Origin: Dehalococcoidia bacterium
Lineage (GTDB): Bacteria; Chloroflexota; Dehalococcoidia; DSTF01; WHTK01
Assembly: GCA_035574915.1 (NCBI GenBank)
Contig: DATLYJ010000020.1
Location: forward strand, 1-57,425
Direction of reading: 5' to 3'
Length of the DNA: 57,425 bases
Part shown: positions 1-57,425 of the stretch, piece after piece
Layout: every line of letters starts with the position of its first letter
Numbering within the stretch: the first letter of the stretch is position 1
Program-made: the position numbers and the translations under genes
The notes under the pieces: generated by a model
What the model saw: only the letters and a program-made list of their open reading frames with translations
Databases searched by the model: none
What the model was told of the DNA's origin: nothing

Positions 1-35
1 AGGCGTTAACGTCGGGCGATGAAGGAGGTGGCGCT

Positions 36-137
36 ATGCAGCAGACCTATCAGTGCAGGCAGTGCGGCCAGAGCTTCCGCTCCCAGCAGGAGTTGGAGGA
101 GCACACCAGGCGCACGCACGGCCAGCAGCACAGCTAG
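36..137 (+). CDS. C2H2 zinc-finger microprotein (33 aa)
   Basis: A 33-residue ORF that is almost wholly one classical zinc finger. Cys7 and Cys10 (CRQC) are followed after 12 residues by His23 and, after four more, His28 (HTRRTH), with Phe14 and Leu20 at the usual hydrophobic core sites. A strong ribosome binding site (AAGGAGGTG, 22-30) lies five bases before the ATG, and a rho-independent terminator starts nine bases after the stop, so this looks like a complete short transcription unit. Established: this spacing binds one zinc ion and can contact nucleic acid or protein. Inference: a small regulatory or partner-binding protein. Its promoter lies outside the window or in the first 20 bases. 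Confidence 0.75.
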   Translation: MQQTYQCRQCGQSFRSQQELEEHTRRTHGQQHS

Positions 138-145
138 GAGGAGGC

Positions 146-172
146 AAGGGGGCGCCGCCAGGCGCCCCCTTT
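146..172 (+). terminator. Rho-independent terminator after the zinc-finger gene
   Basis: Perfect 11-bp stem (146-156 with 161-171) closed by a four-base GCCA loop. The stem base is A/T and leads into a short T run (170-172). It sits nine bases after the zinc-finger stop codon. Confidence 0.7.
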
Positions 173-187
173 CGCACCGGAAACCTC

Positions 188-253
188 ATGCAGGTACACT
201 TCCCCGTCCTCGTCCTGTCGCTTGCCCTCATGCTCCTGCTGTGGTTGGCCTGA
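188..253 (+). CDS. Possible 21-residue single-membrane-segment peptide
   Basis: An ATG ORF encoding 21 residues, nearly all hydrophobic after the first five (leucine, valine and alanine with one tryptophan), long enough for one membrane crossing. It starts 16 bases after the terminator, lacks a good ribosome binding site and has no visible promoter. Short hydrophobic ORFs are easy to produce by chance in C- and T-rich DNA, so this is a weak call. It could also be read-through product of the zinc-finger transcript. Confidence 0.25.
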   Translation: MQVHFPVLVLSLALMLLLWLA

Positions 254-282
254 GGTTCCGTGCCCGGGCATGAGCGCGCGGC

Positions 283-1245
283 CTAGGCCGGAGCAGGGGG
301 TGGGGCTGAGGTCTTTCCCTCCAGCACGTAGAGGCGGAAGCCGTCCCAGAGACCGCGCAGGTAAGACGGGATGCCGCGCGGGCGCCCGTGAATGGCCATC
401 TGCAGCGAGTAGTACGGGAACCTAACCAGGAGCTGGCCCGCGAAGTAGGGCACAAAGCGGATGCCGGGCGACCAACGCCTCCCGAGCAGAATGCTGCCCC
501 TGGCGTAGTGATAGGCCTGCGCGGGCGAAAGCACGTTGGAGCCGCGGAAGCCCGCGCTCGCGGAGACCTTGTGCGCGGTGAGTGGCCGGCCGCAGACCCG
601 GATGCGATAGCCCAGCGACCTCAGCCGCAGGCACCAATCGATGTCTTCCAGTCCCAGAAAGAAGGCCTCGTCCAGGAGGCCGGCCCGGCGAAAGGCTTCG
701 GCCGGCGTCAGGGCGCTGCAGTTCGGGACGTAATCGCTCTCGAAGAGCCTGCCCAGCCGCTTGGAGGCCGCGGTCACGGGTCTCGAGAGGTAGACGTGCC
801 GGGCCAGCCCGAGAAAGCGGTTGTACACCGCGCCCGCGAACCAGAGGCGCTCCCGGTTCTCGTAGTAAGTGATTAGCGGTGAGATCGTGCCCAGGCGGGG
901 CTCCGCCTCGAAAGCCGGCAGGAGGGCATCCAGCAACCCTGGGTCGACGACGACGTCATTGTTCAGGAGCAGGACGTACTCGGCGCCCTGCGCCAGCGCT
1001 TCGCGGATGCCGGCGTTGTAGCCGGCCGCAACGCCGAGGTTGGCATGGTTGCGCACGAACTTCGCCCTGCCGCCCCAGACCCCTTCCAACCTCTCGGCGG
1101 AACTGTCCGTCGAGCCGTTGTCGACCACGACGACCGACAGGCGCTGGTAGTGCAGGTTCGCCACTGACCGCAGGCACTCATCCGTGTCCGAGAAGTTGTT
1201 CCAGGTCAGGACGACGGCGGCAACCGGCGGGGCTTCGTCGCGCAT
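283..1245 (-). CDS. Glycosyltransferase family 2 (rhamnosyltransferase-like)
   Basis: 320 residues with a GT-A fold N-terminus: VVLTWNN at about 11-17, the nucleotide-sugar region VVVVDNGSTDSS at about 37-48, and the DxD-equivalent LLLNNDVVVDP near 92-102. FLGLEDIDWCLRLRSLGYR near 195-213 is the acceptor/catalytic ED motif seen in inverting rhamnosyl- and galactofuranosyl-type enzymes. No signal peptide, so it probably acts on the inner face of the membrane in cell-surface polysaccharide or glycolipid synthesis. Donor and acceptor cannot be told from sequence. A perfect 7-bp palindrome (1252-1266) lies just before the ATG, and the PHP gene is 60 bases upstream on the same strand, so the two may be co-transcribed. 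Confidence 0.85.
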   Translation of the reverse strand: MRDEAPPVAAVVLTWNNFSDTDECLRSVANLHYQRLSVVVVDNGSTDSSAERLEGVWGGRAKFVRNHANLGVAAGYNAGIREALAQGAEYVLLLNNDVVVDPGLLDALLPAFEAEPRLGTISPLITYYENRERLWFAGAVYNRFLGLARHVYLSRPVTAASKRLGRLFESDYVPNCSALTPAEAFRRAGLLDEAFFLGLEDIDWCLRLRSLGYRIRVCGRPLTAHKVSASAGFRGSNVLSPAQAYHYARGSILLGRRWSPGIRFVPYFAGQLLVRFPYYSLQMAIHGRPRGIPSYLRGLWDGFRLYVLEGKTSAPPPAPA

Positions 1246-1305
1246 AAGAGGGACTCGCGGCGAGTCTAGCCCATTCCCCCAGCCTCGTATACGAGCCCGG
1301 CTCGG

Positions 1306-1965
1306 CTAGCCGGCGGTGAGCACCCCTTCGCCCACCAGGCTCACAGGCCGGAATCGCCCTGCTCGCAGCTCCTCGATGAGGTCCTCGATGGACTCGATGG
1401 TGTTGATGAACTCGGTGGCGCACTTGCCGATGTCCGCGATCGCATGGGCGTCGCTTCCGGCGGTGCCGGGCATGCGCATGTAGTCGCAAAGCCGTGCCGA
1501 GAATGTGTTCTCCTTCACGCTGCCGCGGCCGTTGATGCGCTCCAGGGCCACGCAGTGCTGGTAGGCGGTGTTGCGGGAAGCGCGCTCCAGGGCCTCCTCG
1601 TAGTCCCTCTCCTCCCGCACCACCCACGGCATCTGGCGCCGGTAGGGGTGGGCCGCGACCATGGCGCCCCGCGACTCGCGGATGTACTCCGCCAGCTCCA
1701 GGGAGCGGTGCATCCCGTAGACGTACTTCTCCAGCCCGTAGCACAGCATGTGGCCGTCTTCGGTATTGATCTCGATTGCTGGCAGGACCAGGAAGTTGTG
1801 CCTCTTCGCCAGCTCCCGTACCTTTTCCGGCTCCCAGAAGTAGTCGTGCTCCGACAGGCAGATCCCGTCCAGGCCCGCCTTCTTCGATCTTTCTATGAGC
1901 TCGTCCGCGGTCAGATAGGAGTCCCAGGACAGAGGCCTGGTGTGCGTGTGCAGGTCTATGAGCAT
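1306..1965 (-). CDS. PHP-domain metal-dependent phosphoesterase
   Basis: 219 residues. The N-terminus MLIDLHTHTRPL carries the first PHP metal motif (HTH), LSEHD near 38-42 the second, and AAHPYRR near 103-109 and GSDAHA near 170-175 the remaining ligands. This pattern matches the family that includes RNase AM and histidinol-phosphatase-like enzymes, which hydrolyse phosphoesters using bound metals. The ATG at 1965 is chosen because the HTH motif should be close to the N-terminus; an in-frame ATG at 2025 would add 20 unlikely residues. A TAGAAT box (1979 down to 1974) eight bases before this ATG suggests a leaderless transcript. The substrate is unknown. Confidence 0.85.
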   Translation of the reverse strand: MLIDLHTHTRPLSWDSYLTADELIERSKKAGLDGICLSEHDYFWEPEKVRELAKRHNFLVLPAIEINTEDGHMLCYGLEKYVYGMHRSLELAEYIRESRGAMVAAHPYRRQMPWVVREERDYEEALERASRNTAYQHCVALERINGRGSVKENTFSARLCDYMRMPGTAGSDAHAIADIGKCATEFINTIESIEDLIEELRAGRFRPVSLVGEGVLTAG

Positions 1966-2034
1966 TAATGGGAATTCTAAGCGGCGCCCGCCGCAAAACG
2001 CGAATGGGCGGCCGTGGAGGGCCACAGCCGGGCG

Positions 2035-2070
2035 TTGACTCTTGATTTAAGTGAGTGTACTATTCGCTCA
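2035..2070 (+). promoter_or_regulatory. Promoter and likely TetR operator
   Basis: TTGACT (2035-2040), a 17-bp spacer and TACTAT (2058-2063) form a near-consensus vegetative promoter. An imperfect inverted repeat, TGAG-TG at 2052-2057 against CG-CTCA at 2065-2070, straddles the -10 box. Position and symmetry suggest autorepression by the TetR protein encoded right after it. The divergent PHP gene starts 70 bases away. Confidence 0.65.
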
Positions 2071-2072
2071 AT

Positions 2073-2699
2073 ATGGCGCCCCGACGATACCAGATGTCCA
2101 GACGCGCGGCCAACGTAGAGCAAACCCGGCGCCGCATCGTCGAGGCTACGATGGCGCTGCACGCCGAGAAGGGCGTGCTCGACACGACCGTCGCCGACAT
2201 CGCTGCCCGCGCTGACGTCGCCGTCGGCACCATCTACCGCCACTTTCCCACGCTCGATGACCTCGTCGACGCCTGCGGCCAGGCAACGTGGGAGCTTGCC
2301 GCGCCGCCTTCGATTGCTGTCTTCGCGGACCTGGACTCACTCGAAGAGCGGGTACGGCGCCTGTTCCTAGCCTTCGGCGACGTCTACCAGCGTTTGAGCG
2401 AGCTCGGGATGGACCACGCCGCCGTCCGCGTGGAAGGCAAGAAAGTGGCGCCGGTTGCGCGGTGGTTCGCCGCCTGGGACGAGCTGCACCAGGCCATGGT
2501 GCGCGCCGCCCTGGGCGGCGACGAAGACGGCGTCGAGGACCAGACGGCCGCTGCCGTGCTCCGGGTCCTGTCTGGCTGGGAAGCCTGGCGTGGCCTCAAT
2601 GAGGCCGGCCTGCCCGGCAGCGAGGCGGTAGCCCTGCTGGCGGAGATCGCGCTGTCTTGGCTGGCAGGCCGGTCCCGGAAGGAGGTGCGTCCGCCCTAG
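2073..2699 (+). CDS. TetR/AcrR family transcriptional regulator
   Basis: 208 residues from the ATG at 2073. The N-terminal helix-turn-helix spans about 20-65: RRRIVEATMALHAEKG, then VADIAARADVAVGTIYRHF, the recognition helix typical of TetR. The C-terminal helical part is a ligand/dimer domain with no recognisable specificity. The -10 box ends nine bases before this ATG, so translation would be nearly leaderless; a further ATG at 2094 (MSRRAANVEQTRRR) is possible. The MBL hydrolase follows after 54 bases on the same strand and is the most likely co-transcribed target. Confidence 0.9.
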   Translation: MAPRRYQMSRRAANVEQTRRRIVEATMALHAEKGVLDTTVADIAARADVAVGTIYRHFPTLDDLVDACGQATWELAAPPSIAVFADLDSLEERVRRLFLAFGDVYQRLSELGMDHAAVRVEGKKVAPVARWFAAWDELHQAMVRAALGGDEDGVEDQTAAAVLRVLSGWEAWRGLNEAGLPGSEAVALLAEIALSWLAGRSRKEVRPP

Positions 2700-2753
2700 A
2701 TCATTGCCCGGCGAAAACCGTAAGAGCGAACAACCGCGAAAGGAACAAGGGAG

Positions 2754-3554
2754 TTGGACACCGCCTATAAAGCCACCGACGAAGTGCATGTGTTCCCGGT
2801 CAATCTGCCCATCCCCGGCCTCGGCTTTCTGCCGATCAACGCTTTCCTCCTCAAATCGCGCGAGCCCGTACTTATCGATACCGGCCTCGGTGTCGAGCGG
2901 AATAACTTCATCGCGGCGCTGGAGTCGGTCATCGACCCGCGCGAGCTGCGCTGGGTCTGGCTGACGCACGACGATGCCGACCACACCGGGGCGATCCAGG
3001 AGGTGATGCGCATTGCGCCGAACGCGAAACTCGTCACGCACGCCCTGGCCGCGATGCGCATGAGCACCTGGTGGGACGTGCCGTTGGACCGCGTTCACGC
3101 CATCGGCCCGGGCCAGAAGCTGGACGTGGGCGACCGAACGCTGGTGGGTTTTGCCCCGCCCGTCTTCGACAACCCGATGTCCACCGGCATCTACGACGCC
3201 AAGTCAGGCATCCTGTTCAGCGTCGATTCCTTCGGGGCGCTAATAGACGCGCCGGCCCAGGATGCGAAGGATGTCCCGCAGGACGTGCTTGCCCAGGGCA
3301 TGGTCGCGTGGGCGACCGAGGACTCACCATGGACCAGCCTCGTGGACGAGCGGAAGTTTGGCGCCGTCCTCGAGGAGGTCAGGGCGCTCGGCCCGAAGAT
3401 GATCCTGTCGTCGCACCTGCCGCCGGCCAGCAACCGGACCGAGGAGTTCTTGAAGCTCCTTGCCACCGTCCCGCGGGCCGAGCACATGCCCGCGCCCGAT
3501 CAGGCCATGTTCAGCGAGATGGTCGCTCAGCTCACGGCGCCCGCGGGCGCCTAG
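2754..3554 (+). CDS. MBL-fold metallohydrolase with HxDxDH motif
   Basis: 266 residues from a TTG start preceded by a purine-rich AAGGGAG. The metallo-beta-lactamase fold is shown by VLIDTGLG near 39-46 and THDDADHTG near 71-79. Usual MBL enzymes carry HxHxDH; here the second His is Asp (H72-D-D74-A-D76-H77), which recalls the H-x-E-x-D core of flavodiiron proteins more than lactamases or glyoxalase II. Later ligands are plausible at VDSF (near 160) and SSHLPP (near 222). There is no flavodoxin domain. It could be an oxygen- or NO-reactive di-iron protein or an ordinary hydrolase. Probably in an operon with the upstream TetR gene. Confidence 0.8.
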   Translation: MDTAYKATDEVHVFPVNLPIPGLGFLPINAFLLKSREPVLIDTGLGVERNNFIAALESVIDPRELRWVWLTHDDADHTGAIQEVMRIAPNAKLVTHALAAMRMSTWWDVPLDRVHAIGPGQKLDVGDRTLVGFAPPVFDNPMSTGIYDAKSGILFSVDSFGALIDAPAQDAKDVPQDVLAQGMVAWATEDSPWTSLVDERKFGAVLEEVRALGPKMILSSHLPPASNRTEEFLKLLATVPRAEHMPAPDQAMFSEMVAQLTAPAGA

Positions 3555-3569
3555 AGGCCGGCACTGCAT

Positions 3570-3610
3570 ACACGAGGAGAGGCGGCACGGGGCGACGCCT
3601 CTCCTCGTGT
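3570..3610. terminator. Long hairpin between convergent genes
   Basis: Perfect 15-bp inverted repeat (3570-3584 with 3596-3610) around an 11-base loop, 15 bases after the MBL stop and 13 bases from the stop of the opposing gene. No long T run. Likely a bidirectional terminator. Confidence 0.65.
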
Positions 3611-3623
3611 TACGTTCGGCGGG

Positions 3624-4247
3624 TCATCGTCCGCCCCGCGTATCAAGTGCGCGCCCCTGGCTTCCGGCCGCGCCCACGAGAGCCAGCCAGCCCGCGAGCG
3701 CTGCCATTTTCTCGCGATCCGTCCAGGGAGGCCCGAGGCCAGCGCCCATGGCGGACAACCGTACATTCAGTTCGTGCATCCGGAGATCGAGGGCCGCGGC
3801 GGCAAGGTCACGGGCCTCCACCTCCGGCACGAGCGTGGCGTTCAGGGCCGCGGCTTCGATGCCACGGAGCAACGCGTAGCGGTACAGTTCGCCTTCGGCA
3901 GCGTGCCATCCGGTGTGGGACATGCGGGCGTGTGTCGGCGGGTGCGGTGGCGGCCCTCGCTTTACGATCAGCCCTGCAGCCGCGAGTCCGTCTCCGGCCC
4001 TGCCGGCAAGGTCCCTGATCGCCGCCTCGGCAGCGCTGCAAGCCTCCGCCGCCACGTCCTCGATGAGCTGTCGCGCTTCCCGGGGACCTAGCCGCTGCGC
4101 CACGTGGTAGACCTGGGCTGGCAGCGTGGGTGGAAGGAGGCCGACCCGCTCTCGCTCGACGACTCGCAGCAGGCCGCCCTCTTCGACCTTCACGGCTACG
4201 GCGACCGCCCAGCCCGTGAATGCGCGAAGGCCGAGTGCCGTTGCCAT
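3624..4247 (-). CDS. Conserved-looking hypothetical protein
   Basis: About 207 residues. It opens with MATALGLRAFTGWAVAVAV, a beta-strand-like stretch with a GxR...GW pattern, followed by an EEGG turn, then long Ala/Glu-rich helices (EARQLIEDVAAEACSAAEAA). A possible strand GLIVKRGPPP and a His-containing part (ARMSHTGWHAAEGELYRYAL) follow. I do not recognise the family; the glycine-rich start and alternating strands and helices resemble an RNase H/actin-like fold, but that is a guess. The ATG at 4247 is preferred because a TACCAT box lies six bases upstream; an ATG at 4262 is the alternative. Divergent from the DinB-GNAT gene. Confidence 0.65.
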   Translation of the reverse strand: MATALGLRAFTGWAVAVAVKVEEGGLLRVVERERVGLLPPTLPAQVYHVAQRLGPREARQLIEDVAAEACSAAEAAIRDLAGRAGDGLAAAGLIVKRGPPPHPPTHARMSHTGWHAAEGELYRYALLRGIEAAALNATLVPEVEARDLAAAALDLRMHELNVRLSAMGAGLGPPWTDREKMAALAGWLALVGAAGSQGRALDTRGGR

Positions 4248-4290
4248 GGACTGATGGTACATTGCCGTCTATCGAACCTGGAGGGGGCGA

Positions 4291-5247
4291 ATGATAAGGG
4301 AAGAACGAGCGCGGCTCGTCGAGCGTTATCGCCGCGGTCATCGCGACATAATGTCGCTGCTGGCGTTGCCAGGGACCCTGCCTCTGGACTTCGCCCCGGA
4401 AGGGGAGTGGTCGGCGCGCCAGGTCGTGCACCATCTCGCCGACACCGAAGTCTTTCGCTGCACGCGCCTGAGGCGGCTCCTTTCCGAGGACCAGCCGCTG
4501 GTCCAGGCGTTCGATGAGTTGCGGCTCGCGGAGCGCGCCTACTACTCGCGGCCGATCGAGGCCTCACTGGCGCTCTTCGACGCCGGCGTGCGGTCCAGCC
4601 TCGAGTTCATCGACTCCATGACGGAGCAGGACTGGTCGAAGGAGGGCACCCATAGCGAGTTGGGACGCTTCAGCATGGAGGACTGGCTGGTGCGCGCCGC
4701 CGACCACCTCGCCCAGCACGCGGAGCAGTTGCGCCGCACGCTCGAGGCCGGCGGCGGACCGCTCGCCGTCACCGTCGAGCCGTTGGTGGCGGAGCGGCTG
4801 AAGCCCTGGCTTACGGACCTCCTCGCCCGCAACCACAGCGCGCGGGTCGTCAGCCGCGGCCGCATGTACTTCCCCGCCGAGCTTCCCGGGTTTGTCGCCA
4901 GAATCGGCGGCCGCCCGATTGCTCTGGCGACCTACCTCGTCGAGGGTGCCGAGTGTCAGCTCGTCACGCTGCACTCGGAGGTCGAGAACGTTGGCGCGGG
5001 CTCTGCGCTGATCGCGGCAGTCCGGGCCGAGGCCGCGAACGCCGGCTGCCGCCGCCTCTGGCTCATCACGACCAACGACAACACGCACGCCATCCGCTTC
5101 TATCAGCGCCGCGGCTTCCGTCTTGCCCACGCCCACGTCGGCGCTATCGACGCCGTGAGCCGCCCTCTGAAACCGGAGATCCCTTTCGCCGGCAACGACG
5201 GCATCCCCATCAGGGACGAGATCGAGATGGACCTCCTTCTGCCGTAA
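4291..5247 (+). CDS. DinB-like domain fused to a GNAT acetyltransferase
   Basis: 318 residues in one frame. Residues about 1-155 form a DinB/YfiT-type four-helix bundle with metal-type histidines in QVVHHLADTEVFR (near 48-60) and DHLAQHAEQLRR (near 140-151). Residues about 165-318 are a GNAT domain: VARIGGRPIALATYLV, the acetyl-CoA loop region VENVGAGSALIAAVRAEA (near 231-248), and LWLITTNDNTHAIRFYQRRG (near 256-275). DinB proteins are often thiol-dependent transferases or hydrolases; GNATs acetylate amines. Together they suggest modification and detoxification of one small molecule. A strong GGAGGGGG lies five bases before the ATG. Confidence 0.88.
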   Translation: MIREERARLVERYRRGHRDIMSLLALPGTLPLDFAPEGEWSARQVVHHLADTEVFRCTRLRRLLSEDQPLVQAFDELRLAERAYYSRPIEASLALFDAGVRSSLEFIDSMTEQDWSKEGTHSELGRFSMEDWLVRAADHLAQHAEQLRRTLEAGGGPLAVTVEPLVAERLKPWLTDLLARNHSARVVSRGRMYFPAELPGFVARIGGRPIALATYLVEGAECQLVTLHSEVENVGAGSALIAAVRAEAANAGCRRLWLITTNDNTHAIRFYQRRGFRLAHAHVGAIDAVSRPLKPEIPFAGNDGIPIRDEIEMDLLLP

Positions 5248-5323
5248 CTGTCATAGCCGGGCCCTTCAGTCGTTTCTAGGTGTGAGGCTCAGGGACGAGC
5301 CGGTAACCGCGAAGGAGAGCGCC

Positions 5324-5545
5324 GTGCGAAACGATGAAGGCCACGCCCCGAGGGAGCAGGACAGACAGGACTATTTCCGGCTTGTCGATCATGACGCTGA
5401 CGGGCTCGATGACGACGGCGCGGAACCGCTGGCGCCCGAGGTAATAGCCTCTCTAATCCAACTGCGGGAACGGCTGAAGGAGAAGCTCTTCGCCCCCAAT
5501 CCCGCCACACGCACCCAGTGGAGCAGCCTCCGGCCCTCGAACTGA
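5324..5545 (+). CDS. Small acidic hypothetical protein (73 aa)
   Basis: 73 residues from a GTG with a good ribosome binding site (GAAGGAGAG) seven bases upstream. An in-frame GTG at 5282 would add 14 residues but lacks such a site. The middle is very acidic (DHDADGLDDDGAEP), followed by an amphipathic helix (EVIASLIQLRERLKEKLF) and a polar tail. No cysteines, membrane segment or known motif. The design looks like a small soluble binding or regulatory protein. It ends 50 bases before the stop of the convergent NudC gene. Confidence 0.55.
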   Translation: MRNDEGHAPREQDRQDYFRLVDHDADGLDDDGAEPLAPEVIASLIQLRERLKEKLFAPNPATRTQWSSLRPSN

Positions 5546-5595
5546 CCGCGAAGTCCGGCAGGCCGCCTCGCCAGCAAAGACGCGCGGCTCCGGCG

Positions 5596-6522
5596 TTACT
5601 CCCGCATGCGTTCCTCGCACCAGGCCTTGATCAGGTGGTGCGCAATCGCGACCCGGCCGGGCACGGAGAAGCCGAGGTCGGGGCCAGGCGACACGATTGC
5701 CTTGTGGACCTCGTCGCGGTCGAACCAGCGGGCGCCGTCGATCTCGAAGGGGTCGATCACGAAGTCCTCGGACTGGACGCGGGCGAAGCAGCCCAGCATG
5801 AGCGACATCGAGAACGGCCACGGCTGTGAGGCGACATAACGCACCTCGTCCACATCGAGGCCGACCTCTTCCTTCACCTCGCGCCGCACAGCGTCCTCGA
5901 GCGACTCGCCCTGGTCGATGAAGCCCGCGAGCGCCGAATAGCTGTTCGGCGCCCAGTTCCGGCCCCGGCCCAGCAGGCAGCGGTTGCCGCGCCAGACCAC
6001 CATGATCACCACCGGGTTGGTGCGCGGGAAGTGCTCCGTGCCGCACCCCGTACACTTCCGCATCAGGCCGGCGTCGTGCACCTCCGTCCGGTCGCCGCAG
6101 TTGGAGCAGTAGCCGTGCGTGGCGTGCCAATCGACTTGCGACTTCGCCTGCGCGACGATGCCGGCCTCCTGGGGCGGCAGCCGCGTCGCCAGGCTGCGCG
6201 CATCGGCGTAGCGCGCGCCCTCGAGGCCCAGCGCTTCCAGCGGCTCCGGCAGGGGCGAGACATCCACGGCAAAGTACGCCCGCCCATCGAGCTGCCCGAG
6301 CAGGTAGGACGGCGCGTCGTACTCCAGCGCCTGGACCTGCCCGGCTGTCGCCCACGCCAACACGGGCGAGGTCTCGTCACCCACCACCGGGATCTGAAGC
6401 CGCCACAACGGCAGGAACCGGCTATCGCGGTCTGTCCGCTTCGCCTCCAACCAGAGTGGGTCTCGCCGCTCCGCCGCGGCGCGGTCCAGCGGGTTGCCGG
6501 AAAAGGGGATGATGTCCGCCAT
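5596..6522 (-). CDS. nudC: NAD+ diphosphatase (NudC family Nudix hydrolase)
   Basis: 308 residues from the ATG at 6522, which has GGGAG five bases upstream. Three parts are visible: an N-terminal NudC-like domain, a zinc ribbon (CSNC near 140 and CTGC near 158) and a Nudix domain with GFIDQGES followed by REVKEEVGL. The family signature SQPWPFSMS follows and marks NADH/NAD-cap pyrophosphatases. Established role: cleavage of NAD(H) to NMN and AMP, and removal of NAD caps from RNA in E. coli. The canonical Pro in SQPWPFPxS is Ser here, a small deviation. Start of the divergent mutM gene is 86 bases away. Confidence 0.93.
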   Translation of the reverse strand: MADIIPFSGNPLDRAAAERRDPLWLEAKRTDRDSRFLPLWRLQIPVVGDETSPVLAWATAGQVQALEYDAPSYLLGQLDGRAYFAVDVSPLPEPLEALGLEGARYADARSLATRLPPQEAGIVAQAKSQVDWHATHGYCSNCGDRTEVHDAGLMRKCTGCGTEHFPRTNPVVIMVVWRGNRCLLGRGRNWAPNSYSALAGFIDQGESLEDAVRREVKEEVGLDVDEVRYVASQPWPFSMSLMLGCFARVQSEDFVIDPFEIDGARWFDRDEVHKAIVSPGPDLGFSVPGRVAIAHHLIKAWCEERMRE

Positions 6523-6608
6523 ACGTCTCCCTGGTGGAGCAATCATACCCGCCTCCTGGGCCGGGCTTGTATGATCTGGCCGACCGACCACACGACGAAA
6601 GCCGCCTC

Positions 6609-7421
6609 ATGCCCGAACTGCCCGAAGTCGAGACCATACGCCGCGACCTCGAGCCGCGTCTCGTCGGGCGCCGCATCACCCGTGTGGAGATCGCGCCCGA
6701 CCGCGTGCCGGTGCTCGAGGGCATCGACGAGGCCTCGTTCCGCGAGGGGGTCGCCGGTGCGCGCATCGAGGGCCTCGACCGGCGCGGCAAGTTCCTCATC
6801 TTCGAGCTCGACACCGGTTCAAGGCTCGTTGTCCACCTGCGCATGACGGGCAAGCTCCTGCTCGACAACGCGCCCCTGGCCGGCCACTTGCGCGCCACCT
6901 TCACCCTGGACGATGGCTCTACGCTGCGTTTCACCGACCTGCGCAAGTTCGGCCGCCTCTGGCTGGTCGGCTCCCTCACACCGCTCCTCGACAAGATCGG
7001 CCCGGAGCCCCTGAGCGAGGGGTTTGCCCTCGAGCACCTGGCGGCCGCGCTACTCAACCGCAAGGCTCCCGTGAAATCGGTGCTCCTCGACCAGCGTCGC
7101 ATCGCCGGCATCGGCAACATCTACGCCGACGAGGCGCTCTTCGAAGCCGGCATCCTGCCGGCGCGCCAGGGGGGCGGCCTCAGCGGTGAGGAGGTGGCGC
7201 GCCTCCACGCAGCCATCCGCACCGTCCTCCTGCGCGGCGTCGAGAGCCGAGGCGCCAGCTTTCGGGACTACCTGGACGCATCCGGGGAGTCGGGAAGCAT
7301 GCAGATGTACGTGAAGGTGTTCCGGCGCACCGGCAAGCCCTGCTACGTCTGCGGCGCCGGCATCGAGCGCACCAGGGTTGGCGGCCGCAGCACTCACTTC
7401 TGTCCCGTGTGCCAGCGATGA
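6609..7421 (+). CDS. mutM: Formamidopyrimidine-DNA glycosylase
   Basis: 270 residues starting MPELPEVETIRRDLEP; after Met removal Pro is the N-terminal catalytic amine and the next Glu the acid. Other family marks are DRRGKFLIF near 57-65 (beta-hairpin lysine), FTDLRKFGRLWL near 107-118, the helix-two-turn-helix with GIGNIYADEALF near 165-176, and a C-terminal zinc finger of four cysteines (CYVCG and CPVCQR). It removes 8-oxoguanine and formamidopyrimidines from DNA in the cytoplasm. The stop overlaps the next start as ATGA, so the following gene is translationally coupled. Confidence 0.96.
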   Translation: MPELPEVETIRRDLEPRLVGRRITRVEIAPDRVPVLEGIDEASFREGVAGARIEGLDRRGKFLIFELDTGSRLVVHLRMTGKLLLDNAPLAGHLRATFTLDDGSTLRFTDLRKFGRLWLVGSLTPLLDKIGPEPLSEGFALEHLAAALLNRKAPVKSVLLDQRRIAGIGNIYADEALFEAGILPARQGGGLSGEEVARLHAAIRTVLLRGVESRGASFRDYLDASGESGSMQMYVKVFRRTGKPCYVCGAGIERTRVGGRSTHFCPVCQR

Positions 7422-7786
7422 AGCCGCACCTGATCGATCCAACGGCACGCCTGCGGGACATAATCACCAGGGCTCTTTCCGGCTGCGCCTTCGAGCGTTC
7501 CGAGCGCTCGGACCCGGCCATGCTGGTCCTGCACGCCAGGCGAGGCGACGGCAGGCTCGTACACCTGCGCTTCCGTGGCGTAAAGGAGTCGTCCGCCTCC
7601 GCGGAGCCGGAGCCCGGGAGTCCTCTGGCGGTCAAGGGTGTGGGCAGTGCGACGCCGTTCTGGTCGCGCTTCCTGCCGGTCTTCCTCCGCACCGCCTCTC
7701 AAGCCTCGCGTGTTAGGATCGAAGCCGGGGCCGCGAGACTGGAGATCGTGTGCGAGGACGCGGAGTGGTGGGAGGACGGCGCCTAG
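7418..7786 (+). CDS. Hypothetical protein coupled to MutM (122 aa)
   Basis: 122 residues whose ATG overlaps the mutM stop by four bases (ATGA); an ATG nine bases upstream is possible. The N-terminal half has a helix (PTARLRDIITRALSG) and a strand pair (AMLVLHARRGDGRLVHLRFRGV). The C-terminal half has a proline/serine linker, a basic stretch (FWSRFLPVFLRTASQASRVRI) and an acidic end (EIVCEDAEWWEDGA). No domain recognised. Context suggests co-expression with base-excision repair, but function cannot be named. Confidence 0.7.
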   Translation: MKPHLIDPTARLRDIITRALSGCAFERSERSDPAMLVLHARRGDGRLVHLRFRGVKESSASAEPEPGSPLAVKGVGSATPFWSRFLPVFLRTASQASRVRIEAGAARLEIVCEDAEWWEDGA

Positions 7787-7798
7787 GGGCCGGGCCGC

Positions 7799-8605
7799 AT
7801 GGATAGCTTTCCGGTCCGCGGCGACCTGTGCGAGGACTGCGGCCTGGCCGCGCTCGAAGACGACGACTCTACCCGGTGCCCCGCCTGCTTCGAGCGTGAG
7901 CTCTATTCCCTCGACGTCGGTTTCCTCGATAGCTACCGCAAGTTCGGCGCCCGCGGCCGCCTCGTCGTCGCCGAGACCTGCATGCGCGGCCTCGTCCTCG
8001 CTTCGCCCGAGCATCGCAAGGTCCTGGCGATGCAGATCTTCGAGCAGTACGTCCTGGCGATGAGCGACCTCGTGGCCTTGTTCACCGCCCTGATGAACCG
8101 CGACAAAGCCCCGATCATGAAGACCTTCATGGAGTTCCGCCTCGACCACTCGAACGCCATGGAGTTTTTCGAGGCGGTCCAGGCAGTCAGCGACTTCGAC
8201 CTGTGCCGGGCGCTCGGCCTGCCTCTCCCTGCCGAGGTGCCGTCTGCTTGCCCTCACCTCGACAAAGAGGACGCGTACCAGCTCTCCGTCTCCATACACC
8301 ACCTTGTGCAGGACCTCCGCCGGACCACGGAGAAGGGCGGTGCGGCCGCCCTGGCGCTGGCCCAGGTCGCCGGGCAGCTGGGCGGCGCCGTAATCTCCCC
8401 GGACACTTCCTGGCTGGAGGGCGCGCGGCGGCTGCCTCCGGACCAGGTGGCGCTGCTCGTGCTTGATGGGCGCCGCCGCAGCATCCACGTCCAGGCTGTC
8501 TCGGCCGACGAAGACGTGATGGGCCGCGTCGTCGACGCCATCGACAGCGTGACCCGCGCTTCCTCCAACCTCATCTATTCCTATCTGCAGACCAACGATC
8601 TGTGA
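7799..8605 (+). CDS. Hypothetical protein with N-terminal zinc ribbon (268 aa)
   Basis: 268 residues. A short zinc ribbon opens the protein: CEDCG near 11-15 and CPAC near 27-30. The rest is mostly helical and soluble; the region 57-125 (CMRGLVLASPEHRKVLAMQIFEQ and following) resembles an all-helical ferritin-like or DinB-like bundle, though without a clear metal motif. It lies 12 bases after the preceding gene and its stop overlaps the next start (GTGA), placing it in a four-gene unit with mutM. I do not recognise the family; a nucleic-acid or protein-binding role is only suggested by the ribbon. Confidence 0.75.
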   Translation: MDSFPVRGDLCEDCGLAALEDDDSTRCPACFERELYSLDVGFLDSYRKFGARGRLVVAETCMRGLVLASPEHRKVLAMQIFEQYVLAMSDLVALFTALMNRDKAPIMKTFMEFRLDHSNAMEFFEAVQAVSDFDLCRALGLPLPAEVPSACPHLDKEDAYQLSVSIHHLVQDLRRTTEKGGAAALALAQVAGQLGGAVISPDTSWLEGARRLPPDQVALLVLDGRRRSIHVQAVSADEDVMGRVVDAIDSVTRASSNLIYSYLQTNDL

Positions 8606-9057
8606 GGCGGCTGACCTGGCTCGCCGCCGCACTGCTGGTGCTGGCCTTTTCCGGCTGCGTCGACAATTCGATGCGGGCAGACGGGACGCCCCGCGCGCCG
8701 ACGCCGGACCTGGATGCCGGGTTGCGCGGCCTTGCTTCCGGGACGCTGGACCTGCCGCTCGCCGCGGGGGAGACGCGGGACCTGGACCCCGTGAACATGG
8801 CCCTCAACCTCGGCCTCACACCGCCGGCCTGCGCCGACTTCGTGCTCGCCTTCACGTGGCAGGTGCGCTTCCCCCAGCCGGTGACGGACGCCCGCATCCA
8901 CTTCGTCGGCGAGCGCATGGGCGGCACCTTCGAAGTCGGCGGTCCCGGTCCCGCTGGCGAGGCGACGGTGGGCTGCGCCCTTCTGCGCGCGATCAACGAG
9001 GGCCCTGTCGCGGTGGTGGTCCAGATGCGGTTCACGGTCGCGACCTCCCGCCGCTAG
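8602..9057 (+). CDS. Putative lipoprotein
   Basis: 151 residues from a GTG overlapping the previous stop by four bases. Two arginines, a hydrophobic stretch (LTWLAAALLVLAF) and SGC near 17-19 form a lipoprotein signal; Cys19 would be lipidated. The mature part has no known domain. It contains two further cysteines (near 77 and 125) that could pair, and strand-rich segments (TWQVRFPQPVTDARIHFVGE). Probably an exported lipid-anchored protein of unknown role, translated together with the upstream genes. Confidence 0.72.
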   Translation: MRRLTWLAAALLVLAFSGCVDNSMRADGTPRAPTPDLDAGLRGLASGTLDLPLAAGETRDLDPVNMALNLGLTPPACADFVLAFTWQVRFPQPVTDARIHFVGERMGGTFEVGGPGPAGEATVGCALLRAINEGPVAVVVQMRFTVATSRR

Positions 9058-9199
9058 GCCTCCCGCGCCTTGCCCCGCGCGGCGGAAGCCCTCGCTTCAC
9101 CGCCGCGGCCTCTTCGCCCGGTCCGGGGAACGCGCGCCTAGATTCAACAATGACGCTGGACTCTGGAACGAAGGGTGAGCGTCGCAGCATACTTCGCCC

Positions 9200-10201
9200 A
9201 TGCCTGCGTCCGTCCGCCGTCTCGACAGCATCACGGACGTCAGCGGCCTGAAGGTCGGCCACTGGACTGACCGGCGCGCCGCCACCGGCTGCACCGTCGT
9301 CCTCTGCGAGCGCGGCGCGGTGCCCGGCGTCGACGTGCGCGGCGCTGCCCCCGGCAGCCGCGAGACCGACCTCATGCGCCCCGGCGCCCTGGTGGACCAG
9401 GTCCACGCCGTGCTGCTCACCGGCGGCAGCGCCTTCGGCCTCGACGCTGCCACGGGGGTAATGCGCTGGTGCGAGGAGCGCGGCATCGGTTACCGCTTCG
9501 GCGGCGCCTGCGTCCCCATCGTGGGCGCCGCGGTCCTCTTCGACCTCGGCATCGGCCGCGGTGCTGTCCGTCCGGACGCAGCCGCCGGTTACGCCGCCTG
9601 CCGGGCGGCGCGCTCCGGCCGCATCCCGGAAGGCAGCGTGGGCGCCGGGACGGGCGCGACCGTCGCGAAGCTGGGAGGCCCGGGCACGAGCCTCAAGGGA
9701 GGCATCGGGACGGCCAGCGAGGACGCCGGGAGCGGCATCGTGGTCGCCGCCCTCGTCGCCGTGAACGCGGCCGGCGAGGTCGTGGACAGCACCGATGGCA
9801 GCATCGTAGCCGGCTCACGCTCGGCCGGCGGCGGCTTCGCTCCCGCATACGACATCATCCGTCGCGGCGCCGAGCCGCCTCCGCCCGGCGAAAACACGAC
9901 TATCGGTGTCGTTGCCACGAACGCGCGGCTGACGAAGGAGCAGGCGAACCGGCTCGCCGCCGTCGCCCACGACGGCCTCGCGCGCGCGATCCGGCCAGTA
10001 CACACGATGTCAGACGGAGACACCATCTTTTCCCTTGCCACCGGCGATGTCGACCTGCCGCCTCGCGGCCAGCGCGCCATCGAGGCCCTGGGGGCGCTCG
10101 CCGTCGAGCGGGCGATCGTGAAGGCGGTGCGCGCCGCGAAGGGCCTCGCCGGCGTGCCGTCCGCCGCCGAGTGGCTCGCCGACCGCCCGTTCCGGGCGTG
10201 A
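9200..10201 (+). CDS. P1 family (S58, DmpA-like) peptidase
   Basis: 333 residues. Family marks are SITDVSGLKVGHWTD near 10-24, GCTVVL near 30-35, LLTGGSAFGLDAATGVM near 72-88 and GTGATVAKLGG near 150-160. The autocatalytic cleavage site is most likely Asn232-Thr233 in GENTTIGVVATN, leaving Thr as the N-terminal nucleophile. Established family role: self-processing aminopeptidases and beta-peptidases. No signal peptide is visible. A CATACT box (9188-9193) ends six bases before the ATG, so the message is probably leaderless. It lies alone, 142 bases after the lipoprotein gene. Confidence 0.92.
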   Translation: MPASVRRLDSITDVSGLKVGHWTDRRAATGCTVVLCERGAVPGVDVRGAAPGSRETDLMRPGALVDQVHAVLLTGGSAFGLDAATGVMRWCEERGIGYRFGGACVPIVGAAVLFDLGIGRGAVRPDAAAGYAACRAARSGRIPEGSVGAGTGATVAKLGGPGTSLKGGIGTASEDAGSGIVVAALVAVNAAGEVVDSTDGSIVAGSRSAGGGFAPAYDIIRRGAEPPPPGENTTIGVVATNARLTKEQANRLAAVAHDGLARAIRPVHTMSDGDTIFSLATGDVDLPPRGQRAIEALGALAVERAIVKAVRAAKGLAGVPSAAEWLADRPFRA

Positions 10202-10219
10202 GGCGCGGTAGCAGGCGGC

Positions 10220-10240
10220 GCCCGCGTCCGTAGCGCGGGC
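10220..10240 (+). terminator. Weak hairpin after the peptidase gene
   Basis: 7-bp GC stem (10220-10226 with 10234-10240) and a seven-base loop, 18 bases after the stop, no T run. Possible terminator. Confidence 0.3.
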
Positions 10241-10293
10241 TCGGGGGATTACGTATTCCTACGCATATCACGCTCGCCCGCCGGCGGCGGCGC

Positions 10294-10299
10294 TATAAT
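10294..10299 (+). promoter_or_regulatory. TATAAT -10 box, first hydrolase-LuxR gene
   Basis: Perfect TATAAT ten bases before the ATG. The same box at the same distance precedes the duplicate gene. No good -35 seen. Confidence 0.6.
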
Positions 10300-10309
10300 C
10301 GCGGCTACG

Positions 10310-11347
10310 ATGCAGGCTCCTGCGGTCAGGTACGCGCGAACTTCTGACGGGTTCGCCATCGCCTACACGGTCGCCGGAAACGGCCCGCCATTTGTCTTCA
10401 TGCCCTGGCCGTTCAGCCACCGCGGGTTGTGGTGGCAATCAGTTTTCGGGGGGCCGATTTCCGTAGCCCTCGCTCGGCGCTTTCGCCTCGTCCAGTACGA
10501 CGCGCGTGGGCAGGGTATGTCGAGCCGCGGCCTCCCCGAAGACCACTCGCTCGATGACTACCTCCTGGACCTCGAGGCGGTTGTCGACCACCTGGGCCTG
10601 GATCGTTTCGTCCTTTATGGCGGACCTGTCTCCTCCCACGTCGCGGTCCGCTACGCGAGCACGAACCCGCACCGCGTGCGGGCCCTTGTGCTTGGCGACG
10701 TCACGGTACGAGGCGCCTGGGGTGGCGAGATCCCCGAATTCGACCAGCTCATGCGGCGTGACTGGGAGCTCTTCCTCCATACGATTGCCTCGAGCTTCTC
10801 CCTCTATGGAGCACCGGTTGAACTGAGCTATTGGCGCGAGTCCACGACTCAGGAAGACTGCATGCGGATGGGCAGGGCAGCGGCAGCTTCCGACATTTCT
10901 GCGCTTCTTCCCGCCCTAGCGGTTCCCACCCTCATCATCAACACCCGCCGCCTCAGGGAGGACAGCCCGGTAACCGCCCTGGCGAAGCAAGGACAAGCCA
11001 TAGCCACGGCGATCCCCGATGCGCGCCTCATACTCGTCGATGGCTTTGCCCGTTGCTGGTACTCCACCGGGACGGAGCCGCCGCAAGCTGTCCAGCTCAT
11101 CGAGGACTTCCTGCGCGGCCTGCCGGAAGCTGACCGCTCGCCCTGGCCGGTCGCCCCCGGCCTCTCCTCGCGCCAGCGAGAAGTCCTGGAGCTCCTCGCC
11201 GAGGGTAAGACCAACCGCGAAATCGCCGAGGAACTGGTCCTGAGCGAGCGCACCGTGCAGCGGCACGTCGCCGACATCTACGCCCGTATCGGCGCCCGCA
11301 ACCGCGCGGAAGCCACCGCTTTCGTGCATCGGCGCGCGGTCGGGTAG
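10310..11347 (+). CDS. Alpha/beta-hydrolase-like sensor with LuxR HTH (copy 1)
   Basis: 345 residues. Residues about 1-270 follow the alpha/beta-hydrolase plan (FVFMPWPFSHRGLWW oxyanion region, VQYDARGQGMS near 61-71, VVDHLGLDRFVLYG before the elbow). At the nucleophile elbow the sequence is G104-G-P106-V-S108-S-H, so the usual Ser of GxSxG is Pro. Residues about 285-338 are a LuxR-type HTH: LSSRQREVLELLAEGKTNRE and LSERTVQRHVADIYARIGA. I infer a transcription factor whose hydrolase fold senses a ligand rather than cuts it. Its downstream neighbour is a duplicate. Confidence 0.88.
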   Translation: MQAPAVRYARTSDGFAIAYTVAGNGPPFVFMPWPFSHRGLWWQSVFGGPISVALARRFRLVQYDARGQGMSSRGLPEDHSLDDYLLDLEAVVDHLGLDRFVLYGGPVSSHVAVRYASTNPHRVRALVLGDVTVRGAWGGEIPEFDQLMRRDWELFLHTIASSFSLYGAPVELSYWRESTTQEDCMRMGRAAAASDISALLPALAVPTLIINTRRLREDSPVTALAKQGQAIATAIPDARLILVDGFARCWYSTGTEPPQAVQLIEDFLRGLPEADRSPWPVAPGLSSRQREVLELLAEGKTNREIAEELVLSERTVQRHVADIYARIGARNRAEATAFVHRRAVG

Positions 11348-11351
11348 CGGC

Positions 11352-11357
11352 TATAAT
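11352..11357 (+). promoter_or_regulatory. TATAAT -10 box, second hydrolase-LuxR gene
   Basis: Perfect TATAAT four bases after the first copy's stop codon and ten bases before the second copy's ATG, so each copy has its own promoter. Confidence 0.6.
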
Positions 11358-11367
11358 CACGTCCACG

Positions 11368-12453
11368 ATGGAGCCGCCGCCCGTCCAGTACGTCCGCACG
11401 CCGGATGGCTTCGACATCGCCTACACGGTCTCTGGCCAGGGCCTGCCCTTCGTATTCATGCCCTGGCCCTTCAGCCACCGCGACCTGTGGTGGCAGTCAG
11501 TTTTCGGGGGGCCGATTTCCGAGGCGCTGGCGCAGCGCTTCCGCCTGGTCCAGTACGACAGCCGCGGCCAGGGCATGTCCACTCGCGGCCTCCCCGAAGA
11601 CCACTCGCTCGATGACTACCTCACCGACCTCGAGGCGGTCGTCGACCGGCTGCGGCTCGACCGCTTCATTCTGTTCGGTTGCCCGGTCTTCGGCCACGTC
11701 GCCGTCAAGTACGCCGTCCGCCGCCCCGAGCGCCTTCTGGCTCTGGTCATCGCCAACATCCTGGCGACCTCCGGCGCGCCTGTGGCTCCGCTGATTGCTG
11801 AAATGGCGCGGCGGGACTGGGATGCCTTCATCTACACGGTCGCCGCCTCGTTTTCGGTTGCTGGCGCGCCAATCGAGACCTCCTACTGGCGCGTCGCCAC
11901 GAGTCGCGAGGACTTTCTCCTAATGGATGCCGCCGGCCGCGCCTCCAGAATCGACGACTTGCTGCCGCAGATAACGGTGCCGACCTTCGTGGGGACCAAT
12001 CGCTTTCTCCGCGATGGTGTTACGCCAAACGCCGTGTTCGCCGCGAGCCAGAGAGTAGCAGCTATGGTCCCCAACGCGCGATTGGACATCGCCGAGACCG
12101 ACGGCGCAGTCCTGCTGCCAGACGAGACGGGAGTCCCGCCCCTCGTACGCAGGATCGAGGCCTTCCTACACGACGTCGGCGTCCTGACGGCGGCAACCGC
12201 CACGCCCGCGAGTGACGAAGCCACGGGCGCGGGCCCCGACGCGGGTCTGGCCGACCATGGCCTCTCGCCACGTCAGCGGGAGGTCCTTCGTCTCGTGGCC
12301 GAAGGCAAGACGAACCGCGAAATCGCCGAGGACTTGGTCCTGAGCGAGCGCACCGTCCAGCGGCACGTCGCCGACATCTATGCCCGTATCGGCGCCCGTA
12401 ACCGCGCCGAGGCGACCGCGATCGCCCTGGGCGGGTCTTTCACCGCGCCCTAG
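11368..12453 (+). CDS. Alpha/beta-hydrolase-like sensor with LuxR HTH (copy 2)
   Basis: 361 residues with the same order as copy 1: hydrolase-like domain (about 1-265), a longer Ala/Thr-rich linker (TAATATPASDEATGAG, near 275-290), then the LuxR HTH (LSPRQREVLRLVAEGKTNRE, LSERTVQRHVADIYARIGA). The elbow reads G104-C-P106-V-F-G, so the nucleophile is again replaced by Pro. HTH helices are almost identical to copy 1, implying overlapping DNA targets, while the central hydrolase part differs, implying different ligands. Starts 20 bases after copy 1 with its own -10 box. Confidence 0.88.
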   Translation: MEPPPVQYVRTPDGFDIAYTVSGQGLPFVFMPWPFSHRDLWWQSVFGGPISEALAQRFRLVQYDSRGQGMSTRGLPEDHSLDDYLTDLEAVVDRLRLDRFILFGCPVFGHVAVKYAVRRPERLLALVIANILATSGAPVAPLIAEMARRDWDAFIYTVAASFSVAGAPIETSYWRVATSREDFLLMDAAGRASRIDDLLPQITVPTFVGTNRFLRDGVTPNAVFAASQRVAAMVPNARLDIAETDGAVLLPDETGVPPLVRRIEAFLHDVGVLTAATATPASDEATGAGPDAGLADHGLSPRQREVLRLVAEGKTNREIAEDLVLSERTVQRHVADIYARIGARNRAEATAIALGGSFTAP

Positions 12454-12481
12454 CGACGCCTCGTTTGGGCAGAAGTACCCA

Positions 12482-12503
12482 GGCTGCCAGGCCGAGGGCA
12501 GCC
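12482..12503 (+). terminator. Possible terminator after copy 2
   Basis: 7-bp stem GGCTGCC (12482-12488) with GGCAGCC (12497-12503). A CTCTTTT run follows about 15 bases later, too far for a classical terminator. Confidence 0.35.
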
Positions 12504-12574
12504 CGGCTTGGGCATCTCTTTTGCGCATTTCGGCGCACGACACGCCGGGTCTCCTCTTCTAGCCTCCTAAATGC

Positions 12575-12652
12575 GGCGGGCCGAGAGGCCACCGCCCGGA
12601 TGCGATGCCGACCACGCTCCGGCCGGGGGTGGTCGGCGCGCTCCGGCCCGCC
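12575..12652 (+). ncRNA. Candidate structured leader RNA of the cupin gene
   Basis: An 8-bp closing helix (GGCGGGCC 12575-12582 with GGCCCGCC 12645-12652) encloses a second perfect 9-bp helix (GCCGACCAC 12607-12615 with GTGGTCGGC 12629-12637) and an unpaired or weakly paired 24-base segment (12583-12606). The element ends 30 bases before the ATG of the cupin gene and leaves its ribosome binding site free. It does not match a riboswitch class I can recall. High G+C favours chance helices, but two nested perfect ones are notable. It could instead end upstream transcription. Confidence 0.35.
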
Positions 12653-12682
12653 TGCAGATAGCAAAGACAGGAGCAATTGAAG

Positions 12683-13696
12683 ATGAGCAGCGAGAGCACA
12701 AATCGGGAATGGGAGCGCAAGAGGAGGGCGCGCCACCGGCCGCCCCGGCTTTCCGGGCGAGGCCTGCGCTGGAAGGGGCTTGCTGTACTGGCGTCCGCGG
12801 GCGTGTTCGCCGCCACGCTCGCCTGGTCCGCTGGCACCGCGCGGGCGGAGGACCCGCCCCCGCCGCCTCTGCGCGTGACCGTTTCCGCCAGCATCAACTT
12901 CACGGACGCGCCGCGGCAATACGACATCGTGCAAGCCCTGCTCGAGTTCGCGCCGGGCGCGGCCACGCCATCCCACCGCGTGAACGGCAGAGGCCTCTTC
13001 ACCGTCCTCTCGGGCGAAATTACGCGCGTCGAGGACGATGGTGGTACGTCCGTCTTTCGCGGAGGCCAGACCTTCTCTGAACTGAGCGGCGACAAGTTCG
13101 ACGTCGACATGAACCGCGGCTCCGCTCCGGCGCGCTTGCTCGCGACGCTCCTGGTGCAGCCGGGCGCGGAACCTCTGATTATCAACCCGAGTGCGCCGCC
13201 GCCGAGGCTCGAGCCGCGCTTCGTTGCCGCCGCGCGCACCACGGTTGGGACGATACCCGCGGCCTTCACCCTGAGCCACGGCATCCTCGAGTTGCAGCCA
13301 GGCTGGTCGGCGGCCCTTCACACACACGACGGCTGGAGCATCGCAACCGGCCTCACAGGTCCCGTGCCCACGAATCTGGTGAACGGAGTGCCGCAGGGGG
13401 CCAGCTTCGCCCACGGTCCCAACGACCTGCATGAGGCCTCGTACGCGGGGCCGGGCGTCTCGACGGCCATGTTCGCTTCGGTCGGGCCAACGGGCGCGCC
13501 CGCTTCTCGCCCCGTGACCACCGGGCCCGCGCCGGCCCAGACCATCCGGCCGCCCAGCACCGGCGACGCCGGCCTCGCCGGGTCCCCGGGAAGGATACCC
13601 GCGGGCATTCTGCTGGGCGCCGCCCTCTGCATCGGGCTCGGCGCGGCGCCCCTCTTGCGACGCATCTCGGCTCACCTGTCAAGGAGGTGCCCTTGA
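12683..13696 (+). CDS. Exported double-cupin protein with C-terminal membrane anchor
   Basis: 337 residues from the ATG at 12683 (AGGAG about ten bases upstream; a TTG six bases earlier would be too close to it). A basic N-terminus and hydrophobic stretch (LAVLASAGVFAATLAW, near 32-47) ending in ARAED form a signal peptide. Two cupin-like repeats follow: YDIVQALLEFAPGAATPSHR (near 78-97) and FTLSHGILELQPGWSAALHT (near 193-212), each with His residues that could bind metal. A PPSTGDAGL motif near 292-300, a hydrophobic helix and a basic end resemble a wall-sorting or membrane-anchoring tail. Its TTGA end overlaps the Cys-rich microprotein start. Confidence 0.78.
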   Translation: MSSESTNREWERKRRARHRPPRLSGRGLRWKGLAVLASAGVFAATLAWSAGTARAEDPPPPPLRVTVSASINFTDAPRQYDIVQALLEFAPGAATPSHRVNGRGLFTVLSGEITRVEDDGGTSVFRGGQTFSELSGDKFDVDMNRGSAPARLLATLLVQPGAEPLIINPSAPPPRLEPRFVAAARTTVGTIPAAFTLSHGILELQPGWSAALHTHDGWSIATGLTGPVPTNLVNGVPQGASFAHGPNDLHEASYAGPGVSTAMFASVGPTGAPASRPVTTGPAPAQTIRPPSTGDAGLAGSPGRIPAGILLGAALCIGLGAAPLLRRISAHLSRRCP

Positions 13697-13755
13697 TCCG
13701 GCGTCGCAGCCCGATCAGCTGCAACACCTGCCCTTGCGTTTTCACTGCCGGCTAA
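13693..13755 (+). CDS. Cys-rich microprotein (20 aa)
   Basis: A 20-residue ORF starting at TTG, with an excellent AAGGAGG (13681-13687) five bases upstream and a four-base overlap (TTGA) with the cupin gene's stop. The product begins with a basic segment (IRRRSP) and carries SCNTCPC, three cysteines in a C-x2-C-P-C array suited to copper, zinc or iron-sulfur binding. The perfect Shine-Dalgarno site serves no other visible start, which is the main support. It could be a leader peptide or small metal-binding peptide. Too short for homology arguments. Confidence 0.5.
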   Translation: MIRRRSPISCNTCPCVFTAG

Positions 13756-13876
13756 GCCATCGCAATCCGGCGAAGGGTTCGGGAAGGCGCCAGGAAGGTC
13801 GAAGCAAGGGGTGCCGAGCCAGGATGGGCCTGCTCTGGCCTCAGCCGGCGGAGGGGTAAACAGCTCGGGAGGTGCA

Positions 13877-13969
13877 ATGACAGGAACAGCTCTGAACAGA
13901 GGCGCCCTTTCCCTGGTCGGGACGAGCGCCGCCAGCAACCACCAGTCGATAGGAAGGAGACTTCAGTGA
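13877..13969 (+). CDS. Possible 30-residue ORF coupled to the secreted protein
   Basis: ATG ORF with GGGAGG four to five bases upstream, ending in GTGA so that its stop overlaps the GTG start of the next gene by four bases. The product is polar with one hydrophobic patch (GALSLVGTS) and a basic end (SIGRRLQ). No cysteines or motif. The ribosome site plus overlap argue for translation, perhaps as a leader peptide that couples ribosomes to the secreted protein gene. The next gene also has its own site (GAAGGAGA), so coupling is not required. Confidence 0.4.
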   Translation: MTGTALNRGALSLVGTSAASNHQSIGRRLQ

Positions 13970-14262
13970 AAGCAATCTTGAGAACGCTTACTCTCACGGC
14001 CGCAATCAGCGCTGGGGCGCTGGTAGCCGGCCTGCTCAGCCACGCGAACCCCGCCTTCGCTGACCCGCCCGAGCCTTCGGCCGCGAGCTGCATGGGGCTC
14101 GAGGCGTCGGCGATATCCCCGCCCGGCTCGTCGGCCGAACCTGGCGCGGAGGACGGGATGCGAGGCGTCTCGAAGATCTTCCATCAGTTCGGTCTCACCG
14201 GCTCGTTCGCTCACGCCCACCTGGGAACGCACGAGGCGTGCGACGAGGCGCTCCTGCCGTAA
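13966..14262 (+). CDS. Small secreted protein (98 aa)
   Basis: 98 residues from GTG with GAAGGAGA seven bases upstream. A clear signal peptide (KAILRTLTLTAAISAGALVA, cleavage after NPAFA near 31) leaves a mature protein of about 67 residues. It holds two cysteines (near 42 and 92) that could form a disulfide, and a His cluster toward the end (FHQFGLTGSFAHAHLGTHEAC). The His/Cys pattern suggests metal binding outside the cytoplasm. Not a family I recognise. Flanked by a membrane protein with paired HxxEH motifs, so the two may act together. Confidence 0.7.
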   Translation: MKAILRTLTLTAAISAGALVAGLLSHANPAFADPPEPSAASCMGLEASAISPPGSSAEPGAEDGMRGVSKIFHQFGLTGSFAHAHLGTHEACDEALLP

Positions 14263-14269
14263 CTCGGCG

Positions 14270-14307
14270 GTCCGGGAGGCGACGCCGAACAGCGCCGCCT
14301 CCCGGAC
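14270..14307 (+). terminator. Strong hairpin after the secreted protein gene
   Basis: Perfect 12-bp stem (14270-14281 with 14296-14307) with a 14-base loop, eight bases after the stop codon, no T run. It may end transcription partially or protect the 3' end of the upstream message. Confidence 0.5.
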
Positions 14308-14338
14308 TCTCGGGCCGGATCACTCAGGGAGACCGGTG

Positions 14339-14869
14339 ATGAAAAGCATTTTTGACAGCTGGTTCATTCCCTTCTTCACAGCCGTCGTCATCATTCAGGG
14401 AGTCCATGTTGCCGAGCACATCATCCAGCTCGCGCAGGTGTACGTTTTCGGCGTGCCAGACGACGACGCCCTCGGCATCCTGGGCTACGTCTTCCAGTTC
14501 CAGGGCACCGAGGAGTGGCTGCACCTCGCCTTCAACGTCAGCTATCTCCTCGCCCTCTGCGCCCTCCTTGTCCCGATGCGGCGGCTCGTGCCGGCGACGA
14601 TGCCGCGCTGGGCCTTCGGCGCCTTCGCCTTTGGCGGCGTGGGCCTGGAGACCTGGCACGTCGTCGAGCACGGCGTGATTATCTCGAACGTCATCGCCCA
14701 CGGAGGCTGCCCCTGTCCGGGCATTGGCGACGCCGCTCTGGGCGTCTCGGACACCGTGCTGCACTTCCTGTACAACGCCATTGCCTATGCCGCGACCGTC
14801 ACCGCCTTCTGGTTTGTCGCGCCCGGGGACAGCGGCGACGCGCGGCAGCCGGCCGGGGCCGCTGCCTGA
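14339..14869 (+). CDS. Multi-pass membrane protein with two HxxEH motifs
   Basis: 176 residues from the ATG at 14339 (AGGGAGA about seven bases upstream; a GTG one codon earlier is possible). Four or five membrane segments: near 7-30, 62-80, 88-105, and one or two in 110-160. HVAEH (near 23-27) lies in the first helix and HVVEH (near 111-115) in a later one, with a Cys-rich loop (GGCPCPG) between. Paired His/Glu motifs facing each other in membrane helices suggest a metal or haem site, perhaps for electron transfer. I do not recognise the family. Confidence 0.72.
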   Translation: MKSIFDSWFIPFFTAVVIIQGVHVAEHIIQLAQVYVFGVPDDDALGILGYVFQFQGTEEWLHLAFNVSYLLALCALLVPMRRLVPATMPRWAFGAFAFGGVGLETWHVVEHGVIISNVIAHGGCPCPGIGDAALGVSDTVLHFLYNAIAYAATVTAFWFVAPGDSGDARQPAGAAA

Positions 14870-14876
14870 GGCCGCC

Positions 14877-15074
14877 GTGCCCGACACGCTGGCCGTCCTG
14901 CACATCGCGCACACGGCGCGCGGCGCCGCCGAGGTCGCGCTGACGATTGCGGGCGCCGGCTTGTCCCTGGGCGGGCTTCTGCTCGGCGCGCTGGCGCTGG
15001 CCGGGCGGCGCAAACGCCCGCGCGGAGGCGGTTTCGGCGCCGACCCCTCGCGCGCGCACCGCCACGAAGGCTGA
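14877..15074 (+). CDS. Small single-span membrane protein (65 aa)
   Basis: 65 residues from a GTG seven bases after the preceding stop; no clear ribosome binding site, so re-initiation by the same ribosomes is likely. The start has HIAHTARG, followed by one hydrophobic segment (ALTIAGAGLSLGGLLLGALA, near 20-39) and a basic tail (RRKRPRGGG) ending HRHEG. Basic residues after the helix predict an inside C-terminus. It may be a partner of the HxxEH membrane protein. Composition alone could arise in high-G+C DNA, hence moderate confidence. Confidence 0.45.
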   Translation: MPDTLAVLHIAHTARGAAEVALTIAGAGLSLGGLLLGALALAGRRKRPRGGGFGADPSRAHRHEG

Positions 15075-15123
15075 TCCGCGCTTCACCCTTTGCCGTCGCG
15101 CGACGGCATGACAAGATAGCTCG

Positions 15124-16551
15124 ATGCAACAGCGCAGCGAGCACTACGGCGCCCGCTCTCGTGGCCGGCCGCCACGCAACCGCCTCGTCCGGTTCTGGAA
15201 CGCCGGTAACATGCTCGCCCGCGTCTACGCCGGCTACCGGCTGATCTCGCTCCTCGAGAAGCGCCGCGGGCCGGAGTGGGGCGAGGCCCGCCGCAAGCGT
15301 CACCATCGCTGGAGCGCCACGAAGTTCTACGAGACTGCCGTGCGAAACCAGGGCCTGCTGATCAAGACCTCGCAGTTCATCAGCAGCCGCTCGGACATCG
15401 CGCCGGACGAGTATGTCGAGGTCCTCTCCCGCCTTCAGGACGAAGTGCCGCCCGAGCCCTTCGAGGTGATCCGGCGCGAGGTCGAGCGTGAGCTCGGCAG
15501 GCCCCTGGACGCCGTGTTCTCGCGCTTCGACGCCGCCCCAATTGCTTCGGCCTCGCTTGCCCAGGTACATCGAGCGGAGCTGAGGGACGGACGTGACGTG
15601 GCCGTGAAGGTGCTCTATCCCGGCATCGAGCACATCGTCGACATCGACCTCAAGAACATCCGGCGCTACGTGAACATCCTCAACCGGATCGACAAGAGCC
15701 TCGACTACCGCTTCGTCGCCGACGAAATGGGACGGATGATCCCGAAGGAGCTCGACTTCATCAACGAGGGCCGCAACGCGGAGGCCATCGCCGCGAACTT
15801 TGCCGGCGTCGAGGACATCGTCGTGCCCGCGATCTACTGGGAGCACACGACGCGCCGCGTGCTCGTGATGGAGTACGTCGATGGCGTCAAGATCACGGAT
15901 GTCGACGCTATCCGCGCCCTCGGTGTCGACCCTCCGGACGTCGCCAAGGTGCTCGTGGCCGCCTTCAGCGAAATGCTGCTGAGGCACGGCTTCTTCCACG
16001 CGGACCCCCACCCCGGCAACCTCATGGTTGCCCCGGGAGAGCGCGCCGAGGATGGCCGCGTCAAGCCGAAGCTGGTGCTGGTCGACTTCGGACAGGTCAA
16101 GGAGGTCGGGCCCGAGTTCCGCTTCATGTTCGCCCAGATGACGCGCGCCCTGATGGCCTCGGACGACTCGATGGTCGGGCAGGCCTTTCGCGGCCTCGGC
16201 TTCCGCACCCGCGACGACAACGAGGAGGGCTACACCAACCTGGGCCAGGCCTACGTTGGCAACGTCGTGCGCCGCATGAACCAGCTTGGCGCCGCCGTCG
16301 CCGACCGCGACATGATGCGCGACTCCTACCGCGAGATCACTCGCGTCCTGCGGGACAATCCCATCGTGAAAATCCCGCCGGACCTGTTGTTCGTGGGCCG
16401 CGTGATGGGCCTGCTCAACGGCCTCGGCACCACCTTGCAGGCGCGCACCAATCTCCTCCTGGAGATGGCGCGAATGATCGAGCGCGAAGGCGTTAGCGGC
16501 GCCATGGCCCCAAACGGCGGAGGCGCGCCGAGGCGTCTCCTGGAGGCCTAG
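15124..16551 (+). CDS. ABC1/UbiB-family atypical kinase
   Basis: 475 residues. The family's N-terminal region appears as LLIKTSQFISSRSDIAPDEY (near 79-98); the normal KxGQ is KTSQ here. The Ala-rich loop is ASASLAQVHRAEL, followed by the lysine of DVAVKVLYPG. The kinase-like lobe has GFFHADPHPGNLMV near 290-303 and the metal motif LVDFGQVKE near 320-328. UbiB/ADCK proteins support synthesis or handling of isoprenoid lipids such as quinones and use ATP in an atypical way. No membrane helix at the C-terminus. It starts 50 bases after the small membrane protein and probably forms its own unit. Confidence 0.9.
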   Translation: MQQRSEHYGARSRGRPPRNRLVRFWNAGNMLARVYAGYRLISLLEKRRGPEWGEARRKRHHRWSATKFYETAVRNQGLLIKTSQFISSRSDIAPDEYVEVLSRLQDEVPPEPFEVIRREVERELGRPLDAVFSRFDAAPIASASLAQVHRAELRDGRDVAVKVLYPGIEHIVDIDLKNIRRYVNILNRIDKSLDYRFVADEMGRMIPKELDFINEGRNAEAIAANFAGVEDIVVPAIYWEHTTRRVLVMEYVDGVKITDVDAIRALGVDPPDVAKVLVAAFSEMLLRHGFFHADPHPGNLMVAPGERAEDGRVKPKLVLVDFGQVKEVGPEFRFMFAQMTRALMASDDSMVGQAFRGLGFRTRDDNEEGYTNLGQAYVGNVVRRMNQLGAAVADRDMMRDSYREITRVLRDNPIVKIPPDLLFVGRVMGLLNGLGTTLQARTNLLLEMARMIEREGVSGAMAPNGGGAPRRLLEA

Positions 16552-16719
16552 CGCTTCGCAAGATACTGCTCCCGTGCCCTGGAAAGCTGCCTCAAGGCGG
16601 GAGGCGACCGCCATGCCCGGCAGCCCTCAAGGCAGGGCTCTAGCCTCCGGCCGGCCGCCCGATTCCGGCCGGCGCCGCCCGCTAACCGGCCGGTCACCGT
16701 GTGCGGCCAGCGGCCGCGC
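16552..16719. other. Convergent intergenic region, GC-rich palindromes
   Basis: Contains several CCGGCCGG-type self-complementary blocks that may end transcription from both sides. No gene seen. Confidence 0.4.
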
Positions 16720-17598
16720 CTACTGCCACAGCTCCGAGGACGCCTTCATCATCCGCAGCATCATGATCATCGCCGCGACCTCCTTGCCGCTGTCCGGCTC
16801 GCTCATGATGCTCTCGTACCACCAGTATTCCGACCTCGGCGTCTCGCCGACGGCAAGCACCTTCGCTGCTACGTCGTAGTCGCGGCCGATGAACACGGGG
16901 CCGTTGATGTAACGCACTTCGATGGCGCCGAAGAGGCCGACGCCGCGGTTTCGGTGCCCGATGCCCTGCTCGACGCGGCGCATGGCGCCGACCACCTGCT
17001 GCGGGCCCGCAATCGGGCCGCCCCAGGGAGACGCGCCCGTGTACCAGCTCAGCGGCTCCGTCAGGAGCGACAGGCGCTCCTCGCTCAGCGGCTCCACGCG
17101 CGTCTTCTGCGCCGGTAGCTCCATCCCCGGCTCCAGGTGGGCGTAGATCCGCGTCTCGCCGCGCTCCGGCAGGTGCTCTTCGAGCCGCTCCCGCAGCAGC
17201 GTCCGCTCCTTTGGCGACCCGACCGACGCCGTCCCCTCGAGGACCTGCATGCCGTCGTCGCGCTCCATCCACACCCGCACCTGCGCGTCCGCCGCGCCGG
17301 CCGGAGGTACCTGCACGAAACACCGCACCGCCTCATCCGAGATCGTCGCGTTCTTGAAGTAACAGGACAGCGTGCCGGTCTCGAACCAGCGCTGGCCGAA
17401 GGCGCGCAAAAGCAGCGGCGGGAACTGGCCCATGTGCACGCTCCCCGCGATCGTCCCGCCGCGGAACCCCACCTTCTGCGCCGTCTCGTCGTGATGGATG
17501 CTGCCTTCGCCCGCGCGCCCCGAGTTCCTGGGCCGCCGCAAGGGACCCACGAGCACCCCGTTCTTCTCGATGATCTCGGTCGAAGTGTCGATTGCCAT
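16720..17598 (-). CDS. Double-hotdog (MaoC-like) protein
   Basis: 292 residues from the ATG at 17598, which has AAGGAG six bases upstream. Two hotdog-like halves can be traced: HHDETAQKVGFRGGTIAGSVHMGQ (near 36-59, the part quoted spans a dehydratase-like helix start) and GHRNRGVGLFGAIEVRYING with PVFIGRDYDVAAKVLAVGE (near 224-262). MaoC-type proteins hydrate or hydrolyse acyl-CoA thioesters. The catalytic Asp/His pair cannot be placed with certainty. A serine hydrolase and enoyl-CoA hydratase lie divergently nearby, so acyl-CoA metabolism is plausible. Confidence 0.75.
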   Translation of the reverse strand: MAIDTSTEIIEKNGVLVGPLRRPRNSGRAGEGSIHHDETAQKVGFRGGTIAGSVHMGQFPPLLLRAFGQRWFETGTLSCYFKNATISDEAVRCFVQVPPAGAADAQVRVWMERDDGMQVLEGTASVGSPKERTLLRERLEEHLPERGETRIYAHLEPGMELPAQKTRVEPLSEERLSLLTEPLSWYTGASPWGGPIAGPQQVVGAMRRVEQGIGHRNRGVGLFGAIEVRYINGPVFIGRDYDVAAKVLAVGETPRSEYWWYESIMSEPDSGKEVAAMIMMLRMMKASSELWQ

Positions 17599-17831
17599 GG
17601 TGACTCCTTGTGTCGCGCTCCCAGCTACTGCTGGCCCGGATTGTACCAGCCCTTGGAGCAGCCCAGGCGCCTCTGGCGGGCCATGTGGCCCGGACCGCCA
17701 GCCACGGCTCCGGCCAGACCCCGGCCGGTAGGCAACCGGGGAACCTTCCAGCCCGCCGGCCCGCGAGGCGGCCAGCCGGAAGCCCACTTGTAGTAGACTC
17801 CCAACCAGCACACGACGGGGCAGGAGGAGCC

Positions 17832-19097
17832 ATGGTCGGAACGCTGGAACGCGCCCAAATGCTGGAGGCAGAGCCTGAGGAAGTCGGCCTTTCGTCCACA
17901 AAGCTGAACAACGTCACGCGGCTGGTCCATGGCTACATCAACGACGGGAAGATACCCGGCGCCATCTCGATGATCGCCCGTCGCGGCAAGGTCGTGCACT
18001 TCGAGACCTACGGGAAGATGGACGAAGAGGCCGGCAAGCCCATGACGGCCGACACCATTTTCCGCATTTACTCCATGACCAAGCCCATCGCCAGCCTGGG
18101 CCTGATGCTGCTCTACGAGGAGGGCCGCTTCCAGCTGGACGACCCTGCGTACAAGTACATCCCGGAGTGGAAGAACCAGAAGGTCTTCATCGGCGGCACC
18201 GCGGACAACCCGGACCTGCGCGCGCCCGAGCGCCCGATCAGCGTCCGCGACCTCCTGATGCACACCTCGGGCCTGGCCGGCGGCCTCGGCGCTCCCGAGT
18301 CGTCGCCGACCTCAGAGCTCTTCCGGCGCGCCGGCGTGCGGGGCTTCGGCCAGGAAGGCAACCACACCCTGCGCGACATGGTCGAGCGCATCGCGAACGT
18401 CCCCCTCCAGTTTGACCCCGGCACGAAATGGAACTACGGCATCTCCACCGACGTGGTCGGCTACCTCAGCGAGGTGCTCAGCGGCCGGCCATTCGACGTC
18501 TACCTCAAGGAGAGGATCTTCGACCCGCTGGGCATGAGTGACACCGGCTTCTCCGTCCCCGAGGCCTCGCTCGACCGCTTCGCCGCCTGCTACCGACGCG
18601 GCGGCGAAAACGACCCGCCATACGTGCTCCAGGACTCGCCGACGACGAGCCCCTACGCGAAGCCGCGCACCTATTTCTCCGGCGCCGGCGGCCTCGTCTC
18701 AACGGCAGCCGACTACATGCGCTTCTGCAAGATGCTCGCGAACGGCGGCGAGCTCGACGGCGTCCGCATCGCCGGCAAGCGCACCATCGAGTTCATGGCC
18801 ATGAACCACCTGCCCGGCGGCTGCGACCTCGCGGCGATGGGCCAGACGCGCTTCACCGAGACGAGCATGGAGGGCATTGGCTTCGGCCTCGGATTCGCCG
18901 TGCTCCTCGACCCGGCGAAGGCCCAGATCATCGGCACGCCCGGCGAATACTACTGGGGCGGCGCCGCCTCGACGGCGTTCTTCATCAACCCGAAGGAAGA
19001 CCTGATCATGATCTTCCTCACTCAACTCCTACCCTCGGGTTCGTACCCCTTCCGCCGCGAGCTTCGCGCCACCATCTACTCCTCGATCATCGACTAG
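17832..19097 (+). CDS. Serine hydrolase (class C beta-lactamase family)
   Basis: 421 residues from an ATG with AGGAGGAG four bases upstream. The catalytic SxxK motif is SMTK in FRIYSMTKPIASLGL (near 83), followed by LLMHTSGLAGG near 142-152, typical of EstB/beta-lactamase-related esterases. WNYGIST near 200 takes the place of the YxN motif. The C-terminal GEYYWGGAASTAFFINP is the usual G-G-A box. No signal peptide, so it is probably a cytoplasmic esterase or amidase rather than a drug-resistance enzyme. A TAGACT box (17794-17799) lies 32 bases before the start. The enoyl-CoA hydratase gene follows after 15 bases. Confidence 0.9.
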   Translation: MVGTLERAQMLEAEPEEVGLSSTKLNNVTRLVHGYINDGKIPGAISMIARRGKVVHFETYGKMDEEAGKPMTADTIFRIYSMTKPIASLGLMLLYEEGRFQLDDPAYKYIPEWKNQKVFIGGTADNPDLRAPERPISVRDLLMHTSGLAGGLGAPESSPTSELFRRAGVRGFGQEGNHTLRDMVERIANVPLQFDPGTKWNYGISTDVVGYLSEVLSGRPFDVYLKERIFDPLGMSDTGFSVPEASLDRFAACYRRGGENDPPYVLQDSPTTSPYAKPRTYFSGAGGLVSTAADYMRFCKMLANGGELDGVRIAGKRTIEFMAMNHLPGGCDLAAMGQTRFTETSMEGIGFGLGFAVLLDPAKAQIIGTPGEYYWGGAASTAFFINPKEDLIMIFLTQLLPSGSYPFRRELRATIYSSIID

Positions 19098-19112
19098 AGG
19101 CCGGAGACAGAG

Positions 19113-19937
19113 ATGAGCTACGAGTTCCTGATCTACGAGAAGCACGACCACATCGCCCTGATCACGCTGAACCGCCCCGAGCGGCTCAATGCCCTGAGCC
19201 GTGCTCTTCACCTCGAGACACTACGAGCGGCGGAGGAGGCCCGCAACGACGACGACGTCTGGGCCGTCATCATCACCGGGGCCGGCCGCGGCTTCTGCTC
19301 CGGCGCCGACATCCAGGCCGCCGCCGACCGCGCGGCGGCCGGCGATGGCCAGCCGGCCGAGCCGCCGCGGCGCAGCCAGAATGACATCCTTGACCAGTAC
19401 GGCTGGGTTGGGAACCAGGCCCGCGCCTGGTACTACCTCGACAAGCCAACTATCGCCGCGATGAACGGCGTCTGCGCCGGGGCCGGCATGAGCCTCGCGC
19501 TCGCCTGCGACTTCCGCGTCGGCTCCGAGAACGCGCGCTTCCACAGCGTCTTCCTGGAGCGCAACCTCTCGCCTGACTCCGGCATGAGCTGGTTCATGCC
19601 GCGCATCATCGGCTACAGTCACGCCCTCGACCTCATCCTCACGAGCCGCGACGTGAACGCGGAGGAGGCCTACCGCATCGGCCTGCTGAACCGCCTCGTC
19701 CCGCACGAAAAGCTCATCGAAGAGTCCTTCAAGATGGCGAAGGAGATCCTGCGCTGGCCGCCGATCGCCGTCCGCGCCGCCAAGAGGGTGACTCAGCAGA
19801 ACCTGAACAAGGACCTGGACGACGCCCTGCGCAACGAGATACTCCACCTGACCTATGGCCGCGCCGCCGTCAACGACGCCCGTGAGGCCCGCGTCGCCCG
19901 CGCCGAACGCCGCGAGCCCCGCTACACCGGCACCTGA
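19113..19937 (+). CDS. Enoyl-CoA hydratase/isomerase family protein
   Basis: 274 residues of the crotonase fold: ITLNRPERLNALS near 16-28, the first oxyanion part GAGRGFCSGADIQAAADRA near 54-72 and the second NGVCAGAGMSLALACDFR near 118-135. The residue after the second oxyanion helix, NLSPDSGMSW near 155, has Asp rather than the Glu of classical hydratases, pointing to an isomerase or 2-hydration variant. A longer insertion (GDGQPAEPPRRSQND) sits near the active-site loop. Probably in an operon with the upstream serine hydrolase. The precise CoA substrate is unknown. Confidence 0.9.
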   Translation: MSYEFLIYEKHDHIALITLNRPERLNALSRALHLETLRAAEEARNDDDVWAVIITGAGRGFCSGADIQAAADRAAAGDGQPAEPPRRSQNDILDQYGWVGNQARAWYYLDKPTIAAMNGVCAGAGMSLALACDFRVGSENARFHSVFLERNLSPDSGMSWFMPRIIGYSHALDLILTSRDVNAEEAYRIGLLNRLVPHEKLIEESFKMAKEILRWPPIAVRAAKRVTQQNLNKDLDDALRNEILHLTYGRAAVNDAREARVARAERREPRYTGT

Positions 19938-19993
19938 CCCGATGCCGGCAGGAGCCACGGCGTCCATGATCGATTAGCGCAGGGGCCGCGGGC

Positions 19994-20027
19994 CCGCCCG
20001 CCAGGCCAGCGCGTGCAGTGCGGGCGG
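19994..20027. terminator. Hairpin between convergent genes
   Basis: 7-bp stem CCGCCCG (19994-20000) with CGGGCGG (20021-20027), 20-base loop, placed just between two converging stops. Weak bidirectional terminator candidate. Confidence 0.35.
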
Positions 20028-20028
20028 T

Positions 20029-21192
20029 TCAGCCTCCCGCGGTCGTGACGCCGGTAGGCGGCCCTACGCGCCGCAGCTGCTCCTCCGGCCCGAACACCAT
20101 CAGCCGGTCGCCCAGCGCCAGGCGGGTGCTGGGCGCCGGGCCGACTATGAAAGTGCCGCGCTCGCTCCGCACCGCGAGGACGACCAGGTCCGGCGCGCTC
20201 GCACACACTTCGCCTATCGTCCGGCCCTGCAGCCCCGAGTCTTTGTCGACGCCAAACTCGCCGAGCACTCCTGGCCCCTGCGAGCCCAGGGAGACGATGT
20301 CCATGAAGTCCAGCAGGATCGGCTGCAGCGCTGAGAGCGCCAGTCGCCGCCCACCCATCTGGTAGGGAGAGACGATGTGGTCGGCGCCTGCCTGCAGCAG
20401 CTTCTTCTCGTTCGACGCCGAGGCGACCCTGGCAACCACGCGGACGTCCGGCCGCAGCATCTTCGCCGTCAGCGTGATGTATGTATTGCCAGCGTCCGAG
20501 TCCAGAGCGGCGATGAGCGACGCGCAGCGTTCGATCCCGGCTCTCTTCAGCGTTTCTTCCTGCGTCGCGTCTCCCTGAAGCACCAGGTAGCCCTCGGCGC
20601 GGGCGCGTTCCAGGGCCTCGGCGCTGAGGTCCACGACCACGAATGGCGCCTGCCGCTGCTTGAACTCCAGGGCGATCTCCTCGCCCACCCGTCCGAAGCC
20701 GCAGATGATGTGGTGGTCCTTCAGGTGTTCCACCTGGATCTTCATCCTCCGCTCGCCGAAAAGCTGCCGCAGGTCGCCCTCGATTATCGTGGAGACCAGC
20801 GCCGTCAGGATATAGAACGACGTCCCGACGCCCACGAACAGGACGACCATGGTGAACGCCATGCCGGTCCGGCTCAACGGCTGCACTTCGCGATAGCCCA
20901 CGGTAGTGAGCGTGATCACGGTCATGTAGAGGGCATCAAGGAATGACCAGCCCTCGATGATCATGTAGCCGCCGGTGGCGAACACGAGGATGACCCCGAG
21001 CGCCAGCAATCCGACCAGCACGCGGCCGTATGCCTGAGCCGCCGCCCTGTACTCCTTCACGAGCGTATTGTGGCGTCGCGCGGCGCTAGCGGGCCAGCGC
21101 TGCGCATCATCCGTGTTGTCGTCGTCCGAAAGCCGGGCGGACGCTCGTCCGCCAGAGGCCGGCGCCCTAATCGGCCAGGGTCCAGCGGCCAT
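20029..21192 (-). CDS. Two-helix K+ channel with RCK (TrkA-N/TrkA-C) domains
   Basis: 387 residues if started at the ATG at 21192; a GTG at 21060 would remove 44 mostly polar residues and avoid overlap with the upstream gene. Two membrane helices (near 58-75 and 108-130) flank the pore LTTVGYREVQPLS, where GYRE replaces the canonical GYGD. The RCK domain begins HHIICGFGRVGEEIALEF (near 160-177), the NAD/nucleotide fold, with VVDLSAEALERARAEG near 188-203. A TrkA-C domain ends the protein. MthK-like channels gate by ligand binding to RCK rings. The start overlaps the caspase-like lipoprotein gene's end by 26 bases. Confidence 0.9.
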   Translation of the reverse strand: MAAGPWPIRAPASGGRASARLSDDDNTDDAQRWPASAARRHNTLVKEYRAAAQAYGRVLVGLLALGVILVFATGGYMIIEGWSFLDALYMTVITLTTVGYREVQPLSRTGMAFTMVVLFVGVGTSFYILTALVSTIIEGDLRQLFGERRMKIQVEHLKDHHIICGFGRVGEEIALEFKQRQAPFVVVDLSAEALERARAEGYLVLQGDATQEETLKRAGIERCASLIAALDSDAGNTYITLTAKMLRPDVRVVARVASASNEKKLLQAGADHIVSPYQMGGRRLALSALQPILLDFMDIVSLGSQGPGVLGEFGVDKDSGLQGRTIGEVCASAPDLVVLAVRSERGTFIVGPAPSTRLALGDRLMVFGPEEQLRRVGPPTGVTTAGG

Positions 21193-23323
21193 AGGGCCGC
21201 TCGATGGGGCCTCCTACCTCATGGACGGCATCCTCATACTCGTCCTGGGTAGGGGCGCGATTGCTGCTCAACTGGATCATCGAGCAGGCTGTGCTCTGCA
21301 GCCCCGTGACCGCGCGGCCGGAGGACCAGTACTCGTTCCAGCAGGCAGTCACCACGTTGAGGGCTCCCTGGAGCCGGTCAGGCCCGGCAGGAGGCCCGAA
21401 GCGCATGCGGTAAATGAGCACGACGGTCTGGTCCGCCATCCGGGGGTAGGCGATCCCGTTGCGCCCGTAGGCCCGGAGGCGCTCGATCTTCGTCCGCGCC
21501 GGGCGTTCCCGGCCGCCCGCTGCCTCCAGCCAGCCCTCATAGCGCGCCCACATCTGCCATGCGTTCCGCGCCGAACGGGCCTTGTCCGGCAGCAAGTCGA
21601 AGATGCGCATGGCGGCCTCGCTCGCGAACACGAGGTCCGGCGGCTGGTCCCAGCCGAAGTAGACGCGGGCGTCGAACGCCGCTTGCAGGGACTGGTTTGC
21701 CGCCGACGAGCAGGCATTCACGAAGACCAGGGCATCAGAGAAGTCCAGGCCCTTCTTCTCGCGCAGCAAGCGGAAGAAGTCGGCGGACACCCAGAGCTCG
21801 ATGAACCCGTTGATGTCCGTGTTGGCATAGATCGTGCGCCGGAAGTCCTGGTCCCCGGCGAGACCGGCTTCGCGAGCCACCTGGTCCCGGATGGCGTCCT
21901 GGAGCCTCTGAATGGACTCGTGGTCCAGTCGGCCGCTGCCAGCTATCCGCCGGCGGTCAGCCTCGTCAAGGGCGCCCATCTCGATCTTGAGGAGCCTGTC
22001 GTTCAGCTCGGCCCCGTGCGTGAGGAAGTAGAGTACGCCGTATTCGGTCGTCGTGAGCTTTCGCGTCAGTGTCAGCAGCGCCTCCAGGCCCGTCTCAACC
22101 CGGCGCCCGCCCTGCACCCGGCCCAGCACCGTGTCGAGGGTATAGCCGCCTTTCCTGAGGTCCTCGCTCAGGCACTCGATGTTCGACCCGGTCGTCTCCT
22201 TGAAGCCGGACCACATGCCGGCCACCTTCTTGTCCGCGCTCGTGTACACGGGCCCGGGATGGGGCACCTGGTAGAGCGGCGCGAAAAGGAGCGCCCTTCG
22301 CGCCGAGGCCGGCGGCGAATCGTCGCTCTTGATTGGCCGCGGCTGGTCGTTAGGGTTGTAACTCGGCACCAGGAACACGCCCGGCCGCGGCTGCAGGCCC
22401 TCGCGTCCCGGTTCCGCAAGGTTGGTCCCACCGACCCGCGCGATGCCGGTCGGATTCGACGGTAGTGCGGAGCATTCCGTAGCAGCGTACGTCGCCAGGA
22501 GGGTGGATGGCTCGCGTCGCGGCGGCTTCGCCGAGGCGTAGAGCTCGGGGTGCGGCGCGGCTGAGCCACGGCCGCCCGGCAGGGTCAGGGTGAAGCGCTC
22601 CGTGATCAGGTACTCATCCCGCCCGTCTCGATAGCGGATGGTGGCGTTGAGTCCGTTCGGGGAGAGCACCACGTCGCTGACGTTCGAGAAAGTGCGCGCC
22701 TTCGCCACGGCGGCCTTGACGGCATCCTCCCAGTTCTGGCCGCCGTTTACCGCGTCCAGGAAGGTCTTCATCGCGGCCGCGGTGGCGTATTTGTCGATGT
22801 CGTAGATCTGCCAGTCACCCTGCACGCCGAGCGTTACCCCGGCGGCTCCGGATGGTGCCGCGGTGCCCGCCGGCGCGGTCGTGCTCTGGGCCAGAGTGGC
22901 ATCAGTCTTGCGCCAGAGCGATGCCCCGGGGCCCTCCCCGAATATCTGGATGGGGATCTGAAGCTCGTCCCCACTAATCTTGAAGGGCTGGTCCTTCGCG
23001 GAAATCCCGAGGTCCCTCAGCTCGATGCTCATGCGGCCGCCGCGGACGCTCCAGGTGCCGCTGTCGCTCACCTCCTCGCCCGGACGCGTGGCGAGCATCG
23101 AAAGGGTCCCGTCCGGGTTCAGCGTGAGGAGCACCCTCGAATCCGCCCGCACCTGCGTGCCGCCGACGTCGCCGACCAGGGCGTACGTCCCCGCGAGGTC
23201 CGGCGCCTGGCCGCTGTCGCCACCGCCGCAGCCGCTCCAGCCCAGGGCCAGGACGAGCACGACCAGACCAGGGAGGGTTCTTGATCGACGGTCTGGCCTC
23301 AGGGTGCGCGACGGGGAATGCAT
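21167..23323 (-). CDS. Caspase-like (clan CD) lipoprotein
   Basis: 718 residues from the ATG at 23323. A basic start, a hydrophobic stretch (LPGLVVLVLALGW) and SGC at 30-32 give a lipoprotein signal, with Cys32 lipidated. Residues about 42-140 resemble a small lipocalin-like beta domain (LAGTYALVG, GTWSVRGGRMSIEL). A long middle region follows, then a caspase/CHAT-like half: His436 in LYFLTHGAEL and Cys538 in ALVFVNACSSAANQSL are spaced and set in motifs like the His-Cys dyad of clan CD peptidases. ARVYFGWDQPPD follows where CHAT proteins have a similar strand. It would act outside the cytoplasmic membrane. Substrate and role unknown. Overlaps the downstream channel gene. Confidence 0.78.
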   Translation of the reverse strand: MHSPSRTLRPDRRSRTLPGLVVLVLALGWSGCGGGDSGQAPDLAGTYALVGDVGGTQVRADSRVLLTLNPDGTLSMLATRPGEEVSDSGTWSVRGGRMSIELRDLGISAKDQPFKISGDELQIPIQIFGEGPGASLWRKTDATLAQSTTAPAGTAAPSGAAGVTLGVQGDWQIYDIDKYATAAAMKTFLDAVNGGQNWEDAVKAAVAKARTFSNVSDVVLSPNGLNATIRYRDGRDEYLITERFTLTLPGGRGSAAPHPELYASAKPPRREPSTLLATYAATECSALPSNPTGIARVGGTNLAEPGREGLQPRPGVFLVPSYNPNDQPRPIKSDDSPPASARRALLFAPLYQVPHPGPVYTSADKKVAGMWSGFKETTGSNIECLSEDLRKGGYTLDTVLGRVQGGRRVETGLEALLTLTRKLTTTEYGVLYFLTHGAELNDRLLKIEMGALDEADRRRIAGSGRLDHESIQRLQDAIRDQVAREAGLAGDQDFRRTIYANTDINGFIELWVSADFFRLLREKKGLDFSDALVFVNACSSAANQSLQAAFDARVYFGWDQPPDLVFASEAAMRIFDLLPDKARSARNAWQMWARYEGWLEAAGGRERPARTKIERLRAYGRNGIAYPRMADQTVVLIYRMRFGPPAGPDRLQGALNVVTACWNEYWSSGRAVTGLQSTACSMIQLSSNRAPTQDEYEDAVHEVGGPIERPYGRWTLAD

Positions 23324-23457
23324 CCGTGAATGCTTGCGCCTCTCTCGCCGGGCGTCAAGCCCGCCTGGCGCATGCGGCCGGCCTCCCGGCGCCATCCGAG
23401 AGCCCTCGCGAAGTCTGCGGTAGACTCAGGCCAGAACCACCACGCCGGAGGAGCCCC

Positions 23458-23871
23458 TTGCTGCCGATCAAGCGCATCGACCACGTCTCCATGGCCACGC
23501 CGAATGCCGCCGAGCGCGCGAAGTTCTTCGAGGACCTCTTCGGCATGCGGGTCATCGCCCGCTATGACCAGCCGCGCGACGGCTACACCGGCGTGGAGAT
23601 GTCCATCCCGGGTTCGACCTCCACCTTCGAGCTCCTGGAGCCGGCGGGCGACGACAGCTTCGTCGCGAAGTTCCTCGCCCAGAAGGGGTCGATGCTCCAC
23701 CACGTGACCTTCGAGGTCACCGATATCCGCGAGGCGGCGCGCGTCCTGCGTGAATACGGCATCGAGCCCTTTGGCTATCGCGAGGACGCCGAGTGGGCGC
23801 GCGAACTCTTCATTCACCCGCGCGACACCGGTGGCGTCCTTATCCAGCTTTTCCAGCCGCACGGCACGTAG
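23458..23871 (+). CDS. VOC/glyoxalase-family protein
   Basis: 137 residues from a TTG start with GGAGGAG four bases upstream. The VOC fold shows the first metal strand IKRIDHVSMAT (His near 9), a central VEMSIPGSTSTFELLEP with Glu, and the second half MLHHVTFEVTDI (His near 81) followed by LFIHPRDTGGVLIQLFQP (Glu replaced by Gln). It resembles methylmalonyl-CoA epimerase and related isomerases, but the last ligand position reads Q instead of E. Function is therefore uncertain: epimerase, dioxygenase-like or binding protein. A TAGACT box (23421-23426) is 31 bases upstream. Confidence 0.82.
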   Translation: MLPIKRIDHVSMATPNAAERAKFFEDLFGMRVIARYDQPRDGYTGVEMSIPGSTSTFELLEPAGDDSFVAKFLAQKGSMLHHVTFEVTDIREAARVLREYGIEPFGYREDAEWARELFIHPRDTGGVLIQLFQPHGT

Positions 23872-23946
23872 CCTGGCCGCGGCCAGCCTTGCGCGCCCGG
23901 CGCTCGACTGCTCGCCGACTCGACCGCCAGGCGGAGGAGACGCCCC

Positions 23947-24759
23947 GTGACCCAGAAGATCTATCAGGTTGACGCATTCAGCCACAGGCCCTTCGCCGGC
24001 AATCCCGCCGCCGTCTGCATCCTGTCCGCGCCGCGTGACGACGCCTGGATGCAAGCGGTCTCGAATGAAATGAACCTCTCCGAGACCGCCTTCCTCTGTC
24101 CGCGCGCCGAGGGCTTCGACCTCCGCTGGTTCACGCCGGCAGTCGAGGTGGACCTCTGCGGCCATGCGACCCTCGCGAGCGCCCACGTCCTCTGGGAGCA
24201 AGGAGTCCTGGCGCGCGAGGCCCAGGCGCGCTTCCTCACCCGTAGCGGGCTGCTGACGGCAGACCTGCGAGGCGACTGGATCGAGATGGACTTCCCCGCC
24301 ACGCCTCCGCAGGAAACAGATGCGCCGCGCGCCCTGGTCGAGGGCCTGGGGGCAGAGGCGCGCTATGTCGGCCGCACGCCTTTCGACTACTTCGTCGAGC
24401 TCGAGGACGCGGAGACAGTCCGGCGCCTTGCCCCCGACCTGCGGGTGCTTCGCTCACTCGGCGCACGTGGAGTCATCGTGACTGCCCCCTCGGATGACCG
24501 CTCTTACGACTTCGTGTCGCGTTTCTTCGCTCCCGCCGCCGGCATCGACGAAGACCCCGTCACGGGTTCGGCGCACTGCGCCCTCGGGCCTTACTGGTCT
24601 GCCAGGCTCGGCAGGGCGGAACTTACCGGCTTCCAGGCGTCACGGCGCGCCGGCGTCATCCGGGTGCGGCCGGACGCCGGCCGCGTCTTTCTCGCCGGCC
24701 AGGCGGTGACCGTGTATGAGGCCACGTTGAGCGCCGCCTGCGAAGCCGGCTCGCCCTAG
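23947..24759 (+). CDS. PhzF-family isomerase-like protein
   Basis: 270 residues from GTG, with GGAGGAG about seven bases upstream. Family features: IYQVDAFSHRPFAGNPAAVC at the start, the catalytic-type Glu in EMNLSETAFL near 39-48, WFTPAVEVDLCGHATLASAH near 62-81, the symmetric second-half motif SRFFAPAAGIDEDPVTGSAH near 192-211. PhzF proteins are diaminopimelate-epimerase-like folds that isomerise small acids. The exact substrate is not visible. Its stop shares the bases CTAG with the stop of the opposing gene. Confidence 0.92.
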   Translation: MTQKIYQVDAFSHRPFAGNPAAVCILSAPRDDAWMQAVSNEMNLSETAFLCPRAEGFDLRWFTPAVEVDLCGHATLASAHVLWEQGVLAREAQARFLTRSGLLTADLRGDWIEMDFPATPPQETDAPRALVEGLGAEARYVGRTPFDYFVELEDAETVRRLAPDLRVLRSLGARGVIVTAPSDDRSYDFVSRFFAPAAGIDEDPVTGSAHCALGPYWSARLGRAELTGFQASRRAGVIRVRPDAGRVFLAGQAVTVYEATLSAACEAGSP

Positions 24760-25253
24760 CCGAACGAACCGATCAGGCGGATGAGCAGCTCAAGGATGCC
24801 GCCCAGCACCCGCGCCGCCGCCCAAACGATGCGTCTCGGCAGGTCCACGAGCTGCCGCTGCCCCGGCGAGAGGTCGTCCCACCGGTGCCAGAAGGACGAA
24901 ATGAGAGCGCCCAGCGCCACCATCGCGAGCATCGCGGCGCCGAGGAACGTGACATAACGGGAGTCGAAGCGTAGCCCTGACCAGACGATTGCCGCGCCGG
25001 CCGCCGCGAGCAACAGGGCGCCAAGCATGCGCTCCCCGTTGCTGTGTGCCTGCTCGAATGGCTGACGCCGCATGCCCTGCGGCGCATAAGCCGGCGCTTG
25101 CAGACCTCCCGACCCGAACCCCGCCGACTGGCGGCCCGCGGGGAGGGCGAAGCGATGGCCGCAGGACGGACACCGCTGGCGTTGCTTCGCCGTCGCCTCG
25201 AAGAGGACTCGGCACTTCGGGCAAGTGGCTGCCCTGATGGGTGACGCCGACAT
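24756..25253 (-). CDS. Zinc-ribbon membrane protein
   Basis: 165 residues from the ATG at 25253 (an ATG 45 bases upstream is possible). The N-terminus has a zinc ribbon: CPKC near 10-13 and CPSC near 28-31, then a Gly/Gln-rich linker. Two membrane segments (near 76-95 and 101-120) are followed by an amphipathic C-terminal helix (LVDLPRRIVWAAARVLGGIL). This ribbon-then-membrane layout is common in small bacterial sensor or assembly proteins but no specific function is known. A second protein of the same plan lies at 26194-26643. Confidence 0.75.
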   Translation of the reverse strand: MSASPIRAATCPKCRVLFEATAKQRQRCPSCGHRFALPAGRQSAGFGSGGLQAPAYAPQGMRRQPFEQAHSNGERMLGALLLAAAGAAIVWSGLRFDSRYVTFLGAAMLAMVALGALISSFWHRWDDLSPGQRQLVDLPRRIVWAAARVLGGILELLIRLIGSFG

Positions 25254-25318
25254 GGTCGTCTCGGTGGCATTACTAGCACTAGGCCGCGGCCTTGTCACCT
25301 GGGGCCGGCAACCTGTAC

Positions 25319-25347
25319 TTGATCGGCTGGATTTGCGCTGCTAGACT
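25319..25347 (+). promoter_or_regulatory. Extended -10 promoter of the DinB gene
   Basis: TTGATC (25319-25324), 17-bp spacer, then TGC followed by TAGACT (25342-25347), so both a -35 and an extended -10 are present. The ATG is 30 bases downstream. Confidence 0.6.
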
Positions 25348-25377
25348 GCGCGGCTACTCGCGGAAGGAGCTCTCGGC

Positions 25378-25884
25378 ATGAACGAACCCAACCCGAGCCT
25401 CTACGTCCTCGATCGCCCATTGACCCGCGCCCAGGTCTTGGAGGAGCTTGCCGCCTTTCCCGCGCGTCTAAGGGACAAGGTCGCCGGGCTTCCGGCGGAG
25501 TCGCTGCTGCGCGGGCCGGGAGGGGAGGAGTGGTCCGCCTTCCAGACTCTGCTCCACCTTCGCGACGCGACGCTGGTCTATGCCATCCGCTTCCGCTTCA
25601 TCGTCTTCAACAACGACCCCTTCCTGCCGGACTACGACGAAGGCCGATGGGTCGCGCGGTCGAAGGACTCCCCGGCGGATGTCGACGCCATTTTGGATGA
25701 GATAGCGTCTTCGCGGGCCGGCCTCCTGCGGGTACTCGCCCGTCTCCCCGAGGAGGACTGGATGCGCACCGGCCGCCACGAGGTCATGGGGCCTGTGATG
25801 CTGGAGCACTACGCCCGCCACCAGGTAGTCCACGAGGAGATGCACCTCGCCCAGATCGAAGCCGCGCTCGGTGCTTCCGCCTGA
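25378..25884 (+). CDS. DinB-like protein
   Basis: 168 residues from ATG with GAAGGAGC about nine bases upstream. A single DinB/maleylpyruvate-isomerase-like four-helix bundle: EEWSAFQTLLHLRDATLVYA near 50-69 with the first His, and EHYARHQVVHEEMHLAQIEA near 142-161 with the later metal histidines. Such proteins use a divalent metal and often a low-molecular-weight thiol. Lacks the GNAT part found in the other DinB gene of this window. Reads toward a small membrane protein gene on the other strand. Confidence 0.88.
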   Translation: MNEPNPSLYVLDRPLTRAQVLEELAAFPARLRDKVAGLPAESLLRGPGGEEWSAFQTLLHLRDATLVYAIRFRFIVFNNDPFLPDYDEGRWVARSKDSPADVDAILDEIASSRAGLLRVLARLPEEDWMRTGRHEVMGPVMLEHYARHQVVHEEMHLAQIEAALGASA

Positions 25885-25893
25885 GCAGCCGCC

Positions 25894-26178
25894 TTACGAG
25901 GGCAGGGAACAGGTGGTCACAGAGGTCACGATGACCAGGACCATGAGCATCGACCACCTCGGCAGGCTCACGAAGGCCTTTCGCCAGCCGCGGGCAGCCG
26001 CCCGGTAATCGCGCCAGCCACGCGTCACCAGCCCGCTCGCTGAGGCCACGAGAACGAGGGCGGCGCCGGCATAGAAGGCGACATGAGGGCCGCCGCGGCT
26101 CCAGACCAGCACGAGCAGGCTTCCGCACGTCAGCCAGATCAGCGCGCAGACGAGGTCGAACCAGCGGACGGCGACCAC
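25894..26178 (-). CDS. Small three-helix membrane protein (94 aa)
   Basis: 94 residues from a GTG. Three hydrophobic segments (near 6-26, 33-50 and 73-92) joined by a basic loop (RGWRDYRAAARGWRKAF), which by the positive-inside rule should face the cytoplasm. No catalytic or binding motif. It lies 15 bases downstream of the second zinc-ribbon membrane protein gene on the same strand, so the two may form a membrane pair. A short hypothetical in high-G+C DNA, but hydrophobic pattern and spacing support it. Confidence 0.55.
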   Translation of the reverse strand: MVAVRWFDLVCALIWLTCGSLLVLVWSRGGPHVAFYAGAALVLVASASGLVTRGWRDYRAAARGWRKAFVSLPRWSMLMVLVIVTSVTTCSLPS

Positions 26179-26193
26179 GGCCGCTGCCCGTCA

Positions 26194-26643
26194 CTACATC
26201 CGGCGGCGTCCGCCACGCACTGCCGGCCAGTCCGACGAGTACGAGAGCATGCCCATGGCCGCCGGGTCGCCCTCACTGCGCGTGGCCCGCCTGTTCACTT
26301 GAAACTCGAGCACCGCGGCCCAGAAGAACGAGCCGGCGGCCATGATCCCGCCCGCGAGGGGCACCACGAAGCTGGACATGCGCACCCCGGCCAGGACTAT
26401 GACGATCGCGACGACCAGCGCAATCGACGGCGAGATCTCCCGCCAGGGGAACGGCTCCCGCAAGTGCTCGACGGCGAGCAACGGCTCTTCGCTCAGCGCC
26501 TCCAGGAACGGGTTAGTCGGCAGGCGCAACCAGCGGCCGCATGCCGGGCAGCGCGGCGCTTCAGCGAGAGCGGCGCCGCAGTGAGGGCAGGTCGATTGGG
26601 GACGCCGGTGGACCGGCTGAGCGTCGCTCCCTGGTGCAGGCAC
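26194..26643 (-). CDS. Zinc-ribbon membrane protein (second)
   Basis: 149 residues from GTG at 26643, chosen because a CATACT box (26655 down to 26650) is exactly six bases upstream; a GTG at 26691 would add 16 residues. The ribbon is CPHC near 19-22 and CPAC near 32-35, followed by a loop with acidic residues, two membrane helices (near 74-90 and 93-113) and a basic tail ending GGRRRM. Layout is the same as the 24756-25253 gene though sequences differ. Function unknown; possibly a membrane-bound regulatory or assembly factor. Confidence 0.65.
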   Translation of the reverse strand: MPAPGSDAQPVHRRPQSTCPHCGAALAEAPRCPACGRWLRLPTNPFLEALSEEPLLAVEHLREPFPWREISPSIALVVAIVIVLAGVRMSSFVVPLAGGIMAAGSFFWAAVLEFQVNRRATRSEGDPAAMGMLSYSSDWPAVRGGRRRM

Positions 26644-26743
26644 CTCTCTAGTATGACGGCCGCGCCCGCATAAGCCGAGTGCTTTCAGCACACCTGCCGC
26701 GTCAGCGCCCGGCGCAAGCCGCCTATTTCAGCCTCCGGCCCAC

Positions 26744-27109
26744 CTATTCCTGGATCGTCACCTCGACCAGCGGCGACCAGCGCACCATCTCTTCGATATC
26801 CCCGCGCCCCCACGCCTGCCGCACCTTCTCGAGCACCGCGCGCCGCTCTGCCGCGTCAGTTATCGGCCGGGCAAGGGCAGGGAGGTCCGCCTTGACCTCG
26901 CGCTTGAGGTGAAAGGTGAACCGCGGGTTGGCCTCCATGTTCGCCAGCCAGTCCCGCTTGCGCTCCCTGGGCATTCCCGAGATGTACAGCTTCCCGTCGA
27001 AGGCATGAAAGGCGATTTCGATGCGGTGCGGCTTCCCGGTCCGCCGGCCTGTCGTCGTAATGTCGATGACGCCGCCCTTCGACAGCGCCTCCCTCACCTT
27101 GTCGTCCAT
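26744..27109 (-). CDS. DUF385/deazaflavin-nitroreductase-like protein
   Basis: 121 residues. VIDITTTGRRTGKPHRIEIAFH (near 14-35, quoted here in two parts: VIDITTTGRRTGK and PHRIEIAFH) is the split-barrel flavin-binding start of the Ddn/PNPOx-like family, followed by KLYISGMPRERKRDWLANME and NPRFTFHL. Ddn relatives bind F420 or flavin and reduce quinones or nitro compounds; some members have no cofactor. AAGGAGG lies 13 bases before the ATG, a longer spacing than usual. Which cofactor the organism uses cannot be told here. Confidence 0.85.
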   Translation of the reverse strand: MDDKVREALSKGGVIDITTTGRRTGKPHRIEIAFHAFDGKLYISGMPRERKRDWLANMEANPRFTFHLKREVKADLPALARPITDAAERRAVLEKVRQAWGRGDIEEMVRWSPLVEVTIQE

Positions 27110-27206
27110 ACTGGCCTCTCGACCTCCTTGGCGGGAGGTAGGAAGGGCCGGGTGGAGGGCACCCCGCCTCCCGCGGCCAGCAGCCGGCGCTCGCCCGGCG
27201 CTCTGC

Positions 27207-28526
27207 CTACACCAGCAGCGGCAGCGCCTCGGAGACGGCCGTCCCCTGCAGCGACCAGGCCGACGAGCGCTCTACCCTCACCCGCACGATGTCTCCCACC
27301 GCTGCCTCACCGGCGAAGTGCAGCAGCTTGTTCGAGCGCGTGCGCCCGTACCAGAGGGAGTCTCTGCGCCCCTCGACCAGCACGTCTTCCTCTCGCCCTT
27401 CGTAGCGGCGATTGATGCTCGCCGAAATCTCGCGCTCCAACTCCTCGACCGCGTGCAAGCGCTGGCGCTTCACCTCGTCCGGCACGTCGTCCTCGAGCTT
27501 GCGGTAGGCGATGGTCCGCGGTCTGGGCGAATAGGCCGCAACGTGTACCTTGTCGAACCGCAGGTCGGCCAGCAGGTCATACGTCGCGCGGAACTCCGCG
27601 TCAGTCTCACCGCAAAAGCCGACGATCACGTCCGTCGTGATCGCCGCCTCCGGCATGTATCGCCGGATGAGGTCGACCTTCTCGCGGTACTCGCCGACCG
27701 TGTAGCCGCGACGCATTCGCTCAAGCACGGTGTCGGAACCGGATTGCACCGGGATGTTGAAGTACTCGCACACCTTGGGCAGGTCGCGTACCGCCTCGAT
27801 GATCTTGGCCGTCATGTCCTTCGGGTAAGAGGTCAGGAAACGGATTCGCTCCAGGCCCTCGATATCGTGGATGGCGTACATGAGGTCGCCCAGGTCCCGC
27901 CGCTCCTCGAGGTCATGGCCGTAAGCCTCCACCGTCTGGCCCAGCAGCGTGACCTCCTTCGCCCCGCGCGCCACCAGGTGCTCGACTTCCAGCCTGACGT
28001 CCTCCACCGTCCGGCTGCGCTCGCGGCCGCGGCGGTAGGGCACGATGCAGTAAGTGCAGAACTTGTCGCAGCCATGGATGACCGGCACGTAGGCGGTCGG
28101 GCCGGTCGCGGCGGCGAAGGTGGTCGGCCAGAATTCGCCGCCCGTGTCCTCGGCGATCCCTACCGCTTCGAAGATGCCGTCGTAGGCCTGCGGCCGCGCG
28201 AAGTGGTCGACGAAGGGGAAGCGGCGCTTCAGTTCGTCCTGCCTGGGGCCGACCATGCAGCCCATGACCACGATCTTGAACTCGGGGCCGGACCCGGCCA
28301 GGCGCATGCGCTTGTCGAGCAGCTTCTTCAGCCGTCCGAGCTCCGAAATCGCCTTCTGCTCCGAGCGCTCGCGGATGGAGCAGGTGTTCAGGACGACGAG
28401 TTGTGCTGACTCCGGCCCGTCCGTCTCGCTCCAGCCCAGCCGCTCCAGGCCGGCGGCCAGCTTCGCGGAGTCGGCCACGTTCATCTGGCAGCCGACAGTC
28501 CAGATGTAGTACTTCGGGGACGCCAC
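27207..28526 (-). CDS. miaB: tRNA-2-methylthio-N6-dimethylallyladenosine synthase
   Basis: 439 residues. The start is a GTG giving MASPKYYIWTVGCQMNVADS, which places the MTTase N-terminal Cys correctly; a TACACT box ends seven bases before it. The radical-SAM cluster motif CDKFCTYCIVPYRRG follows near 152-166 (Cys three and two apart), with SRTVEDVRLEVEHLVARG after it, and a TRAM domain at the C-terminus (DVLVEGRRDSLWYGRT onward). MiaB adds a methylthio group to isopentenyl-adenosine at position 37 of tRNAs reading U-starting codons. It is divergent to the SDR gene, 82 bases away. Confidence 0.93.
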   Translation of the reverse strand: MASPKYYIWTVGCQMNVADSAKLAAGLERLGWSETDGPESAQLVVLNTCSIRERSEQKAISELGRLKKLLDKRMRLAGSGPEFKIVVMGCMVGPRQDELKRRFPFVDHFARPQAYDGIFEAVGIAEDTGGEFWPTTFAAATGPTAYVPVIHGCDKFCTYCIVPYRRGRERSRTVEDVRLEVEHLVARGAKEVTLLGQTVEAYGHDLEERRDLGDLMYAIHDIEGLERIRFLTSYPKDMTAKIIEAVRDLPKVCEYFNIPVQSGSDTVLERMRRGYTVGEYREKVDLIRRYMPEAAITTDVIVGFCGETDAEFRATYDLLADLRFDKVHVAAYSPRPRTIAYRKLEDDVPDEVKRQRLHAVEELEREISASINRRYEGREEDVLVEGRRDSLWYGRTRSNKLLHFAGEAAVGDIVRVRVERSSAWSLQGTAVSEALPLLV

Positions 28527-28608
28527 GGAGGTAAGTGTAGCAAAGGCTGCCTGCGCATCGTTCCCCCAGCGCGCGTGTAACATGGCGCCCAGCGTAGGAG
28601 GGAGCGTC

Positions 28609-29460
28609 ATGAAGGACCTCAGTGGAAGGACGGCGATCGTTACCGGGGCGTCCCGCGGGCTAGGCGTGTACATCGCGCGGGCGCTGGCGGGACAGGGCGT
28701 CGACCTCGTCCTGGCCGCGCGCAACCAGGCGGCCCTCGAAGACCTCGCCCGGGAGCTGCGCGCCCGCGGCCGCCGGGCCATCGCTCTCCCCGTCGACCTG
28801 CGCCGCGCGGAGGACATCGAGCGCCTCGCCGCCAGCGCGGCGGCCGAGTTCGGGCGGGTCGACCTGCTGGTCAACAACGCCGGCATCGAGGCCGTGTACT
28901 TCTTCCACCAGCTGCCCCGGGAAGAAGTGGACGAGGTCATCGACGTGAACCTTCGGGCGACGATGCACCTGACGCGGCTGGTCCTTCCGGGCATGCTGGA
29001 GAGGCGCGAAGGGCACATAGTCAATATGTCCTCTCTCGCGGGCAAGGCCGGCCCCGCCTACGCCGAGTCCTACGCCGCGACGAAGGCCGCGCTCATCGGT
29101 TTCACGCAGTCCCTGCGCGCCAGCTACCGGCGCGATGGCGTCAGCGCCTCCGTAATCTGCCCCGGTTTCGTCGGCGTGGTCGGCATGTACGCCGACGCCA
29201 AGCGCGAGCACGGCCAGGAAGCGCCGCGCGTCCTCGGCGAATCGCGTCCGGAGGCGGTCGCGGCGGCGGTCCTGAAGGCGGTGCGGAACGACCTGCCTGA
29301 GGTCATCGTGAATCCGCGCCCTGTCCGCGCGCTCCTGGCCATGAGGGAGCTTGCCCCCGGCTTCATGGAGAGGATGAGCCGGCTGATCGACGCCAATAGC
29401 CTCTTCCGCCGCCAGGCCGAGGTCCGGGCGCAGGCGCGCGAACAGCAGCGTGCTCGATAG
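28609..29460 (+). CDS. Short-chain dehydrogenase/reductase
   Basis: 283 residues from the ATG at 28609, with GGAGGGAG four to five bases upstream (an earlier in-frame ATG at 28582 is less likely). Classical SDR motifs: TGASRGLG near 11-18 for NAD(P), NNAGIEAV near 89-96, the catalytic Ser in VNMSSLAGKAG (near 142-152) and YAESYAATKAA with Tyr and Lys four apart (near 154-164). RNQAA after the second strand suggests NADP preference. Substrate unknown; the C-terminal extension of about 50 residues is a little longer than usual. Confidence 0.9.
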   Translation: MKDLSGRTAIVTGASRGLGVYIARALAGQGVDLVLAARNQAALEDLARELRARGRRAIALPVDLRRAEDIERLAASAAAEFGRVDLLVNNAGIEAVYFFHQLPREEVDEVIDVNLRATMHLTRLVLPGMLERREGHIVNMSSLAGKAGPAYAESYAATKAALIGFTQSLRASYRRDGVSASVICPGFVGVVGMYADAKREHGQEAPRVLGESRPEAVAAAVLKAVRNDLPEVIVNPRPVRALLAMRELAPGFMERMSRLIDANSLFRRQAEVRAQAREQQRAR

Positions 29461-29519
29461 CCGGCTGCGCGATCAGGCCGCCGTGGCGCTGACCGCTGGG
29501 CCGGCGGTGGCGTGTAAGC

Positions 29520-31178
29520 TCACACCTCGACGGCCACCGGCAGCACCATCGGCCGCCGATGGGTCTCGTCATAAAGGAACTTCGCGATGGCGTCCTTGAC
29601 GTTCGTGTTTACCGCCGACCACTCGACGATGTGGTCGGCGCCCTCGAGGGCCGAGACGACCATGTCCCGCGTCCGCTCCAGGAGCTCTTCCGACTCCTCG
29701 ATGCTCGTCACCCCTCGCGAGATCACGTCTGGCCGCCCGATGAGGCGCCCCGTCTTCTTGTCGATGGTCAGCACCACGACCACCATGCCGTCTGTCGCCA
29801 GGTGCAGGCGGTCGCGCAGCACGACGTGGTCGACGTCTCCCACGCCCAGGCCATCGACGTACACGTAGTCCGCGGGCACCTTTTCGGCTAGCCGCGCTCC
29901 GGTCTCGCTGATCTCCAGCACGTCGCCGTCGACCATGACGAAGGCGTTTTCCTCCGCCACGCCCATGGACTTCGCCAGCTGGGCGTGCAGCACCATGTGG
30001 CGGTATTCGCCGTGAATGGGCACGAAGTACTTCGGCCTCACGAGGGACTGCACGATCTTCAGTTCCTCCTGCGCCGCGTGCCCGCGCACGTGCACGTCCG
30101 CAACACGGTTGTAGAGCACCCGGGCGCCCAGCCTGAAAAGGTTGTCCACGGTCCGATAGACGAGCGCTTCGTTGCCAGGGATCGGCGTCGCCGAGAGCAC
30201 GACAGTGTCGCCGCGCATGATCTGGACGTGCTGGTGGTCACCGTTGGCCATACGCGTCAGCGCGGAAGTCGGTTCGCCCTGGCTCCCCGTGGTGAGGATC
30301 ACAACTTCCTCAGGACGGGCGCTGCGCAGTTCGTTGACGCCCATGCTCAGCTCGCGCGGGAAGTCCAGGTAGCCGCGTTCGCGCGCCATCTGGACGTTGT
30401 CCATCATGCTCCGCCCGGTCACGAAAACGCGCCGTCCGGTGAGCGCCGCCGCATCGATCACCTGCTGGATGCGCGCAATCAGCGAGGCGAAGGTGGCGAT
30501 GATCACCCGCCCTTCTGAAGTGGTCATTATGCCCGCGAGGGCATCGCCCACTACCCGCTCTGATGGCGTGTAGCCCGGCACCTCGGCGTAGGTCGAGTCC
30601 GCGAGCAGCAACAGCACGCCTTCTTTGCCCAACTCGGCGAGGCGGGCCAGGTTCGTCGTCTGGCCCATCACCGGCGTGTGGTCGAGCTTGAAGTCGCCCG
30701 TGTGCACCACCGTCCCCATCGGCGTGCGGATCGCGAAGCCGGCCGCGTCCGGGATGCTGTGGGCGACGCTGAAGGCCTCCACGCGGAAGACGCCGGCGCC
30801 CACGCTCTCGCCCGGCAGGATGGTGCGCACGTCGACCTCGTTCGCAAGGCGATGCTCTCGCAGCTTCACGCCGAGCAGCCCGCCCGTGAGGGGGGTGCAG
30901 TACACGGGCGCCTTCACGTGGCGGAGTACGTAGGGCAGGCCGCCCGTGTGGTCCTCGTGGCCGTGGGTGATGAAGAAGCCGCGCAGCTTGCGCGCGTTTT
31001 GCTGGACATAACGTATGTCCGGGATCACGAGGTCGACCCCGAGCATCTCCTCTTCGGGAAACATGAGGCCGCAGTCGATGGCGATCATGTCCTCGCCGTA
31101 TTCGAGGAGCAGCATGTTGCGGCCGATCTCGCCGAGACCGCCGAGGGGGATTACGCGCAGTGCATGGCCATTCGGCAC
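29520..31178 (-). CDS. rnj: Ribonuclease J
   Basis: 552 residues from a GTG that overlaps the upstream UDG stop by one base (TAGTG). MBL/beta-CASP enzyme: HGHEDHTGGLPY near 72-83 is the metal core, LADSTYAEVPG near 187-197 and the beta-CASP region with FATGRSMMDN-like FVTGRSMMDNV near 250-260, then the RNase J HGEYRH motif near 384-389 (PIHGEYRHMVLHAQ). The C-terminal domain (LLERTRDMVVSALEGAD) helps dimerise. It processes and degrades mRNA from the 5' end and endonucleolytically. Sharing an operon with udg links RNA turnover and repair by expression only. Confidence 0.95.
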   Translation of the reverse strand: MPNGHALRVIPLGGLGEIGRNMLLLEYGEDMIAIDCGLMFPEEEMLGVDLVIPDIRYVQQNARKLRGFFITHGHEDHTGGLPYVLRHVKAPVYCTPLTGGLLGVKLREHRLANEVDVRTILPGESVGAGVFRVEAFSVAHSIPDAAGFAIRTPMGTVVHTGDFKLDHTPVMGQTTNLARLAELGKEGVLLLLADSTYAEVPGYTPSERVVGDALAGIMTTSEGRVIIATFASLIARIQQVIDAAALTGRRVFVTGRSMMDNVQMARERGYLDFPRELSMGVNELRSARPEEVVILTTGSQGEPTSALTRMANGDHQHVQIMRGDTVVLSATPIPGNEALVYRTVDNLFRLGARVLYNRVADVHVRGHAAQEELKIVQSLVRPKYFVPIHGEYRHMVLHAQLAKSMGVAEENAFVMVDGDVLEISETGARLAEKVPADYVYVDGLGVGDVDHVVLRDRLHLATDGMVVVVLTIDKKTGRLIGRPDVISRGVTSIEESEELLERTRDMVVSALEGADHIVEWSAVNTNVKDAIAKFLYDETHRRPMVLPVAVEV

Positions 31179-31879
31179 TAAAAGAGCCTGCCTTGTTCGG
31201 CGCTCGGCTGGAGCGCCGTCGCCGTCGCGGTCGCCGGGGCGTTCCCGGGGCCAACCGTCCCCGCGAGCGGGGGCTGGCGAGCCTCGTCGTACTCCTTCAG
31301 CGCCCGCTCGACGTAGGCGGGGAGCTTCCTGAAGTCTTCTTCGATTACACGCCTTAGGCTGCCTTGATGCAAGGCCGCCGCGGGATGATACATCGGCACA
31401 ACCCAGAGCCGGCCGAACTTCCGCGCCTGGCCATGAATGCGGCTGATGGGCTGGCCGGGAAAGTAGCGGCCGAGCGAGTACCGGCCCAGGGTGACTACCA
31501 CCTTCGGGTCGATCAGCTCGATCTGCTCCGTCAGCCAGGCCGAGCAGGCCTCGATCTCGTTCGGCAGGGGGTCACGGTTGCTGGGCGGCCGGCACTTGAT
31601 CACATTGGCAATGAACACATCGGACCGCTTCAGGCCGATGTCCTGGAGGAGTTGCTCCAGAAACTGGCCCGCCGCGCCCACGAAGGGCCGGCCCTGCTGG
31701 TCTTCGTAGTATCCCGGCGCCTCGCCGATGAACATGATGTCCGCGTCGATGCGACCCTCGCCGGGCACGACCTTCGTGCGCCCGCGGGCCAAAGGACAGG
31801 CGGTGCAGCGGCGCATCTTTTCGTTCAGCTCGGCCAGCTTCGCGCGCCGCAAGTCCAGGGCGTCGAGGGTCATCGTCAT
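31178..31879 (-). CDS. udg: Family 4 uracil-DNA glycosylase
   Basis: 233 residues. It has CTACPLARGRTKVVPGEG near 25-42, the first two cluster cysteines and the family 4 N-terminus, then GEAPGYYEDQQGRPFVGAAG (near 52-71) with the catalytic region. The other two iron-sulfur cysteines are in VIKCRPPSNRDP (near 94-105) and EIEACSAWL. MYHPAAALHQG near 163-173 is the C-terminal HP motif. Family 4 enzymes remove uracil from DNA and carry a 4Fe-4S cluster. The last 30 residues are a Pro/Ala/Thr tail. First gene of the udg-rnj unit. Confidence 0.94.
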   Translation of the reverse strand: MTMTLDALDLRRAKLAELNEKMRRCTACPLARGRTKVVPGEGRIDADIMFIGEAPGYYEDQQGRPFVGAAGQFLEQLLQDIGLKRSDVFIANVIKCRPPSNRDPLPNEIEACSAWLTEQIELIDPKVVVTLGRYSLGRYFPGQPISRIHGQARKFGRLWVVPMYHPAAALHQGSLRRVIEEDFRKLPAYVERALKEYDEARQPPLAGTVGPGNAPATATATALQPSAEQGRLF

Positions 31880-31957
31880 AGGCGCACCACCATCGAGGCG
31901 AGCACGCGGGGCGCCCCCGGCCCAGGCGGGCAGGGGCGCCGGGCTCGGTTTGGCCGG

Positions 31958-31986
31958 ATGTTACACCGCCCCGCGAACGCAGTCAA
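31958..31986 (-). promoter_or_regulatory. Promoter of the udg-rnj operon
   Basis: On the minus strand, TTGACT (31986 down to 31981), a 17-bp spacer and TAACAT (31963 down to 31958). Gives a leader of about 70 bases before the udg ATG. Confidence 0.6.
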
Positions 31987-32362
31987 TTAAAGGCTAACGA
32001 GCTTATGTCTTTTAGCGAACCCTGGTATCTCGCGCTGGCCGGGTCGGCGCTGCCCTCGGCCGCCAGGGCCCGTCGATGCTCTCCCATCACATGGCCGCCC
32101 GGCGAGGCGGGCGGTGAGGCGGTCTCTTCCGGGTGGACCTGTCGGCCGGCCAGCTGGCGCTATACACCCTCTTGGGTAGTCTGCCCGGTGCCTCGCGGCA
32201 GCTTCGTGGTGCTGCAAAGAGGCGCGCTCGCCTGCCAGATAGACGCGGTCAGGCCCGAACGAGCCGTCTGGCCTGATGCCCCTCGGCTGACCCTGTACTA
32301 CAATGCCCCTCGAGTCCCCGCCGCAAAAGCATGCATTCCTAGAAGCAGGAGAACCCACAGCC
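31987..32362. other. Intergenic region upstream of the TPP enzyme
   Basis: No convincing gene: plus-strand frames here have uncharacteristic composition and no good ribosome site. It holds two overlapping possible hairpins, GCCAGA (32234-32239) with TCTGGC (32267-32272) and TCAGGCC (32249-32255) with GGCCTGA (32270-32276). They share bases, so only one can form at a time. TACAAT (32299-32304) is a plausible -10 for the TPP enzyme gene, giving a leader of about 50 bases. Nothing further is supported. Confidence 0.4.
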
Positions 32363-34009
32363 ATGGCCCAGGTTGACGGCGGCGCCCTCGTCGCACGCTT
32401 CCTCAAGCAGGAGCAGGTCGACGTCATATTCACCCTCTGCGGTGGCCACATACAGAACATTTACGCCGGCTGCCAGGACGAAGGCATCCGCATCATCGAC
32501 ACCCGCCACGAGCAGGCCAGCGCCCATGCCGCCGAGGGGTGGACGCGCGCCAACAAGCGGCCCGGCGTCTGCGCCGTGACCGCCGGTCCCGGCGTCACGG
32601 ACGCCGTCACCGGCATGGCCAACGCCTATCAGAACCGCAGCCCGATGATCATGATTGGCGGGGCCGCGCCCTTGAACCAGATCGGCCGCGGCGCCCTGCA
32701 GGAAATGAACACGCTGGACATGATGAAGCCCATCTCCAAGTGGGCTGTCCGCGTGCACCACACCCAGCGCATCCCCGAGATCATGGCCGAGGCCTGGCGC
32801 GTGGCCACCACCGGCCGCATGGGCCCGGTGTACATCGAGATACCCTCGGACGTCCTCCACGGCCGCATCGAGGAGGACCAGCTTCCGCCGATGCCCAAGG
32901 GCTATCGCACTACCGGACGCGTCGCCGGCGACCCGGCCCTCGTCGGCGAAGCGGCGAAGGCCATCCGCGACGCGGAGAAGCCGCTCGTCATGGCCGGCAG
33001 CCAGATCTACTGGTCGACCGCCCACGAGGAGCTGCGCCAGTTCGTCGAGAAGATCCAGTCGCCCGTGTACCTGAACGCCATGGGCCGCGGCTCGATCCGC
33101 CAGGACCACCCGCTCTTCTTCTCCCGCACCCGCCGCAACGCCCTCGCCGAAGCGGACGTCGTCGTCATCATCGGTACGCCGATGGACTTCCGGCTGCAGT
33201 ACGGCCGACGCATCCGTCCCGAGTCCAAGGTCATCATGATCGACTCCGACCCCTCGGAGATCGGCCGCAACCGTGGCGTCGACATCGGCATCGAAGGCGA
33301 CGCGAAGACAGTGCTCAACCAGCTCCTGGCCGAGCTCGAAGGTGTCCGCCGGGAACCCGGGAGCTGGATCGGTAGTCTGCGCGAGGTCGAGAACAAGATC
33401 CTCGAGCTCCGTCAGCAGTGGATGAACTCGGACGCCACGCCCATACATCCCCTGCGCCTGTGCAAGGAGATGGCGAGCTTCGTCGATGACAACACCATCG
33501 TCGTCGGTGATGGCGGCGATATCGTCTCCAATGCCGCCCAGATCCTGCCGATCAACAACCCGGGCCAGTGGTATGACCCCGGCCTGCTCGGCACGCTCGG
33601 CGTCGGTACCGGCTTCTGCATGGGCATCCACTGCACGTACCCGGACAAGAAGATCCTCATGGTGAACGGCGATGGCACCTTCGGCCTCAACGGCTTCGAG
33701 TTCGACACGTTCGTCCGCTTCGGCATGCCCGTGGTCTCGGTAGTCGGCAACGACCGCCAATGGGGACAGATCACGGTCGGCCTGGTCCGCGCCTACGGCC
33801 GCGAGCGCGCCGCTCCGACCCTCTTGCAGGACAATTCCCGCTACGACCGCGTCGTCGAGGCGCTCGGCGGGCACGGCGAGTTCGTGACGGAGCCGAAAGA
33901 CATCCGCCCGGCAATCGAGCGCGCCTTCGCCTCCGGAAAACCGGCCTGCGTGAACGTGATCATGGACCAGATGCCTCCGGGCGTCGAAGGCGGTTACGAG
34001 TTCCTGTAG
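32363..34009 (+). CDS. Thiamine-diphosphate-dependent enzyme (acetolactate synthase-like)
   Basis: 548 residues from the ATG at 32363 (AGGAG at 32347-32351, eleven bases upstream). Three ThDP domains: the N-terminal part with the conserved Glu in DTRHEQASAHAAEGWTRA (near 47-64), FAD/nucleotide-like middle domain, and the C-terminal cofactor motif VNGDGTFGLNGFEFDTFVRF followed by Asn in VVGND. The family covers acetolactate synthase, oxalyl-CoA decarboxylase and 2-hydroxyacyl-CoA lyase; MAGSQIYWSTAHEELRQ and a C-terminus close to 2-hydroxyacyl-CoA lyases favour a lyase or decarboxylase. No small regulatory subunit gene is next to it, which argues against a biosynthetic ilvB. Confidence 0.88.
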   Translation: MAQVDGGALVARFLKQEQVDVIFTLCGGHIQNIYAGCQDEGIRIIDTRHEQASAHAAEGWTRANKRPGVCAVTAGPGVTDAVTGMANAYQNRSPMIMIGGAAPLNQIGRGALQEMNTLDMMKPISKWAVRVHHTQRIPEIMAEAWRVATTGRMGPVYIEIPSDVLHGRIEEDQLPPMPKGYRTTGRVAGDPALVGEAAKAIRDAEKPLVMAGSQIYWSTAHEELRQFVEKIQSPVYLNAMGRGSIRQDHPLFFSRTRRNALAEADVVVIIGTPMDFRLQYGRRIRPESKVIMIDSDPSEIGRNRGVDIGIEGDAKTVLNQLLAELEGVRREPGSWIGSLREVENKILELRQQWMNSDATPIHPLRLCKEMASFVDDNTIVVGDGGDIVSNAAQILPINNPGQWYDPGLLGTLGVGTGFCMGIHCTYPDKKILMVNGDGTFGLNGFEFDTFVRFGMPVVSVVGNDRQWGQITVGLVRAYGRERAAPTLLQDNSRYDRVVEALGGHGEFVTEPKDIRPAIERAFASGKPACVNVIMDQMPPGVEGGYEFL

Positions 34010-34028
34010 GCGGACGGCCGAATCCAGG

Positions 34029-34055
34029 AGGGCGGGCCGAATGGCCCGCCCTTTC
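34029..34055 (+). terminator. Rho-independent terminator after the TPP enzyme gene
   Basis: Perfect 10-bp stem (34029-34038 with 34043-34052) with a GAAT loop, followed by TTCAATTC. Twenty bases after the stop codon. Confidence 0.7.
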
Positions 34056-34062
34056 AATTCCC

Positions 34063-34093
34063 CTGACTCGTGATGTATGACGCGATGTATACT
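34063..34093 (+). promoter_or_regulatory. Likely vapBC promoter
   Basis: CTGACT (34063-34068) and TATACT (34088-34093) with a 19-bp spacer; the -10 ends six bases before the antitoxin ATG. The antitoxin probably binds here to autoregulate. Confidence 0.5.
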
Positions 34094-34099
34094 GAGTCC

Positions 34100-34375
34100 A
34101 TGGCTCGCATGGTGCGTAAGCAGGTCTACATCACGGAAGAGCAAGAGCGCCTGCTCAAGCGACGTGCGCGTGAACGCTCTAAGGCTGAGGCCGACCTCAT
34201 AAGAGAGGGACTCGACTGGATCCTCCGGCCCGAGGATGAAGAAGCCAGGCTGGTGGCGTGGGAGAGGGTAAAGGAGTTCCTCGATGAGCGCGCGCTGATC
34301 GAAGCGCCCCAGAAGCCCCGGACCTGGACCCGGGAAGAGCTCTATGACCGTCCCAAGCATCTATTTCATCGATAG
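34100..34375 (+). CDS. vapB: VapB-type ribbon-helix-helix antitoxin
   Basis: 91 residues from the ATG at 34100; in-frame ATGs at 34070-34085 lie within or before the promoter. RKQVYITEEQERLLKRRARE near 5-24 begins with a short strand and then a helix, the DNA-binding ribbon-helix-helix layout, and KAEADLIREGLDWIL is the second helix. The tail (WERVKEFLDERALIEAP and WTREELYDRP) would wrap the toxin. It neutralises the PIN toxin encoded by the next gene, which it overlaps by 32 bases, and probably represses its own promoter. The name rests on context more than on sequence. Confidence 0.82.
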   Translation: MARMVRKQVYITEEQERLLKRRARERSKAEADLIREGLDWILRPEDEEARLVAWERVKEFLDERALIEAPQKPRTWTREELYDRPKHLFHR

Positions 34376-34799
34376 TAACGTCCTCGTCTACGCAATCGAC
34401 CCCACCGACAAAGCCAAGCAAAGGATGGCCATCACGCTCCTGGACACCGTAGCGCGGCTTAACGTTGGTGCGATTAGCGCTCAAGTCTTAGGCGAGACCT
34501 TCAATACGATAACCCGGAAGATCGACGAGCCAGTCGACCCCAGGCGCGCTGCTGATGAACTCCTTGCGCTCAGCAGGGTGCTGACTGTATATCCGATCAC
34601 CGGTCAAACCGTGCGGCGCGCGTTCACGGGAGTGTTGAACTACCAGATGTCCTACTGGGACGCGCTCATCTGGGCTACGGCGAAGCTTAACGGCATCGCC
34701 ACGATCCTCACCGAGGACATCCAGAGCGGCGGCGCCATCGAAGGCGTCTCGTTCCTGAACCCCTTTACCGCCGGCTTCGACGCCGCCTCTCTCGCTTAG
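34344..34799 (+). CDS. vapC: VapC-type PIN-domain toxin
   Basis: 151 residues of PIN fold: FIDSNVLVYAID near 8-19 supplies the first Asp, QVLGETFNTITRKI near 47-60 the conserved Glu, YWDALIWATAKLNG near 105-118 the third acid, and ILTEDIQSGGAIEGV near 122-136 the last Asp. These four acids bind magnesium in a ribonuclease centre. VapC proteins cut tRNA or rRNA and halt translation when the antitoxin is lost. It overlaps the antitoxin gene by 32 bases in another frame, keeping toxin synthesis coupled to it. Codon use is like its neighbours. Confidence 0.88.
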   Translation: MTVPSIYFIDSNVLVYAIDPTDKAKQRMAITLLDTVARLNVGAISAQVLGETFNTITRKIDEPVDPRRAADELLALSRVLTVYPITGQTVRRAFTGVLNYQMSYWDALIWATAKLNGIATILTEDIQSGGAIEGVSFLNPFTAGFDAASLA

Positions 34800-34951
34800 T
34801 CAGGCCGCGGCCCCGATATGCCACAATGTCTAGCGACGGCGCGTCCGTTTGCGCTCCGCCGGCGAGACGCCGGGACACCCCCGACACCCGAACCGCCTGT
34901 AACTGCCGGCCGGGCCGCCGGACGCCCTCGCTTCTACGGGAGGTTCAGACC

Positions 34952-36247
34952 ATGCCTGAGAAACGGCTCGGCATACTCGTCGGCGGCGGCCCGGCGCCAG
35001 GCATCAACAGCGCGATCAGCGCCGTGACAATCGAGGCCCGCCACGAGGGCTGCGAAGTCATTGGCATAGAAGACGGCTTCGAGCACCTGATCCACGGTCG
35101 CACCGACGCCGTCCGGCATCTCGATATATCAGACGTGTCGCGCATTCACACACAGGGCGGCTCCATCCTGCGGACCTCGCGCGCCAACCCGACGACGACC
35201 CCGGCGCACATGCAGCGCACGGTCGAAGCGCTGCGCGCCCTCAGGCTCGATTACCTCGTCTCGATCGGTGGGGAGGACACTGCCTTCTCGGCGTCCGAGG
35301 TTGCGAGAGCCTCTGGAGGCGCCCTCCGCGTCGCGCACGTCCCCAAGACCATAGACAACGACCTGCCTCTGCCGGGCGGCATGCCGACGTTTGGCTATGA
35401 GACCGCGCGCCACGTCGGCACCGAGCTCGTGCTAACCCTCATGGAGGACTCGCGCACGACCAACCGCTGGTTCATCGTCGTGGTCATGGGCCGCAAGGCA
35501 GGGCACCTCGCCCTCGGAATCGGTAAGGCCGCCGGGGCCACCCTCACCCTCATCCCCGAAGAGTTCCCGGGCGAGCGGATCGAGTTGGACGACATCGCGC
35601 GCGTGATCGCCGGCGCGGTCATCAAGAGACGTGCCTTCGGCCGCAAGGACGGACTCGTGGTGCTGGCCGAGGGGCTGGCGGAAAAGCTCGATGTCCAGGA
35701 GCTTGCCCGGACCTCGGGCATTGAGATCGCCTACGACCCCCACGGCCACATTGCTCTGAACGACATCCCCCTGGCGGCGCTCCTCAAGAGACGGGTGCAG
35801 CGCTGGTTCGCGGAGCGCGGCGAGAGCATGACCATGGTGGACGTCACGCTGGGTTACGAGCTGCGCTGCGCCCGGCCCATCCCCTTCGACATCGATTACA
35901 CGCGCACCCTCGGCTACGGCGCGGTCCGCTTTCTCCTGAACGAGCACGATGACCCTCGCCTGCGTGAAGGCGGCTTCATGAGCCTCCAGGACGGGCGGCT
36001 GCAGGTCCTCCCCTTCGATGACCTCCGCGATCCGGTCACGGGCAAGACGCGCATCCGCGTTGTCGACCTGGCCAGTGAGCACTACCAGGTGGCGCGCGAA
36101 TACATGGTGCGTCTGGAACCGGAGGACTTCGCGGACCCGGAGCTGCTAGCCCGCCTGGCCGCCTCCGCCGGCATGTCGGTGGAGGAGTTTCGCACCCTCT
36201 TCGCGCCCGCTGTCATGGGCATGAACGGCGCCAGGGCCGCGGCCTAA
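34952..36247 (+). CDS. pfp: 6-phosphofructokinase, probably pyrophosphate-dependent
   Basis: 431 residues from ATG with GGGAGG about nine bases upstream. The phosphofructokinase motifs are GGGPAPGINS near 11-20, SIGGEDT near 104-110, PKTIDNDLPLPGG near 131-143 and VMGRKAGHLAL. ATP-type enzymes have Gly at the fourth place of GGDG and Gly before TIDND; here these are Asp (GGED) and Lys (PKTIDND), the two marks of PPi-using enzymes. PPi-PFK works reversibly in glycolysis and gluconeogenesis. The C-terminus is about 100 residues longer than in bacterial ATP-PFK, as in many PPi forms. No neighbour is glycolytic. Confidence 0.9.
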   Translation: MPEKRLGILVGGGPAPGINSAISAVTIEARHEGCEVIGIEDGFEHLIHGRTDAVRHLDISDVSRIHTQGGSILRTSRANPTTTPAHMQRTVEALRALRLDYLVSIGGEDTAFSASEVARASGGALRVAHVPKTIDNDLPLPGGMPTFGYETARHVGTELVLTLMEDSRTTNRWFIVVVMGRKAGHLALGIGKAAGATLTLIPEEFPGERIELDDIARVIAGAVIKRRAFGRKDGLVVLAEGLAEKLDVQELARTSGIEIAYDPHGHIALNDIPLAALLKRRVQRWFAERGESMTMVDVTLGYELRCARPIPFDIDYTRTLGYGAVRFLLNEHDDPRLREGGFMSLQDGRLQVLPFDDLRDPVTGKTRIRVVDLASEHYQVAREYMVRLEPEDFADPELLARLAASAGMSVEEFRTLFAPAVMGMNGARAAA

Positions 36248-36317
36248 GGCGGACCGGTGAGCATCAAGGCCGCGGCACGGGGGAACCAACTGCGGTCTCG
36301 CGGTGTATACGTGACGA

Positions 36318-36896
36318 GTGGGCATCGCGCTGACCGAAGAACAAGCCGTCGCCGGCGCGAAGCGCGGTAACCCTGACGCGTTTGGCGCTCTCGTCGGCGC
36401 ACACCAGCAGGTAGCGTTTCGCGCCGCCTGGCTCCTGCTGCGCGACAGTGCAGCGGCCCAGGACATCGTCCAGGAGGCCTTCATCCGCGCGTATCGCGAC
36501 TTCGGCCGCTTTCGCGACGGGGCGCCCTTTCGTCCATGGCTCCTGCGCATAGTCACCAATCTGGCCCTGAACGAGGTCAGGAGTCGGACCCGACGCTCGT
36601 CGGCGGCCAGGCGTTTCGCCGAAACGGCGAACACCGCCCTGGTTGAGGGGCCTGCTCAAGGAATCGAGGCGAAAGCTCAACTCGGCAGGGTGCAAGCGGC
36701 CATCGCCCAACTGCCGCTTGGCGACCAACGCCTTCTTCATCTGCGCTACTTCCTCGAGCTCCCAGAGCGTGAGATTGCCGCTGCCATTGGCAAGCGGCCG
36801 GGGACGGTGAAGTCGCGCCTCCATCGCGCTTCCAGGCGTCTGCGAGACGTCATCGAAGCACGGTTTCCTGACCTGCTGGAGGACCGGAATGATTGA
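36318..36896 (+). CDS. ECF-type RNA polymerase sigma factor
   Basis: 192 residues from a GTG six bases after a TATACG box. Region 2 runs near 10-80: RGNPDAFGALVGAHQQVAFR, DIVQEAFIRAYRDFGRFR and PWLLRIVTNLALNEVRSR. Region 4 runs near 128-180: AIAQLPLGDQRLLHLRYFLE, EREIAAAIGKRPGTVKSRLH and RASRRLRDVIE. No extra domains. It directs transcription of a small regulon, usually in response to an envelope signal, and is held by the anti-sigma factor encoded next, which it overlaps by eight bases. The cupredoxin gene just downstream is a likely regulon member. Confidence 0.93.
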   Translation: MGIALTEEQAVAGAKRGNPDAFGALVGAHQQVAFRAAWLLLRDSAAAQDIVQEAFIRAYRDFGRFRDGAPFRPWLLRIVTNLALNEVRSRTRRSSAARRFAETANTALVEGPAQGIEAKAQLGRVQAAIAQLPLGDQRLLHLRYFLELPEREIAAAIGKRPGTVKSRLHRASRRLRDVIEARFPDLLEDRND

Positions 36897-37629
36897 CCCG
36901 CGAGTCGAGCGGCTGTTGGCTCAAGCTGCGGCGGAGACCGTCTATCCGCTTACTCCCGCATTTGAGGAGCGGGTGCGGGAAGCGCTGTCTTCCGCGCCGG
37001 AGCGACGGCGCGCCTTCGTCCTCGCACCGGCCGCGATTGGGATCGCCGCACTGCTAGCAATCGTTGCGTTCGTCGCGGCGGATGGGGCAGGCGACGCTGT
37101 CGCCCGCTTCTTTGGCGTCAAGGGCTCCAGCATCGAGCGTCTCCCGCCTCCGCCCGAGGGCGTCGCGCCAACAGCGGAGCCAACCCCTGTTGGCATCGAG
37201 TATCTCGGCGGGCGCACGACTCTTGATGCTGCTCGCGCGGCGCTGAATTTCGCCCCGCCATTGCCGGCGGGCAGTGGAGAGCCGATAGCGGTGTATCGCC
37301 TCGACGTACTCGGCCTCCCTGTCATTGTGCTGGAGTACCCTTCTTTCGACCTCTGGATTGCACGCCCCGGCCAGGAAGTCATCTTCGCAAAAGGTCTGCC
37401 GGCGGGTACCACCCTGCATGAGTTCACGCTCAACGGCCATGGGGCGCGGTGGGTATCTGATGGCTTCCACGTCCTCACCTTCCGCGCGGCCTCCGGTCGT
37501 GAGGCCACAGGCTTCGCACGGACTGTCACGCGCAACACCCTGATTTGGGCGACCGACACGGCCTTCTACAGGCTCGAGACAAGCCTCGAGTTAGAGGCCG
37601 CCATTGCCATTGCCCGCACCTTGCCCTGA
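36889..37629 (+). CDS. Probable membrane anti-sigma factor
   Basis: 246 residues. The N-terminal 40 are cytosolic and charged (PRVERLLAQAAAETVYPL, FEERVREALSSAPERRR), followed by one membrane segment (AFVLAPAAIGIAALLAIVAF near 42-61) and an external domain of about 180 residues with strand-rich segments (IAVYRLDVLGLPVIVLEYPS, HGARWVSDGFHVLTF). It overlaps the sigma gene by eight bases, the usual arrangement for co-regulated partners. There is no zinc-binding ZAS motif, so the class is unclear. The external part may sense the envelope signal. Confidence 0.78.
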   Translation: MIDPRVERLLAQAAAETVYPLTPAFEERVREALSSAPERRRAFVLAPAAIGIAALLAIVAFVAADGAGDAVARFFGVKGSSIERLPPPPEGVAPTAEPTPVGIEYLGGRTTLDAARAALNFAPPLPAGSGEPIAVYRLDVLGLPVIVLEYPSFDLWIARPGQEVIFAKGLPAGTTLHEFTLNGHGARWVSDGFHVLTFRAASGREATGFARTVTRNTLIWATDTAFYRLETSLELEAAIAIARTLP

Positions 37630-37675
37630 GGGAACGCTGGCATTCCGGCCGGTGTATATGGTGCAGGAGGATGCC

Positions 37676-38275
37676 ATGAACACGATTGCGCTTCTCGTTT
37701 CTGGAGTCGTGGCCCTTGCGGGTACGCTCGCCGGGGTCGCCAGCGCCTCGGCTGGCGGCGGTGGCTGCAATGGGGAATCGACCGATTCGGCGTCGGGCAC
37801 CGTACACATGCGCGAAAACTGCTTCGTGTCTACAGTGGTCAGAGTACCCACAGGCGAGACCGTCACCTGGATGAACCAGGACAGTGTCCCACACATGGTC
37901 ACTGGCATGGGCTGGAGCGCGCCAGGTGCAACCATCGGCCAGGGACAGGCCGCGTCCGTGAGGTTCGACAGGAGCGGCGTGTTCGCCTACTACTGCCCGT
38001 TACACCTCGGCATGGTCGGCGCTGTGGTCGTCGGCGATGGCAGCCCGGCACCCGGCGGCAGTGGCGGATTCGTCGGTGCCGCGCCAGTGCTGGAAGCTGG
38101 CGCTCAGGCGGCCGCGGGCTCCGCACGAGCTCCCGCTGCGCGGTCGGGCGGATCCAGCCCGGACTGGGCAATGCTGGTTCTCGGCGGCGGACTCGGGTCG
38201 GCCGCCGCAGTGGCCGCCGGGATCGCTGGCTTCAGGCTCGGGCGCGCTTCTCGAGGTCTCCTGGAGGCGCCATAG
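37676..38275 (+). CDS. Exported cupredoxin (plastocyanin-like) with membrane anchor
   Basis: 199 residues from the ATG with AGGAGG seven bases upstream. A signal peptide (IALLVSGVVALAGTLAGVAS) precedes a type 1 copper domain: the His of SVPHMVTG near 71-78 and the cluster YYCPLHLGM near 104-112 supply Cys, His and Met ligands. A linker rich in Gly, Ala and Ser follows, then a membrane helix (AMLVLGGGLGSAAAVAAGIA) and a basic tail. It is an electron carrier outside the cytoplasmic membrane. Its place after the ECF sigma/anti-sigma pair suggests copper or redox-stress control. An earlier ATG (37671) is less well placed. Confidence 0.88.
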   Translation: MNTIALLVSGVVALAGTLAGVASASAGGGGCNGESTDSASGTVHMRENCFVSTVVRVPTGETVTWMNQDSVPHMVTGMGWSAPGATIGQGQAASVRFDRSGVFAYYCPLHLGMVGAVVVGDGSPAPGGSGGFVGAAPVLEAGAQAAAGSARAPAARSGGSSPDWAMLVLGGGLGSAAAVAAGIAGFRLGRASRGLLEAP

Positions 38276-38367
38276 GAGCGATCCAGACGAGCGGCGCACA
38301 CGCCTCCTGACGGGGGCCCGTGGCGCTGCGGCCGTAAGCCTTTCGTAATACACCGGTTCTAGCCTGT

Positions 38368-38373
38368 TAGAGT
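38368..38373 (+). promoter_or_regulatory. Extended -10 (TGT-TAGAGT) of the response regulator gene
   Basis: TG one base before TAGAGT; the ATG starts ten bases later. The same TGTTAGAGT string occurs before rel at 40407-40415. Confidence 0.45.
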
Positions 38374-38383
38374 GATCGCTGCG

Positions 38384-39073
38384 ATGGCGCACCGAGACCG
38401 GGTCCTCGTCGTGGAGGACGAGCCCATGGTGGCCGAGGTCGTGGACCGCTACCTGCGGCATGAGGGCTTCGACACGATGGTCGTGCACGACGGCCCCTCC
38501 GCCCTGACCGAGCTCGAACGCTTCATGCCTGACCTCGTGGTCCTGGACCTCATGCTTCCCGGCCTGGACGGCTTCGAGGTGTGCCGCCGCGTGAGGTCGG
38601 CCGGCGAGACGCCCGTGATCATCCTTACCGCCCGTGCCCGTGAAGACGATAAGCTGCTCGGCCTGGGGCTGGGCGCTGACGACTATGTGACCAAGCCCTT
38701 CAGCCCGCGCGAGCTCGTAGCGCGCGTCAAGGTGGTACTCCGGCGGGCGCGGGCCGTCACCGTCCCGGACGGCGAGCGCCTGCGCTTCGGCGACCTGCGC
38801 ATCAACGAACGCACGCGTGTGGTCGAGGACGCCCGCGGCGAGATCAGGCTGACGGCGCGCGAATTCGACCTGCTGGTGTTCCTCGCCCGGCACGCAGGAC
38901 AGGTCTTCACGCGCGACCAGCTCATGGACTTCGTCTGGGACTTCGACTTCGCCGGCGACGCCAGCACGGTGACCGTCCACATCCGCCGCCTGCGCAGCAA
39001 GGTCGAGGTCGACCCCTCGCGGCCGCGGCACATCAAGACGGTCTGGGGCGTCGGCTACAAATTCGAGCCGTAG
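38384..39073 (+). CDS. OmpR/PhoB-family response regulator
   Basis: 229 residues. The receiver domain (about 1-118) starts RVLVVEDEPMVAEVVDRYL, with the phospho-accepting Asp in LVVLDLMLPGLDGFEV (near 51) and Lys in DDYVTKPFSPREL (near 101). A winged-helix DNA-binding domain follows, with REFDLLVFLARHAGQVFTRDQ and VTVHIRRLRSKVEVDPSR near 195-212. The ATG at 38384 is preferred because a GTG 12 bases earlier lies in the -10 box. It is activated by the histidine kinase encoded six bases downstream. Confidence 0.95.
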   Translation: MAHRDRVLVVEDEPMVAEVVDRYLRHEGFDTMVVHDGPSALTELERFMPDLVVLDLMLPGLDGFEVCRRVRSAGETPVIILTARAREDDKLLGLGLGADDYVTKPFSPRELVARVKVVLRRARAVTVPDGERLRFGDLRINERTRVVEDARGEIRLTAREFDLLVFLARHAGQVFTRDQLMDFVWDFDFAGDASTVTVHIRRLRSKVEVDPSRPRHIKTVWGVGYKFEP

Positions 39074-39079
39074 GCAGCA

Positions 39080-40327
39080 ATGGTCACCTTCCGCCGGTCG
39101 CTCCTCCTGTCCGTCGCGACCCTGGCTGCCGGCCTTGGTCTCGCGGTCCTGATCGCGGAAGTGACGATGGCGCCACCGCTGCGAGAGGTCGGCCTCCTCT
39201 CCGCCTATCTCCTGGCCAGCGGCGTGGCCTCGATCGCCGCCTGCCGCGCCGTCCTGCGCCTCGCCGAGTCCTCGCGCCTCTCCCTTCAGGGGCGCGTCTT
39301 CCTCATCACCGCCGCCGGGGCGCTCACGGGCGTCGCGAGCATTTTCATGGTCGCGCAGCTCATGTTCGTCTCGACCTCGCACGACCTCGCCGTGTTGGCC
39401 GCGGTCCTGGCGTTCGTCGCCTTCGTTGGCACTGCCTGCGGCGCCTTCGTGGCCGCCTCTCTTTCCTCTCGTGTCGGCCTCATCTCGGGGGCCATCCGCC
39501 GCCTGGCATCGGGTGACTACGCTGCCTCGCTGCCCGACGGCGCCGGAGACGAGATAGGGGCTCTCGCTCGCGACGTGCGCCTCCTCTCGGAGCAGTTGCG
39601 GCGGGCAGACGAGGAGCGCGCCTCTCTCGAGCGCGAGCGCCGCGAGTTGACCGTAGCCGTGTCGCACGACCTGCGCACACCGCTGGCGAGCCTCCGGGCG
39701 ATGGTCGAAGCCCTCGCCGACGGTCTCGTCCACGGAGACGCCGAGTCGCGCCGTTACTACGCCGCCATGCGCCGCGAGATAGAACGCCTGGGCGCGCTGA
39801 TCGATGACCTCTTCGAGCTCGCGAAGATCGACGCCGGCGCGCTGGAGCTGGACGTCAGGCCCTTGCCGCTGGAGGAGATCGCAGCGGACGTCGTCTCCGG
39901 CATGGAGGCCCAGGCCCGCAGGCTGTCCATAGACCTGGCGCTCAGGACCGAGCCCGGCCTTCCACGCGCGGTCGTCGACGGCCGCCGCATCGAGCGAGCC
40001 ATTGCGAACCTGGTGCGCAATGCCCTGCAGCACACGCCCCGCGGCGGTCGCGTCGAGGTCGCCCTGCGCCAGGACGCCGGCTGGATCGCCATCTCCGTCT
40101 CGGACAGCGGGAGTGGCATCGCGGAGGGGCAGTTGCCGCGAGTCTGGGAGCGGTTTTACCGCGCGGAGGCCTCCAGGACGCGCGAAGACGATATCGGAGA
40201 CGGCGCGGGGCTCGGCCTTGCCATCGTGCGGGGCTTCGTCGAGGCCCATGGCGGCCGCGTCGAGGCGGCCTCGCAGCCTGAACGCGGCTCCACCTTCACC
40301 ATCCTCCTGCCGTTGGCGGCTTCCTGA
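39080..40327 (+). CDS. Membrane histidine kinase
   Basis: 415 residues. Four membrane segments fill the first 130 residues, the last two short and close together, with little external part, so the signal may arise in the membrane. A HAMP-like linker (GLISGAIRRLASGDYAASLP) leads to HisKA, where the phospho-acceptor His is in VAVSHDLRTPLASLRAMVEA (near 195), and to an HATPase domain with NLVRNALQHTPRG (N box), SDSGSGIAEGQ (G1 box) and GLGLAIVRGFVEAHGG (G2 box). It phosphorylates the response regulator encoded upstream with a six-base gap. Confidence 0.95.
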   Translation: MVTFRRSLLLSVATLAAGLGLAVLIAEVTMAPPLREVGLLSAYLLASGVASIAACRAVLRLAESSRLSLQGRVFLITAAGALTGVASIFMVAQLMFVSTSHDLAVLAAVLAFVAFVGTACGAFVAASLSSRVGLISGAIRRLASGDYAASLPDGAGDEIGALARDVRLLSEQLRRADEERASLERERRELTVAVSHDLRTPLASLRAMVEALADGLVHGDAESRRYYAAMRREIERLGALIDDLFELAKIDAGALELDVRPLPLEEIAADVVSGMEAQARRLSIDLALRTEPGLPRAVVDGRRIERAIANLVRNALQHTPRGGRVEVALRQDAGWIAISVSDSGSGIAEGQLPRVWERFYRAEASRTREDDIGDGAGLGLAIVRGFVEAHGGRVEAASQPERGSTFTILLPLAAS

Positions 40328-40406
40328 GCAAGTTGCTTGCGCCTTGCCCTGAGCGCAATCGGGAGCTCAGGACGATAAGTGAATCAAATCGAAGCTCACC
40401 GGATTG

Positions 40407-40415
40407 TGTTAGAGT
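40407..40415 (+). promoter_or_regulatory. Extended -10 (TGTTAGAGT) upstream of rel
   Basis: The same nine bases as before the response regulator gene. The rel ATG at 40430 follows 14 bases later; an earlier in-frame GTG (40379) would lie upstream of this element. Confidence 0.45.
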
Positions 40416-40429
40416 CTCGATACAAGGCC

Positions 40430-42637
40430 ATGGTTGCGACCCCGATTCCAACCGCGGACGAAATCCTGATGCGGGCGGGCGAGGGCATCCCCGCGGACAG
40501 AGCCCGCCTCGTGCGCGAGGCTTACGAGTTCGCCTGGCGTTGCCATGACGGCCAGCTGCGGGACTCGGGCGACCCCTACATCGTCCACCCGATCGACGCA
40601 GCCATGACGGTGGCCTCCCTGAACCTGGATGCGGCCACGATCATGGCGGCGCTCCTGCACGACGTCGTCGAGGACTGCGGCGTGCCGTCGGAGGAGATCT
40701 CGAAGAAGTTTGGCGCGGACGTGGCCCAGCTCGTCGAGGGCGTCACCAAGCTCAGCCGCCTGTCCCTTGTCCGGCCCGATGAGTCCTCGTGGGACGACCA
40801 CTCTCAGGCCGACAACCTCCGCAAGATGTTCCTGGCGATGGCGGAAGACCTGCGCGTGGTGGTCGTCAAGTTGGCGGACAGGCTGCACAACATGCGCACC
40901 CTGCACGCGCTCCCTCGGGAAAAGCAGCTGCGCATCGCGCGCGAAACCAGCGACATCTACGCGCCGCTGGCCCATCGCCTGGGCCTCGGGGCTATCGCGT
41001 CCGAGCTCGATGACCTCGCTTTCCGCTACCTGGAGCCCCTGCGCTACGAGGAAATCGCCAGGCTGCTCGCCGCGAGTCAGGAGAGCCGCGAACGCTACGT
41101 GTCGCAGGTGGAGAAGATCCTGCGCTATGAGCTCCAGCGGCAGGGGGTGCAGGCGGAACTATCCGGCCGCGCAAAGAACATCTTCAGCATCTACCAGAAG
41201 ATGCAGAAGTACGCGGAGATGGGGAAGTCGTTCAACGACATCTACGACCTCATCGCCATCCGCGTCCTGGTGAACAGCGTCGCGGACTGCTATCACGCCC
41301 TGGGTGTCGTGCATGGCCTCTGGCGTCCGCTTCCCGGCCTGTTCGACGACTACATCGCGAACCCGCGCGAGGGCGTCTACCAGTCACTGCACACCACTGT
41401 CATGGGCCCGGGCGCTAGGCCGCTGGAGGTCCAGATCCGTACCTACGAGATGCACCGCACCGCCGAGTACGGCGTTGCCGCTCATTGGCGCTACAAGGAG
41501 GGCGGCCGCCAGGACCGGCACATGGAGGAGCGTATCGCCTGGCTGCGGCAGCTCCTCGAGTGGCAGCGTGAGACCGCCGAGGCCGAGGAGTTCGTCGAGT
41601 TCGTGAAGACGGAGCTCTTCAAAGAGGAGGTCTTCGTCTTCTCCCCCAAGGGCGAGATCAAGGACCTGCCTGCAGGCTCCACCCCCATCGACTTCGCGTT
41701 CCGCATACACACCGACATCGGCTTCCATTGCGTCGGGGCGAAGGTCAACGGCCGCCTGGTGCCGCTGACCTACAAGCTCCAGAACGGCGACGTCGTCGAG
41801 ATAATCACCAGCCGCACATCTCGCGGGCCGTCCCGCGACTGGCTCAACCCGAACCTGGGGTACGTCAAGACCGGCAACGCGCGCTCGAAGATCCGCCAGT
41901 GGCTCAAGCGCCAGGAACGGGAGGAGAACATCCTCCGCGGCCGCGAGATGGTGGACCGCGAGCTGCGCCGCCTCGGCGTTACGACGAGCGACCTGCTCCC
42001 GGAAATGCTGAAGTGGTTCAAATTCGAGAGCGCCGACGACTTCTTCGCCTCTGTCGGTTACGGGGGCGTGTCGCTCAGCCAGATCACCGGCCGGACCGCC
42101 CTCCACCTCAAGAAGGACGAGCCCGAAGAGGTCGTGACACCGGTCGTCACGCCCCGGCCGCCCTCGTACGGGTCCGACATCAAGGTGCTCGGCACCGGCG
42201 ACCTCCTCACGCAGATCGCGCGCTGCTGCCACCCTGTCCCGGGAGACAGCATCATCGGCTACGTCACCCGCGCCCGGGGCGTCACCATCCACAGAGACGA
42301 CTGTCACAACGTCGTCAATGCCAGCGAACCAGAGCGCCTGATTGGCGTCGAGTGGGGCCGCACGACGCAACTCTTCCCCGTGTCGGTCCGCATTGAGGCC
42401 TGGGACCGGGTCGGGCTGCTGAGGGACCTCAGCACCATCGCCGCCGAAGAGAAGGTGAACATGACCGGTGTCCGTACGCACGAGCACCCGGACCACACCA
42501 CCACGCTCTCCATCACCCTGGAGACGACGGGCGTCGAGCAACTCTCCCGTCTCCTGGCGAAGATGGAGGGCGTGCGCGGAGTGTTCGCCGTCTCCCGCGT
42601 CCTGGACCAGGCCTCGGCCGGCCGCCAGGCGAGCTAG
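40430..42637 (+). CDS. rel: Bifunctional (p)ppGpp synthetase/hydrolase Rel
   Basis: 735 residues from the ATG at 40430. The hydrolase domain has HPIDAAMTVASLNLDAATI with ALLHDVVEDCGV, the HD metal site (near 68-98). The synthetase domain follows near 240-350 with DLIAIRVLVNSVADCYHALG and REGVYQSLHTTVMGP. TGS (EVFVFSPKGEIKDLPAGST), a conserved-Cys region (ARCCHPVPGDSIIGYVTRAR) and a C-terminal ACT domain (VRIEAWDRVGLLRDLSTIAA) complete the long Rel plan. It makes and breaks the alarmones that trigger the stringent response on idle ribosomes. Full length and no missing motif. Confidence 0.97.
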   Translation: MVATPIPTADEILMRAGEGIPADRARLVREAYEFAWRCHDGQLRDSGDPYIVHPIDAAMTVASLNLDAATIMAALLHDVVEDCGVPSEEISKKFGADVAQLVEGVTKLSRLSLVRPDESSWDDHSQADNLRKMFLAMAEDLRVVVVKLADRLHNMRTLHALPREKQLRIARETSDIYAPLAHRLGLGAIASELDDLAFRYLEPLRYEEIARLLAASQESRERYVSQVEKILRYELQRQGVQAELSGRAKNIFSIYQKMQKYAEMGKSFNDIYDLIAIRVLVNSVADCYHALGVVHGLWRPLPGLFDDYIANPREGVYQSLHTTVMGPGARPLEVQIRTYEMHRTAEYGVAAHWRYKEGGRQDRHMEERIAWLRQLLEWQRETAEAEEFVEFVKTELFKEEVFVFSPKGEIKDLPAGSTPIDFAFRIHTDIGFHCVGAKVNGRLVPLTYKLQNGDVVEIITSRTSRGPSRDWLNPNLGYVKTGNARSKIRQWLKRQEREENILRGREMVDRELRRLGVTTSDLLPEMLKWFKFESADDFFASVGYGGVSLSQITGRTALHLKKDEPEEVVTPVVTPRPPSYGSDIKVLGTGDLLTQIARCCHPVPGDSIIGYVTRARGVTIHRDDCHNVVNASEPERLIGVEWGRTTQLFPVSVRIEAWDRVGLLRDLSTIAAEEKVNMTGVRTHEHPDHTTTLSITLETTGVEQLSRLLAKMEGVRGVFAVSRVLDQASAGRQAS

Positions 42638-42719
42638 TCGCCTCTGCCCGCCGCCCCTTACGGACCCTAACCCGCCGTTTGCCGCCTCTCGGGGCGCATG
42701 ACAGAATTGGCGGGCAGAC

Positions 42720-45700
42720 GTGAATACCATCTTCAGCGTCCTCCCGCTGGTCGTACGGAGGATTAGCGCCAACATAAGGTTGCTGACCGCCGTGGTCGTC
42801 GGGGCCGTCCTGGCCGCGGCGTTGATGTCGACCACCTCCATTTACACGGACGCCATCCGCGACCTCGGGCTCTCCTATGCCATCCGCCAGAGCGGGCCGA
42901 ACAAGAACAACATCCTCGTCCGCAGCACGTCGCAGATCGCGCGCCAGGACCTCTACGAGCGCAACCGCGAGTTCATCGACTCCTCCCTGAAGAAGGCCCT
43001 CGGTCGCCTGCTTGCCGGCCAGACCTGGGCCGGGCGCAGCTCCACCTTCTTCCCGACGCCGCCAGGCGGGACGGTGCCAGCGGACGACGGCCGGCCGAGG
43101 TCGCACTTCCAGTTCCTGACGGGAATAGAGCCGCACATCCGCGTCGTCGAAGGCCGCTTCCCCGACGCTGCGGCGCAGGCGCCGGCCGGCGCGCCTACCG
43201 TCGAGGTCGCCATGCCCGCGGAGGTCGCGCGACGCAACGGCATCCGCGTCGGCGACCGGCTTGACGCCCACCCCTTCTGGCGGCCGGAAGCGGAGCCTGT
43301 CCACGCCCAGGTCGTAGGACTCGTGGAGCCGCTCGACCTCTCGGAGCCCTACTGGCTCGGGCTATCGGACTTCTTCGAGTTCACGAGCCCCCGCTGGCAG
43401 ACCTTCCCCTTCTTCGTGCCGGCGGAGACCTTTTTCGGCGCAATCGCCGAGTATCTGCCGACCATGAACGCCGACTTCTGGGGGATGGCCTACCTCGACA
43501 CCGGCCGCATCAACGCCCGCAACGCTGAGGACGTGCGCGTCTCTCTCGAGAGTCTGGAGCGGGTCATAGCGGGCAACGTCGAGCGCACGGCCACGATTAC
43601 CGAGCTGCCTAACGTCCTGCGCACCTTCGACGAGAAGCTCTTCTTCACGCGCATCCCGCTCCTCGTGCTCGTGCTCCAGATCGCTGGCATCGTCCTCTAC
43701 TACCTCTTCATGGTCTCGACCATGCTCGTCGAGCGTCAGAGCGCGGAGATCGCGCTGTTCAAGAGCCGCGGCGCTACTACCGGGCAGGTGATGCAGATCT
43801 ACGTGATCGAGGGCTTGATCATCCTCCTCGTTGCGCTCGGGCTCGGCCCACCCCTTGCCGCGGGCGTGATCGCCCTGCTCGGGAAAACCCCCGTGTTCGA
43901 CGACCTCAGCGGCGGCGCCTACCTGACGACGCGCCTGTCGACCGGCGCGTATCTCTGGGCCTTCAGCGGCGCCCTGCTCGCGTACATCACCCTGCTCTGG
44001 CCGGCCTACCAGGCCACGCGCCGCACGGTGGTGCAGTTCAAAGTGGCGGCATCCCGGCCCCCGAAGGAAGCCGCCTTTACCCGCTACTACTTGGACCTGT
44101 TGCTGGTCGGCCTGGGAGCCTTGCTCTTCTACCAGCTGCAGCGGCGCGGCAACCTGGTGACGGAAAAGCTCTTTGGCGAGCAGTCGACGGACCCGGTCTC
44201 ACTGCTGACACCCACGTTCTTCATCCTCACCGTGGGCATCTTCTTTCTGCGGCTGTTCCCTATCGCGCTCCGTCTCGGCGCCTGGCTGGTCTCGAAGACT
44301 CAGGCTACGGCGGTGCTCTTCGGCACCTGGCAGCTGGTCCGCAACCCGGTGCACTACTCCCGCCTGGTCTTGCTCCTCATGCTGGCGACGGCTGTAGGCA
44401 TGTTCGCCGCGAGCTTTGGGGCCACCCTTACTACCAGCTACGAGGACCGGGCAGCCTATGTGTCCGGCGCCCCCTTCCGCCTTGCCGGCCTGCGCAAGGC
44501 CCCGGCTCCGGGACCGGAGTCTCTGGCGCGCGCGCTCGCCGAGAGATACGGGGCCGAAAAGGCGTCACCCGTCGTCCGTCTCGACGGTACACAGGGCACA
44601 GCGTTCGCGCGCACGAACTTCCGCATCCTTGGCATAGACCCGGCGGGTTTCCGCGACCTGGGCTTTTTCCGGGACGACTTCGGGCCTCCGATAGACACCA
44701 TCCTGGCGACCCTTGCCGCAGACACGGAGGAGCCGCCCGGGATCGACCTGCCGCCGGACGCGCGCTGGCTGGCGCTCTGGGTTAACCCCACCTCCCTCAA
44801 CGGCCGTGTCGGCTTCGAGGCGAAGGTCCGGGACGCCGAGGGGCGCTACTTCACCTATCTCTTCGGCCCCGACGGCGGTGCCGAACTGCCCCCGGGCTGG
44901 AGCTTCGTCGTCGCCGACCTCGGCCGGCCCCAGGCGATTGCCGGCGTGCCTTTCACGGACCCAACCGCGCGGCCTCCCCTCCGGTTGCAGTCGCTCTCCA
45001 TCCGCTTCTTTACCACCGTGTCCCGCCCTGGCGGCGCCGTGCAGATCGATGACCTGCAGGTCAGCGCGTCGGCCGGGCTGCCGGCCGGCGTGCCATCCGA
45101 CCGGCTGCTCAACGACCCTCAGCGCCGCTTTGCCGGCCTCCCGGGCGCGACGGTGCTTGCGGACTTCCAGGACCTGCAGCGGTGGGAAGTGTTGAACGGG
45201 CTCGTCGCCGATCCCCTTCCGGATGAAGTCCGCCAGGCCCCGGCGCCCGGCGGTGGCTTCGCGGCGGAGATCACCTGGCGGCCGGTCGCGGGCCAGCCTG
45301 CGACGCACGGAATTCGCGTACGCGGGGAGGCGCGCCCGGTGCAGGTCTATGCCAGCGAGGCCTTCATGAGACAGAGCGGCCTGGCCGAAGGGCAGACGTT
45401 CCAGGTGTACATCAACGGCTCCTACATAGACGTGAGCATCGCCGGCACCTTCCGGCTCTTCCCCACCCTCGACGACCCGCGCGACAATCCCGCCCTCGTC
45501 GCCAACATCCGCCGCCTGGAGACGGCGTTAAACCGCAACCCGCGCAGCGTGATCGCTTACCCGGATGAGGTCTGGCTCAGCCCCGGTCCGGAGACGGCGT
45601 CCAGGGTCGCGCGGGACATCGATGCCGGGGAGTTGCTGGCGACCGTGTTCGACTTCGAACAGATCCGGCTGGCGCAGCAGAAGGACCCGCTCATCGCCGC

Positions 45701-46127
45701 TGGCTGGGAGGGCATCCTCTTCATCAGCTTTGCAGCCATCCTCATGCTCAGCGCCATCGGCTTCCTGATCTACTCCTACCTCACCGCGCAGAAGCGCACG
45801 CTGGAGTTCGCGGTCCTGCGGACGATGGGTTTCTCTCGCCTGCAGATCGCGACCGTCGTCGGCTTCGAGCAGGTGTTCATCATCGGTCTTGGGATGCTGG
45901 CGGGCTCGCTTATGGGCCTTCGCCTCGGCAGCCTGATGATCCGTTACATGGGGCTGACCGAGACGGGCGACGAAGTGGTGCCGCCCATGCTGCTGCACGT
46001 CAGCTGGTTCACAGCCGGCACCGCCTTGTCCGTACTGGCGGCTGTGTTCATAGTGACCATCGGGATCGTCGTACTACTCTACTCGCGCCTTGCGCTGCAC
46101 CGCGTGCTGCGCATCGGCGAGACTTAA
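42720..46127 (+). CDS. Large FtsX/MacB-type ABC permease
   Basis: 1135 residues from GTG. The first membrane helix is near 19-38. A periplasmic domain follows (about 40-310), then a group of helices (near 315-440) and more at about 455-590, in the manner of two joined FtsX units. A large external part (about 590-960) includes a strand-rich segment like a lectin or beta-sandwich (LRLQSLSIRFFTTVSRPGG, IDDLQVSASAG). A last FtsX block (about 1005-1130) has KRTLEFAVLRTMGFSRLQIA. Such permeases work mechanically with partner ATPases to move lipids, lipoproteins or peptides. It heads an operon with two ATPases. Confidence 0.86.
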   Translation: MNTIFSVLPLVVRRISANIRLLTAVVVGAVLAAALMSTTSIYTDAIRDLGLSYAIRQSGPNKNNILVRSTSQIARQDLYERNREFIDSSLKKALGRLLAGQTWAGRSSTFFPTPPGGTVPADDGRPRSHFQFLTGIEPHIRVVEGRFPDAAAQAPAGAPTVEVAMPAEVARRNGIRVGDRLDAHPFWRPEAEPVHAQVVGLVEPLDLSEPYWLGLSDFFEFTSPRWQTFPFFVPAETFFGAIAEYLPTMNADFWGMAYLDTGRINARNAEDVRVSLESLERVIAGNVERTATITELPNVLRTFDEKLFFTRIPLLVLVLQIAGIVLYYLFMVSTMLVERQSAEIALFKSRGATTGQVMQIYVIEGLIILLVALGLGPPLAAGVIALLGKTPVFDDLSGGAYLTTRLSTGAYLWAFSGALLAYITLLWPAYQATRRTVVQFKVAASRPPKEAAFTRYYLDLLLVGLGALLFYQLQRRGNLVTEKLFGEQSTDPVSLLTPTFFILTVGIFFLRLFPIALRLGAWLVSKTQATAVLFGTWQLVRNPVHYSRLVLLLMLATAVGMFAASFGATLTTSYEDRAAYVSGAPFRLAGLRKAPAPGPESLARALAERYGAEKASPVVRLDGTQGTAFARTNFRILGIDPAGFRDLGFFRDDFGPPIDTILATLAADTEEPPGIDLPPDARWLALWVNPTSLNGRVGFEAKVRDAEGRYFTYLFGPDGGAELPPGWSFVVADLGRPQAIAGVPFTDPTARPPLRLQSLSIRFFTTVSRPGGAVQIDDLQVSASAGLPAGVPSDRLLNDPQRRFAGLPGATVLADFQDLQRWEVLNGLVADPLPDEVRQAPAPGGGFAAEITWRPVAGQPATHGIRVRGEARPVQVYASEAFMRQSGLAEGQTFQVYINGSYIDVSIAGTFRLFPTLDDPRDNPALVANIRRLETALNRNPRSVIAYPDEVWLSPGPETASRVARDIDAGELLATVFDFEQIRLAQQKDPLIAAGWEGILFISFAAILMLSAIGFLIYSYLTAQKRTLEFAVLRTMGFSRLQIATVVGFEQVFIIGLGMLAGSLMGLRLGSLMIRYMGLTETGDEVVPPMLLHVSWFTAGTALSVLAAVFIVTIGIVVLLYSRLALHRVLRIGET

Positions 46128-46136
46128 AGGCCGCTG

Positions 46137-47072
46137 ATGGCGATAGACCTGGACCAGCGCTCGGCGCTCGCCGGCGCCGAAGACGCGCAGACCTATATCC
46201 TCTGCGAGGACCTCTTCAAGATCTACAAGCAAGAGGAGCTCGAAGTCGTAGCCCTCCGCGGGCTCGACCTCAAGGTGCGGCGCGGCGAGCTAATGGCCAT
46301 CGTCGGCGCGTCCGGGTCGGGAAAGAGCACCCTCCTGAACATCCTCGCCGGCCTCGATGTCCCGAGCGCTGGCCGCGCCTTCGTTGGCGGGCGCAACCTG
46401 CTCACGATGACGCCGGCCGACCTCGTGGTCTACAGGCGGAAGGAGGTCGGTTTCGTCTGGCAGCAGACCTCGCGCAACATCGTGCCCTACCTCTCGGCGG
46501 TGCAGAACGTTGAGCTGCCCATGATCCTCGAAGGCGTCGAGCCCGGCCCGGCGCGCTCCAGGGCCCGGCTTCTGCTAGACGCGGTCGGACTCTCGCATCG
46601 TATGGACGCCAAGCCAGACCGTCTCTCAGGCGGCGAGCAGCAGCGCGTGGCGATCGCGGTGGCGCTGGCAAACGACCCTCCCTTGCTGCTGGCCGACGAG
46701 CCGACCGGCGAGCTCGATTCGCAGACGGCGTCTGAGATCTTCGGCGTATTCCGCTCACTGAACGAGCAGTTCGGCGTGACGATCATGATCGTGACCCATG
46801 ACCCCGCCATCGCCAACGCCGTCGACCGCGTGGTCTCCATCCGGGACGGACGCATCAGCGCGGAGAGCTTCCGCCGCGTGAAGTTTCAGGGGCGGGAAGC
46901 CTTCGTCCTGCACGACGAGTTCGCCGTCGTCGACCGTACCGGCCGCCTGCAGGTCTCCCGCGAATACCTGGAGGCGCTCGGCATCAACGAGCGCGCCCGC
47001 CTTCGGCTCGAAGGTGACCACATAGCCATTTACCCCGAGAGCGTCAGTTTCGACGAGGACAGCGGTGCTTGA
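46137..47072 (+). CDS. ABC ATPase with C-terminal AbrB-like domain
   Basis: 311 residues. The LolD/MacB-like nucleotide domain has Walker A GASGSGKST near 57-65, the Q-loop FVWQQTSRNI, signature LSGGEQQRVAIAVALANDP and Walker B LLLADEPTGELDS, then the switch His in IMIVTHDP. After the ABC core (about 230), a 70-residue tail ends with VVDRTGRLQVSREYLEALGI (near 266-285) and ARLRLEGDHIAIYPE, the strand-loop-strand pattern of an AbrB/SpoVT swapped-hairpin domain. Ten bases after the permease gene and overlapped by the second ATPase, so it is one of two ATP-hydrolysing subunits of this transporter. Confidence 0.88.
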   Translation: MAIDLDQRSALAGAEDAQTYILCEDLFKIYKQEELEVVALRGLDLKVRRGELMAIVGASGSGKSTLLNILAGLDVPSAGRAFVGGRNLLTMTPADLVVYRRKEVGFVWQQTSRNIVPYLSAVQNVELPMILEGVEPGPARSRARLLLDAVGLSHRMDAKPDRLSGGEQQRVAIAVALANDPPLLLADEPTGELDSQTASEIFGVFRSLNEQFGVTIMIVTHDPAIANAVDRVVSIRDGRISAESFRRVKFQGREAFVLHDEFAVVDRTGRLQVSREYLEALGINERARLRLEGDHIAIYPESVSFDEDSGA

Positions 47073-47943
47073 GGCGCCCATCATCCAGGTCGAAAACGTC
47101 AGCCGCGAGTTCCAGGTCGGGACAGAGGTCATCCGCGCCGTCCGCGACGTCTCCTTCTCGGTGGCGCGCGGTGAGTTCCTCGCGATCATCGGCCGCTCGG
47201 GCTCAGGGAAGACAACGCTCCTGAACCTGATCGCCGGGCTCGACAGGCCCACGAGCGGCCGTGTGATCATCGAGGGCCAGGACGTCTCGGCGATGAGCGA
47301 GGCTGAGCTGACGAAGCTCCGGCGGCACAAGCTGGGCTTCGTCTTCCAATCCTTCGGCCTCCTGCCGCTGTTGTCGGCTTACGAGAACGTCGAGATCGCC
47401 TTGCGCATTGCCGGCGCCGGCCTGCGCGAGCGCGCGAAGCGGGCGCATGAGGTGCTCGACATGGTAGGCCTGGCGAAGCGCGCCAACCACCGCCCCTACG
47501 AGCTCTCCGGCGGCGAACAGCAGCGTGTTGCCATCGCCCGCGCCCTGGCGAACCGCCCCGCCATCATCCTTGCCGACGAACCCACGGGCGAGCTCGACTC
47601 GAACACGGCGGCGTCCATCTTCAGGCTCCTGGTCGAGATCGCCGCAAGCGAGAACGTGACCATCGTGACGACCACCCACGACCGCATGGTCATGGAGCGG
47701 GCGGGGCGCGTAATCGAGTTGTCCGACGGCATGCTTCTCCCGGAGCCGAGAGCGTTCGCGCCCGCGCGCAAGCAAGCTGTCAGCGTCGCCTTCACTCCTC
47801 CTTCGGCGCCGCCGGTGACCAGGCCTGTCTTCGAGCGGCCGCCGGAGCCACAGCCGGAGGACGACCACGCGCGCTGGGCGCCTCCGGAGCGGAGCAAGCG
47901 GCCCATCTATCAACCCCCACCACCGCCGCGCGAACCCCTGTGA
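47065..47943 (+). CDS. ABC ATPase (LolD/MacB-like)
   Basis: 292 residues from a GTG overlapping the previous gene by eight bases. Walker A GRSGSGKTT near 46-54, Q-loop FVFQSFGLLPLL, signature LSGGEQQRVAIARALANRP and Walker B IILADEPTGELDS, switch His in VTTTHDR. The C-terminal 70 residues are Pro- and charge-rich (RPVFERPPEPQPEDDHARW), with no AbrB part, so the two ATPases differ only in their tails. They may form a mixed pair on the permease. The stop overlaps the next gene by four bases. Confidence 0.93.
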   Translation: MLEAPIIQVENVSREFQVGTEVIRAVRDVSFSVARGEFLAIIGRSGSGKTTLLNLIAGLDRPTSGRVIIEGQDVSAMSEAELTKLRRHKLGFVFQSFGLLPLLSAYENVEIALRIAGAGLRERAKRAHEVLDMVGLAKRANHRPYELSGGEQQRVAIARALANRPAIILADEPTGELDSNTAASIFRLLVEIAASENVTIVTTTHDRMVMERAGRVIELSDGMLLPEPRAFAPARKQAVSVAFTPPSAPPVTRPVFERPPEPQPEDDHARWAPPERSKRPIYQPPPPPREPL

Positions 47944-48518
47944 CGTCATCCGACCCCGCCGTCCGGCGCCAGGTCCTGCACGCGGACCTGGTGCTCCTGC
48001 GCGAGGACGCCTCGGACCGGGCTCGCGACGCCCTGATGCTGGAGGCCTCGGCGCTGGCGTCACTGCCCGGCGTCGCGGCGATCGGGGCCATCGAGGCCGC
48101 CGCTCCCTCCGACTTCGACCTGGCGTTCTTCTTCATCCTGGACTCGCAGGCCGATCTCGAGGCCTTCGGCACGGACGAGCGCTACATCCGGTTTCTTCAA
48201 GGAGGCCTTGCGCGGGCAATGCGCTCCTTCGCCGGGGCGGACGTCCAGCTGGACTCCAGCTTTGCGGGCGACGGGGCCTACGCCGCTTGCGCCTGCCTGA
48301 TCGCCACGCCCCACACTTACGACTGGCAGGTGCGCGATGCGCTCGCCGCGTGGTCCTCGGCGGCGGCCCAGGCGCTGCGCGGACTGGCGATTGGTGAGAG
48401 GCAGCGTTACCGTGGACTTGGCATCATGTTCTCCTCCTCACCCATCCCGCTGCCTTTTCCTGGCCTGGAGGGGTTCGGTACCGAGTCCATCTCCGGTACC
48501 TGGCGCCGGCTGCGATGA
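47940..48518 (+). CDS. Dabb/EthD-like hypothetical protein
   Basis: 192 residues from a GTG overlapping the ATPase gene by four bases. The segment LPGVAAIGAIEAAAPSDFDL with AFFFILDSQADLEAFGTDER and YIRFLQGGLAR (near 42-95) resembles a stress-responsive A/B-barrel (Dabb) domain, a small ferredoxin-like fold. A second half (ACACLIATPHTYDWQVRDAL) may be a degenerate repeat. No catalytic residues can be named. Position between the transporter and nuclease genes suggests co-expression, but no direct role follows. Confidence 0.72.
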   Translation: MTSSDPAVRRQVLHADLVLLREDASDRARDALMLEASALASLPGVAAIGAIEAAAPSDFDLAFFFILDSQADLEAFGTDERYIRFLQGGLARAMRSFAGADVQLDSSFAGDGAYAACACLIATPHTYDWQVRDALAAWSSAAAQALRGLAIGERQRYRGLGIMFSSSPIPLPFPGLEGFGTESISGTWRRLR

Positions 48519-49066
48519 GGTTGCGCGCGCGCCGGCTGCCAGCCTGGGCCTTCGTCCTCCTCCTTATCGGGTCCGTGACCCTGGTCACGGGCATCCCCTA
48601 CGCTATCGCCAGCAAGGACGCGCGCGCCCCGGACTGGGAGCAGGTCCGCACCAGCCTTCCCCTGCCTCCAGGGGTCAGCATCGGCCAGCTCGAGAAGGCC
48701 ACGGTCTATGACGTGATCGACGGCGACACCATCGATGTCCTCATCGATCGCCGCCTCGAGCGGGTGCGCTACTTCGGCGTCGATACGCCTGAAGTCGGCG
48801 CCGACTGCTACCGCGACGCCGTCGAGCGCAACAGGCGCCTCACTGGCCGGACGGTCTACCTGCTGCCGGACGCGCGCGAGCGCGACCGCTTCGGCCGCCT
48901 CCTGCGCTACGTGTTCAAGGAAGACGGCACATCGGTAGACGCGACGCTGGTTGCCGAGGGCATGGGCCTGGCCTGGCGCGAGGACGGCCGCTACCGGGAC
49001 CAGATCGTGGGTCTCGAGCAGGAAGCCAGGGCCGCGGGCCGAGGCTGCCTCTGGAAGGCGGACTGA
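48515..49066 (+). CDS. Membrane-anchored or exported thermonuclease-like protein
   Basis: 183 residues overlapping the previous gene by four bases (ATGA). A basic start and hydrophobic segment (WAFVLLLIGSVTLVTGIPYA, near 10-29) act as signal or anchor. The staphylococcal-nuclease domain follows: VYDVIDGDTIDVLIDRRLER (near 68-87), VRYFGVDTPEVG, ERDRFGRLLRYVFKEDG (catalytic Arg) and VAEGMGLAWREDG near 149-161. Two cysteines (near 98 and 179) may pair outside. It would cut DNA or RNA outside the cytoplasm with calcium. Last gene of the transporter unit. Confidence 0.92.
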   Translation: MRLRARRLPAWAFVLLLIGSVTLVTGIPYAIASKDARAPDWEQVRTSLPLPPGVSIGQLEKATVYDVIDGDTIDVLIDRRLERVRYFGVDTPEVGADCYRDAVERNRRLTGRTVYLLPDARERDRFGRLLRYVFKEDGTSVDATLVAEGMGLAWREDGRYRDQIVGLEQEARAAGRGCLWKAD

Positions 49067-49133
49067 AGCCGCGGCCGCGGCGACTGTCACTCCCGGGCAC
49101 TCCGCGGCAGTGCCACGGCCGGCATCGGGCTGA

Positions 49134-49835
49134 CTAAGGCCGCGTCTGAAGCTCGAAGACCGTCCCGCGGTCGTTGTCGTACTTGACCAGGGGCCGGGTG
49201 GGCGTGTCCGCGTACCAGGCCACTTGCTCGGCGTTCGCGCCTTTGATCTCCAGGCGCCAGGCAGTGAACGTCCCGGCCGGGACGGTTACCTGCTCCTTGC
49301 CCCTGACGCGCAGTTCCACCGTCTGGCGGCTGCGCCGGTTGGTGATGATCGTCACATAGCGCGCCTCGTAGCCTTCCCGGAAGTCGATCGTGCGCCAGAG
49401 AAACAGTGAGCTGTCGTTGTCGTAGGCGTGCTCGGGCACGCTCAGGCCGCTCTGGCGCTCGCCCTGCCTGATCAGCGCGCCCTGCTCCGTGTACGAGACG
49501 GTCAGGGTCTCCCTGTCTTCCGGGCCCTGGATGACCCGCGTGGAGGAGAGCGGCTTCAGGGTCTTGCTGTCGACGACGACCGTGATCTCATCACTGTTGG
49601 CTCCGCTCGTGTACCGTTGGAGCAGCCGCGTCTGGCTGCCCTCCACGGTCAGGCTGAGGGTGCCCGTGGCCACCTCTCGACCGCGCTCTTTGAGGACATA
49701 ATCCAGGCTCTCCGTCTGCCCCCAGGGTATTGAGCCGACGATGTCCATCGTGGGCGCATCCTCGCCGCCGCCACAGGCGGCGGCGAGCGTCAGGATTAGT
49801 GGTAGGCCCAGGGCCCTGAGTAGCGAGGACTTCAA
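49134..49835 (-). CDS. Putative lipoprotein
   Basis: 233 residues from a TTG that overlaps the aldolase stop (TTGA). The signal LRALGLPLILTLAAACGGG gives lipid attachment at Cys near 21. The mature part is almost all beta-strand (TGTLSLTVEGSQTRLLQRYT, TLTVSYTEQGALIRQGERQS, QTVELRVRGKEQVTVPAGTF), the pattern of a lipocalin-like or beta-barrel-like lipid-carrier fold; VPAGTFTAWRLEIKGA resembles DUF3108-type proteins. Possibly helps carry a hydrophobic compound in the envelope. The TTG start has no strong ribosome site, so coupling to the aldolase gene is likely. Confidence 0.75.
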   Translation of the reverse strand: MKSSLLRALGLPLILTLAAACGGGEDAPTMDIVGSIPWGQTESLDYVLKERGREVATGTLSLTVEGSQTRLLQRYTSGANSDEITVVVDSKTLKPLSSTRVIQGPEDRETLTVSYTEQGALIRQGERQSGLSVPEHAYDNDSSLFLWRTIDFREGYEARYVTIITNRRSRQTVELRVRGKEQVTVPAGTFTAWRLEIKGANAEQVAWYADTPTRPLVKYDNDRGTVFELQTRP

Positions 49836-50866
49836 GAAAGCGATGCGACGGCCTCTCTCGTACGTTCGAGCGCCTCCTCGATGTCGGCGCGCTCGATGCC
49901 GTAGTGCGTGACCATGCGGACCTTGGGCGGCACCCCCGTGCACAGCACACCCCGCTCCCTCAGCGCCTGCTGAAGCGCCGAGCGTTCGATGCCTTCGAGG
50001 TCGAAGATCACGATGTTTGTCTGCACGGACGCCGGGTCAAGCTTGATGCCGGGGATCGAGGCGAGCCCTTCCGCCAGGACGCGGGCGTTCGCGTGGTCTT
50101 CGGCCAGGCGGTCCACCATCTCTTCGAGCGCCACGATTCCCGCGGCCGCGATTACCCCGACCTGTCTCATCCCGCCGCCGAGCATCTTCCGGGCCTTGCG
50201 AGCGCGTGTGATGAACTCTCCGCTGCCGCAGACCAGGGAGCCGATGGGAGCCGAGAGTCCCTTCGAGAGGCAGAAGCTGATCGAGTCCGCCTCCCGCGCC
50301 AAGTCGGCCGGGGTCGTCTCGAGGGCAATGGCGGCGTTGAAGACCCGCGCCCCGTCGATGTGCAGGGGTATGCCCGCTTCGCGCGCGACGCGGGCGACGG
50401 CGGCGGTGACGCTCTGGGGCACGGCCGCGCCGCCACAACGGTTGTGAGTGTTCTCCAGGCACACCAGGCCTGTGCGCGGGCTGTGGATGTCCGGCGAGCG
50501 GATCAGCCGCCTCACCTCGTCGGCGTCAACCCGGCCGGCCTCGTCGTTCCGGACCTCCCGCAGCTGAATGCCGCCGACGCCAGCGGCACTCGCGACCTCG
50601 TGGTGGAGGATGTGCGACTCGCTGCCCACGATGGCTTCGTCGCCGCGCTGACAGTGCGCGAGCAGCGACACCAGGTTCGCCATGGTGCCGCTTGCCACGT
50701 AGACGGCGGCCTCCTTGCCCATGCGCTCCGCCGCCATCTTCTCGAGCCGTTTGACGGTCGGGTCGTCACCCAGCACGTCGTCCCCGACCTCGGCGCGGAA
50801 CATCGCTTCGCGCATGGCGGGCGTTGGGTGCGTGACGGTGTCGCTGCGGAGGTCAATTACCTTCAT
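49832..50866 (-). CDS. Low-specificity threonine aldolase
   Basis: 344 residues from the ATG with GGGGGAG two to three bases upstream. It opens [20 protein letters not shown], with [15 protein letters not shown] near 28-42, [12 protein letters not shown] near 58-69 and [16 protein letters not shown] near 133-148. The PLP lysine is in [14 protein letters not shown] near 195-208. These enzymes cut threonine (and allo-threonine) to glycine and acetaldehyde in the cytoplasm. D/L preference cannot be told. The lipoprotein gene overlaps its end by four bases. Confidence 0.92.
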
Positions 50867-50912
50867 GGCTCCCCCGCGTTCTGGCGGGTATGTCCGGTCC
50901 AGGTTTCGTGGG

Positions 50913-51347
50913 TCAGGCCGAGCTCGCCCAGAGGGTCCGCCAGGGCTCTTCACCGCGGATCGCCTTGTACTCCTCGTCCAGCTCTTCGCGCTCGAGTTCG
51001 GCCAGCACGGCATGGCAGGTCCACTCCGAGCCACCCAGTGACTTCAGCCGATCCTCGATAGCCTGCCAGACGCCGGAAGCGACCAGCGTTTTCACCGAGC
51101 GCGGCCACTGCAGCGCCACGATCCGCTCCGGCGCCGGGAACCGAGGCCGGAGCCGCCGCAGGTCGCGGAAGCGCTCGTCGGCGTTGCGCACACGGTCGAC
51201 CACCCGGATCAGCGGCCCTTCGCTTCCCGCCGTGCGGGCATCGACGAGAAGCCGGCGCTCGAAGTGCTGGAACATGATCACGAAGACCTCAGCTGTGCGA
51301 ATGAGGTCCAGCACTTCCTGCACGTCGACGCCGTATTCGTTCTCCAC
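50913..51347 (-). CDS. Hypothetical protein (144 aa)
   Basis: 144 residues from GTG with a TAGAAT box eight bases upstream. Mixed helix and strand; [20 protein letters not shown] at about 12-31 is hydrophobic but not long enough for a membrane segment. [20 protein letters not shown] and [20 protein letters not shown] are basic, the end acidic ([16 protein letters not shown]). No cysteine pair or recognised domain. Neighbours (threonine aldolase, a small acidic protein) give no clear hint. Full-length open frame and a plausible promoter support it as real. Confidence 0.65.
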
Positions 51348-51396
51348 GGCAATTCATTCTAGCAACGGCTATCACTGGGGCAACGTGCCGGACGGC

Positions 51397-51633
51397 TTAC
51401 TGTTCCTCCTCGCCGTCCTCGTCGTCGACGATGCTCTCTTCCTCGATGCCCAGCAGTCGCAGCCGCGCGCGGTCGTATCGCCTCTTTGCCCGGCTCTCGC
51501 GGTTGAGCAGGCCCTTTAGCCGGATGGGGTCGAGCCTCTTACCGTCGAGGAAGACCTCATGCAGGGCGGCGAGCTGGCGCTGCCAGCCCTCGAAGGCCTC
51601 ACGGTAGGCCTGCTTGGTCTCTTCGTCAGCCAC
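51397..51633 (-). CDS. Small charged hypothetical protein (78 aa)
   Basis: 78 residues from GTG; a TATACT box sits six bases upstream. The start is helical (EETKQAYREAFEGWQRQLAA), the middle basic (RLKGLLNRESRAKRRYDRAR), and the tail strongly acidic (EEESIVDDEDGEEEQ). Such basic-acidic dipolar small proteins often bind nucleic acid or other proteins, but no family is recognised. It reads in the same direction as the 144-residue gene, 49 bases before it. Confidence 0.6.
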   Translation of the reverse strand: MADEETKQAYREAFEGWQRQLAALHEVFLDGKRLDPIRLKGLLNRESRAKRRYDRARLRLLGIEEESIVDDEDGEEEQ

Positions 51634-51734
51634 GGGCCAAGTATAGGCTCCGCCTTACGTGCCAGCGACAAGCCCCGGCCAGCAGCCGCGCGGCTGGCGA
51701 GAATGTTATCGATATATGCTCCCTTAACAATTCA

Positions 51735-51763
51735 TTGACCCCCCAGACTCTCGCTGTCAGAAT
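51735..51763 (+). promoter_or_regulatory. Promoter of the glycan operon
   Basis: TTGACC (51735-51740), 17-bp spacer, CAGAAT (51758-51763). Initiation about seven bases later leaves a leader of around 20 bases containing GGAGGGAGG before the GTG at 51789. Confidence 0.6.
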
Positions 51764-51788
51764 GCGGCTAACCCGGAGGGAGGTCATC

Positions 51789-52577
51789 GTGTCCCAGGAG
51801 GAACCGCGGCTCTCCAGCGTCAGCGCTTTCTTCCCCTGCTACAACGACGCCAACACAATCCCCGGCCTCGTGCGCACGGTCGAGGCGGCCCTGAAGCGCC
51901 TGACGGATGACTACGAGATCATCGTGGTCGACGACGGCAGCAGCGACGGCAGCCGCGAGGTGGTGCGGGCGTTGATGGCGGAAGTGCCTGGCCTGCGGCT
52001 CATCGAGCACGAGAAGAACCGCGGCTACGGCGGCGCGCTCAAGAGCGGCTTCGAGCACGCAGAAAAGGACTACGTCTTCTACACCGACGGCGACGGCCAG
52101 TACGACCCTTCAGAGATCGCAGCCCTGGCGCGCGAGATGCGCCCCGGCGTTGACGTCGTGAACGGCTACAAGCTCTCGCGCCAGGACCCCTGGTATCGCC
52201 AGCTGATCGGCAGCCTCTACCAGCACACGACGCGCGTCCTTTTCGCGCTCCCCATCCGTGACGTCGACTGCGACTTCCGCCTCTTGAGGCGCTCCGTGTT
52301 CGAACGAGTAAGCCTCGAGTCCAGCAACGGCTCGATCTGTATCGAACTGGTGCGCAAGTTGAAGGACTCAGGCTGCAGGATGGTGGAGGTGCCCGTGCAC
52401 CACTACGCCCGCGCCTACGGCACCTCCGAGTTCTTCAAGCCGAAGCGCATCGCCCGCGCGCTCGCCGGCATGGCTCGCTGGTACATCCGCCTCGTGCTCC
52501 TGCGGGAGCAGAAGCGCCGCGTGCGCGACAGCGCCCGCCGGGCGCGCATAGCGGAGGACGCCGAGGCGTTGGGGTAA
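51789..52577 (+). CDS. Glycosyltransferase family 2 (DPM1-like)
   Basis: 262 residues from GTG with a strong GGAGGGAGG five bases upstream; an ATG at 51762 lies in the -10 box and is rejected. GT-A motifs: SAFFPCYNDANTIPGLVRTV near 13-32, IIVVDDGSSDGSREVVRAL near 46-64, and the DxD-type FYTDGDGQYDPSEI near 97-110, as in dolichol-phosphate mannosyl- and polyprenol glucosyl-transferases. Two basic stretches end the protein; no membrane helices. It probably loads a sugar onto a polyprenol carrier for surface glycans. First gene of a four-gene unit. Confidence 0.9.
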   Translation: MSQEEPRLSSVSAFFPCYNDANTIPGLVRTVEAALKRLTDDYEIIVVDDGSSDGSREVVRALMAEVPGLRLIEHEKNRGYGGALKSGFEHAEKDYVFYTDGDGQYDPSEIAALAREMRPGVDVVNGYKLSRQDPWYRQLIGSLYQHTTRVLFALPIRDVDCDFRLLRRSVFERVSLESSNGSICIELVRKLKDSGCRMVEVPVHHYARAYGTSEFFKPKRIARALAGMARWYIRLVLLREQKRRVRDSARRARIAEDAEALG

Positions 52578-52620
52578 GATCACCAGGCCGCCCTGGCCCG
52601 CCATCTCAACAGGACATAAC

Positions 52621-53361
52621 TTGGAGCCCGCCGAATACGACTACATGTTCCATCTGGAGGACGCGTACTGGTGGTACGTGGGCATGCGCCGCATCGCCCG
52701 GACCCTCCTCCAGAGACAACTCCGGGACGGCCGCCGCGGCCTGAGGATCCTCGACGCCGGAGCCGGCACCGGAGGCTCTCTTCAACTCCTCAAGGACTAC
52801 GGTGAGGTCACTGCCTTCGACTTCGCCCCTCAGGCGGCGGAAATGTACGCCCGCCGCGAAAAGGGACGGATCTGCGTCGCCAGCATCGACTCCATCCCCT
52901 TCCGGGACAATTCCTTCGACCTCGTTACCTCCTTCGACGTCGTCTGCCAGCTCGAGGAGACGTCGGAGCAGGCGGCATTCCGCGAGCTGTGGCGCGTGCT
53001 GCGACCGGGAGGCGGCTTGATGGTGCGCGTCCCCGCCTTTCAGTTCCTCCACGGCCCCCACGATGTTGTCCTCCACACGAGGCATCGTTACTCTGCGGGA
53101 GAGATGGCGGCCAAGCTCGCTGGCGCAGGCTTCCGGGACGTCAAGACCACCTATGCCAACACCTTCCTCTTCCCGGTGGCCCTCGCGCGCCGCCTGGCCT
53201 CGAAGGCCCTGCGCATGCGGCCGACGGACTCGGACGTGCGGCCGGTGCCGGGCCCGGTGAACGCGGCCTTCACTGCCGTCCTCACCCTCGAGTCCGCCAT
53301 CCTCTCGCGGACGCGCCTGCCCTTTGGCCTGTCCGTAATCGCCGTCGCGACCAAGCCATGA
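52621..53361 (+). CDS. SAM-dependent methyltransferase
   Basis: 246 residues from TTG with AGGACA upstream. Class I methyltransferase motifs: LRILDAGAGTGGSLQLLKDY (near 41-60), VTAFDFAPQAAEMYARR (near 63-79), ICVASIDSIPFRDNSFDLVT (near 84-103) and LWRVLRPGGGLMVRVPAF (near 123-140). RHRYSAGEMAAKLAGAGF near 155-172 is common in sugar or lipid methyltransferases. The DYMFHLEDAYWWYVGMRRI start is typical of a family found in polysaccharide clusters. Its stop overlaps the next ATG (ATGA). Confidence 0.9.
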   Translation: MEPAEYDYMFHLEDAYWWYVGMRRIARTLLQRQLRDGRRGLRILDAGAGTGGSLQLLKDYGEVTAFDFAPQAAEMYARREKGRICVASIDSIPFRDNSFDLVTSFDVVCQLEETSEQAAFRELWRVLRPGGGLMVRVPAFQFLHGPHDVVLHTRHRYSAGEMAAKLAGAGFRDVKTTYANTFLFPVALARRLASKALRMRPTDSDVRPVPGPVNAAFTAVLTLESAILSRTRLPFGLSVIAVATKP

Positions 53362-54398
53362 CCACCGACCTCCTGCGGACGCCAGACCCGGAGCCGCTGT
53401 TCGCTGACCGCCGGCTCGAAGCCTACCGGGGGACGCGGGCCCTCGTGACGGGCGGCCTTGGCTTCATTCCGAGCAACGTCGTGCACGCGCTTACGACCCT
53501 TGGCTGCAGCGTCGTCGTCGTCGACTCCCTGGCGCCGGGACAGGGCGGTAACCGCTTCAACCTCAGCGGCATCGAGGACCGGGTAGACGTGCGGATCGCG
53601 GACATCCGGGACGACGCCGCCATGACGGACGCGGTGAAGGGCTGCGACTTCGTCTTCAACATGGCGGCGGCCGTGAGCCACCTCGATAGCCTCGATGACC
53701 CCTTCCCGGACTTCGAGGTCAACGCCCGCGGCAACCTGCAGGTGCTGGAGGTCATCCGAAAGCACGCGCCAGGCGCGCGCGTGGTCTACGCGGGTACACG
53801 CAGCGAGTACGGGCTCATCCAGTCGACGCCGGTCAGCGAAGCCCACCCCCTCCTGCCAACCGAGTCCAACAGCGCCAACAAGGCTGTCGCCACCCTGTAT
53901 CACGTCGCTTATCACATCGCCCACGGCCTGCACACGGTGAGCATGAGGCTGACGAACACCTATGGCCCGCGGATGCTGGTGCAGCACTACCGCCAGGGCT
54001 TCATCAACTGGTTCGTCCGCCTGGCGATAGAAGGCGCTACCTTCCGCCTTTATGGCGACGGCACCCAGGTCCGCGACTTCGTCTACGTGGACGACACCGT
54101 GCGGGCCCTTCTGCTGGCGCCTATCGTGCCCGGCACGGCCGGCCAGGTCTTCAACGTTGGCAGCGGCAAGCCGGTGTCCCTGCGGGAGACCGCTGAGACC
54201 CTGATCTCGATCACGGGCCGGGGCAGCATCGAGTACGTCCCCTTCCCGGAAGACGCCAAGCGCATAGAGATCGGCGACTACGTCGCCGATACGCAAAAGA
54301 TCAACCAGGTGCTGGATTGGCGGCCCCTGGTCTCCCTCCGGGACGGCCTCGAGCGCAGCATACGCTACTACGAGGCCTTCCAGGAGCACTACTGGTGA
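53358..54398 (+). CDS. Extended-SDR sugar epimerase/dehydratase-like protein
   Basis: 346 residues whose ATG overlaps the methyltransferase stop. The NAD-binding loop is TGGLGFIPSNVVHAL near 31-45, and NMAAAVSHLDS (near 101-111) matches the NAAAxxxV region. The active site normally shows Tyr and Lys in YxxxK; here the aligned segment is TESNSANKAVATLYH with Asn171 and Lys175, so the Tyr seems lost. LYGDGTQVRDFVYVDDTVRA and VFNVGSGKPVSLRE confirm the family. It could be an enzyme using another acid or a binding protein. Part of the glycan operon. Confidence 0.88.
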   Translation: MTTDLLRTPDPEPLFADRRLEAYRGTRALVTGGLGFIPSNVVHALTTLGCSVVVVDSLAPGQGGNRFNLSGIEDRVDVRIADIRDDAAMTDAVKGCDFVFNMAAAVSHLDSLDDPFPDFEVNARGNLQVLEVIRKHAPGARVVYAGTRSEYGLIQSTPVSEAHPLLPTESNSANKAVATLYHVAYHIAHGLHTVSMRLTNTYGPRMLVQHYRQGFINWFVRLAIEGATFRLYGDGTQVRDFVYVDDTVRALLLAPIVPGTAGQVFNVGSGKPVSLRETAETLISITGRGSIEYVPFPEDAKRIEIGDYVADTQKINQVLDWRPLVSLRDGLERSIRYYEAFQEHYW

Positions 54399-55534
54399 GC
54401 GCCAGCCGCATCCCGGTAATCGACCTCAAGCGCCAGTACGCCGCGCTCAAGGCCGAAATAGACGAGGCGGTAAGGCGGGTGGTCGAGTCGGGCTACTACG
54501 TGATGGGGCCAGAGGTCAGGGCCTTCGAGCAGGAGTGGGCCCGTTACTGCGGGACGGAGCACTGCGTGGCGCTGGCCAACGGCACCGACTCGCTGCACCT
54601 GGCCCTGCGAGCCCTTGGCGTCGGGCCCGGGGACGAAGTTGTCACCGTTGCCTTCACGCTCAGCGCGACGCTGGACGCGATCATCGCCCTCGGCGCCCGG
54701 CCGGTCCTCGTCGACATCGACCCGTCGACCTACACGATGGACCCAGCGCTTGTCCCGTCCGCCCTGTCGCCTCGCACGAAGGCGGTCCTGCCGGTGCACA
54801 TCTACGGCCACCCGGCGGACATGGACGCCATCCTCGAGGTGGCCTCGGCAGCCGGCCTGCCCGTGGTCGCTGACTCCTGCGAGGCGCACGGGACGCTGTA
54901 CCGGGGCAAACAGGTCAATTCGCTGGCGCATGTGAGCTGCTTCAGCTTCTACCCCACGAAGGGCCTGAACGCGATGGGCGACGCCGGCGCGATCGTGACC
55001 AACGACGCCGGGTTGGCCGAGCGCGTGCGCCGGCTGCGAGTACACGGCTGGGATCGCCGCTTCCACAGCGCCGAGTCGAGCCTGAACAGCCGGATGGACG
55101 AAATCCACGGCGCCGTCTTGCGCACGAAACTGCCCCACCTTGACGCCTGGAACCGCCGCCGCAACGAGATCGCGGCCCGCTATGACGCCGCCGTAGCCGG
55201 CTCCAGCGTGCGCCCGGCGCCGCACGCGCCCTGGGCCACGCCAAGCTACTACCTCTACGTCATCGCAACGCCTGAGCGCGACGCCCTGCGTCGCGACCTC
55301 GACGCGGCCGGCATCGACTCTGACGTCCACTGGCCGGAGCCGCCCCATCTGCAGCCGGCTTTCGCCCACCTTGGCTACGAGAAGGGCAGCCTGCCGGTCA
55401 CCGAGCGGGTGTGCAATGAGGTGTTGACCCTGCCGATGTTCCCGGAGCTGACGGACGCCGAAGTCGACCGAGTGTGTGACGTGCTGCGGCGGTTCGCGGC
55501 CAGGACCGCGTCCCTGCCGGTGCCCGGCGGGTAA
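54395..55534 (+). CDS. DegT/DnrJ/EryC1-family sugar aminotransferase
   Basis: 379 residues from a GTG overlapping the epimerase stop by four bases (GTGA). VIDLKRQYAALKAEIDEAV near 8-26, MGPEVRAFEQEWARYCGTE near 36-54, NGTDSLHLALRALGVGPGDE near 60-79, the PLP-Asp region VVADSCEAHGTLYRGK near 160-175, and the Schiff-base Lys in CFSFYPTKGLNAMGDAGAI near 183-201. Transfers an amino group to a keto-sugar nucleotide, the usual step after an epimerase/dehydratase. Together with the three upstream genes it suggests an amino-sugar-containing surface glycan. Confidence 0.93.
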   Translation: MSASRIPVIDLKRQYAALKAEIDEAVRRVVESGYYVMGPEVRAFEQEWARYCGTEHCVALANGTDSLHLALRALGVGPGDEVVTVAFTLSATLDAIIALGARPVLVDIDPSTYTMDPALVPSALSPRTKAVLPVHIYGHPADMDAILEVASAAGLPVVADSCEAHGTLYRGKQVNSLAHVSCFSFYPTKGLNAMGDAGAIVTNDAGLAERVRRLRVHGWDRRFHSAESSLNSRMDEIHGAVLRTKLPHLDAWNRRRNEIAARYDAAVAGSSVRPAPHAPWATPSYYLYVIATPERDALRRDLDAAGIDSDVHWPEPPHLQPAFAHLGYEKGSLPVTERVCNEVLTLPMFPELTDAEVDRVCDVLRRFAARTASLPVPGG

Positions 55535-55663
55535 CATCAGTCCCTTGCCGCACGCCCCGTCCCGCGGTATACGCTAGAGGTGCGACGGGTCTCGCGAGGG
55601 CCCAGCACTTTACCAGCCGAATACCTCCCGTCCCGCCGTGCTTCCTCTGGAAAGGAGTACGGA

Positions 55664-56431
55664 ATGACCGATAGGCTGACTGACGAAGTCGCCTTGTTCA
55701 TTGACCTGGAGAACATCACGACAGCTCTGTGGAACAAGTTTCAGCAGGCGCCCGACGCGGCGTCTTGGGTCGAAAAGGCTCGCAAGTACGGTCCCATTAG
55801 CTTCGCCCGCGCCTACGGTGATTTCAGCCAGCCGCACCTCGCCAGGCTGGAATCTGACCTCAGGGCCTACGGCATCGAGAAATTCGACTGTCCAACGAAG
55901 CAACGCGGCGGCCTCACCCAGAGCACCGTCGACGCCAACATCATCTATGACCTTTTCGAGGTGGCCCAGGACCGCCCGGCCATCAAGACCTTCGTCCTGA
56001 TGGCCGGTGACAGCGATTACATCCGTATCGTGGCGCGGCTGCGAAACCGCCAGCAGAAGGACGTCGTCATCGCCGGCGTGCCCGGCAGCATCAGCCGGGA
56101 CCTGATCCGCGCCGCGAACATCGAGGACAGCATCGAGCCGGTAGCGCCGGTCGAGATCGACGAGCACAAGCTCATTCGCATCATCTACAACTACGAGGAG
56201 TCCCGCCGGCCAGGCATCTTGCCGACCTTCCGCTACATGCTCCAGTACGTGTCCGACCCCCGGAACATCGACGTGATCAGCCCCCAGCTTGCCCCCAGCA
56301 AGCTCAATGACTTCGTGCGGAGCGGCATTCTGGAGCAATTCGAGACGCAGGGAAACGCGGGAACCCCTGTGCGTGTGACTCGCCTCAACCACGAACACCC
56401 CACCGTGAAAGAGGCGTTGAAGGACATCTAA
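55664..56431 (+). CDS. NYN-domain (LabA/DUF88-like) protein
   Basis: 255 residues from an ATG with AAAGGAG six bases upstream. The NYN (PIN-like nuclease) motifs are ALFIDLENITTALW near 9-22 (first acids), STVDANIIYDLF near 84-95 (middle Asp) and VLMAGDSDYIRIVARL near 106-121 (last acids). The C-terminal 100 residues resemble the OST-HTH/LOTUS or winged-helix tails of LabA proteins (SPQLAPSKLNDFVRSGILEQ). NYN proteins are predicted magnesium-dependent ribonucleases, some in RNA silencing or turnover. Its target is unknown. Confidence 0.88.
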   Translation: MTDRLTDEVALFIDLENITTALWNKFQQAPDAASWVEKARKYGPISFARAYGDFSQPHLARLESDLRAYGIEKFDCPTKQRGGLTQSTVDANIIYDLFEVAQDRPAIKTFVLMAGDSDYIRIVARLRNRQQKDVVIAGVPGSISRDLIRAANIEDSIEPVAPVEIDEHKLIRIIYNYEESRRPGILPTFRYMLQYVSDPRNIDVISPQLAPSKLNDFVRSGILEQFETQGNAGTPVRVTRLNHEHPTVKEALKDI

Positions 56432-56487
56432 CGGCGGGGCGGGAGGCTTCGGCGGTAATATAGAGCGTCCGGCGCTGAGAGGCCCTT

Positions 56488-57425
56488 CTGACTGCCACCG
56501 ACACTACTCACAATCTCCTACGCGGCCTCCAGGAGGCGCTCGGTCCGTCTCAGGTCGATACACGCCCCGAGACTGTCACGGCCCTGGCAGATGACGCGCT
56601 CAGGGGCCGCGGCGCGGTGGCGGACGCGCCTCAGCCACCGATTGCCGTCGTGAGGCCCCGAGACGCCCAGGGCGTGGCCAGCGTACTGCGGCTCGCCGGC
56701 GCTGCCGCGGTCCCGGTTGTCGTCTACGGGGCGGGCACCGGCCTCATGGGCGGCGCTCGCTCCCTCAGGCCCGGCCTCGTCCTCGATACCACCGGCCTCG
56801 ATGGAGTGGACGTCCGCCCGGCAGACCGGCTTGTCTGGGCCGGCGCTGGCGCTGTGCTCGCCGACGTCGACGCTCGCCTCCGGGAGCACGGCCTCGCGCT
56901 CGGCCACGACCCCTGGACCTTCCCGGTCGCCACTGTAGGCGGACCGATCAGCACGAACGGCCTCGGCTACAAGGGCGGCCGCTACGGCGGCATGGGCGAC
57001 CAGGTGCTGGCGATCGAGGCCGTGCTGGCGGACGGGACGGTCTTGCGCACACCCGCCGTGCCCAGGCACTCCACCGGCCCCGATCTCGCGCGCCTGTTTG
57101 TCGGCGCCGAAGGGTTGCTCGGTGTGGTAACCGCCGCGGCCCTGCGGGCCTTCCCGGTAGCAGAGCGGCTGGAGTTCCTCGCCTTCAGCTTCGAGAGCTT
57201 CGAAGCTGGCTTCGAAGCGGTCGCCGCCATCTGCGGCTTGGGCCTGCGGCCGGCGTTCCTGGACTACGGCGAGGAGCACGCCAGCCGCTGGCGCGGCCCT
57301 CGCGACGAGCCCCCCTGCCTCTACCTGGGGTTCGAGGGCTTCGCCGAGGAGGTGGAGGCCTGCCTGACCCGCGCGCGAAGGATCGCTACCGCCCACGGCG
57401 GGAGTGCCCTCGCGGAGGACGAGGC
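56488..57425 (+). CDS. FAD-linked oxidase (GlcD/AGPS-like), 3' end cut by the window
   Basis: About 312 residues are visible, continuing past the end. The N-terminal helix LLRGLQEALGPSQVDTRPET precedes the PCMH/FAD domain: PIAVVRPRDAQGVASVLRLA (near 51-70) and VVVYGAGTGLMGGARSLRPG (near 76-95), then DPWTFPVATVGGPISTNGLG (near 138-157) and GAEGLLGVVTAAALRAFPVA. The FAD-binding strand GxGTGLxGG is intact. No ATG, GTG or TTG lies in frame between the stop at 56476-56478 and 56617; a GTG at 56617 would cut off the conserved first helix, so a CTG at 56488 (GAGAGG five bases upstream) is inferred. Glycolate, D-lactate or alkyl-DHAP-type oxidation is possible. Confidence 0.85.
   Translation, partial: MTATDTTHNLLRGLQEALGPSQVDTRPETVTALADDALRGRGAVADAPQPPIAVVRPRDAQGVASVLRLAGAAAVPVVVYGAGTGLMGGARSLRPGLVLDTTGLDGVDVRPADRLVWAGAGAVLADVDARLREHGLALGHDPWTFPVATVGGPISTNGLGYKGGRYGGMGDQVLAIEAVLADGTVLRTPAVPRHSTGPDLARLFVGAEGLLGVVTAAALRAFPVAERLEFLAFSFESFEAGFEAVAAICGLGLRPAFLDYGEEHASRWRGPRDEPPCLYLGFEGFAEEVEACLTRARRIATAHGGSALAEDE

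Follow-up and report, generated by a model that had tools for sequence, protein, structure and literature searches.

A gene of a Dehalococcoidia bacterium is predicted to encode a lipoprotein in which a lipid anchor, a lipocalin-like barrel and a peptidase-like domain are joined, an architecture that is conserved in four proteins of one Dehalococcoidia order and has no curated family. By sequence and profile comparison, this protein groups with exported clan-CD-like proteins of Chloroflexota, a superfamily so far without a name, and it probably acts as an exported, lipid-anchored cysteine peptidase of clan CD type on an envelope or secreted protein. The gene lies within a 57,425-nt stretch of DNA (the window), where its features map as follows:

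21167..23323, minus strand: lipoprotein gene, 718 residues, stop codon included (open reading frame; three full-length homologues at 42-52% identity)
23231..23323, minus strand: lipoprotein signal peptide, residues 1-31 (4/4 proteins have a lipobox-type end after the hydrophobic core, here VLVLALGWSG)
23228..23230, minus strand: Cys32, predicted lipidated residue (invariant in 4/4 proteins; Lgt and LspA in the genome)
22904..23206, minus strand: lipocalin-like beta-barrel domain, about residues 40-140 (AF2 and Foldseek; weak Lipocalin_4/DUF5640 matches)
22589..22786, minus strand: small alpha-beta N-domain, about residues 180-245 (common to secreted Chloroflexota relatives; hhalign)
22472..22474, minus strand: Cys284, invariant, possible disulfide partner of Cys384 (four-protein alignment)
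21524..22297, minus strand: predicted clan-CD-like catalytic domain, about residues 343-600 (profile comparisons and secondary-structure order)
22172..22174, minus strand: Cys384, invariant (four-protein alignment)
22016..22018, minus strand: His436, predicted catalytic histidine, right after predicted strand 430-435 (48/48 homologues; aligns to the catalytic His block of C14)
21710..21712, minus strand: Cys538, predicted nucleophile, right after predicted strand 532-537 (48/48 homologues; in register with the CHAT and C25 cysteines)
21170..21523, minus strand: subfamily-specific C-terminal region, residues 601-718, with the end GRWTxAD (conserved in the 4 target-type proteins)
21341..21343, minus strand: Cys661, invariant, possible disulfide partner of Cys680 (four-protein alignment)
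21284..21286, minus strand: Cys680, invariant (four-protein alignment)

The N-terminal hydrophobic stretch ends in VLVLALGWSGC and fits at Cys32 a lipobox pattern of the PROSITE PS00013 type. All three homologues fit the same pattern, and the genome encodes both Lgt and LspA. The initial annotation of this DNA had described the product as a 718-residue lipoprotein; the reading frame, the signal peptide ending in a lipobox cysteine and the two genomic processing genes bear this out. A match to the model NF058595 (invert_tail; E 0.0044) was discarded, as it covered the signal peptide and a glycine run only. The three full-length homologues, which also answer the proposal to look for the architecture elsewhere, come from other genomes of the same Dehalococcoidia order, placing the target-type family in 4/18 genomes of that order; a fifth match within the order was left out, being limited to the signal peptide region. 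No additional full-length member emerged from a class-wide search with the full-length profile; its matches lay for the most part on signal peptides (positions about 10-90) and were set aside, except for one true distant homologue (G279, see below). Similarly, a profile of the catalytic half retrieved no further target-type members from 400 genomes sampled across the phylum, and a search of viral contigs found none of the family. The neighbourhoods of the gene and its homologues revealed no conserved partner: a K+ channel gene stands beside it in the window, and acyl-CoA and enoyl-CoA genes or a cysteine desulfurase gene at the homologues. The two-helix channel, with TrkA-N and TrkA-C, is encoded directly downstream on the same strand (window 20029-21192, minus); at its longest, the channel frame shares sequence with the end of the lipoprotein frame, and the channel is not conserved beside the homologues.

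AF2 models, run on four-row alignments, were mostly confident for residues 45-139 (block means 66-87), and Foldseek returned lipocalin-like matches to this segment, the best being 4qrl (probability 1.00, E 1.2e-3). Model and structure search thus agree on a lipocalin-type antiparallel beta-barrel, in keeping with the lipocalin-like domain proposed initially. The barrel shares its fold with the Lipocalin_4/DUF5640 domains of bacterial lipoproteins, to which 3/4 family members gave weak, below-threshold matches; unlike in those lipoproteins, it is fused to a peptidase-like domain. The small alpha-beta domain that follows is flanked by two linkers, one after the barrel and one before the catalytic half, and aligned in hhalign with secreted relatives at 87% probability (score 35.3 vs a shuffle maximum of 16.0). 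Residues 601-718 aligned with neither the transmembrane nor the secreted group of relatives.

Scans with Pfam and NCBIfam yielded no model covering the catalytic half above its cut-off. Peptidase_C14 (PF00656) did not match the 718-residue protein even at E 10, with none in the genome, and Peptidase_C25 (PF01364) did not match it either. For CHAT (PF12770), the family consensus scored 12.6 bits (E 0.09) against a curated cut-off of 24 bits, and the best E-value among relatives was 0.0033, again with no match above cut-off. Searches of PDB sequences with phmmer and hmmsearch returned chance matches only. His436 lies in VLYFLTHGAE and Cys538 in ALVFVNACSSAA, and the strict motif pair to which they conform (hydrophobic-[ST]HG followed by hydrophobic-x-C-[SRENQ]) did not occur in any of 20000 shuffles of the protein, a looser version occurring in 118/20000. 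Both residues are invariant in the 4/4 full-length proteins, are kept in 48/48 superfamily proteins and, in an alignment of 29 sequences, occupy two of the only six columns that never vary. The His436/Cys538 pair in clan-CD-type motifs that had been pointed out at the outset is therefore confirmed in the sequence, and the loss of the dyad in homologues that would have spoken against it was not seen. Beyond the lipid-bearing cysteine, each of the four mature proteins contains exactly five cysteines, all at aligned positions, so that four could pair and Cys538 would be left free.

Structural prediction of this half was less certain. The AF2 model averaged a pLDDT of 50.7, with residues 537-718 below 50; a PDB fold search with this low-confidence model gave no clan CD structure among the matches listed, and PLP lyases returned as fold matches were rejected (TM 0.13, meaningless at pLDDT 51). 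In predicted secondary structure, the elements run from strand 343 through helix 382, strand 395, helix 412, strand 430 leading to His436, a hairpin, strand 508 and helix 514 to strand 532 leading to Cys538. Along the chain, this order fits the caspase/haemoglobinase fold as defined in PMC4357240, a fold with parallel strands arranged 2-1-3-4, with His and then Cys predicted to close core strands 3 and 4, as in clan CD.

We further compared profiles with accepted clan CD families, relying on shuffles since pairwise hhalign E-values are not database-calibrated. The superfamily profile scored 40.4 against CHAT (shuffled maximum 21.4) and 44.1 against C25 (shuffled maximum 15.4), in both cases with the catalytic cysteine in register; the CHAT and C25 domains were drawn from the same class. 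Against C14, it stayed near background (18.9 vs 15.2). Direct matches of the lipoprotein were weaker: its Cys block aligned with CHAT less strongly than in the superfamily comparison, and its His block with C14 (29.7 vs 19.9 for shuffles). The secreted relatives matched CHAT at a probability of 88. Profile similarity to clan CD is thus carried by the superfamily, through CHAT and C25. Of the caspase/CHAT-type catalytic half suggested initially, the clan assignment holds at the profile level, but CHAT and C25 resemble it more closely than true caspases do. CHAT proteins share with this superfamily the predicted order of elements, a His after strand 3 and a Cys after strand 4; the lipoprotein differs from them in its sub-cut-off score, export and membrane anchoring, lack of a TPR partner domain, and an NAC motif and helical insert between the dyad residues. 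The C25 gingipains and PorU are likewise extracytoplasmic; here the differences are the missing Pfam match, the absence of a type 9 secretion architecture and the lipocalin-like domain found instead. With C14 caspases and metacaspases, only the His block is common, the superfamily as a whole not rising clearly above background. Metacaspases have an Asp before the catalytic Cys, which the lipoprotein lacks.

The distant class-wide match, G279, has 299 residues and a single helix at its N-terminus, and led to a family found in 38/393 genomes of the class. These transmembrane relatives, of about 300 residues, have a basic N-terminus and a single helix (a lipobox instead in a few), followed by the catalytic domain. 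Their profile in turn recovered secreted multidomain proteins (open frames of 337-1064 residues) from other Chloroflexota families. The catalytic half of the lipoprotein aligned with 32 anchored relatives at a score of 66.5 and a probability of 95.4 (maxima of 22.1 for shuffled and 16.2 for reversed sequences), and the protein aligned with the secreted relatives at 96.6 and 97.5 over residues 187-589, a span that includes the small alpha-beta domain and holds both dyad residues in register. In a tree, a well supported branch separates the target type from the transmembrane type, both on long stems. One relative of the transmembrane family, from another Chloroflexota family, sits within a large protein that has a long Thr/Pro-rich (TPT-type) stretch (L097; G506 C67). 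All recovered Chloroflexota relatives look exported, judging from an N-terminal helix, a lipobox or a signal-peptide-like start. The initial view that caspase-like proteins outside the cytoplasm are unusual, bacterial relatives being mainly cytoplasmic, was therefore overstated; by these predicted signals, extracytoplasmic location is the rule rather than the exception in this superfamily. Outside it, a survey reported that 15% of prokaryotic metacaspases have transmembrane helices and that many of these helices are probably signal peptides (PMC3501461), and clostripain is secreted (PMC11296011).

In the reading that we hold to be probable, Sec export and lipidation at Cys32 would leave the mature protein tethered to the cytoplasmic membrane and facing outwards, where two disulfides among Cys284, Cys384, Cys661 and Cys680 would stabilise it and leave Cys538 free. 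Activated by His436, Cys538 would cleave an envelope or secreted protein at a peptide bond. The barrel may bind a lipid-like ligand or part of the substrate, or may exert control by binding the peptidase itself. Against this reading stand the low-confidence model of the catalytic half with its fold search, the absence of a curated family match above cut-off, the near-background C14 score of the superfamily, the narrow spread within the order and the lack of a conserved neighbour that would indicate a substrate.

The transmembrane relatives have more informative gene surroundings. Exported proteins whose C-terminal tails run from VGG over a spacer and a helix to an Arg-rich end were encoded in 12/20 regions around these relatives vs 1/20 control regions, with controls taken from part of the same genomes; only tails with VGG or IGG were counted. 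Fifteen of the 18 tails lay at most 1 kb from the relative's gene on the same strand, often overlapping the enzyme gene, and when all same-strand neighbours were listed free of the VGG/IGG requirement, most helix-plus-basic tails still had VGG. Such tail proteins include those at L113 6384-7365 (minus), L125 9837-10485 and 12294-13083 (plus), L126 7745-9515 and 10865-13684 (plus), L128 10974-12979 (plus) and L129 3496-5851 (plus), among others. None of the NCBIfam sorting-tail models matched the VGG tails above its own cut-off, and the tails look like a sorting signal not described so far. A profile built from the tails found 7 to 28 matches per genome in six enzyme-bearing genomes, a count that is circular in part, as five of the six had contributed some of the training tails, and that includes some weaker matches lacking the VGG part. 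The highest number, 28, was found in G012 (e.g. L157, L168 and L178), although no training sequence came from that genome; so many tailed proteins would correspond to the many-to-one pattern typical of sortase substrates. An exception was G009, with seven VGG-tail matches and no enzyme found, where the genome may be incomplete, the enzyme diverged, or the case a counter-example. Together, these genomic data suggest that the transmembrane relatives and the VGG-tailed proteins form a caspase-like sortase system. Exosortase, rhombosortase, myxosortase and PorU systems likewise involve surface proteins with tripartite C-terminal tails, but here the enzyme would be of clan CD type with a single helix, the motif is VGG, and the link is seen for the relatives, not for the lipoprotein.

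It is rather doubtful that the lipoprotein is itself a maturation or sorting peptidase that clips, and perhaps transfers, envelope proteins through a non-VGG recognition tail. In favour of such a role are these operons of its relatives, the known sorting enzymes within clan CD (PorU of C25 and the GPI transamidase of C13) and other tripartite tails in the target-type genomes G000 and G015. Two of these tails, in the lipoprotein's own genome, G000, are at L164 and L175 (e.g. PPSTGDAG...FARR, with no VGG). Against such a role, the tail profile gave no match with a VGG part in that genome (best E 0.001, VGG part missing) and no matches in G007, nor in G001, G036, G073 and G046, and no conserved tail-bearing gene neighbours the lipoprotein gene. 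A function of the lipoprotein on VGG tails of its own genome is accordingly unsupported, and on present evidence the VGG sorting system does not extend to it. We regard as unlikely that the protein is a zymogen in which the barrel and the small alpha-beta domain serve as built-in inhibitors, with maturation by self-cleavage in the 246-342 linker. The barrel's Foldseek matches include the potempin 8ehc, and potempins are protease inhibitors. A long low-confidence linker does separate the domains, and clan CD enzymes are often self-regulated (PMC4357240). Yet the transmembrane relatives have neither barrel nor alpha-beta domain, so neither is required for the fold or the dyad, and the sole well conserved linker stretch, EPGREGL, is not known as a cleavage site. 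Least likely, and indeed improbable, is a binding or sensing lipoprotein with a clan-CD fold devoid of peptidase activity and a dyad kept for structure or ligand binding: the lipocalin-like ligand-binding domain, the fact that activity across the superfamily is a prediction and the pseudo-enzymes noted among prokaryotic caspase homologues in PMC6426788 would favour it, but pseudo-variants usually vary at the dyad, whereas here both residues persist in 48/48 proteins across groups that share little else.

The preferred reading, an envelope-facing peptidase, gives the caspase/gingipain clan an exported branch that no curated family covers, and this in a phylum where little is known of the biology of the cell surface. 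Literature searches on caspases in Dehalococcoidia, CHAT with gingipain in Chloroflexi, lipocalin with caspase-like domains and Chloroflexi sorting signals yielded no description of this family, and the combination of lipid anchor, lipocalin-like barrel and peptidase domain is likewise not described in the literature searched. We consider it quite conceivable, if somewhat short of probable, that the transmembrane branch of the superfamily is a sortase-like peptidase for VGG tails and the lipoprotein an offshoot devoted to other envelope proteins. If so, these bacteria would sort proteins with a clan CD enzyme that has a single helix, a design different from those of sortase, exosortase, rhombosortase and myxosortase; and if the operon link to VGG-tailed proteins reflects processing, it would make a new bacterial protein-sorting system directly testable.
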